A stretch of DNA of 34,477 nt, from the NCBI GenBank assembly GCA_025059775.1, contig JANXCW010000006.1, forward strand, positions 86,361-120,837, read 5' to 3'. The translations under genes and the position numbers were made by a program. The notes beneath the pieces are model-generated. The model was given only the letters and a program-made list of their open reading frames with translations. It did not search any database and had not been told where the DNA came from. This document shows positions 1 to 34,477 of the stretch, one piece after another. How positions within the stretch are numbered: position 1 is the stretch's first letter; every line of letters begins with the position of its first letter. Source of the DNA: Armatimonadota bacterium (GTDB taxonomy: Bacteria > Sysuimicrobiota > Sysuimicrobiia > Sysuimicrobiales > Sysuimicrobiaceae).

Positions 1-203
1 GACCGAAGGGCGTACGCTAGGCGCTCCGTGGGGGTTCGGCCGCGGGCCACCCGGAGACCGGGCGCAAGGCGCCCGGTGTTGCACTTCTCGTCCCAGTGTA
101 CGAAGTACACCAGGGTGGGCTCCTCCCGGGGCCAGGCCCACCAGAGGGCCACCACTCCCAGACCCAGGACGAGCAGGGCTCCCCACCACAGCCACCGGCG
201 CAT
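1..203 (-). CDS. GerMN-domain protein, N-terminal part (cut by window edge)
   Basis: Reading the minus strand from an ATG at 203 gives 67 codons without a stop, running off the left edge. Residues 2-25 are a hydrophobic, tryptophan-rich segment after two arginines, so a signal peptide or membrane anchor. Next comes a 'TLVYFV' strand and a stretch ending 'RTPTERLAYALR', which resembles the start of GerMN domains (beta strand, then a T-P-E-x-R-L-x-x-A-L helix). A good ribosome site (GAGGAGG, about 9 nt upstream) supports this start. GerMN domains occur in spore-germination GerM and in other cell-envelope proteins; a role in sporulation here is not shown. It is divergent from coxS. The reading frame is clear; the family call is moderately sure because most of the domain is missing. 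Confidence 0.62.
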   Translation of the reverse strand, partial: MRRWLWWGALLVLGLGVVALWWAWPREEPTLVYFVHWDEKCNTGRLAPGLRVARGRTPTERLAYALR

Positions 204-432
204 ACTTCCGGGCCTCCTCGGGGGATTTGGGCTCGTTCCCTGGAGGAGTTCTGCAGGCAGTAGAGAAGAGTCCTTCCTGCGGGAACAGGGAGTAGCCCTG
301 GACTCCATGCTCAGGAAATCCACCGTGCACATGGGTAAGGAGGTGAGAGCCCCACCGGCAGATACCTAGAGAAGTGGCCTACCTCGGGGATTCTCCAAGG
401 ACAAGGGAGGATACGTAGAGGAGGTGGCGAAG
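204..432. other. Divergent intergenic region between the GerMN gene and coxS
   Basis: This 229-nt stretch separates two divergent genes and must hold both their promoters. Apart from the two ribosome sites at its ends I see no convincing -35/-10 pair, riboswitch, tRNA or repeat. Open frames crossing it have no family resemblance. Confidence 0.5.
417..426 (+). promoter_or_regulatory. Ribosome binding site that decides the coxS start
   Basis: The sequence AGAGGAGGTG lies here. Its GGAGG core (420-424) is 8 nt upstream of the GTG at 433, an ideal spacing. The alternative in-frame GTG at 424 overlaps the site and is therefore less likely. Confidence 0.6.
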
Positions 433-924
433 GTGAACGTCACGGTACGGGTGAACGGAAGGACCTACACACAGGACGTGGAGCCCCGCACCCTGCTGGT
501 GTACTTCCTCCGGGAGCATCTGGGACTTACGGGGACCCACGTGGGCTGTGACACCTCCAGCTGCGGGGCCTGCACGGTTCTCCTGAACGGCAAGGCGGTG
601 AAGTCCTGTACGGTTCTCGCGGTCCAAGCAGACGGCGCGGAGATCACCACCGTGGAGGGACTCGCCCGGGACGGGGAACTCCACCCCATCCAGCAGGCCT
701 TCTGGGAGGAGCACGGCCTGCAGTGCGGGTTCTGCACGCCCGGCATGATGCTGACGGCCCTGGATCTCCTGCAGCGCAATCCGAACCCCACGGATGACGA
801 AATCCGGCACGGGCTGGAGGGGAACCTGTGCCGGTGCACCGGTTACCAGCACATCGTGAACGCCATTCGATCGGCGGCGCGGATGATGCGGGGAGGCGCA
901 CCGGCCGCCGCTGGGGGGAGGTGA
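433..924 (+). CDS. coxS: Aerobic CO dehydrogenase-type small subunit, 2Fe-2S protein (CoxS family)
   Basis: This is the 2Fe-2S electron-transfer subunit of a xanthine oxidase-family molybdenum hydroxylase, 163 aa, a normal length. The plant-type ferredoxin cluster is bound by C39, C44, C47 and C59 (CDTSSCGAC ... C). The second cluster is bound by C98 and C101 (CGFC) and C133 and C135 (CRC). In the family these clusters carry electrons from the Mo centre to FAD. The GTG at 433 is preferred on ribosome-site spacing; the GTG at 424 would add three residues. It is first in a coxS-coxL-coxM operon, the order typical of form II enzymes. The same fold serves in other hydroxylases (nicotinate, isoquinoline, aldehyde), so the substrate is not fixed by this subunit. 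Confidence 0.92.
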
Positions 925-929
925 GGGGA

Positions 930-3293
930 ATGGCCGTAACGCAGGTCTTCGGCGCCAGGATCCGGAGGCGGGAGGATCCGAGGCTCATCACTGGACTTGC
1001 CACGTATACGGACGACGTGGTGCTCCCCCGCATGTGCTACGTAGCCTTTGTACGCAGCCCGCACGCCCACGCACGGATTCGGCGCATCGACACGAGTCGG
1101 GCAAAGGCGGCTCCCGGGGTGGTGGAGGTACTCACGGGGGCTGATCTGGAGGGGAAGGTGCAGCCCATCCCTTGCGGATGGCTGGTTCCGGGCTGCGATC
1201 TGAAGACCCCGCCGCATCCCGCCCTGGCCAAGGAGAAGGTCCGGTACGTGGGAGACGCGGTGGCGGTGGTGGTAGCGGAGAGCCGGGCCCAGGCATACGA
1301 CGCCGCAGGGCTGGTGGACGTGGAGTACGAGGTGCTGCCCGCGGTGGTGGACATGGAGCAGGCACTCCGCGGGGAAGTGTTGGTGCACGAGGACGTTCCT
1401 CAGAACCGGGCGCTCCTGTGGGCCCTGAAGGGAGGGAACTTCGAGGCGGCCGTCCGGGAGCCCGGGGTACGGGTGGTGCGGCAACGTCTCATCAACCAAC
1501 GGCTCATCCCCACCGCCATGGAGCCCCGGGCCGCGGTGGCCCAGTACAATCCCGTCACAGGCGAGCTCACTCTCTGGAACACGAGCCAGGCGCCCCACAT
1601 CGTCCGCGTGCTCCTCTCGGGCACCTTGGGGATCCCGGAGCATCGGATACGGGTCATCGCGCCGGAGGTGGGAGGAGGGTTCGGGAGCAAGATCCCCTTC
1701 TACCCGGAGGAGGCCGTGGTGGCCTACCTCGCCACCCGGCTGGGACGGCCCGTGAAGTGGACGGAGACCAGGCGGGAGAACTACCTGGGAACCATCCATG
1801 GACGGGACCACGTCACGGACGCGGAGATCGCCGTACGGCCGGACGGGACCATCGTGGGCCTTCGGGTGCGGACGCTCGCGAACCTCGGCGCCTACCTCTC
1901 CACCGCGGCTCCCGCCATCCCCACCCTGCTCTACGGGCTCATGCTCAGCGGCGTCTACCGGATCCCGAACATCGAGTGCGAGGTCACGGGGGTGTTCACG
2001 AACACCACGCCCACGGACGCGTACCGGGGAGCGGGACGGCCAGAAGCCACGTACGTGGTGGAGCGCATGGTGGATCTGGCGGCCCTGGAACTGGGGATGG
2101 ACCCCGTGGAGTTCCGGCGGAAGAACTTCATCCCCAAGGACGCCTTCCCGTACGCCACGCCCACGGGAGTGGTGTACGATAGCGGGAACTACGAGGCGGC
2201 CCTAAACCGGGCCCTGGAGATCCTCGACTACGCCAAGGCCCGCTCGCAGCAGGAGGAAGCCCGCCGCCAGGGGCGTCTGGTAGGCATCGGGTTCTCCACC
2301 TACGTAGAGGTGACGGGCGCGGGACCCTCCAAGATCGCGGGCGCCACGGGCTTCCAGGGAGGCCTGTGGGAGAGTGCGGGGGTGCGCTTCTACCCCACGG
2401 GGAAGGTCACGGTGTTCACCGGCACAAGCCCCCACGGGCAGGGGGAGGAGACCACCTTCGCCCAGATCGTCTCGCAGGAGCTGGGTGTTCCTCTCGACGA
2501 CATCGAGGTGATCCACGGGGATACGGATGCCATCGCCATGGGTTGGGGAACGTACGGGAGCCGGACCACCCCGGTGGGTGGAACCGCGGTCTACCTGGCG
2601 GCCCAGCGGGTGAAGGAGAAGGCCATGCGGATCGCCGCCCATCAGTTGGAGGTGGCAGTGGAGGACCTGGTGTTCGAGAACGGGCGGTTCCACGTGCGGG
2701 GCGCTCCCGAACGGGCCATCACCATTCAGGAGGTGGCGCGGCAGGCGTACTTTGCGTGGAACCTGCCCGAGGGAATGGAGCCGGGACTGGAGGCCCAGGC
2801 GAACTGGGATCCCTCCAACTTCGTCTTCCCCTTCGGGGCGCACGTCTGCATGGTGGAGGTGGATCCGGAGACCGGACAGGTGAGATTCCTGCGGTACATC
2901 GCGGTGGACGACTGCGGGCGGGTCATCAACCCCCTCCTCGTGGACGGCCAGGTCCACGGGGGAATCGTCCAGGGCGTGGCCCAGGCCCTGTGGGAGTTCG
3001 CCGGGTACGACGAGAACGGGAACCTGCTCACCGCCTCTCTCGCGGACTACGCGATCCCCAAGGCCAGCTGGCTCCCTTGGTTCGAGGCGGATCGGACGGA
3101 GACGCCGAGCCCCGTGAACCCGCTCGGGGTGAAGGGGGTGGGTGAGACGGGCACCATCGCGGCCACCCCGTGCGTGGTCAACGCGGTGATGGACGCCTTA
3201 AGACCCCTCGGCATCCGGCACATCGACATGCCGCTTCTGCCCGAACGGGTGTGGCGTGCCATCCAGGCGGCGAAAGGAGGTGGAATAGGATGA
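930..3293 (+). CDS. coxL: Molybdenum hydroxylase large subunit, form II CoxL type
   Basis: A 787-aa Mo-cofactor-binding catalytic subunit. The ATG at 930 has a GGGGAGG ribosome site 8 nt upstream, 5 nt after the coxS stop; a longer in-frame reading upstream is only coxS in another frame. Visible family motifs are the N-terminal 'RREDPRLITG', the molybdopterin-contact 'VGGGFGSK', the mid-protein 'GQGEETTFAQI', and 'GVKGVGETGT' near the C-terminus, which carries the catalytic glutamate. The active-site loop at residues 364-370 reads AYRGAGR. Known form I CO dehydrogenases have AYxCSFR with the Cu-binding cysteine; AYRGAGR marks form II, for which CO oxidation is disputed. CO, an aldehyde or an N-heterocycle could be the substrate. 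No cox maturation genes lie in the window. Confidence 0.9.
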   Translation: MAVTQVFGARIRRREDPRLITGLATYTDDVVLPRMCYVAFVRSPHAHARIRRIDTSRAKAAPGVVEVLTGADLEGKVQPIPCGWLVPGCDLKTPPHPALAKEKVRYVGDAVAVVVAESRAQAYDAAGLVDVEYEVLPAVVDMEQALRGEVLVHEDVPQNRALLWALKGGNFEAAVREPGVRVVRQRLINQRLIPTAMEPRAAVAQYNPVTGELTLWNTSQAPHIVRVLLSGTLGIPEHRIRVIAPEVGGGFGSKIPFYPEEAVVAYLATRLGRPVKWTETRRENYLGTIHGRDHVTDAEIAVRPDGTIVGLRVRTLANLGAYLSTAAPAIPTLLYGLMLSGVYRIPNIECEVTGVFTNTTPTDAYRGAGRPEATYVVERMVDLAALELGMDPVEFRRKNFIPKDAFPYATPTGVVYDSGNYEAALNRALEILDYAKARSQQEEARRQGRLVGIGFSTYVEVTGAGPSKIAGATGFQGGLWESAGVRFYPTGKVTVFTGTSPHGQGEETTFAQIVSQELGVPLDDIEVIHGDTDAIAMGWGTYGSRTTPVGGTAVYLAAQRVKEKAMRIAAHQLEVAVEDLVFENGRFHVRGAPERAITIQEVARQAYFAWNLPEGMEPGLEAQANWDPSNFVFPFGAHVCMVEVDPETGQVRFLRYIAVDDCGRVINPLLVDGQVHGGIVQGVAQALWEFAGYDENGNLLTASLADYAIPKASWLPWFEADRTETPSPVNPLGVKGVGETGTIAATPCVVNAVMDALRPLGIRHIDMPLLPERVWRAIQAAKGGGIG

Positions 3294-4156
3294 TCCCCGC
3301 GACCTTCGAGTACGTCCGGGCACATTCCGTGGAGGAGGCCATCCGCCTGCTCCAGCAGTACGGGGATCGGGCGAAGCTGCTGGCGGGCGGGCACAGCCTT
3401 CTGCCCCTCATGAAGCTGCGCCTCGCCCAGCCCGAGGTGCTCATCGATCTCGGCCGGATACCGGAGCTGCGGGGGATCCGGGAGGATACGGGGGGACTAC
3501 GGATCGGAGCCATGACCACCCACGACGAGATCGCCCGCAACCTCCTGGTGCAGCGGCAGTGTCCCCTGCTGGCGGAGACGGCTTCCCAGATCGGCGATAT
3601 CCAGGTTCGCAACATGGGGACCATCGGCGGAAGCCTCGCGCACGCGGATCCTGCCGCGGATTATCCCGCGGCGGTCCTCGCCCTGGAGGCCGAAATCCAC
3701 TGCCAGGGCCCAGGAGGGGGGCGTACCGTGAAGGCCACGGACTGGTTCGTGGACCTGCTCACCACCGCCCTCCAGCCCGGAGAGGTCATCACCGAAGTTC
3801 GGGTCCCCGTGCGCAGAGCGGGGCAGGGCTACGCGTACGTGAAGATGCCCCATCCCGCCAGCGGCTACTCCCTCATCGGGGTGGCCTGCCTCGTAACCCT
3901 GGAGGGCACTGTCTGCCGGGAGGCGAGGGTGGCCATTACCGGCGTAGGCCCCAAGGCCGTGCGGTTGGGGAAGGTGGAGGGGGCTTTAGTGGGCAAGACC
4001 CTGGACGAGGCCGTGGTGGCGGAGGCGGCCCAGCTCGCAGCGGACGGTCTGGAGGCTACGGACGACCTGTATGCCTCTGCGGAGTACAAGCGCCACCTGG
4101 CCACCGTTTACACCAAGCGCGCCGTGCTGCGCGCCGTGGAGCGCGCCAGGGCATAG
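3290..4156 (+). CDS. coxM: Molybdenum hydroxylase medium subunit, FAD-binding (CoxM family)
   Basis: A 288-aa FAD subunit that would pass electrons from the CoxS clusters to a quinone or other acceptor. The ATG at 3290 overlaps the coxL stop (ATGA), and AAGGAGG lies about 9 nt upstream, so translation is probably coupled. The two FAD-binding signatures are clear: 'LAGGHSLLP' at residues 31-39 and 'NMGTIGGSLAHADPAAD' at 108-124. The N-terminal 'FEYVRAHSVEEAI' is also typical of CoxM and CutM proteins. The C-terminal third (about 170-285) matches the CO dehydrogenase flavoprotein C-terminal domain. It is the last gene of the operon and ends just before a strong palindrome. Confidence 0.92.
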   Translation: MIPATFEYVRAHSVEEAIRLLQQYGDRAKLLAGGHSLLPLMKLRLAQPEVLIDLGRIPELRGIREDTGGLRIGAMTTHDEIARNLLVQRQCPLLAETASQIGDIQVRNMGTIGGSLAHADPAADYPAAVLALEAEIHCQGPGGGRTVKATDWFVDLLTTALQPGEVITEVRVPVRRAGQGYAYVKMPHPASGYSLIGVACLVTLEGTVCREARVAITGVGPKAVRLGKVEGALVGKTLDEAVVAEAAQLAADGLEATDDLYASAEYKRHLATVYTKRAVLRAVERARA

Positions 4157-4165
4157 GTCAGGGAC

Positions 4166-4191
4166 GGGGGCGCCGAACGTTCGGCGCCCCC
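4166..4191. terminator. Perfect 26-nt palindrome between convergent genes, probable bidirectional terminator
   Basis: A perfect GC-rich inverted repeat whose half-site is GGGGGCGCCGAAC, lying between the coxM stop (4156) and the stop of the convergent folK fusion (4195). The full dyad can fold into a long hairpin on either strand. There is no T-run on either side, so termination by hairpin alone is likely but not certain. Confidence 0.65.
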
Positions 4192-4194
4192 TGT

Positions 4195-5673
4195 TCATAC
4201 GGGCGCGATTCCCAGCTTCCAGGCAATCCACCGGTCCATGGACATCCCCTCTACCACCCCCTCTGCATCCAGAAGACCCCTGCGTACTTCCCCCACGGTT
4301 CCGGAGTACTCCGCGTACACATCGTGGGGATGGATGGTCTCGAAGTTGGTCTGTCGGGCCAGCAGGAAGGCATCATCCGGGAGGTCCGGATAGCGGTCCA
4401 GGAGGTTCCGGATCATCTCCCGGACCGCATCCTCCACGAACCGAGGGCGTCGGTGCGCCTTCGCCACCAGGAACAACTCGTCCGGCCGCTTGAGGAGGTC
4501 GTAGATCTCCGCGCTCATGGCCGCCTCCACCACGCTGGCCAGCTCCTCTGCCCGCAGTACTCCCACCCCGCCCACCATGAGCCGGCCCGTTCCCCGCTGG
4601 TTGTGCGTGGCGAGTGGCACCACCTGGAGCACGTGTTCCGCCACCTCCGGGCTGATGCCCTCCTCCAGGAGTCGCTCCCGGGCGTAGGTCCGGATCATGT
4701 CCTGGGCACACGGGCAGGCCATCATTCCCTCTACCTCGATTCCCACGAGCCGGACCGTGCGCTGCGGGGTGCTGGCAGCTCGGGCCAGGAGGGTGTACAG
4801 CTTCTGGGTGGACTTGCCCGAGGCGGGAGCATAGCGGGTGGTGGGAAGGTGCGCCCGGATGAAGACCTCCGCCCGCCGGGCGTCCTGAGCCGCGATGAGC
4901 TGATGCGCCATCCGCTCCGCCACCGTCTCTAGATCCGGCGCGGGCTCGTCCGCGGCCTCCTCCAGGATCTCCTCCACGCTGTCGCTGAACCGGGACATGT
5001 GTACCCCCCGCTGGTTCGGGCCCAGATCCACGTAGAGATCCATCTCCGCGTAGAAGAGGTTGTCGCGGCCACCGTCGAGGATGCGGACGATGCGCCGCAG
5101 CCCCGTGATCCCCACGCGACTGAGACCCAGACGGAGGGCGGGTGGTTCTCCCTGCACGTCCCGGCGGAGCTGGGTTCCGAAGCCCGGCCGCACCCGTGCC
5201 ACGCGGCCCTCCCGTTGGGCTGCCTGGGCCGCAAGTTCCGCCATGGACTGCCCCCGCTGAGGGTGGAGAAGGTCCGGGGCAATCTCCGCGAGGGGAACGA
5301 GCACAAAGGCCCGCTCCGTCATCCGCGGGTGCGGAATCACCAGTTCCGGAGTTTCTAGCACGAGGTCGTCGTAGAGCAACAGGTCCAGGTCAATGACCCG
5401 GGGGCCGTACCGCACCGTCTCCTGCCGTCCCATCCACCGCTCGATGCGCTTCAGGAACCGGAAGAGCTCCAGAGGATCCAGCTCCGTCTCCACCTGGACC
5501 ACCATGTTCAGGAACCACGGTTGATCCGCGTAATAGGCGGGCTCCGTCTCGTAGACGGAGGAGACTCGGACGATCCGAGCCCGTTCCCGCAGCTGCTGCA
5601 GCGCCTCCAGGAGGTTCGTATGGCGATCCCCGAGGTTGGAACCCAAGCCGATCCATGCGGTATGCGTGGCCAT
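4195..5673 (-). CDS. folK: Fused FolK (pterin pyrophosphokinase) and MptA/FolE2-type GTP cyclohydrolase
   Basis: A 492-aa two-domain protein of pterin/folate synthesis. Residues 1-155 are FolK (6-hydroxymethyl-dihydropterin pyrophosphokinase): 'IGLGSNLGDR' at 8-17, 'ETEP' at 42-45, 'GPRVIDLDLLLY' at 90-101 and 'IPHPRMTERAFVLVPLAEIAP' at 113-133. Residues 170-465 are a GTP cyclohydrolase of the FolE2/MptA type: 'CPCAQ' at 320-324, 'ATHNQRG' at 355-361, and 'ARQTNFETIHPHD' near 439-451. The CPCAQ form resembles archaeal MptA more than the CPCSK form of many bacterial FolE2 proteins. The two activities are the first and a later step of one pathway, and are usually separate proteins. The ATG at 5673 has AGGAGG about 9 nt upstream. 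It is last in the thrB-led cluster. Confidence 0.88.
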   Translation of the reverse strand: MATHTAWIGLGSNLGDRHTNLLEALQQLRERARIVRVSSVYETEPAYYADQPWFLNMVVQVETELDPLELFRFLKRIERWMGRQETVRYGPRVIDLDLLLYDDLVLETPELVIPHPRMTERAFVLVPLAEIAPDLLHPQRGQSMAELAAQAAQREGRVARVRPGFGTQLRRDVQGEPPALRLGLSRVGITGLRRIVRILDGGRDNLFYAEMDLYVDLGPNQRGVHMSRFSDSVEEILEEAADEPAPDLETVAERMAHQLIAAQDARRAEVFIRAHLPTTRYAPASGKSTQKLYTLLARAASTPQRTVRLVGIEVEGMMACPCAQDMIRTYARERLLEEGISPEVAEHVLQVVPLATHNQRGTGRLMVGGVGVLRAEELASVVEAAMSAEIYDLLKRPDELFLVAKAHRRPRFVEDAVREMIRNLLDRYPDLPDDAFLLARQTNFETIHPHDVYAEYSGTVGEVRRGLLDAEGVVEGMSMDRWIAWKLGIAPV

Positions 5674-5754
5674 ACGGTTCTGCCTCCTGCACCCGGATTG
5701 CCCTCTGTCAGGAAGAGCATACCGGATCCCCTGCGAGGGGTCCCAGAGGGTGGC

Positions 5755-6660
5755 CTATCCGTCATCGGGCGGGAAGCGGACCTCCGCCACCAGGTGCGCG
5801 CACTCCGAGGACTCCAGGGAGATGGGATGGCCGCGTGCATCCATCCCCTGCAGGGAGAGGACCTCGAGGGACGCGGAGGCCGGGAGCTGTTGCCGGCGCA
5901 TCAAGAACCGACGCAGGAGCTCCACCAGCGCGGACTCCGTCCGGAACATGGGGTGCACGGAGCGGATCTCCCAGGTGACCCGGAGGGTGGCGTCTTCCGA
6001 GACCACCCGGGGTTCCACCGCTTCTCCCACGAAGATCCTCCGCGCCACCCCCGGCGCCCACCGCGCGGGGTCCTTTGTCCCCCACTCCACGTCCACCAAC
6101 CACCGGAACCGCCGGAAGTCCTCCACCAGGGCCTCCCGAACCCGATCGTTGCGCAGGGCCGCGGCGGGGTGATACGTGGCGAAGAACCAGCGGTTGGGCT
6201 CCCGGAACGCCCGACCCCGCACGCGGCTGATCTTCTGGTCCGATCCCAGGAGGGCGGTGACCGCGGTAGCGCCCAGCAGGCAGACGATCCGGGGCTGGAG
6301 CACCGCCATCTGACGGATCAGGTAGGGAAGACAGTTAGCCACCTCTTCCTGGGTGGGAATCCGGTTCCCAGGAGGCCGGCACTTTACGGTGTTGGTGATG
6401 AACACCTTCTCCCGCGGGATCCGGATCCCCTCCAACAGCTGCGTGAGCAGCCGCCCCGCGGGGCCCACGAAGGGCCTTCCCTGCCGGTCCTCCTGCTCCC
6501 CAGGAGCCTCCCCGACGAACATCACGGGAGCATCTGGAGGCCCTTCTCCCGGGACCGCTTGGGTTCGGGTCGCACTCAATTCCCCGCAGCACCGGCAGGT
6601 CCGGATCTCCTCCGCCAAGCGGGCGAGGACCTCCGCGCGGACGGCGGCAGGGGAGCTCAC
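5755..6660 (-). CDS. udg: Family 4 uracil-DNA glycosylase with an extra C-terminal region
   Basis: A DNA-repair enzyme that removes uracil made by cytosine deamination, a frequent lesion at high temperature. The protein is 301 aa. Residues 1-187 are a complete family 4 glycosylase: C22 and C25, with C94 and C110, form the usual 4Fe-4S ligand pattern; 'GEAPGEQEDRQGRPFVGPAGRLL' lies at 50-72, 'NTVKCRPPGNR' at 90-100 and 'HPAA' at 164-167. Family 4 enzymes are normally about 190-230 aa, so residues 188-301 are an addition that I do not recognise. The GTG start at 6660 overlaps the stop of the GNAT gene (GTGA), suggesting coupled translation; no strong ribosome site is seen. The function of the main domain is very likely; that of the tail is unknown. 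Confidence 0.88.
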   Translation of the reverse strand: MSSPAAVRAEVLARLAEEIRTCRCCGELSATRTQAVPGEGPPDAPVMFVGEAPGEQEDRQGRPFVGPAGRLLTQLLEGIRIPREKVFITNTVKCRPPGNRIPTQEEVANCLPYLIRQMAVLQPRIVCLLGATAVTALLGSDQKISRVRGRAFREPNRWFFATYHPAAALRNDRVREALVEDFRRFRWLVDVEWGTKDPARWAPGVARRIFVGEAVEPRVVSEDATLRVTWEIRSVHPMFRTESALVELLRRFLMRRQQLPASASLEVLSLQGMDARGHPISLESSECAHLVAEVRFPPDDG

Positions 6661-7109
6661 GGCTGGAGGGCGAGTCGGAAGTGTACCCGGGACTCGTCCC
6701 GCCCCATCTCCCGGAAGCCCCGCGAGCGATACAAACGCTGGGCCTGCTGCATCCACGGGGCGGTGTCCAGCTCCACCTCCCGGTACCCGCACACCCGACA
6801 GTACACCAGAGCCGCATCCAGTAGCTTGGCTCCGATGCCACGCCGCCGGAACTCCGGGTGCACGTACTGGTGCTTCAGGACCGCCCGATCCTTCGTGCGC
6901 TCCTGGACCGCGGTGGTTCCGATGATCCTTCCGTCCAGGCGGGCTACGAAGAACACAGAACGGGGCTGCGGGAAGTGGGACTCCAGGTTCGAGAGCTCCT
7001 CCTCGGTCTGCGGGTCGTATGGAAGCCCCAGTTCCGCTAGAACACAGCGGATCAGCTGTTGGATGGCCGGCTCATCCTCCGGCCGGGCTGGTTCAATCAC
7101 AAGGCTCAT
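6657..7109 (-). CDS. GNAT-family N-acetyltransferase
   Basis: A 150-aa single-domain acetyltransferase, which in the family moves an acetyl group from acetyl-CoA to an amine. The acetyl-CoA-binding motif A is 'HPEFRRRGIGAKLLDAAL' (R-x-x-G-x-G), followed by 'GYREVELDTAPWMQQAQRLYRSRGF', the usual beta4-alpha4-beta6 end. I chose the ATG at 7109 (MSLVIEPARPED), the normal GNAT beginning; a GTG at 7118 would add three residues. No good ribosome site precedes either, but a hairpin does (see separate entry). The substrate cannot be read from the sequence. It lies between thrC and the uracil-DNA glycosylase and overlaps the latter. Confidence 0.85.
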   Translation of the reverse strand: MSLVIEPARPEDEPAIQQLIRCVLAELGLPYDPQTEEELSNLESHFPQPRSVFFVARLDGRIIGTTAVQERTKDRAVLKHQYVHPEFRRRGIGAKLLDAALVYCRVCGYREVELDTAPWMQQAQRLYRSRGFREMGRDESRVHFRLALQP

Positions 7110-7120
7110 GATCCACACAG

Positions 7121-7142
7121 GGGGAGGGGGATCCCTTCCCCA
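7121..7142 (-). other. Strong hairpin in the leader of the GNAT gene
   Basis: Between thrC and the GNAT gene the minus-strand RNA can fold GGGGA-(A)-GGG ... CCC-T-CCCC with an ATCC loop. It is not followed by a U-run, so it may be a pause or an RNA-processing site, not a terminator. It sits where a ribosome site would be expected. Confidence 0.35.
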
Positions 7143-7188
7143 CCCTATTTAGGATACGAGCTTCGCACAATCCCTCTTCCACCAGGAT

Positions 7189-8412
7189 CTACACCGCGGC
7201 CAGGACCTCCCGCTCAAAATCCCGCAGGGTGGGGCGGATGCGCAGGGTCTGTCCCCCATTTTTCAGAACGTCCGCGGTCTTAAGGCCGCTCCCGGTGATG
7301 AAGGCCACCACGGTGGCGTCCGGATGTAGCCGGCCGGCCTCCGCCAGCCTCCGAAGCACCGCCACGGTAGTCCCCCCTGCGGTCTCCGCGAAGATCCCCT
7401 CCGTCCGGGCGAGCAGTTCGATGCCCTCCACGATCTCCTCGTCCGTAGCCACCTCCACCACTCCCCCCGTCCTCCGGACCGCTTGCAGGGCATAGTACCC
7501 GTCCGCGGGGTTTCCGATGGCCAGGGACTTGGCGATGGTCTGGGGTCGCACCGGACGCACCTGGTCCAGGCCCTGCCGGAAGGCGGCGGCGATGGGGCTA
7601 CACCCCTCCGGCTGGGCTCCGTGGATCTGGGGAAGGGGCCCCTCCACAAGCCCCACCCTCCGCAGTTCCTCGAAGGCCTTCTCCGTCTTCACGAGCAGAT
7701 TGCCGCTGGCCACGGGAACGACCACGTGATCGGGGAAGCGCCAGCCCAGCTGCTCCACGGTCTCGAAGGCCAAAGTCTTACAGCCCTCGGAGTAGAAGGG
7801 ACGTACGTTGATGTTGGCAAAGGCCCAGGGGTACTCCCCCGCAATCTCCGTGCACAGCCGGTTCACGTCGTCGTAGGTTCCCTCCACCTCCACGATGAGG
7901 GGGCCGTACACCGCGCTCATAATGAGCTTCGCAGGTTCCAACCCCACGGGGACGAACACCACGGCCCGCATTCCCGCCCGGGCCGCGTGAGCCGCCACGG
8001 CGTTGGCCAGGTTCCCCGTGGAGGCGCACGCCAGCACCTCGAACCCGAACCGGCGTGCGGCGCTCACCGCCACCGCCACCACCCGGTCCTTAAACGACCA
8101 CGTGGGGTTCGTGGTGTCGTTCTTGAGGTAGAGGTTCCGCAGGCCCAGCACACGGCCGAGGCGGTGCGCACGCACCAGGGGCGTCCAACCGGGCTGGAGA
8201 TCCGCCTCGTGGGGCTCCGCGGGAAGCAGGGCTCGGTACCGCCAGATCGATCCCGGACCGGACGCGATCTCCTGTCGCGTGGTCTGGGCCGCGATCCGAT
8301 CGTAGTCATAGACGACCTCGAGAGGCCCGAAACACTCCGTACATACGTATTCCGGGCCCGCTTCGTAGGTGGCCCCACAGGCCCGACACCTCAGATGCGT
8401 GGCATGTCCCAT
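7189..8412 (-). CDS. thrC: Threonine synthase
   Basis: A PLP enzyme that converts O-phosphohomoserine to threonine and phosphate, the last step of threonine synthesis. The protein is 407 aa, normal for the short bacterial class. The N-terminus has a zinc-ribbon-like pattern, C9-x2-C12 and C24-x2-C27. The PLP lysine is K108 in 'TWSFKDR'. 'ASTGNLANAVAAHAARAG' follows as the phosphate/cofactor loop and 'ITGSGLKTADVL' is near the C-terminus. GGAGG lies about 6 nt before the ATG at 8412. It starts 3 nt after thrB, in one transcript with it, downstream of a SAM-I riboswitch. Related fold-type II enzymes exist (cysteate synthase, cystathionine beta-synthase), but the motifs favour ThrC. Confidence 0.93.
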   Translation of the reverse strand: MGHATHLRCRACGATYEAGPEYVCTECFGPLEVVYDYDRIAAQTTRQEIASGPGSIWRYRALLPAEPHEADLQPGWTPLVRAHRLGRVLGLRNLYLKNDTTNPTWSFKDRVVAVAVSAARRFGFEVLACASTGNLANAVAAHAARAGMRAVVFVPVGLEPAKLIMSAVYGPLIVEVEGTYDDVNRLCTEIAGEYPWAFANINVRPFYSEGCKTLAFETVEQLGWRFPDHVVVPVASGNLLVKTEKAFEELRRVGLVEGPLPQIHGAQPEGCSPIAAAFRQGLDQVRPVRPQTIAKSLAIGNPADGYYALQAVRRTGGVVEVATDEEIVEGIELLARTEGIFAETAGGTTVAVLRRLAEAGRLHPDATVVAFITGSGLKTADVLKNGGQTLRIRPTLRDFEREVLAAV

Positions 8413-8415
8413 CTC

Positions 8416-9330
8416 TCACCTCCGAAGCACATGGGCTTGAACGCGCGTCCCTTCCAGATCCACCCGTGTAACCACCGCTCGAGCCCGCACCCCGTGTCCG
8501 ATGAAGGCCGCCTCCATGGCTTCCGCCACCCGCACAGCCTGCCACGAAGGCGCAAAGGCCAGGAGGGAGGGACCGGACCCGCTCAGCGCCACCCCCAGGG
8601 CTCCCGCCCTTCGGGCCGCGGTGCACACATCCTCGAAGCCCGGTACCAGGGGCTTCCGGTACGGCTGGTGCAACCGATCCTCCATGGCGAGCTCCAGGAG
8701 ATCCCACCGGCTCGTCGCAAGGGCTCCTATGAGGAGCGCCGTCCTGCCCACGTTGAAGGCCGCGTCCTCCCGGGGCACCCGGGAGGGCAGCCTCCCGCGT
8801 GCGAGGGCGGTGGGAACCTCAAACTCCGGGATGGCCACCACGGCCGTGGGGAGGTCCCGCACGGGCAACCGTACCCAGTGCACCGTCCCGTCCTCCATCA
8901 CCGCCGCGGTCACCCCCCCCACGAGGGCGGGAACCACGTTGTCCGGGTGGCCCTCCAGGCGGGCGGCGAGGGAGGCAAGGTGCGAACGATCCAGGGGTCG
9001 TCCCAGCAACTCGTTGGCGGCCACCATTCCCCCCACGATGGCGGCGGCGCTGCTGCCGAGTCCACGGCCCAGGGGAATGCGGTTCCAGCAGCGGAAGGAG
9101 AACGCCACCTCCGCACCCACGGCATCCGCCACCGCGCGGGCGGCCCGGTACACCAGGTTCTCCTCGCCCTCCGGGAGCAGGCCTTCCCCCTCCCCGTGGA
9201 GGGTGAGGTGGGGATGGTGCGAGAGGCTCGCCTCCACCTCGTTGTAGATGCTCAGGGCAAGGCCCAGGGCATCGAACCCGGGTCCCAGGTTCGCGGAGGT
9301 GGCTGGTACGATCACCCGGAGCGTGGACAC
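8416..9330 (-). CDS. thrB: Homoserine kinase
   Basis: A GHMP-family kinase making O-phosphohomoserine from homoserine and ATP. The protein is 304 aa from the GTG at 9330 (MSTLRVIVPATSANLGPGFD), the usual ThrB beginning, with GAGGGGG just upstream. A longer in-frame reading would run back through the terminator and riboswitch and is rejected. The ATP-binding motif 'PLGRGLGSSAAA' is at residues 86-97, 'EGHPDNVVPALVGG' follows in the middle, and the C-terminal GHMP motif 'GALGVALSGSGPSLLAF' is present. It is the first gene after a promoter, SAM-I riboswitch and intrinsic terminator, so its expression should fall when SAM is abundant. Confidence 0.94.
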   Translation of the reverse strand: MSTLRVIVPATSANLGPGFDALGLALSIYNEVEASLSHHPHLTLHGEGEGLLPEGEENLVYRAARAVADAVGAEVAFSFRCWNRIPLGRGLGSSAAAIVGGMVAANELLGRPLDRSHLASLAARLEGHPDNVVPALVGGVTAAVMEDGTVHWVRLPVRDLPTAVVAIPEFEVPTALARGRLPSRVPREDAAFNVGRTALLIGALATSRWDLLELAMEDRLHQPYRKPLVPGFEDVCTAARRAGALGVALSGSGPSLLAFAPSWQAVRVAEAMEAAFIGHGVRARAVVTRVDLEGTRVQAHVLRR

Positions 9331-9345
9331 ACACCCCCTCGGTGC

Positions 9346-9376
9346 AAAAAAATTGCCCTCCGAGCCTTCGGAGGGC
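9346..9376 (-). terminator. Intrinsic terminator of the SAM riboswitch
   Basis: On the minus strand, arms GCCCTCCGA and TCGGAGGGC form a perfect 9-bp stem with a short loop (9355-9376), followed after AA by seven T residues (9352-9346). The 3' strand of the riboswitch P1 helix contains GAGGGC (9391-9386), which can pair exactly with GCCCTC in the terminator 5' arm (9376-9371). That is the expected antiterminator, so SAM binding would free the terminator and switch the operon off. Confidence 0.9.
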
Positions 9377-9385
9377 CAACCGTGC

Positions 9386-9494
9386 GCCCTCATCTCTCGG
9401 AGCTCGGCTCCGCGGGAGTTGGCACCTTGCCGGCAAACAACCGGCAGGTTGCCGGGGGTCATCGGGCCCGTCCCTCGCCCACTCTGGATGAGGT
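9386..9494 (-). ncRNA. SAM-I (S-box) riboswitch aptamer upstream of thrB-thrC
   Basis: The minus-strand RNA matches the SAM-I core in order: CCAGAG-TGGG, GAGGGACGGGCCC then GATGA, CCCGGCAACC, a P3 hairpin (TGCCGG ... CCGGCA), GGTGCCAACTCC, a P4 hairpin (CGGAG ... CTCCG) and GAGAGATGAGG. The closing P1 helix is CCTCAT (9493-9488) with ATGAGG (9393-9388). These are the conserved S-box elements, so recognition of S-adenosylmethionine is very likely. It is followed by a terminator and thrB. Confidence 0.94.
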
Positions 9495-9520
9495 GCCGCT
9501 ATGCAGTTTTGCTTGAGCGT

Positions 9521-9549
9521 ACCCTACCAGCCCCGCGGGCGGTTGTCAA
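9521..9549 (-). promoter_or_regulatory. Sigma-70-type promoter of the thrB-thrC operon
   Basis: A perfect -35 box TTGACA (9549-9544) is followed after 17 nt by TAGGGT (9526-9521), which keeps the three most conserved positions of TATAAT. Transcription would start near 9514, about 20 nt before the riboswitch P1 helix. Confidence 0.75.
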
Positions 9550-9553
9550 GCAT

Positions 9554-10546
9554 CTAGGCCCGCACTTCCTGCCGCTGGAAGGTGACGTAGGCGGCGCAGA
9601 AGAGCAGGATGGTGCCCGCGATGAGGGCCACCATCTGCGGCCAGACCAGCAGCAGGCTCTGCGAGAGCGGCAGGGGAGTGCCCAGAACCGCCCCCTCCAG
9701 CTGCGTGAGGAGCACGGGGCCCAGCGCCCGCACCTGGGGGTTCAGAAGAGCCAGGATAGTCTCCGCGTACAGGGTATTGGGGGAGAACCGGGCCAGGAAC
9801 AGGTGAATTCTGGCCTGGGCGAGCTCCGTCGGGCCATACCCGGCCTGCTGCGCCACCAGAGCCTGCGCCACCAGCGCGCTCAGGATATCCCAGAACACCG
9901 CAAACAGCAGCCACACCGCGATGGCGGTGAGGGCGGAGGTGGCGGGCTGTCGGAAGACCGTGGAGAACAGCATGGACAGGGCCAGCCACACGCCCGCGTA
10001 TCCCAGGGTGGCCAAGAGGAACCAGAGCCCCCGGGCCACCTCCTCCCCGCCCGGAGGAACCCCGAGGATGAAAAGCCCCATCCCGGTGGTGACCAGCCAC
10101 AGTCCCACGAGCACGATCCCCAAGGTGAACACTCCTGCCAGGAACTTGCCCAGCAGCAGCGCATCCCGGTAGATGGGCTGCGCCAGCACCCGGCTCAGGG
10201 TTCTTCGGGCATGCTCCCCGTTGATGGCGTCGAAGCCCAGGGCGATGGCGGAGAGAGGGACGAGGAAACTGAGGAATCCCACAAAGGAGGGGAGGGGATC
10301 CCGGGCGGTGGTGAAGAGCTTGAGGAAAACGAAGGGATCCTCCCCGATCTCCTGCCGGATGCTCTGGCTTGCCGCGTACACGGTCCCTACCGCGGTGAGG
10401 AGCATGAGGGCCTCGAGGATCTGCATCCGGATGCCGGTGAGGTGATCGCTCAGCTCCTTATGGAGCACCGCCCACAGCCCGGTCCACGGGGAACCCTCAC
10501 GCCGAAGGCTCCGTTGCGCGGTCCGCTCCTCCACCGCGGTGCTCAT
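9554..10546 (-). CDS. ABC-2 type transporter permease
   Basis: A 330-aa integral membrane protein with about six hydrophobic segments: roughly residues 43-58, 88-104, 133-158, 172-198, 204-228 and 300-322. The pattern resembles the NosY/ABC-2 permease family: a long first extracytoplasmic loop, then '[35 protein letters not shown]', the cytoplasmic coupling-helix region of this family. Its ATG overlaps the stop of the ABC ATPase (ATGA). It ends just 4 nt before the thrB promoter. With the ATPase and the NEW3 protein it makes a three-gene export unit. The cargo is unknown. Confidence 0.87.
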
Positions 10547-11481
10547 GTCCCCCCCTCCCTCGTGAGATCCTGGAAGTACCGGGCGTACACCTCATCCAGC
10601 CCCGGCCGCTCCAGAGATAGCCCCAACAGATCCCCCCGCTCCACGACCCGCCGGGCGATCTCCGCCCGGATGTCCGCCCGCGCCTCCACGGTGAACCTCC
10701 CGTTCCCTTCCGGGTGAACCCGCACCACCTGCGGAAGACCCCGCAGGAGATCCGCGACCCCCGTGCCCCGTGCCTCCAAGTGGATCCGATAGGAGCCGCC
10801 CAGCACCCGCTCGCTCAGCTCCTCCACCCGACCCTCCAGGACCATCCGCCCCTTGTGGAACAGGCCTACACGGTCACAGATGGCCTGCACCTGGTGGAGG
10901 AGGTGGGAGGCGAGCAGGATCGCCATCCCTTCCGCCCGCAGGCCCCGGATCAGGTGCAGGAACTCCAGGGCGGCCTCAGGGTCCAGGCCCAAGGTGGGCT
11001 CGTCCAGGATGGCCACCCGGGGCCGTTTGAGCAGAACCTCCGCCAGGCCCAGGCGCTGGCGCATGCCGCGGGAGAAGGTTCCCACCTTGTGGTCCGCCAC
11101 CTCCGCGAGGCCCATCCGTTCCAGGACCTCGCCGATGCGGGTCTTCGCCTCGCGGGGGGAGAATCCGTTCAGGTTCGCGATATACCGGAGGTTTTCCCAG
11201 GCGGTGAGTTCGTCGTAGAACCCCACGGAGTCTGGGAGATAGCCCACCCGCCGCTTGACCTCCAGGGGTTGACGGGTGGGGTCGAACCCCAGGACCCGGG
11301 CGGTCCCCGCGGTGGGATCCGTGAGGCCCAGAAGCATGAGGATGGTGGTGGTCTTGCCGGACCCGTTGGGACCCAACAGTCCGAAGATCTCTCCTTCCCG
11401 GACCACCAGGTTGAGGTCCTGGACCGCCACGGTCCGGCCGTAGTGCTTGGTGAGCCCCTGGGTCTCGATGGCGACCGTCAT
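10543..11481 (-). CDS. ABC transporter ATP-binding protein
   Basis: A 312-aa ATPase driving the adjacent ABC-2 permease. Walker A is GPNGSGKTT at residues 37-45, the Q-loop region is '[20 protein letters not shown]', the signature is FSRGMRQ at 136-142, Walker B ILDEP is at 158-162, and the switch histidine is in '[10 protein letters not shown]'. A C-terminal region of about 85 aa follows the nucleotide-binding domain, as in NosF/CcmA-type ATPases. The ATG at 11481 overlaps the NEW3 gene stop (ATGA); a longer reading upstream is only that gene in another frame. Order: NEW3 protein, ATPase, permease, all minus. Confidence 0.92.
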
Positions 11482-12656
11482 CTCCGCCCGTACCGGCTCA
11501 CCGCCTGTCCCACCACCAGCAGCGCGGCCGCGATGAGGATCACGCCCACCACCCCCCACAGGGTGCGGGTGAGGACCGTGATCCGGAAATCCTCGGACTT
11601 CGACACGTCTCCCGCGCTGGCGGTGAAGGTCACCATGTAATCGCCCGCGATGGCCCGGGGCGAGGGCCGGACCCGCGCGGTGACCTCCACCTGCTGCTTG
11701 GGTGCGATCTCCTCGATGCGCTCCGGTTCGAACTTCACGTCCCACCCGGAGGGCGGGGAGCTGCTGAGGGTGACGTTGCGGGCGGGAGCGCTCCCGTCGT
11801 TCTTCACGAGGATCTTGAGGGGCGTCTCCTGTCCCGCGTACGCCCGCCCCGAGAGGCGGCCATCCGGCGCGGTGATGGAGAGCTCCGGACGCCCGGTGAT
11901 CTCCAGCGCGAGTGGCAGGGAAGCACTCGTCCCCGCGGCACTGGCGCGGACCACGAGGGAGTAGCGCCCCGCGGACATGTCCTGCGGGACGTTCACCTCC
12001 ACGTCCAGGTCCCGGGACTCACCGGCCTTCACGGGGAGGCTTGTGACCTGCTGGGTCCCGATGGTGGGAGTGAAAGAGACCTGGAACCGCCGGGGGGCTT
12101 CTGCGTCCAGGCGGACCAGCAGCTCCTGGTCGCTGTCGTTCCGGAGGGTCACCCGGAACCGAAAGCTGCTGGTGGCAGGCCCCCGAAGGGTGGGAAGCTC
12201 CGCGGTCAGGCTGATCCGGGGGGGCAGGGCCTGCCCCAGGGTCAGGCGGAGGGGGAGGTGCGCCCGCCCGTCCTGGCCCACCGCGGCCACCCCGAACCGG
12301 AAGGTCCCGGAGCGGGCGGTTCGGGGGGGATCCAGCCGGAGGCTCACCGTGGCCTCCTGGTCCGGGAGCACGTACACCGCGCTGACGACCCGGCCGCCCG
12401 CGAGGAACGTGGCACGCCACCCGGGAGCGACCTCGGTCGCCTCCAGACGCACCACCTGGGGCGGCAGTCCGAAGTTCCGGACCGTCAGGGTGAGGGTGAC
12501 GGACTCTCCGGCCCTCACGATCTGGTCCGGATAGGGGGTGTAGAGGGCCAGTCCCCGAAACGCAGGGGCGGCAAGCCCCTGCGCGCCCAGAAGGAGCGCG
12601 AGGCCGAGGGCCCACAGCAACCGACGCAATCCGCGCACGCGGTTCACCTCCTCCAT
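11478..12656 (-). CDS. NEW3-domain membrane protein linked to an ABC transporter
   Basis: A 392-aa secreted, membrane-anchored protein. Residues 1-30 are a signal peptide ending near 'QGLAAP'. The middle contains three similar Ig-like beta-sandwich units, about 35-138, 146-254 and 257-362, each with a 'VTLTVRN'-type strand, a 'GW.v.f' element and a closing 'aG.Y.l.v.a' strand; these resemble NEW3 domains. Residues 364-385 are a transmembrane segment, followed by a short basic tail (RYGRR). The sequence predicts an extracytoplasmic body with a cytoplasmic C-terminus. AAGGAGGGG lies before the ATG at 12656. It is first in an operon with the ATPase and permease and is probably their extracytoplasmic partner; the ligand is unknown. 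Confidence 0.8.
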
Positions 12657-12803
12657 CGAGATCCCCTCCTTAAGGTACCCGACCTACCCTCGGGGTTCCT
12701 TCTTCCGGTCCTGGGAATACTGAAGACGGCCGGCCCCTGAGCCAGCTCCCCCGGGAAGTCTACCACAAGACCGCAACGTGGATGGTCGGAGGAGTCTGCT
12801 ATC

Positions 12804-13607
12804 ATGTTGGCGGCCATGGATCCCGTGCTGGTGCAGATCGGGCCCATCGTCCTCCGCTGGTACGGCGCGATGATGGCCCTTGCCATCCTCCTGGGCCTCT
12901 GGCTCAGCGGTCGGATGGCGCCCCTTTTCGGCATTCCCGTGGAGGTGGTGGACCGGCATGGGATCCCCTTTATCCTCTGGTTGTTCGCGGGCGCGCGGCT
13001 GGGGTATGTGGTCTCCCACCCCGGTCCCTTCCTCGCCAATCCCGTGGAGATCCTCCGCATCGATCGTGGGGGGCTCGCGTCCCACGGAGCCATCGCCGCA
13101 GGACTCCTGTACGCGTGGTGGCTGGGGCGCAGGGAGGGGATCTCGCCCTGGTCCTTCACGGACCTGTGCGCGGTATGGATCCCTCTTGCGAATCTGCTGG
13201 TGCGGTTCGGGAACTTCATGAACGGCGAGCTGTACGGAGACCGGACCTCCCTCCCTTGGGGGGTGGTCTTCCCCACAGCCCCGGACGGCCCCCGGCACCC
13301 CCTGCAGCTCTACGAGATGCTCACCTCCGCGATCCTGTTCGGACTTGTCCTCCGTTGGACGGACCGCCGTCGGTATCCCGGAGAGGTGTTCTGGAAGACC
13401 ATGGTCTTCCTCTCCGGCGTCCGCTTCCTCCTGGACCTCCTGCGCTCCCAGGATCGCGTGATCGGATTTTTGACCCTGGGGCAGGTGGCGGCCCTCGTGC
13501 TCCTGGCCTCCGGCGTATACGTGCTGGCGCGCCACAGGGTTCCCACCGGATCGGGGGGAGTACCGGAGGGCGAAACTCCAAGGGTACAGGGGAGAGAAGA
13601 AGGATGA
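12804..13607 (+). CDS. lgt: Prolipoprotein diacylglyceryl transferase
   Basis: An integral membrane enzyme that moves a diacylglyceryl group from phosphatidylglycerol to the lipobox cysteine of prelipoproteins. The protein is 267 aa. 'GGLASHGAIAAGLL' holds H94, corresponding to the catalytic-site histidine of the family. The Lgt signature 'RFGNFMNGELYG' is at 134-145 and 'RHPLQLYE' follows. Several hydrophobic helices span the whole length, as expected. The ATG at 12804 has GGAGGAG about 10 nt upstream; an ATG at 12816 is a possible alternative. The last 25 residues are polar and variable. It is divergent from the NEW3 gene and overlaps the aldolase-like gene (ATGA). Confidence 0.95.
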   Translation: MLAAMDPVLVQIGPIVLRWYGAMMALAILLGLWLSGRMAPLFGIPVEVVDRHGIPFILWLFAGARLGYVVSHPGPFLANPVEILRIDRGGLASHGAIAAGLLYAWWLGRREGISPWSFTDLCAVWIPLANLLVRFGNFMNGELYGDRTSLPWGVVFPTAPDGPRHPLQLYEMLTSAILFGLVLRWTDRRRYPGEVFWKTMVFLSGVRFLLDLLRSQDRVIGFLTLGQVAALVLLASGVYVLARHRVPTGSGGVPEGETPRVQGREEG

Positions 13608-14683
13608 ACTTCACATTCGTCGGAGCCTACCAGACACACCCCATCCTGCATCGGTTCGCAGAAGGCCTGCGGAGGACGCTGGAGGCCCACGGGCACCAGT
13701 ACGCGGAGGACCGGGGACGGGACCTCCGCTTGGTGTTCAACTTCATCGATCCCGAACGTCCCCGCCCGTACCGCCGGCGCGCTAAGGCCACCTTCGTGGT
13801 GTCCGTGGCCCTTGGCACGCCGGGCGTGGAGGACGTCCTGCGGGCCGCCTATCCCCTCCTCGTCCGGTCGCTGGCGAACCTGGTGATCTATCTCGTGCCG
13901 GAGGGAGAAGGGTGGCGCACGTACTTCGTCACCCTGGAGCAGGGCCGGTACGAGGTGGGCGGGGAGGGAGAAGCGTACTTCGAGCGGGTGTACGAGCGGT
14001 TGTACCCGCTGGCCACGAGCCAGTTGGTGATCGACAACGAGTTCCACCCGGACCTGCCGGAGGAGCTGTGGGAAGGGGATGCGCTTACCCAGAAGCTCTC
14101 GGAGGCCGGTCGCCGCCTGGACGCTCTGCAGCTCCTGCCTTCCCCCTTCCCCATCGAGGAACTCCTGAGCCCTCGGGATCTCCGGCACGTACAACGCCTG
14201 TACGGCATCGGCGGCCTCAGCTACGGCAACCTCAGCGTGCGCAAGGACGCCACCCGCTTCTGGATGAGCGCCAGCGGGGTGAACAAGGCAAACCTCCGGG
14301 TCATCGGACGGGACATCCTCCTCGTGAAGGGCTACGATCCCGTGCGGAATCGGATCCTCCTGAGCGTCCCCCCCCACATCCAGCCCCGACGCGTCTCCGT
14401 AGACGCCATCGAGCACTGGATGATCTACACGGAGCACCCCTCCGTGGGTGCTATCATCCACGTGCACGCCTGGATGCGGGGAATTCCCTCCACGGAGATC
14501 AACTACCCCTGTGGGACCCTGCAGCTCGCGAAGGCCGTGGCGGATCTGGTGCGGCAGGCTCCGGATCCCACCCGGGCCGTGGTGGGACTCAAGAACCACG
14601 GGATCACGGTGACGGGCCCGGATCTTGAGGACATCCTGGAGCGGCTGGAGCGGGACATCATCCGACAGGTCCCCATGACCTGA
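13604..14683 (+). CDS. Class II aldolase/adducin-like protein with an unrecognised N-terminal domain
   Basis: A 359-aa protein. Residues about 185-350 resemble class II aldolases (fuculose-phosphate aldolase, adducin head): 'GGLSYGNLSVRK' at 203-214, 'MSASGVNKANL' at 221-231, the metal-binding 'IIHVHAWM' with H286 and H288, and a third histidine in 'LKNHGITVTG' (H332). Zn-dependent aldol cleavage or a related epimerase/dehydratase reaction is the family role. Residues 1-180 form a separate domain that I do not recognise; it begins 'MNFTFVGAYQTHPILHRF'. The ATG at 13604 overlaps the lgt stop, and the next gene starts 3 nt after this stop, so lgt, this gene and the dehydrogenase are probably one operon. 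The substrate is unknown. Confidence 0.75.
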   Translation: MNFTFVGAYQTHPILHRFAEGLRRTLEAHGHQYAEDRGRDLRLVFNFIDPERPRPYRRRAKATFVVSVALGTPGVEDVLRAAYPLLVRSLANLVIYLVPEGEGWRTYFVTLEQGRYEVGGEGEAYFERVYERLYPLATSQLVIDNEFHPDLPEELWEGDALTQKLSEAGRRLDALQLLPSPFPIEELLSPRDLRHVQRLYGIGGLSYGNLSVRKDATRFWMSASGVNKANLRVIGRDILLVKGYDPVRNRILLSVPPHIQPRRVSVDAIEHWMIYTEHPSVGAIIHVHAWMRGIPSTEINYPCGTLQLAKAVADLVRQAPDPTRAVVGLKNHGITVTGPDLEDILERLERDIIRQVPMT

Positions 14684-14686
14684 GGC

Positions 14687-15919
14687 GTGCGCGCCCTGAT
14701 CTTCCACCCCACCGTCCCCCGCTACCTGGCCACCCGGATCCTGGGAAGGTTTGCCCGCCGGGCCTACTGGAGTGCCCTCTCCCCCCTTTCCCTCCGGGAG
14801 ATTCCGGAACCTCCCTTGCCCGGCCCCGAGTGGGTCAAGGTGCGCACCCTTCTGGGAGGGATCTGCGGATCGGACCTACACCTGCTCCGGCTGGATGTAA
14901 GTCCCTACGCCTCCGCCTTCACCTCCTTCCCCTTCGTACCGGGCCACGAGAATGTGGGCATCGTGGTGGAGGTGGGATCTGCGGTGCGGGGGGTGGAACC
15001 TGGCCAGCGGGTGGTGGTGGAGCCCACCCTCCCGTGCGCCGCCCGGGGGCTTGGGCCCTGCCGGTTCTGCCGCGGGGGAGATTACCACCTGTGCGAGCGC
15101 ACCCAGGAGGGGGAGCTGGGGCCCGGACTTTTGATCGGCGCCTGCCGGGACACGGGCGGGAGCTGGGGGGAGTTCTTCGTGGCCCACCGGTCCCAGATCT
15201 TCCGCGTCCCGGACTCCGTGAGCGACGAAAACGCCCTCCTCGTCGAGCCCATGGCCTCCGCCCTACACCCGCTCCTGCGGCACCCCCCTCAGGACCACCA
15301 CACGGTGCTGGTGATCGGGGGTGGCATCATCGGGCAGCTGGTGGTGGCGGGCCTCCGGGCGATGCACAGCCGCGCCCGGGTGATCCTGCTCGCTAAGTAC
15401 CCCTTTCAGGCAGAGGCCTCCAAGCGGCTGGGGGCCGACCACACGGTGCTCGTGGGTCGGGGGGACCGGCACTATGAGGCGGTGGCGGAGCTCACGGGCG
15501 GTCGCCTCATCCGGCCCATGTTCGGCAGGCGGGTCCTTCTGGGCGGGGGCGCGGATTGGGTCGCGGAGTGCACAGGCACCGAGCGGGCCCTGGACGACGC
15601 CCTGCGGCTTGCACGGCCCGGCGGCACCGTGATCCCCCTCGGCCTGCCGGCCATCCCCCGGACCGTGGACTGGACACCCCTGTGGCTGAAGGAGCTGCGG
15701 GTGGTGGGCAGCTACACCTACGCCTGGGAATCCTGGGGCGGGCAGCGCCGCCGCACCCTGGAGATCGTTCTGGAGTGGATGGCAGGAGGGCAGGTGGATC
15801 TGGGTTTCCTCGTCACCCATACCTTCCCCCTGGAGCAGTTCCCTCGGGCGTTCCAGGTGGCCATGGCTAAAGCGGAAACCGCCGCCTTCAAGGTGGCCTT
15901 TGGCTTCGGCGCCGGGTAA
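14687..15919 (+). CDS. Zinc-dependent alcohol dehydrogenase (MDR family)
   Basis: A 410-aa medium-chain dehydrogenase that would oxidise an alcohol or polyol with NAD(P). The catalytic zinc ligands are C60 in 'GICGSDLH' and H87/E88 in 'VPGHENVG'. The structural zinc cysteines are C117, C125, C128 and C136. The Rossmann nucleotide site is 'VIGGGIIGQL' around 209-218. About 40 extra residues at the N-terminus (MRALIFHPTVPRYLATRILG) make it longer than typical 345-350 aa members, and an insertion lies near 270-290. GTG start 3 nt after the aldolase-like stop. Its pairing with the class II aldolase suggests one sugar- or polyol-related pathway, which I cannot name. It converges on the lipid kinase, with 4 nt between stops. 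Confidence 0.85.
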   Translation: MRALIFHPTVPRYLATRILGRFARRAYWSALSPLSLREIPEPPLPGPEWVKVRTLLGGICGSDLHLLRLDVSPYASAFTSFPFVPGHENVGIVVEVGSAVRGVEPGQRVVVEPTLPCAARGLGPCRFCRGGDYHLCERTQEGELGPGLLIGACRDTGGSWGEFFVAHRSQIFRVPDSVSDENALLVEPMASALHPLLRHPPQDHHTVLVIGGGIIGQLVVAGLRAMHSRARVILLAKYPFQAEASKRLGADHTVLVGRGDRHYEAVAELTGGRLIRPMFGRRVLLGGGADWVAECTGTERALDDALRLARPGGTVIPLGLPAIPRTVDWTPLWLKELRVVGSYTYAWESWGGQRRRTLEIVLEWMAGGQVDLGFLVTHTFPLEQFPRAFQVAMAKAETAAFKVAFGFGAG

Positions 15920-15923
15920 CCCC

Positions 15924-16868
15924 CTACGCGCCCAGACGGGCGGGCTGCGCGGCACGAAGGGACACCCGCTCGGCCGTGGAGGCGGGCAGGAGCACCCAGA
16001 GGGCCTGGGTGTGGACCGTGAACCGGGCGGGGGTGGTGCCCACGAATTCCCCGTCCGCGTGCACGGCCACCGGTATGGCGCTACGCACCTCCACCTCCCG
16101 GGCCCGCACCACCTCCACCTTCGGATGCCGCACGTGGGAGCCGTCCAGGAGGCGCGGAAGCAGCCGCACCACCTCCGTCCGGCTCACCTCCCGGACGAGG
16201 ACCACTTCCAGCCATCCGTCATCGGGGCGCGCTTCCGGGCACATGCGCAATCCCCCCGCGTAGCAGGGGAGGTTTCCCGCGGCCAGCAGGAAGGTAGGCT
16301 GAATCCACACCCGCTGGTCCGTGGAGATCTCCATGCGCACGGGGCGGAAGGTGGCGAGCTGGTGGAAGATCCCCGCCACGTACATCACCTTCCCGCCCAG
16401 CAGCTTCGGCCATCCGTTGACCCGGCGAGCCACCTCCGCATCGAAGCCGCATCCCGCAATGGTCAGGAAGAACCGCCCGTTCACCCATCCCACGTCGATT
16501 CGCCGGGGGCGGCCCCCTACCAGGGCCCGGGCCGCGGCGTCCGGCTGCCCGGGAACCCCCATACAGGCGGCGAAGTCGTTGGCCGTCCCCACCGGGAGGG
16601 GGGCCAGAAACCGGCAAGCAGCGTGGTTGGAGGTCCGCAGCAGGCCATTCGCCACCTCGTTGCAGGTCCCATCCCCTCCCACCGCCAGGATCCCGTCGTA
16701 GTCCAGGGCGGAGGCCGCCAGTTCCACCGCATGTCCTCTCCCCGCGGAGCATACCTCCTCCACGGACCAGCCCGCCTGCACGAAGTGGGCCCGTAGCCGC
16801 GGCCACAGCTTCCGGGCTCGACCCTGGCCCGCAACGGGATTGATGATGGCAAGCACCCTCACGGCCAA
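15924..16868 (-). CDS. Diacylglycerol kinase-family lipid kinase
   Basis: A 314-aa cytosolic lipid kinase of the DagK/YegS/sphingosine kinase family, which phosphorylates diacylglycerol or a similar lipid with ATP. Motifs: 'INPVAGQGRA' at 9-18, the nucleotide-binding 'GGDGTCNEVANGL' at 64-76, 'LPVGTANDFA' at 91-100, 'GCGFDAEV' in the C-terminal domain and 'VHADGEF' near the end. The start is uncertain: TTG at 16868 has GAGGAA about 6 nt upstream, and an in-frame GTG lies at 16862. It follows fixX by 38 nt without an evident terminator, so may be read from the nuo transcript. Confidence 0.88.
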   Translation of the reverse strand: MAVRVLAIINPVAGQGRARKLWPRLRAHFVQAGWSVEEVCSAGRGHAVELAASALDYDGILAVGGDGTCNEVANGLLRTSNHAACRFLAPLPVGTANDFAACMGVPGQPDAAARALVGGRPRRIDVGWVNGRFFLTIAGCGFDAEVARRVNGWPKLLGGKVMYVAGIFHQLATFRPVRMEISTDQRVWIQPTFLLAAGNLPCYAGGLRMCPEARPDDGWLEVVLVREVSRTEVVRLLPRLLDGSHVRHPKVEVVRAREVEVRSAIPVAVHADGEFVGTTPARFTVHTQALWVLLPASTAERVSLRAAQPARLGA

Positions 16869-16906
16869 GGAATTTCCTCAAAATGCCGGAAGATTCCTCT
16901 TGGAGC

Positions 16907-17197
16907 CTAGCCGTAGCGGTACTGGATCCCGAACCCGCCCCGGGGCAGCCGCCAGTCAATGACCCGGTACGGGCAGCCCACTAGACAAGTGGTACACTCC
17001 ACGCAGTTCTCGTAATAGACCACGATGCGGCCCTCCGCGGGATCCCACTCGTATACCCTAGCGGGGCAGAAGGTGGTGCAGGGGCGGCCCCAGGTCTTTC
17101 CGCACCGGTCCCGGCAGGTGGCGGGATCCGTGATGGCGATATGGCTCTGCCTGTCGTGCTTCCACCGCAGCAGGTACAGCTTCTCCTCGAGCCTCAC
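16907..17197 (-). CDS. fixX: Ferredoxin-like protein FixX
   Basis: A 96-aa Fe-S protein, the normal FixX length, which works with FixC to pass electrons to quinone. There are two cysteine groups: C28, C32, C40 and C44, then C65, C68, C71 and C75 in 'CVECTTCLVGCPY', a 4Fe-4S ferredoxin motif. The C-terminal 'DWRLPRGGFGIQYRYG' is typical of FixX and of the C-terminal domain of ETF:quinone oxidoreductase. GTG start at 17197 with AAGGGAGG 8 nt upstream, 15 nt after the fixC stop. In ETF-QO the equivalent domain is fused to the flavoprotein; here it is separate. Confidence 0.92.
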   Translation of the reverse strand: MRLEEKLYLLRWKHDRQSHIAITDPATCRDRCGKTWGRPCTTFCPARVYEWDPAEGRIVVYYENCVECTTCLVGCPYRVIDWRLPRGGFGIQYRYG

Positions 17198-17212
17198 CCC
17201 TCCCGCCTCCCT

Positions 17213-18526
17213 TCAGCGCACCGCCCGCCAGATCTCGTACAGGTCCCGGAGCAGCTGCAGGGGTCTGCGCCGGCGGGTGATCTCCTGCCAGATCCTGCGC
17301 TGCTTGGCGCGCTTGGGCAATCCGTCCACGGTGAGCATCTCGTGCACCGCATCGTGCACGAGATGGGGGTAGATCCGGAAGAGGTCGGGCCGGCGGTCCG
17401 CCAGTTCCGGCAGGTGACGGTACTTCACGAGATCCTGCAGCACGAACGATTCCCGCAGCTTCGCCTCGTACAGGGCGAGGGTGCGGGCGCTGAAGTCCCC
17501 CCGCCGCTTGGCCTCGATCACCGTCTCCCCCGCCAGACGTCCAGCGGCCATGGCCAGGTTGCTGCCCTCCCGGTGCAGGCCGTTCACCATCATCGCGGCG
17601 TCGCCCGCGATGAGCACCCCGTTGCCGAACAGCCTCGGCATGGCCTCATATCCCCCCTCCGGGATGGCGTGCGCCGCGTACTCCAGCACCTCCCCGCCCG
17701 TCAGCAGGGGCCGGACCGCGGGGTGCTGCTTGAGTCGCTCCAGGAGCTCATAGGGGGTGCGGCGGGTCCGCATGAGGTGGCTCACCAGGACCCCCACGCC
17801 CACGGAGAGGGAGTCGCGGTTCGTATAGAGGAAGCCGTAGCCGGACATCCCATCCGTAACGGCCCCGTAGAGTTCGATGGTGACCCCTTGTCCCGGCTCC
17901 AGATTGAACCGGCTCTCGATGATCTCCGGAGGAAGTCCGATGACCTCCTTCACCGCCAGGGCGAGGTGGTGTGGGGCAACGGGGTGGTCGCGCAGCCTCG
18001 CCCGCTGCGCGAGGAAGGAGTTCACCCCGTCCGCGATCACCACCACATCCGCGTAAAGATCCCCCTCCTCCCGGCCCGTGCGCACGCCCACGATCCGGTC
18101 GTCCTGCCAGATCACATCCTCCGCCACCGTCTGCGGAACCAGGATTGCCCCCGCCTCCTCCGCCCGGGCCGCAAACCACCGATCCCACCGCGCCCGGAGC
18201 ACGGTGAAGGCGTTCGGGCACCCGTCCGGGTGGTAGGCCTGGCGAGGGTTGCGGTAGCCCAGGGAGACCACCCCCTCCTCCGTGGTGATCCACACCCGCT
18301 CCTCCACCACCACGCGCTCCAGAGGGGCATCCAGCTTCCAGAACTCCGGGACCACGTCCGCCACCATGCGGCCGTACATGACCCCGCCCATCACGTTTTT
18401 GGCACCCGGGTACTCCCCGCGCTCCAGGAGCACCACGGAGAGGCCGGCCTGGGCCATGGTGATGGCGGCCGCGGCGCCCGCGGGGCCCGCGCCCACCACG
18501 ATGGCGTCGAACTTCTCCGTGCTCAT
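17213..18526 (-). CDS. fixC: Electron-transfer flavoprotein-quinone oxidoreductase, FixC family
   Basis: A 437-aa FAD protein that takes electrons from an electron-transfer flavoprotein and delivers them, with FixX, to quinone. The FAD dinucleotide site is 'VVGAGPAGAAAAI' near the N-terminus, followed by 'VVLLERGEYPGAKNVMGG'. 'LIAGDAAMMVNGLHREGSNLAMAAGRLAGE' is the second FAD motif. Length and motifs match FixC, which lacks the ferredoxin domain of full ETF-QO. Its ATG overlaps the nuoN stop (ATGA), so it is translated from the nuo transcript. FixA and FixB, the ETF subunits, are not in the window. Confidence 0.92.
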   Translation of the reverse strand: MSTEKFDAIVVGAGPAGAAAAITMAQAGLSVVLLERGEYPGAKNVMGGVMYGRMVADVVPEFWKLDAPLERVVVEERVWITTEEGVVSLGYRNPRQAYHPDGCPNAFTVLRARWDRWFAARAEEAGAILVPQTVAEDVIWQDDRIVGVRTGREEGDLYADVVVIADGVNSFLAQRARLRDHPVAPHHLALAVKEVIGLPPEIIESRFNLEPGQGVTIELYGAVTDGMSGYGFLYTNRDSLSVGVGVLVSHLMRTRRTPYELLERLKQHPAVRPLLTGGEVLEYAAHAIPEGGYEAMPRLFGNGVLIAGDAAMMVNGLHREGSNLAMAAGRLAGETVIEAKRRGDFSARTLALYEAKLRESFVLQDLVKYRHLPELADRRPDLFRIYPHLVHDAVHEMLTVDGLPKRAKQRRIWQEITRRRRPLQLLRDLYEIWRAVR

Positions 18527-19932
18527 GGGATCACTCCCGCAGCGATGTACACCCACTGGATCACGGGTCCTCCCACCACGCCCCCCAGCAGTACCCCGAG
18601 GGCGGCGGTGGCCACGCCCGCCGCCGCCCACCGCCCACCCGCCATCCGGACCCCGGCCCGGCCCTCCTCTGCATACGCCGCGTAAGCGGCCCGCAGGTAG
18701 TACGCTACGGAGACCACGCTGGTCGCCACCCCCACCAGGGCCAACCAGCCGAGGCCTGCTTCCAGGGCCGCAGCAAAGAGATAGAACTTCCCCACGAACC
18801 CCACGGTGGGCGGAACCCCCACCAGGGAGGCCATAAAGAGGGCGAAGGCCGCCGCCAGGGTGGGGGAACGATCCCCGAGCCCGCCGAGATCCTGCACCTC
18901 GTCCGCCTCCAGCCCCATCCGTTCCAGGAGCACCAACACCCCGAAGGCGCCCAGCTGCATGAGGGCGTACGCGGCGAGATAGTAGGCGGAGGCCACAAGC
19001 CCCGTGGCGGTTCCTGCGGCGAGTCCCGTGAGGAGGTAGCCCGCATGCGCGATGCTGCTGTAAGCCAGCATGCGTTTGAGGTTTCGCTGCCACAGGGCAC
19101 CCAGGTTGCCCACCACCATGGTGAGGGCACTCAACACAGCCACGAAGGGCCGCCACAGGTCCACGAGGCCGGGGAGAGCCGCGCTAGCCAGCCGCGCCAG
19201 GGCTGCGATGGCGCCTACCTTGGCGATCACGGACATGTAGGCCGCCGCCGGCATGGGAGATCCCTCGTACACGTCCGGAGCCCAGGCGTGAAAAGGCACC
19301 ACCGCCGCCTTGTACGCCAGCCCCACCAGGAGCAGGCCCGTGCCCAGCCGCAGCAGGAGCCCCCCCTCCTCTCCCAGCCGTGTCAGATCCAGGGTGCCCA
19401 CCTGCCCATACACCAAAGCCATCCCGTACAGGAACACCCCGGAGGCAAAGGAGCCCAGCAGGAAGTACTTGAGGCCCGCCTCCTGACTGGAACGGTGGTG
19501 TCGGGCGAAGGCCGCAAGCACGTAGAGGGGAACGGAGAGGAGCTCCAGGGCCAGGAACATCAGCAGGAGGTTGCGGGATGCAGCCAGCAGCTGCGCTCCC
19601 AGGGCCGCGAAGAGCACGAGCGCATAGTACTCCCCCCGCTCCAGGTCCATGCGGACGAGATAGTCGCGGGAGAGCACCAACCCCACCGCCGCCACCCCCA
19701 GCGCTAGGACCCGGAACACCCGGGTGAGTCCATCCCCGACGACCATACCACCGAAGGCCAGGGAGGGCGCCTCCGCCCAGGTGGCCCACAGGGCCAGGAA
19801 GATGCCTCCAAGGCTCAACCACAGGAGGAGCCGGCGCTGCGCGGCGGTGCGCAGGGGCAGATCCGCGAACAGGACCGCGATGGCCGTGGTGGCCACCAGG
19901 ATCTCCGGGAGCAACGTCCGCAGCACGTTCAC
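18523..19932 (-). CDS. nuoN: NADH-quinone oxidoreductase subunit N
   Basis: A 469-aa proton-pumping membrane subunit of complex I, about 14 helices. Family motifs: 'AGLKYFLLGSFASGVFLYGMAL' with the conserved TM5-6 region, 'KAAVVPFHAWAPDVYEGSP', and 'RNLKRMLAYSSIAHAGYLL'. The GTG start at 19932 overlaps the nuoM stop (GTGA). A much longer frame upstream, through the nuoM region, is nuoM read out of frame. It is the last complex I gene and overlaps fixC. Confidence 0.96.
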   Translation of the reverse strand: MNVLRTLLPEILVATTAIAVLFADLPLRTAAQRRLLLWLSLGGIFLALWATWAEAPSLAFGGMVVGDGLTRVFRVLALGVAAVGLVLSRDYLVRMDLERGEYYALVLFAALGAQLLAASRNLLLMFLALELLSVPLYVLAAFARHHRSSQEAGLKYFLLGSFASGVFLYGMALVYGQVGTLDLTRLGEEGGLLLRLGTGLLLVGLAYKAAVVPFHAWAPDVYEGSPMPAAAYMSVIAKVGAIAALARLASAALPGLVDLWRPFVAVLSALTMVVGNLGALWQRNLKRMLAYSSIAHAGYLLTGLAAGTATGLVASAYYLAAYALMQLGAFGVLVLLERMGLEADEVQDLGGLGDRSPTLAAAFALFMASLVGVPPTVGFVGKFYLFAAALEAGLGWLALVGVATSVVSVAYYLRAAYAAYAEEGRAGVRMAGGRWAAAGVATAALGVLLGGVVGGPVIQWVYIAAGVIP

Positions 19933-21392
19933 CGCACCACCTCTCCCACCGCGCGGAGCCGGGAGCTCAGAAGGCTCAGGGCCGCCTCGCTCCGCTCCAA
20001 CAGCGGCTTCGGATACAGCCCGATCCAGAGGATCACCAGGACCAGGGCCACGAGGGCGGCCGCTTCCTTCCAGGTTAAGGGGGTGAACCGGCCGGGATCG
20101 ACCCGCACGGGACCGAAGTACACCCGCTGCACCATCCACAGGAGGTAGACCGCGGAGAGGATCACCCCCCCCGCCGCCAACGCCGCGAGCCGTACGTCTG
20201 CCCGGAAGGTTCCCAACAGGACCAGGAACTCCCCTATGAACCCGTTGGTGCCTGGGAGAGCCGCGGAACTGAACACGATGAAGAGGGAGAGGGCCGCGAA
20301 GGTGGGCATCACCCTCGCGATCCCTCCGAAGGCGTCCATCTGCCGCGTATGGGCCCGCTCGTAGAGCACGCCCACCAGCAGGAACAGGCCCCCCGTGGAA
20401 AGCCCGTGGTTCACCATCTGTAGCAGGGCGCCGTGCATCCCCTGCAGGGTGAAGACGAAGGTGCCGAGGACCACGAACCCCAGGTGGCTGATGGAGGAGT
20501 ATGCCACGAGCTTCTTGATGTCCTGTTGCGCGAAGGCCACCCCGCCTCCGTACAGGATCCCCACCACCGCGAGGAGGCTCAGCAACGGTGCCGCCTCCCG
20601 GGCCGCCTCGGGAAAAAGCCCAAGGCCGTAGCGCACCAGCCCGTATGCCCCCATCTTCAGCAGCAGACCCGCCAGGATCACGGAGCCCGCGGTGGGAGCC
20701 TCCACGTGGGCGTCCGGGAGCCAGGTATGCAGAGGAAACATGGGGACCTTGATGGCGAAGGCCACGGTGAAGGCCCAGAAAAGCCACCGCTGGTCCTGCG
20801 TCGGGAGCGGGGTCTGGAGCAGGCGCGGAACTTCGAACGTGCCGGTGCGCAGGTACAGGACGAGGATGCCGAGCAGCATCAACACGCTGCCCGCCATGGT
20901 GAACAGGAAGAACTTCACGGCCGCGTACCTCCGCCGCTCCCCGCCCCACAGCCCGATGAGGAAATACATGGGGATGAGCACCGCCTCCCAGAACACGTAG
21001 AAGAGCACCAGGTCCAACGCAAGGAAGGTGCCCAGGACGGCTCCTTCCAGGAGCAGCAGGAGGCTCAGGTATTCCTTGACCCGGTGGCGCACCGCGTCCC
21101 AGGTCCCCAGCTGCGCCACGGGGAAGAGGAAGGCGGTAAGCATCACGAGCAGGAGCGAGATCCCGTCCACCCCCAGCTGGTAGCTCACACCCAGGGCCGG
21201 GATCCACGGGGCCCGCTCCACCCACCGGAAGCCCCCTTCCCCCGGAGGGAAGGTCCAAAACAGCCACGCGGCGAGCACGAACGTGAGGAGGAACGTGACA
21301 AAGGCCACGGACCGCAGCAACCCCTCCCGTCGGGGGAGAAGCATCACCACCGCGGCACCCAGGATGGGGAGGAACACCAGGACCGAGAGCAT
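19929..21392 (-). CDS. nuoM: NADH-quinone oxidoreductase subunit M
   Basis: A 487-aa antiporter-like complex I membrane subunit, with about 14 helices. Motifs: 'FYVFWEAVLIPMYFLIGLWGG' containing the conserved TM5 glutamate, 'TWLPDAHVEAPTAGSVILAGLLLKMGAYGL' and 'QQDIKKLVAYSSISHLGFV'. The ATG at 21392 shares one base with the nuoL stop (TGATG); a GTG at 21395 in the same frame is an alternative. It lies between nuoL and nuoN in the canonical order. Confidence 0.96.
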   Translation of the reverse strand: MLSVLVFLPILGAAVVMLLPRREGLLRSVAFVTFLLTFVLAAWLFWTFPPGEGGFRWVERAPWIPALGVSYQLGVDGISLLLVMLTAFLFPVAQLGTWDAVRHRVKEYLSLLLLLEGAVLGTFLALDLVLFYVFWEAVLIPMYFLIGLWGGERRRYAAVKFFLFTMAGSVLMLLGILVLYLRTGTFEVPRLLQTPLPTQDQRWLFWAFTVAFAIKVPMFPLHTWLPDAHVEAPTAGSVILAGLLLKMGAYGLVRYGLGLFPEAAREAAPLLSLLAVVGILYGGGVAFAQQDIKKLVAYSSISHLGFVVLGTFVFTLQGMHGALLQMVNHGLSTGGLFLLVGVLYERAHTRQMDAFGGIARVMPTFAALSLFIVFSSAALPGTNGFIGEFLVLLGTFRADVRLAALAAGGVILSAVYLLWMVQRVYFGPVRVDPGRFTPLTWKEAAALVALVLVILWIGLYPKPLLERSEAALSLLSSRLRAVGEVVR

Positions 21393-23248
21393 CACCGTAC
21401 CAACCAGTAGGCCACCGCCAGCACGGTTCCCACCAGGAACAGGGCCGCGTACTGCCGCACATACCCCGTCTGCCACCGCCGCACCGTGATCCCCAGAGCG
21501 CCCACCACGGCCGCCAAGCCGTTGGCGGCTCCGTCAATCCAGCGGAGATCCACCACCTGGGCGCAGAAGTGCGCGAGCGCCCGGGCCGGTCTCACGAGGG
21601 CCACCTGGTACAGGTCTTCCACGTACCACTGCCGGCTCAGCACCTGTCCGAGGCTTCCCAGCTCCGGCGTCCGCCGGCCCCGGTACATGCGATACCCCAC
21701 CACCATGCCCGCCACCGCCGCGGCCACGGAAACCCCCGCCAGCACAAGCCCGTTCGCTCTGTGCCCGCCGGTGGGCTCCAGTTCGGACCCGAAGAGCGGA
21801 GCGAGGAACCGATCGAAGGGAGCCCCCAGAGCCTGAGATCCCAAAACTCCACCCACCGCGGAGAGCACCAGCAGAACCCCCATGGGCCAGCGCATCACCG
21901 GAGGGGCCTCGTGCGGGCGCCGCGTGGGATCCGCGGGGGGATCCGAGAAGGCGAGCATCGCGGCCCGGGTGATGTACAGGGCGGTGATCCCCGCGGTGAG
22001 AACCCCGAGTCCCCATAAGGCCGTAAATCCGTGGGTCTGGGCCGCGGTGAGGATGTGCTCCTTGCTTACGAACCCTGCCAGGGGCGGGATTCCGCTCAGG
22101 CTCAAAGCTCCCACCAGGAAGGAGACCGCGGTGAAGGGCATGGCCCGACCCAGTCCCCCCAGCCTCCGCACGTCGATGAGGCCATGCATGGCGTGCATGA
22201 CGTTCCCCGCGCTCAGGAACAGGAGGGCCTTGAAGAAGGCGTGGGTGGTGAGGTGGAGCATCCCGCTTGCCGCGGACCCTACCCCCAGCCCGAGGAACAT
22301 GTATCCGATCTGGCTGACGGTGGAGTACGCGAGAATCCTTTTGAGGTCCACTTGCGCCACGGCCACGGTGGCCGCGAAGAGGGCCGTGCTGGCTCCCACC
22401 GCGGCCACCACCGGGAGAACGCCGCTCGCCACGTAGAGGGGCCACAGCCGGGCCACCAAATACACGCCCGCGGTGACCATGGTGGCCGCGTGGATCAGGG
22501 CGGAGACGGGGGTGGGGCCCTCCATGGCGTCCGGAAGCCACACGTACAGGGGCAGCTGTGCGGATTTCCCCGTGGCACCCGCAAAGAGCAGCAGGGCCGC
22601 GGCCGTCATCGAGACACCGGAGGCCTTCTGGACGCGCTCCGCTAGGGTCTCGACGTCCAGCGTTCCGAAGGTCACCGCCACAAGGCAGATTCCCAGCAGG
22701 AACGCCGCGTCCCCGATGCGGTTCGTCACGAACGCCTTGCGGCCCGCCGCGGCCGCCGTGGGTCGCTCGAACCAGAATCCGATGAGCAGGTAGCTGCACA
22801 GCCCCACGAGCTCCCATCCCACGAAGAGCACCAGCAGGTTTCCGCCCAGGACCAGGAGGAGCATGGAGGCCACGAAGAGGTTCAGGTAGGTGAAGTAACG
22901 GCTGTAGGCCTCCTCTCCGTGCATGTAGCCCACGGAGTACACGTGGATCAGGAACCCCACGCCCGTGACCACCAGGACCATCACCGCGGCGAGGCGATCC
23001 AGCTGCAGCGCCCAGGCCACGTGGAAATCCCCGGAGGCGATCCACTCCCAGAGGGCCACGCGTACCACGGTCTCCGGGGGCGCCGTGTTCAGATTCCAGA
23101 ACCCGAGGACCCCCAGTCCGAAGGCCCCCAGCACCACCAGGCACCCGATCCAGCTTACGGCCCGTCGACCCACTCGGAAGCCCACAAGGCCGTTCGCCAC
23201 CGCGCCCGCAAGGGGCAACGCCACGATGCCCACCACCACCCACTCCAT
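21392..23248 (-). CDS. nuoL: NADH-quinone oxidoreductase subunit L
   Basis: A 618-aa complex I membrane subunit, the distal proton pump with the long lateral helix at its C-terminal end. Motifs: 'LFVGWELVGLCSYLLIGFWFERP', 'PLYVWLPDAMEGPTPVSALIHAATMVTAGVYL' and 'DLKRILAYSTVSQIGYMFLGLG'. The C-terminal part, about 500-618, contains the lateral-helix stretch and a last anchor 'YAALFLVGTVLAVAYWLVR'. ATG at 23248, 2 nt after the nuoK stop. Confidence 0.96.
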   Translation of the reverse strand: MEWVVVGIVALPLAGAVANGLVGFRVGRRAVSWIGCLVVLGAFGLGVLGFWNLNTAPPETVVRVALWEWIASGDFHVAWALQLDRLAAVMVLVVTGVGFLIHVYSVGYMHGEEAYSRYFTYLNLFVASMLLLVLGGNLLVLFVGWELVGLCSYLLIGFWFERPTAAAAGRKAFVTNRIGDAAFLLGICLVAVTFGTLDVETLAERVQKASGVSMTAAALLLFAGATGKSAQLPLYVWLPDAMEGPTPVSALIHAATMVTAGVYLVARLWPLYVASGVLPVVAAVGASTALFAATVAVAQVDLKRILAYSTVSQIGYMFLGLGVGSAASGMLHLTTHAFFKALLFLSAGNVMHAMHGLIDVRRLGGLGRAMPFTAVSFLVGALSLSGIPPLAGFVSKEHILTAAQTHGFTALWGLGVLTAGITALYITRAAMLAFSDPPADPTRRPHEAPPVMRWPMGVLLVLSAVGGVLGSQALGAPFDRFLAPLFGSELEPTGGHRANGLVLAGVSVAAAVAGMVVGYRMYRGRRTPELGSLGQVLSRQWYVEDLYQVALVRPARALAHFCAQVVDLRWIDGAANGLAAVVGALGITVRRWQTGYVRQYAALFLVGTVLAVAYWLVR

Positions 23249-23250
23249 CC

Positions 23251-23556
23251 CTAGCCTCGCAGGAGATCCATCTCGTCCACGTCCATGGCCCGGTGGGCGC
23301 GAAAGAGGGCGATGAGCATGGCGAGGCCCACCACCACCTCCACCGCGGCCACCACCAGCACGAAGAAGGCCACCAGCTGTCCGGAGAGGTCTCCGTGCAT
23401 CCGGGCGAAGCTCAGAAACGCCAGGTTCACGGAGTTCAGCATGAGCTCGATGGACATGAATACGATGAGGGCGGTGCGGCGCAGGAGGACCCCAAGCCCT
23501 CCCAGCACGAACAGGAGAATGCTCAGGAGCACATAGGCGGGAAGGGGAACCGTCAT
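23251..23556 (-). CDS. nuoK: NADH-quinone oxidoreductase subunit K
   Basis: A 101-aa membrane subunit with three helices, the usual NuoK length. The conserved glutamates are visible in '[14 protein letters not shown]' and '[12 protein letters not shown]', which take part in the proton path of complex I. The ATG overlaps the nuoJ stop (ATGA). The C-terminal '[10 protein letters not shown]' matches the family end 'D.D.LN.LKG'. Confidence 0.97.
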
Positions 23557-24122
23557 CTCCTCTCCCCGGGGAGAAGGACCTCCGTGCTCCGCGCCTCCTC
23601 CCGCTCGGGGCTCCGACGCTCGGGAGCCTTCCCCAGCACGATCCCTGCCACGATCCCCACCAGGAGCAACACGCCCGCCACCTCCAACGGGAGGACGAAG
23701 GTGGTGAGCAGTTCCCGGCCTATGGCGGGAGCCGTTCCGAACTCCGCGGCCACGGGTGGCCTCCCCGTGCCACGGCCCAGTTCCCGCAGGACCCCGAAGC
23801 TCAGAAGGGCGGCCAGCGCTCCCCCGGAGGCCATGGCAACTACCCCGTGGAGCCGCCCGGGTCCGGGGGAGGGTCGGAGCTCGGGACTGTGGGCATGCAG
23901 GAGCATGATCACGAAGAGAAAGAGCACCAGGATGGCCCCCGCATAGACGATGACCTGCAGTACTGCCACGAACTCCGCCAGGAGCGTGAGGTAGAGTACC
24001 GCGAGGGAAACCAGGACCACCAACAGGCTCAGGGCGCTGTGTACGGGGGCCCGGGCCGTCACCACGCCCACCCCACCCGCCAGGCTCAACGCGGCCGCCA
24101 CCACGAAGAGTACGGACTCCAC
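23553..24122 (-). CDS. nuoJ: NADH-quinone oxidoreductase subunit J
   Basis: A 189-aa membrane subunit with five predicted helices. The third carries '[26 protein letters not shown]', the pi-bulge helix motif of NuoJ/ND6. The last helix is about 145-165 ('[19 protein letters not shown]'), then a polar tail of about 25 residues. GTG start at 24122, one base after the nuoI stop. Confidence 0.95.
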
Positions 24123-24123
24123 C

Positions 24124-24609
24124 CTAGACCTCCCGGCGGGGATCCCGGCCCGAAGCTCCCGGATACGGCTCCGTGAGCATCTCCTTCGTGTAGATGAGAG
24201 CCTGTCGGGAGTAATCCGCCAGTTCGAAATCGTGGCCCAGAACGATAGCCCCCGTGGGGCAGGCCTCCTCGCAGAACCCGCAGAAGATACACCGGAGCAT
24301 GTTGATCTGGAACTCCTCCGCGTACCGTTCTCCCTTGCTCACGCGCTTTTCCGGGGTGTTCTCCGCGGGCTTCACGTAGATGGCTTGGGCGGGACACACG
24401 ATGGCGCACAGCTCGCACCCCACGCACCGCTCGTCCCCGTCCTCGTAGAGGGTGAGCCAGTGCCGCCCCTTGAACCGGGGGGGGATGCGGGGTCGCTGCT
24501 CCGGATACTGCAGGGTCACGGGGCGCCGGAAAAGGTACCGCGCGGTCACCCCAAGGCCTTTCAGGATCGCCGCGCCCTCCACCATCGCACGCCGGACCGT
24601 CCGATTCAC
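24124..24609 (-). CDS. nuoI: NADH-quinone oxidoreductase subunit I
   Basis: A 161-aa peripheral subunit with two 4Fe-4S clusters (N6a, N6b) linking the NADH arm to the quinone site. Cluster ligands: C62, C65, C68 and C72 ('[16 protein letters not shown]'), and C107, C110, C113 and C117 ('[16 protein letters not shown]'). '[12 protein letters not shown]'-type sequence and '[11 protein letters not shown]' are family conserved. GTG start at 24609 with AGGAGG about 7 nt upstream, overlapping the nuoH stop region. Confidence 0.97.
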
Positions 24610-24619
24610 GGTTTTCCTC

Positions 24620-25591
24620 CTAGACCACGAACAGCGAGGTGACCACGAGGTTCGTGAGGGCGAGCGGGATCAACAGTTTCCAGCTCAGCCCCATGAGATG
24701 ATCATACCGCACCCGGGGAACTGTGGCCCGGATCCAGATGAAGACTCCTACAAAGACCGCGGTCTTCAGGAGGAACCATACCACCCCGGGCAGCACGGGA
24801 CCCAGCCAACCGCCGAAGAACAGGAGTGTCGCCAGCGCGCTCTGGGTGATGATGGCCACGTACTCCGCGATGTAGAACATCACGAACTTGAGCCCTCCAT
24901 ACTCCGTGTGGTAGCCCGCGATGAGCTCCTGTTCCGCCTCCGGGAGGTCAAAGGGTGCCCGGTTGGTCTCCGCCAGGGCCGAGAGGAAGAACACCACAAA
25001 GGCCAGGGGTTGCTTGACGACGAACCACAGCTCCCGTTGCGCCTCCACGATTCCCCCCAGACGCAAGGTGCCCGCGGTCAGCACCACGCTCAGGACCGAT
25101 AGCCCCCATGCCAGCTCGTAGCTCACCACCTGGGCCGCGCTCCGCAGGCTCCCCAGCAGGGCGTACTTGCTGTTGGAGGACCACCCTCCCAGGATGAGGC
25201 CGTACACCCCGATGGAGGAGGCCCCCAGCACCAGGAGGACCCCTGCGTCGGGGTTCGCGATGTACAGGTGGATCCGGCGGCCGAACAGCTCCACGGGGGG
25301 CCCGAAAGGGATCACCGCATACGCGAACAGGGCCGCCACCATCACGATGAGGGGGGCCGCCAGGTACACCACTCGGTCCGCGGCCCGGGGCATGAAGTCC
25401 TCCTTGGCCAGCAGCTTGATGCCGTCCGCTAGGGGTTGCAGCAGGCCCCACGGTCCCACCCGGTTGGGCCCGATGCGGTGATGAAACCTCCCCAACAGTC
25501 GCCGCTCCAAAAAGACCGTGTAGGCGGTGGCGGTGAGGAGCAGGAACGCCAGGAGAGCGCTCTTCGCGGCGGCCTCCAGCACCAACGTCAC
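24620..25591 (-). CDS. nuoH: NADH-quinone oxidoreductase subunit H
   Basis: A 323-aa membrane subunit that forms much of the quinone chamber, about eight helices. Motifs: '[19 protein letters not shown]' at 29-47, 'KLLAKED' at 59-65, and '[19 protein letters not shown]' near 205-223, then 'AGYHTEYGG'. The GTG at 25591 overlaps the nuoG stop (GTGA). A longer reading back into nuoG is not supported. Confidence 0.96.
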
Positions 25592-28149
25592 CGCACCCCC
25601 TCCAGGGCCCGCACCCGGACCCGCACCAGCTTGTGGAAGACGCCCCAGCGGCTCAGCGGGATCCCCCGGAACCCCATGGGCACCAGCACCTGTCCGGGGA
25701 GACTTTCCCGGGACAGACGGCACCGCACCGCGGCCGGGATGCCGTCCACCTCCAGCTCCACCGCATCCTCATCCCGAACGCCCACGGACGCCGCGTCCTC
25801 CGGGTGGAGGATCGCGAAGGGTTCTCCCACAAGATCCGGGATCCCCCGGCACCGCTCCGCCATCTCCCCCTGGCGAAAGAGCCGGGGCACGGGCACGAGC
25901 ACTAACCCATCGCCCTCGTCCCCCGGTCCTTCGAGATCCACGGGCTCGATGCGCGGTGCGCGACGCGGGAGGGGATACGGACGGTCCACTTCCAGCCCCG
26001 GGATCACCCGGCGCATCTCCGCGAAGACGGCTTCAGGGTCAGGGTACGCCAGGGAAAGGCCTAAGCGGGCGGCGAGGGCCTGCAGGATGGTGCCGTCGGC
26101 CCAGGCGCCCTCCGGGCCCAGCCGGGCCCGCTCCAGGCGCTGCGGCCTGCCCTCGATGTTGCCCACGGTCCCCGACCGTTCCGCAAACGCCAGGGCCGGG
26201 AGCACCACGTCCGCGGCCCTGGCGGTGTCCGTCCAGAACAGATCCGTGACCACCAGGAACAGGTTCGCCCGGGCCCGGGCCCACAGGACGGCATCGGGGA
26301 AATCCCGGGCGGGATCCGCGCCCGCCACGTACAGAACCCGGAGCGTACCGTGCGCGGCCGCTTTCAGCATCTCCACCGCGTTCAGGCCGGGTTTGGGCGG
26401 CGGCCGAACGCCCCAGACCGATTCGATACGGGCCAGGGTCTTGGGGTCGTCCAGGGGCCGTAGGCCCGGCAATACGTCCGGTGCCATGCCCGCGATGGCG
26501 GCTCCAATGGCGCTTCCCCGACCCTGCAGGAGCGAAAGCGTTCCCCCGCACAGGGCCCGTAGGGTGTTGGCGGCCCGGAGCACCCGCTCCGCATGCGGGC
26601 CCAGCAGGCTCATGCGGCCCACGAAGAAGGCCACGGGTCCCTGCCGCAATGCCTCCGCGGCCCGCTCCAGGGCCTCCACGGAAACCCCCGCCTGCCGGGC
26701 TACCGCGTCCACATCCACTCCATCCAGGGCCTCCGCGTTTGGAAGGTGCGGCATCCGGTCCCGTACCAGGCGTGCCAGGGCAAAGAGCAGCCGGTGCTCG
26801 TGCCCGTACCGGTGGAGGATGGGGTGCGAGCAGTACCGCTCGATCTCCAGCCGCTTGGGCGCCAAGACCACCGCGTTCGCGCCCCGGTCCAGGGCGCGCT
26901 TGGCGCGTAGCCACAGCACCGGGTATTCCTCCGAGAGGTCGCAGCCCACGAGCACCAAGGTCCGAACAAGATCCAGCTGGTCCACGGGGCCGCCGATGGG
27001 CCTGGGCGCGAGGCCCCGCTGGCGGCCATCCGGGTCTGTCACCTCCCCGCCTTCCACCCCCTCCATCCCCCAGGCCCAGTCCCGGGTGGGGAGGGGATAC
27101 AGGGTGTCCACCCGGAAGTCCAGGTTGTTGGAACCCAGGGTACGCACCAGGCGGCTCAGAAGGTAGGCCTCTTCCAGGGTGAGGCGCTCCCCGCCCAGGG
27201 CTCCGATGCCCTCCGGTGCCGCTTCTCGCAGCCGATGCGCCACCCGCTCCAGGGCCTCGTCCCAGCTGCAGGGCTCCAGCCTGTCCCCGCGCCGCACGTA
27301 AGGCGTGCGCAGCCGATCGGGGTGATGGAGGTAGTCGTACCCGAAGAACCCTAGATCGCACAGCCAGATGTCGTTGAGGGCTCGGTGCTCCCGGGCGCGA
27401 ATCCGCACCACCTCTCCACCTCGCACGTCCACCCAGACCGCGCACCCCAAGCCGCAATGCGTGCACACGCCCGCAACCGCGCGGTTGTCCCACGGACGGG
27501 CTCGGAACCGATACACCCCGCTCGTGAGGGCTCCCACGGGGCAGATGGCGATGGTGTTCCCGATGAACTTGCTGGGATTCTCCTGGGCGATGGGCGGAGC
27601 GTCGATGTGGGTGAGGTATCCCCGTTCGTGCCCCTTGAGGGCGTGATCCCCAGCCACCACCTCCCCGAACCGGACGCATCGCCAGCACAGGATGCACCGC
27701 TCCCGGTCCAGGGTCAGCACGGGGCTGAGGGGCACTGCCTTGGGGAAGTGGCGCTTGGGCTCCACGAACCGGCTTGCCCCCGGCCCGTACTTGAAGGTGT
27801 TGTCCTGGAGGGGGCATTCTCCGCCCTTGTCGCAGATGGGGCAGTCGAGGGGGTGGTTGATGAGCAGGAACTCCAGGATGGCCCGCCGGGCCTCCACCAC
27901 CTCCGGCGCCTCCGTCCACACCACCATGCCCTCCTGGGCCTCCAGGGTGCAGGCGGTCTGCAGGCGCGGCATCCTCTCCACCCGCACCAAGCACATGCGG
28001 CACGCCCCAAGGGGCGGCATCCGCTCGTGGTAGCAGAACACGGGAACCTCGATGCCCAGGCGCTCCGCGGCGTGCAGCACCGTGGTTCCCCGGGGCACCG
28101 TCACCGTACGGCCATCGATCGTCAGGGTCACCGATTCCGGATCGGCCAT
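25588..28149 (-). CDS. nuoG: NADH-quinone oxidoreductase subunit G
   Basis: An 853-aa subunit carrying a chain of Fe-S clusters. 2Fe-2S ligands: C39, C50, C53, C67. N5: H99, C103, C106, C112 ('HPLDCPICDKGGEC'). N4: C152, C155, C158, C203. A further C-x2-C-x3-C-x27-C set (C229, C232, C236, C264) would bind the off-path N7 cluster known from E. coli and Thermus. Residues after 220 are the molybdopterin-oxidoreductase-like domain; the C-terminal 750-850 resembles the dinucleotide-binding domain of that family. ATG at 28149 with GAGGGA upstream, 24 nt after nuoF. A 1077-codon open frame on the same strand over this gene is a GC-driven shadow. Confidence 0.96.
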   Translation of the reverse strand: MADPESVTLTIDGRTVTVPRGTTVLHAAERLGIEVPVFCYHERMPPLGACRMCLVRVERMPRLQTACTLEAQEGMVVWTEAPEVVEARRAILEFLLINHPLDCPICDKGGECPLQDNTFKYGPGASRFVEPKRHFPKAVPLSPVLTLDRERCILCWRCVRFGEVVAGDHALKGHERGYLTHIDAPPIAQENPSKFIGNTIAICPVGALTSGVYRFRARPWDNRAVAGVCTHCGLGCAVWVDVRGGEVVRIRAREHRALNDIWLCDLGFFGYDYLHHPDRLRTPYVRRGDRLEPCSWDEALERVAHRLREAAPEGIGALGGERLTLEEAYLLSRLVRTLGSNNLDFRVDTLYPLPTRDWAWGMEGVEGGEVTDPDGRQRGLAPRPIGGPVDQLDLVRTLVLVGCDLSEEYPVLWLRAKRALDRGANAVVLAPKRLEIERYCSHPILHRYGHEHRLLFALARLVRDRMPHLPNAEALDGVDVDAVARQAGVSVEALERAAEALRQGPVAFFVGRMSLLGPHAERVLRAANTLRALCGGTLSLLQGRGSAIGAAIAGMAPDVLPGLRPLDDPKTLARIESVWGVRPPPKPGLNAVEMLKAAAHGTLRVLYVAGADPARDFPDAVLWARARANLFLVVTDLFWTDTARAADVVLPALAFAERSGTVGNIEGRPQRLERARLGPEGAWADGTILQALAARLGLSLAYPDPEAVFAEMRRVIPGLEVDRPYPLPRRAPRIEPVDLEGPGDEGDGLVLVPVPRLFRQGEMAERCRGIPDLVGEPFAILHPEDAASVGVRDEDAVELEVDGIPAAVRCRLSRESLPGQVLVPMGFRGIPLSRWGVFHKLVRVRVRALEGVR

Positions 28150-28173
28150 GGCTTCCCTCGACTCCCGCTCGGG

Positions 28174-29463
28174 CTATCCACCCGGTGCCAGGATTCCCTC
28201 CCGGATCCGCACCGGCATCTCCACGGGCGCGCGCGCCCCCTCGATGTAGGCGATGAACTCGTCCCGGAAATCCTCCAGTCCCGCCCGGAGGCTTGGGGGC
28301 ACACTCTCCCCCAGGGGACAGAAGCAGGTACCCGTCATGTTCTTCGCGATGCTCTCCAGGAGGTCCAGGTCCTCCATGCGACCCTGGCCGTGCAGGATGC
28401 GATCCAGGATCTGGGTCACCCACCGGGTTCCCTCCCGGCAGGGCGTGCATTTGCCGCAGGATTCCTCCCGGTAGAAGGCGCACACCCGGGCGATCACCCG
28501 GACCATGTCCGTGGTCTCGTCCATGATGATCACCGCGGCGCTTCCCAGCATGGAGCCCAACCTGGCCAAGGACTCGTGGTTGAGGGGGACGTCGAGGTGT
28601 TCCGCCCGCAGGGGCCGGCTGCTGGTTCCGCCCGGATAGAAGGCCTTCACCCGGCGGCCTCCCCGCACCCCACCCGCCCGCTCGATGAGCTCCCGGGCGG
28701 TGGTCCCCAAGGGGGCCTCGATGACCCCGGGACGGTTCACGTGTCCGCTCACGGAATACAGCTGTGGGGGGCCCTGCTGGAGCCACCACTCCGGTCCGTA
28801 CTTCACAATCCAGGGGATGCAGCACAAGGTCTCCACGTTGTTGAGCACCGTGGGTTGGTTGTACAACCCCATGACCGCGGGGAAGTAGGGGGGCTTGAGG
28901 CGGGGCATGGCCCGCTTGCCCTCCAGCGACTCCAGCAGGGCCGTCTCCTCGCCCGCGATGTACGCCCCGGCCCCGGGATGCAGCACGATGTCGCAGTGGA
29001 AATCCGTTCCCAGGATACGTTCCCCCAGAAATCCGTGCTCGTAGGCCTGGGCGATGGCGCGCTCTAGCTTCCGGTAGCCCTGGTAGAACTCCCTCCGCAG
29101 GTAAATGAAGGCCTTCCGGATCCCCACCGCGTAGCAGGTGAGGGCCACGCCCTCCACCAGGAGGTGCGGATCGCCCTCGATGAGGGTCCGGTCCTTGAAG
29201 GTCCCCGGCTCCCCCTCGTCCCCGTTCACCACCAGGTACTTCACGGGCGCGTCTTTGGGCACGAACTTCCACTTGCGGCCCGTGGGAAACCCCGCTCCCC
29301 CCCGCCCCCGCAGCTGCGAACGGTCCACCATCTCCACCACGTCCTCCGGCGTGAGCTCCCGCAGGGCCCGGCGCAGGGCCTCGTATCCGCCGTGGCGCAG
29401 GTAGGTCTCGATGTCCTCCTGCCCGGGAGTCCCTACGTGGCGCAGCAGGACCCGCTCCGTCAC
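28174..29463 (-). CDS. nuoF: NADH-quinone oxidoreductase subunit F
   Basis: A 429-aa subunit that binds NADH and FMN and starts electron transfer. Motifs: 'GRGGAGFPTGRKW' at 53-65 (NADH/FMN), 'NGDEGEPGTFKDR' at 80-92 (FMN), and 'GAGAYIAGEETAL' at 164-176. The N3 4Fe-4S ligands are C336, C339 and C342 ('ESCGKCTPCREG') with C382 ('CFCPLGE'). The GTG start at 29463 overlaps the nuoE stop (GTGA). Its presence shows that this complex I is NADH-dependent and not a ferredoxin- or F420-linked form lacking NuoEFG. Confidence 0.97.
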   Translation of the reverse strand: MTERVLLRHVGTPGQEDIETYLRHGGYEALRRALRELTPEDVVEMVDRSQLRGRGGAGFPTGRKWKFVPKDAPVKYLVVNGDEGEPGTFKDRTLIEGDPHLLVEGVALTCYAVGIRKAFIYLRREFYQGYRKLERAIAQAYEHGFLGERILGTDFHCDIVLHPGAGAYIAGEETALLESLEGKRAMPRLKPPYFPAVMGLYNQPTVLNNVETLCCIPWIVKYGPEWWLQQGPPQLYSVSGHVNRPGVIEAPLGTTARELIERAGGVRGGRRVKAFYPGGTSSRPLRAEHLDVPLNHESLARLGSMLGSAAVIIMDETTDMVRVIARVCAFYREESCGKCTPCREGTRWVTQILDRILHGQGRMEDLDLLESIAKNMTGTCFCPLGESVPPSLRAGLEDFRDEFIAYIEGARAPVEMPVRIREGILAPGG

Positions 29464-29936
29464 CGTCCCCCTCCGTTCCCGAACAGGATGCGATCCACGA
29501 GCTCCGGGGTGAGAGGACCGTAGCGCTCGGTGTCCACGATCATGCAGGGCGCTTGCTCGCAGGCCGCCAGGCACTCCGCGATGCGAAGGGTGTAGCGGCC
29601 GTCCGGTGTGGTCTGTCCCGGCCGGATCCCCAAGCGCTCCTCCAGGTGGCGCCGGATCTCCTCCGCGCCGTTCAGGAGACAGGAGACGTTCGTACAGAGC
29701 TGGATCACCCGCTCGCCCACGGGCTCCGTGAAGATCAGGGAGTAAAATGAGGCCACCTCCGCCACCGCCTCCACGGGCAGATCCAACAGCTCCGCCACCT
29801 CCCGTTGCGCCTCCGGGGGCACCCACCCCAGCTCCTCCTGGGCCCGCAGCAGGGCCGGGATGAGGGCCGATCGCGCCACGGGGTAGCGGGAAAGAAGCCT
29901 CCGGATGTCCTCCCGAGCCGCTTCCGAGAGCATCAC
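29460..29936 (-). CDS. nuoE: NADH-quinone oxidoreductase subunit E
   Basis: A 158-aa thioredoxin-like 2Fe-2S subunit (cluster N1a). Ligands: C81 and C86 ('LCTNVSC'), C122 and C126 ('ECLAAC'). The N-terminal helical part 'ALIPALLRAQEELGWVPPEA' is standard. The start is either GTG 29936 (overlapping the nuoD stop as GTGA) or the next codon, ATG 29933 (sharing one base). It lies between nuoD and nuoF. Confidence 0.96.
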   Translation of the reverse strand: MMLSEAAREDIRRLLSRYPVARSALIPALLRAQEELGWVPPEAQREVAELLDLPVEAVAEVASFYSLIFTEPVGERVIQLCTNVSCLLNGAEEIRRHLEERLGIRPGQTTPDGRYTLRIAECLAACEQAPCMIVDTERYGPLTPELVDRILFGNGGGR

Positions 29937-31105
29937 CGGTCCACGTCTCCCAGCACGATGTCGATGGAGGCGATGGCCACCACCACATCCGCCAGCATAC
30001 CCCCCTGCACCATCACGGGAAGGGCCTGGAGGTTGCTGAAGGAGGGGGAGCGCACCCGCACCCGCACGGGCCGATTGGACCCGTCGGACACGAGGTAGTA
30101 GCCCTTCTCCCCCCGGGGGGATTCCACCGCGGCGTACACCTCGCCCTTGGGTGGATGGATCCCCTCGCTCACCAGCTTGAACTGGTGGATCACCGCCTCC
30201 ATGCTCCGCACGAGTTCCCGCCGGGGCGGAAGGGCCACCTTTCGGTCCTCTACGAGCACCGGACCGTCCGGAAGCCGGTCCAGGGCCTGCAGGACGATGC
30301 GGCGCGATTGCCGCATCTCCTCCATCCGCACCAGGTACCGGTCGTAGGCGTCCCCATGCTTGCCGACCGGGACGTCGAATTCGAAGTCCTCATAGGAGGA
30401 GTACGGAAACGCCTTGCGGACATCGTACGGGATCCCGGAGCCCCGCAGCACCGGCCCTGTGACCCCGTAGCGCAGGGCATCCTCCCTCCGCAGCACCGCC
30501 ACCCCCTCGTTGCGCTGCCGCCACACGAGGTTATGGGTGAGCAGGGCCTCGTACTCGTCGAGCCGCCGGGGGAATTCGTCGAGGAAGACCCGGACCCTGG
30601 GGAAGAACTCCTCCGGGAGGTCCTCCTGGACCCCACCGATCCGGAAGTATCCCGGCATCATGCGCTGCCCGCTCACCATCTCCGAGAGCTCCAGGATCTC
30701 CTCCCGGTCCCGGAAGCAGTACATGAGGAGGCTGGTGACGTTGAGGTCCAGGGCGCTCGTCCCGAGCCACACCAGGTGGCTTGCGATGCGGTTGAGCTCC
30801 GCCATGATCACCCGGATGTACTGGGCCCGCTGGGGCGCTTCGATGCCCAGGAGCTTCTCCACCGCCAGACAGTACGCGAACTCCTCGTGGTAGCTGCTGA
30901 GGTATTCGATGCGATCCACTAGGGTGATGTTCTGGTGATAGGTGCGGTACTCCATCTCCTTCTCGATGCCCGTGTGCAGGTAGCCGATCACGGGTCTGCA
31001 GGAGACCACCACCTCCCCCTCCAGCTCCAGCACCAGGCGCAGGACCCCGTGGGTGCTGGGGTGCTGCGGCCCCATGTTGATGGTGAGGGTCTCCCGCTGG
31101 ATCAC
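29933..31105 (-). CDS. nuoD: NADH-quinone oxidoreductase subunit D
   Basis: A 390-aa subunit forming the quinone-binding site together with NuoB and related to the [NiFe]-hydrogenase large subunit. The quinone-site motif 'GPQHPSTHG' is at residues 12-20; 'GYLHTGIEKEME', 'NRIASHLVWLG' and 'ESPRGEKGYYLVSDG' are conserved family sequences, and the protein ends 'IVLGDVDR'. The metal-binding cysteines of hydrogenases are absent, as expected. GTG start at 31105 overlapping nuoC (GTGA). NuoC and NuoD are separate here, not fused as in E. coli. Confidence 0.97.
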   Translation of the reverse strand: MIQRETLTINMGPQHPSTHGVLRLVLELEGEVVVSCRPVIGYLHTGIEKEMEYRTYHQNITLVDRIEYLSSYHEEFAYCLAVEKLLGIEAPQRAQYIRVIMAELNRIASHLVWLGTSALDLNVTSLLMYCFRDREEILELSEMVSGQRMMPGYFRIGGVQEDLPEEFFPRVRVFLDEFPRRLDEYEALLTHNLVWRQRNEGVAVLRREDALRYGVTGPVLRGSGIPYDVRKAFPYSSYEDFEFDVPVGKHGDAYDRYLVRMEEMRQSRRIVLQALDRLPDGPVLVEDRKVALPPRRELVRSMEAVIHQFKLVSEGIHPPKGEVYAAVESPRGEKGYYLVSDGSNRPVRVRVRSPSFSNLQALPVMVQGGMLADVVVAIASIDIVLGDVDR

Positions 31106-31650
31106 GGGTCCTCCCTCCGGCGGGGCGGTATGTGCGGGATCACCTCACTGGGGACCTTCGGGGTGTACCCCTTGAACTCCACGGGCTCCTCCGTGAGGGG
31201 GTAGTCCTTCCGGAGGGGGTGCCCTTCCCAGTCGTCCGGCAGGAGGATCCGGGTGAGGTCTGGATGTCCCGCAAATCGAATCCCAAACAGATCCCACAGC
31301 TCCCGCTCGAACCAGTTGGCGCCCGCGAAGAGGGGAATGGCCGTGGGGAGCACGGGATCGGAGCTGGAGACCCGGGTCTTCAGGCGCAGCCGCTCTCGTC
31401 GGCTCAGGCTCAGGAGGTGGTAGACCACCTCGAACCGGGGCTCCGTGGGATACCGGTCCCAGGCCGTGAGGTCGATGAGCACCTCGAACCGCCAGGGATC
31501 CCCCTTCACCGCCGCGAGGGCATCCAGGATGCATTCAGGCCGCACGAGAACCGTGGCGTCTCCCCGGAACCGGTGCACCGCAAGCACCCCTTCTCCCAGG
31601 CGCTCCTGGAGGAAGGCCTGCACGGGGGCAAGGTCCGCTTGCTGGGCCAT
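31102..31650 (-). CDS. nuoC: NADH-quinone oxidoreductase subunit C
   Basis: A 182-aa peripheral subunit of the connecting module. The family signature at residues 115-152 is clear: 'ERELWDLFGIRFAGHPDLTR' followed by 'DDWEGHPLRKDYPL'. The N-terminal part is more variable. ATG at 31650, one base after the nuoB stop; GTGA overlap with nuoD. Confidence 0.96.
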   Translation of the reverse strand: MAQQADLAPVQAFLQERLGEGVLAVHRFRGDATVLVRPECILDALAAVKGDPWRFEVLIDLTAWDRYPTEPRFEVVYHLLSLSRRERLRLKTRVSSSDPVLPTAIPLFAGANWFERELWDLFGIRFAGHPDLTRILLPDDWEGHPLRKDYPLTEEPVEFKGYTPKVPSEVIPHIPPRRREDP

Positions 31651-31651
31651 C

Positions 31652-32176
31652 CTACCCCACCCGGACCGGTGTCGTGCGTCGGAGGGTTCCCAGCTTGCCC
31701 TGCTCCCGGATCTTCTCCTGGAGCTTCATGAGGCCGTACAGCAGGGCCTCGGGGCGTGGGGGGCAGCCGGCCACGTACACGTCCACGGGAACCACCTTGT
31801 CCACGCCCTGCACCAGAGCGTAGTTGTTGTACACCCCCCCGCAGCTGGCGCAGTCGCCCATGGCGATGACCCACTTGGGCTCCAGCATCTGTTCGTAGAT
31901 GTGCCGCAGCACGGGTGCCATCTTCTGGCTTACCCGGCCTGCCACGATCATGAGGTCCGACTGGCGGGGGGAGGCCCGGAAGGCCTCCATCCCGAACCGG
32001 GCGATGTCGAACTTGCTGGTGGTGGTGGCGATCATCTCGATGGCACAGCACGCGAGCCCGAACTGCACAGGCCACACGGAGGAGCTGCGTGCCCAGGCCA
32101 GCATGCGGTCCACGGTGGTGGTGAGCACGTTGCGCCGGAGTCCTTCCACTTCCGCGTCCAGGTCTACTCTTGCCAT
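31652..32176 (-). CDS. nuoB: NADH-quinone oxidoreductase subunit B
   Basis: A 174-aa subunit holding cluster N2, the last Fe-S centre before quinone. Ligands C43 and C44 ('GLACCAIEM'), C109 ('GDCASCGG') and C138 ('GCPPRPE'). I chose ATG 32176 because GGAGG lies 6 nt upstream (agaggagggctgga); an in-frame start at 32197 is possible but has no such site. The start lies inside nuoA (13-nt overlap). Confidence 0.96.
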
Positions 32177-32520
32177 TCCAGCCCTCCTCTCGCCCACTCA
32201 TAGGCGTAGCCCAGCCCCAGCAGGGCGATGAACACGAGGCCTGCCCACAGGGCGGGGGCTCCCAGGTCCCGGAGCACCAGGGCCCACGGATACAGGAACA
32301 CCGCCTCCACGTCGAACAGGATGAAGAGCATGGCGATGAGGTAGTAGCGCACAGGCACCCGCTCCCGGGCAGATCCCATGGGCCACACCCCACTCTCGTA
32401 CGCCTCCAGCTTCTCGGGAGTGGGGTAGCGGCCGCCCAGGAGCGCGTGGAGCACCAGAAGTCCCACCGCGAGCCCCAAGGAGATCGCCAGATGCACCAGG
32501 ACGGGAATGTACTCGCCCAT
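32164..32520 (-). CDS. nuoA: NADH-quinone oxidoreductase subunit A
   Basis: A 118-aa membrane subunit with three helices, about 5-27, 59-79 and 89-108. Conserved motifs: 'YESG' at 41-44 and '[13 protein letters not shown]' at 68-80, with the family acidic residues D70 and E72. The start is uncertain: ATG 32520, or GTG 32526 two codons earlier. Neither has a standard ribosome site; a hairpin with a U-run lies directly upstream. First gene of the 14-gene nuo operon. Confidence 0.94.
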
Positions 32521-32526
32521 CTCCAC

Positions 32527-32556
32527 AAAAACGCCGGGTGCCCGAACGCTCCCGGC
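32527..32556 (-). terminator. Hairpin plus U-tract directly before nuoA (attenuator candidate)
   Basis: On the minus strand, GCCGGG (32556-32551) pairs with CCCGGC (32538-32533), with two more G-C pairs inside after an A-A mismatch. It is followed by G and five T residues (32531-32527). This looks like an intrinsic terminator, yet it touches the nuoA start codon. It may end cysteine desulfurase transcripts or act as an attenuator for nuo. A GGAGGAGG sequence (32574-32567) lies just upstream of the hairpin. Confidence 0.55.
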
Positions 32557-32606
32557 TCCGGTGCTTCCTCCTCCGCAGGCCTACCGCGAGCCCGCCTTCC
32601 TGCTTG

Positions 32607-32635
32607 ATGATGGCAGACCCGGGCCCCGGAATCAA
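32607..32635 (-). promoter_or_regulatory. Possible promoter for the nuo operon
   Basis: TTGATT (32635-32630) and CATCAT (32612-32607), each 4 of 6 matches to the consensus boxes, are spaced by 17 nt. The -35 box overlaps the stop codon of the cysteine desulfurase. The match is modest for GC-rich DNA, but the position fits. Confidence 0.3.
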
Positions 32636-33810
32636 CGCCGAGTTCCCGCGGGCCGTCGCTTCCCCCAGCCGGAGACCCGGCGGACCTGGGCCACCGCCTC
32701 CTCCGTGGCCAGGAGAGCTTCCTCCACCTCCTCCTCCGTGGTCCACCGGCCCAGGGTAAACCGCACGGTCCCCCGGGCCAGTCCCTCCGGAAGGCCGATG
32801 GCACGGAGCACGTGGGAGGGCTCTAAGCTCCCCGCGGTGCAGGCGGAGCCGCTACTGGCGGCGATGCCCGCGAGGTCCAGGTTCACCAGCAGGGTCTCGC
32901 TATCGGTGCCCTCGAAGGAGACGTTCACGTTATTGGGAAGCCGCTCCGTGGGGTGCCCGTTGAGGTGGGCGGATTCGATCCGAAGGAGCCCCTGGATGAG
33001 CCGGTCCCGCAGCCTCTGCACCCGCGCCTGCTCCGCCTCCCGCTCCCGGAGGGCGATCTCCACGGCCCGGCCAAACCCCACAATTCCTGGGACGTTCTCC
33101 GTGCCCGCACGTCTGCCCCGCTCCTGAGCCCCACCCCGCAGAAGAGGCGCGATGCGGGTCCCCTTCCGCACGTACAGCAGCCCCACGCCCTTAGGACCGT
33201 ACCGTTTGTGGGCGCTTGCGGAGAGGAGGTCTACGCCCAGCTCGTCCACCTGCAGGGGCATGGCACCGAAGGACTGGGTGGCATCCGTATGGACCAGGAC
33301 CCCCCGCTCCCGGCAGATGCGGGCGATCTCCGGGATGGGCTGCAGGGTCCCGATCTCGTTGTTCGCGTGCATCACGGATACCAGCACCGTGTCGTCCCGG
33401 ATCGCCCGTCGCACATCCTCCGGGCCCACCCGGCCGTACCGGTCCACGGGCAGGTACGTGACCTCCCACCCCCGTTCCTCCAGGAACCGACAGGGCTCCA
33501 GCACCGCGTGGTGCTCTATCGCGCTCGTGACGATGTGCCTCCCCCGCCCCTCATTGGCCCACGCGACTCCGAGGATGGCCCAGTTGTTCGCTTCCGTGGC
33601 TCCGCTGGTGAAGACCACCTCCGAGGGCTGGGCCCCCAGGGCCCTGGCCAGGATCGAGCGGGCCTCGTCCACCGCGGCCCGGGCCTCCTGTCCGAGGACA
33701 TGCACGCTCGACGCGTTGCCGAATCGCTCGGAAAAATACGGTAGCATAGCCTCTAGGACCCGGGGGTCGAGGGGGGTCGTGGAGGCATGGTCCAGGTAGA
33801 TCCGCCGCAT
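32632..33810 (-). CDS. iscS: Cysteine desulfurase (NifS/IscS family)
   Basis: A 392-aa PLP enzyme that takes sulfur from cysteine for Fe-S cluster assembly or tRNA thiolation. The N-terminal 'IYLDHASTTPLDP' is typical. The PLP lysine is K202 in 'SASAHKRYGPKG', and the active-site cysteine is C324 in 'SSGSACTAGSLEPSHVL', a class I loop. The start is ATG 33810 (MRRIYLDHAS); 'MGLT' upstream would be a four-residue extension overlapping a TATAAT box, so is rejected. No ribosome site is seen, which fits a leaderless message. It sits 105 nt before nuoA on the same strand. No IscU or MnmA gene is near, so the exact subfamily (IscS, NifS) is open. Confidence 0.93.
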   Translation of the reverse strand: MRRIYLDHASTTPLDPRVLEAMLPYFSERFGNASSVHVLGQEARAAVDEARSILARALGAQPSEVVFTSGATEANNWAILGVAWANEGRGRHIVTSAIEHHAVLEPCRFLEERGWEVTYLPVDRYGRVGPEDVRRAIRDDTVLVSVMHANNEIGTLQPIPEIARICRERGVLVHTDATQSFGAMPLQVDELGVDLLSASAHKRYGPKGVGLLYVRKGTRIAPLLRGGAQERGRRAGTENVPGIVGFGRAVEIALREREAEQARVQRLRDRLIQGLLRIESAHLNGHPTERLPNNVNVSFEGTDSETLLVNLDLAGIAASSGSACTAGSLEPSHVLRAIGLPEGLARGTVRFTLGRWTTEEEVEEALLATEEAVAQVRRVSGWGKRRPAGTRR

Positions 33811-33820
33811 CGTTAAGCCC

Positions 33821-33826
33821 ATTATA
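33821..33826 (-). promoter_or_regulatory. Perfect -10 box just upstream of the cysteine desulfurase start
   Basis: TATAAT on the minus strand ends 10 nt before the ATG at 33810. Transcription would start about 3-4 nt before the ATG or at it, giving a leaderless or nearly leaderless mRNA. The best -35 candidate, TAAGCA with an 18-nt spacer, is weak. The divergent gene starts only 28 nt to the right, so this 44-nt gap must serve both. Confidence 0.5.
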
Positions 33827-33854
33827 CGGCCACGGCACCCATCTTGCTTATCCC

Positions 33855-34477
33855 ATGGGTAGGATGCGCGGGCAAGTCCAGGTAGCCAGTTGGTGCCAGA
33901 AGCGCCGTGTGCCCATCCTGGTGGGGCACACGGCCCTGTGCGCCCTGCTGAGTCTGGGGATCTGGAAGGGGGCGCCTTACTCCTTCGCGGTGATCCTGAC
34001 CGGGCCGGTGCTCCTGGCGGCCGTTCTGTGTGAGCGCCGGACCTACCTCGCCCTCCTCCCCCAGACCGCCGCGGCCACCCTCCTCGGCATCTCCCTCAAG
34101 GCGCCCAACGCTTCGGATGCCCTCGTGGCCTTCTTCGGGCTGGGGTTCACCGTGGTTCTCCTGTCCGAACTGCTCTTCCGGGTCTCCTGGATGCACCGCC
34201 GGACCGAGGAGGCTCTGCGACGCCGTACGGAGGTCCAACAGGCCCTCCACGCCACGGCCCTGGGCCTTCTGCAGGGCCACGAGGTGCAGGCCCTGCTGGA
34301 GGAGATCCTCCGCCGGGCCTGTGCGCTCCTGGACACCCCTCACGGAGACCTCTTCCTCGTGGAAGGAGACCACCTCCGGTGTCGGGTTGCCCTGGGGGCT
34401 CTGCGTTGGATGCAGGAAACCGGGTTCCGGATGCCGAGGGGCAAAGGCATTGCGGGCCGGGTGTGGGAGACAGGGAA
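33855..34477 (+). CDS. Membrane sensor protein with GAF domain, N-terminal part (cut by window edge)
   Basis: From the ATG at 33855 the plus strand is open to the window end (207 codons). Residues 18-108 hold about four hydrophobic segments (roughly 20-36, 42-59, 65-80, 88-108). Residues 112-135 are charged and helical ('MHRRTEEALRRRTEVQQAL'), a likely linker coiled coil. From about 144 a GAF domain begins ('EILRRACALLDTPHGDLFLVEGD'), and 'PRGKGIAGRVWETG' at the end is a typical GAF motif. Such proteins usually continue into a histidine kinase, diguanylate cyclase or phosphatase domain, which lies outside. The start could also be ATG 33864; neither has a clear ribosome site. It is divergent from the cysteine desulfurase. 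Confidence 0.72.
   Translation, partial: MGRMRGQVQVASWCQKRRVPILVGHTALCALLSLGIWKGAPYSFAVILTGPVLLAAVLCERRTYLALLPQTAAATLLGISLKAPNASDALVAFFGLGFTVVLLSELLFRVSWMHRRTEEALRRRTEVQQALHATALGLLQGHEVQALLEEILRRACALLDTPHGDLFLVEGDHLRCRVALGALRWMQETGFRMPRGKGIAGRVWETG

Follow-up and report, generated by a model that had tools for sequence, protein, structure and literature searches.

A SAM-I riboswitch in front of thrB and a probable metM-type gene in an Armatimonadota bacterium

The window (the whole stretch of DNA that was analysed, 34,477 nt) carries on its minus strand a SAM-I riboswitch in front of two genes, thrB and a gene annotated as thrC. Very probably this leader is a transcriptional OFF switch by which SAM feeds back on thrB-metM, an operon for methionine synthesis from O-phosphohomoserine. 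At low SAM the 3' strand of P1 would capture the terminator's 5' arm by pairing, letting RNA polymerase run on into thrB-metM. With SAM bound, P1 would close, the terminator would form and transcription would end before thrB. ThrB would convert homoserine to O-phosphohomoserine, and the MetM-type enzyme would replace the phosphate of this intermediate by the sulfur of a carrier thiocarboxylate, yielding homocysteine. Threonine would be made by a separate canonical threonine synthase, ThrC2, encoded with hom and lysC. Since the second gene would then be a methionine-pathway enzyme, the switch would perform ordinary methionine feedback via O-phosphohomoserine. What looked like a SAM switch on "threonine genes" would then testify to a widespread route to methionine, the key enzyme of which the databases call threonine synthase.

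In Streptomyces, MetM and MetO are reported to form homocysteine from O-phosphohomoserine and a carrier thiocarboxylate (Hasebe et al. 2024, described in PMC12172450). According to PMC12172450, MetM of S. albulus is a homocysteine synthase with a SAM riboswitch upstream, and metO is a gene of the sulfur-carrier family. The window gene likewise encodes a ThrC-like PLP enzyme behind a SAM riboswitch. Unlike in S. albulus, thrB lies inside the same riboswitch operon, and the adjacent carrier, which is present in most of the clade and of the relatives from the phylum, is missing in the family of the window. The pathway itself has been reported in Streptomyces; added here are its linkage to riboswitches in several phyla, a thrB within the operon and the absence of MetO from its side in this family.

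The leader RNA

The leader matched RF00162 from end to end with 85.6 bits (E 4e-19, gathering cut-off 44.4), in agreement with the SAM-I riboswitch which an earlier note had recognized from the letters. RF00162 was the sole Rfam family above cut-off in the window, and the aptamer was the only RF00162 match in the 2.35-Mb genome (99.2% complete). Coordinates are given in the table.

Positions of the features discussed in the text; positions refer to the window unless a locus is named
Feature	Position	Strand	Basis
-35 box TTGACA	9544-9549	-	sequence; phylum-wide TTGAC comparison
-10 box TAGGGT, weak (3/6)	9521-9526	-	sequence; 17-nt spacer to -35
SAM-I (S-box) riboswitch aptamer	9387-9494	-	RF00162 covariance match
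P1 3' strand GAGGGC, alternative partner of terminator 5' arm	9386-9391	-	complementarity
GCCCUC, 5' arm common to antiterminator and terminator	9371-9376	-	complementarity
Intrinsic terminator stem-loop, 9 bp, -18.9 kcal/mol	9355-9376	-	pattern scan and folding
U7 tract of terminator	9346-9352	-	sequence
thrB, homoserine kinase, GTG start, makes O-phosphohomoserine	8416-9330	-	TIGR00191 279.7 bits, cut-off 168
metM-like gene (annotation "thrC"), PLP enzyme, N-terminal CxxC...CxxC zinc-ribbon-like segment	7189-8412	-	profiles, tree, neighbours
Single ORF, HPPK and GTP cyclohydrolase parts	4195-5673	-	
Three molybdenum hydroxylase genes	424-4156	+	sequence
Sulfite reductase-type protein with carrier domain	L027:2705-4636 (contig C2)	-	
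PF02574 homologue, two ends	L202:4925-5361 (contig C8)	-	
Sub-threshold RF01725 match, G006	L203:3652-3783		
Sub-threshold RF01725 match, G005	L204:5559-5691		
Sub-threshold RF01725 match, G003	L205:6037-6141		

The perfect terminator stem with seven U and the exact 6-nt antiterminator pairing that had been described for this leader were both found. The P1 3' strand is an exact complement of the terminator 5' arm, and the terminator/antiterminator pair is exclusive with P1, as in an RF00162 expression platform. By folding, the antiterminator hairpin has -10.7 kcal/mol, as against the value of the terminator in the table. When the antiterminator was enforced and the 3' arm of the terminator was not yet made, the fold lay at most 1 kcal/mol from the best one. 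The TTGACA promoter also stands, with a -10 box that is weak. A pattern scan listed no minus-strand promoter at this leader because it needs four matches out of six in each hexamer and the -10 box has three.

Promoter and antiterminator were compared over 40 riboswitches, 39 in the phylum and that of the window. TTGAC with a spacer of 17 or 18 nt was present 48-70 nt upstream of all 40 (TTGAC in 6.7% of shuffles), and the 3' end of the aptamer had a complement of at least 5 nt in a downstream arm at 37 of the 40 loci (6.7 expected from shuffling); the loci are related and their counts are not independent. By these features the leader is an ordinary, well-formed SAM-I riboswitch, and it is predicted to bind SAM and to lower expression. 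A decayed or ligand-switched relic that exerts no control of the genes would be expected neither to keep a full-length, high-scoring aptamer and an intact platform nor to be retained across the phylum, and we regard the chance of this as negligible. Compared with known RF00162 riboswitches, the aptamer and the termination platform are the same; the genes behind them are thrB-metM, not metY, metA, metI or metK-type genes.

Genes behind the riboswitches of the phylum

In a sample of 43 genomes of the phylum from 22 genera, 37 had an RF00162 match. Two of the other six (G004 and G007) have no metM either, and in G037 the contig begins too near metM to judge whether a riboswitch lies upstream. In the remaining three, G003, G005 and G006, matches to RF01725 (SAM-I/IV-like) were located upstream of metM with sub-threshold scores (33.8-38.6 bits, threshold 41.1), suggesting no more firmly than that a change of riboswitch class is possible.

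Outside the genome of the window 39 riboswitches were found in the phylum. At 29 of them a metM-like gene follows, whose product is 60-96% identical to the window "ThrC", and three end at a contig edge. The 29 loci comprise thrB-metM (14), hom-thrB-metM (3), hom-thrC2-thrB-lysC-metM (1) and metM directly behind the riboswitch (11), so that thrB is included in 18. A small carrier gene directly follows metM at 22 of the 29, and AMAGG occurs in all 21 carrier proteins that were extracted. The carrier is missing at six loci, which are those of the window's own family and of G042, and one further locus is cut by the contig end. A search for a carrier-gene remnant downstream of the window metM gave no credible candidate. 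Of two neighbours that are common in the clade without being universal, the upstream SAM riboswitch is present at the window gene and a metO directly downstream is absent there and in its family.

In four genomes (G008-G011) the riboswitch precedes metY-metA, and no MetM-grade protein is encoded in any of them. Both genes were named by sequence recognition, metY additionally by its PF01053 match. That the riboswitch stays while the methionine route behind it is exchanged argues strongly for methionine as the product of the operon. Three further targets, likewise named by sequence recognition, were seen in single cases, namely an archaeal-type metK (L097), a metH-like gene with MetE-like genes behind it (L077) and sufS/sufU-like genes (L095).

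Two ThrC paralogues and the metM clade

The earlier note had called the first genes homoserine kinase and threonine synthase. The first assignment was upheld by the TIGR00191 match, and the start of ThrB is corrected to what is most likely the GTG in the table. The second was not, as the window protein falls into a different clade from ThrC2 of the same genome. This genome encodes six PALP proteins. ThrC2 (TIGR00260, 289.5 bits) is located in a proC-pheA-thrC2-hom-lysC cluster away from the riboswitch operon, and in 14 stretches read from relatives, thrC2 is accompanied by hom, lysC or both in 11 (by both in nine) and by neither in three. Of the 130 proteins in a tree, 112 fell on the side of the window protein and 18 on that of ThrC2, with an internal branch of 0.75 substitutions per site between them. 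ThrC2 groups with the solved threonine synthases of T. thermophilus (1UIM) and A. aeolicus (2ZSJ), and the window protein does not. It shares fold family and ancestry with these canonical enzymes and forms a separate clade. About 19 core positions are fixed differently between the two clades, among them L135/T88, N202/S155, Y207/R160 and S236/N188 (window/1UIM numbering); some of the differing 1UIM residues presumably bind the substrate phosphate. The N-terminal CxxC...CxxC extension was found in the window clade alone among the sequences compared, and canonical ThrC is without it. Profile scores over the 43 genomes split cleanly into values of at least 635 bits and values below 340 bits.

By tree and fixed residues the window protein belongs to a carrier-linked, ThrC-like clade distinct from ThrC; its identity with the MetM clade is judged by cyanobacterial and Nonomuraea relatives as proxies for MetM of S. 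albulus. A search of the PDB returned threonine synthases and dehydratases only, and no solved MetM was identified among them. The label "threonine synthase" is probably wrong for the window gene, which is a probable gene for a MetM-type, O-phosphohomoserine-dependent homocysteine synthase. Where a SAM riboswitch is linked to a metM mislabelled in this way, the riboswitch can serve as a marker for correcting the annotation.

The window protein might instead be a working threonine synthase, with SAM repressing the threonine and methionine branches jointly. This cross-control had been proposed before as an alternative explanation, and several observations fit it. The NCBIfam profile names the protein threonine synthase (thrC equivalog match), the only GHMP homoserine kinase is encoded in the riboswitch operon, and in G041 the riboswitch heads hom-thrC2-thrB-lysC-metM-carrier, i.e. 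the whole homoserine branch. In addition, ThrC of M. aeruginosa, which is 51.6% identical to MetM, produced threonine in vitro (PMC12172450), and members of the clade may for this reason be bifunctional. However, a second, canonical ThrC clusters with hom and lysC, the clade of the window protein is tied to carriers and SAM riboswitches in several phyla, and the riboswitch has been swapped onto metY-metA in four genomes. Moreover, thrB is missing from the riboswitch operon of family f5, which consists of metM and the carrier; both f5 genomes for which clusters were read have thrB in hom-thrC2-thrB-lysC. Joint repression by way of a threonine synthase is accordingly unlikely. Cross-control may still occur as a side effect, thrB being the sole GHMP homoserine kinase gene, but the second gene of the operon is not a canonical thrC. 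The comparative evidence from paralogues, clade and linkage to carriers and riboswitches favours the other explanation offered for this operon, in which O-phosphohomoserine is the methionine precursor and ThrB serves methionine.

The clade was followed beyond the phylum in a scan of 84,980 species genomes, from which the 80 closest loci among the matches listed were taken. These belong to Actinomycetota, Chloroflexota, Cyanobacteria, Aquificota, Nitrospirota and others. In most of the 80 loci among the matches listed a carrier gene lies just downstream of metM on the same strand; Nitrospirota-type loci have the order cysM-metM-carrier-mec. Because many riboswitches escaped a strict regular expression for the SAM core, a covariance model was built from 21 aptamers of the phylum and run over 910 kb around the loci. 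It gave 39 matches including that of the window, each lying upstream of metM or of the operon that contains it, and none in these 910 kb away from metM operons. Among the matches listed, a SAM riboswitch lies upstream of the operon at 38 of the 80 loci, among them all 24 with an actinobacterial title, and the model found none at the loci of Cyanobacteria, Aquificota or Nitrospirota. Clade members linked to a riboswitch range from Actinomycetota to Chloroflexota; in Nonomuraea the riboswitch (68.7 bits), metM and the carrier stand in succession. Members with carrier or riboswitch neighbours were also present in Aquificaceae and Acidimicrobiia. Aquifex aeolicus and Acidimicrobium ferrooxidans had been reported to be without any homocysteine pathway then known (PMC5764234).

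Other routes to homocysteine, sulfur donor and threonine supply

In the genome of the window (99.2% complete) no PF01053 protein scored over the cut-off, which all 14 controls reached. The search for metA and metX suggested by the earlier note gave no metA and no credible metX; the best MetX score was 22.8 bits with a model whose cut-off was reached by no control, and this absence is therefore the weaker one. Genes for an acyl-homoserine route (MetA or MetX with MetY or MetB) were thus not found in this genome, the MetX part being the weakest. DUF39 (PF01837), the mark of the HcyBio route, was found in none of the 43 genomes of the phylum and matched three of the 14 controls. Methanogens and sulfate reducers use this DUF39 route from aspartate semialdehyde (PMC5764234), and the analogy to methanogens that had been drawn for O-phosphohomoserine does not hold. 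The genome also contains a homologue of homocysteine S-methyltransferase (PF02574; metH) of which only the two ends are left; the middle has been deleted and the frame changes, which marks it as either a pseudogene or an assembly fault.

PF01053 is not absent from the phylum as a whole. That idea was rejected, since every genome except that of the window (42 of 43) has a match over the cut-off. Nor do the four phylum enzymes that were scored look like MetY; they resemble methionine gamma-lyase or cystathionine gamma-lyase/synthase. By this resemblance they may function in methionine degradation or reverse transsulfuration. One PF01053 gene (L099) sits in a CysO-CBS-SerK-CysM-Mec cluster. Cystathionine gamma-synthase of plants uses O-phosphohomoserine, and a plant-like enzyme of this family, so widespread in the phylum, could make homocysteine from it with the second gene of the operon being incidental. 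We consider this very improbable, as none was found over the cut-off in the nearly complete window genome and as it is metM, whether thrB accompanies it or not, that is conserved next to the riboswitch.

If homocysteine is formed by the MetM-type enzyme, sulfur would probably come from a carrier encoded elsewhere than beside metM. One cluster of the genome contains CysO, a SerK/SbnI-like kinase, CysM and a JAMM protease, which amounts to a version of CysO-CysM-Mec. In Mycobacterium tuberculosis that system likewise combines a phospho-amino acid with a carrier thiocarboxylate; its product is cysteine, not homocysteine. In the HcyS pathway of Wolinella succinogenes carrier-delivered sulfur is used for homocysteine, with O-acetylhomoserine and a MetY-type enzyme in place of the O-phosphohomoserine and ThrC-like enzyme proposed here. 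A sulfite reductase-type protein of the window genome carries at its C-terminus a ThiS/SAMP-like carrier domain with a final GG, and its gene adjoins PAPS-reductase-like and ATP-sulfurylase-like genes; a sulfite reductase-carrier fusion has been reported in actinobacteria (PMC1779556). Because no MetO is encoded beside the window metM, CysO or the carrier fused to sulfite reductase is the likely sulfur donor of MetM.

The thrB-metM arrangement poses the specific question whether SAM control limits threonine as well. The genome encodes two GHMP kinases only, the operon ThrB and an IspE-like protein. Since ThrB is thus its only GHMP-type homoserine kinase, SAM may also throttle the threonine supply in the lineage of the window, provided that neither leaky read-through nor a kinase of another family makes up for it. 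The combined proposal, that SAM gates the sole homoserine kinase of the cell and hence the O-phosphohomoserine for threonine, and that MetM without MetO uses CysO or the sulfite-reductase-fused carrier, is advanced tentatively, at somewhat less than even chances.

Elsewhere in the window, three genes recognised from their sequence only encode the small, large and medium subunits of a molybdenum hydroxylase, possibly of the CO-dehydrogenase type. A single ORF combines an N-terminal HPPK (folK) with a C-terminal MptA/FolE2-type GTP cyclohydrolase; as a fusion for the synthesis of folate or pterin this looks unusual.
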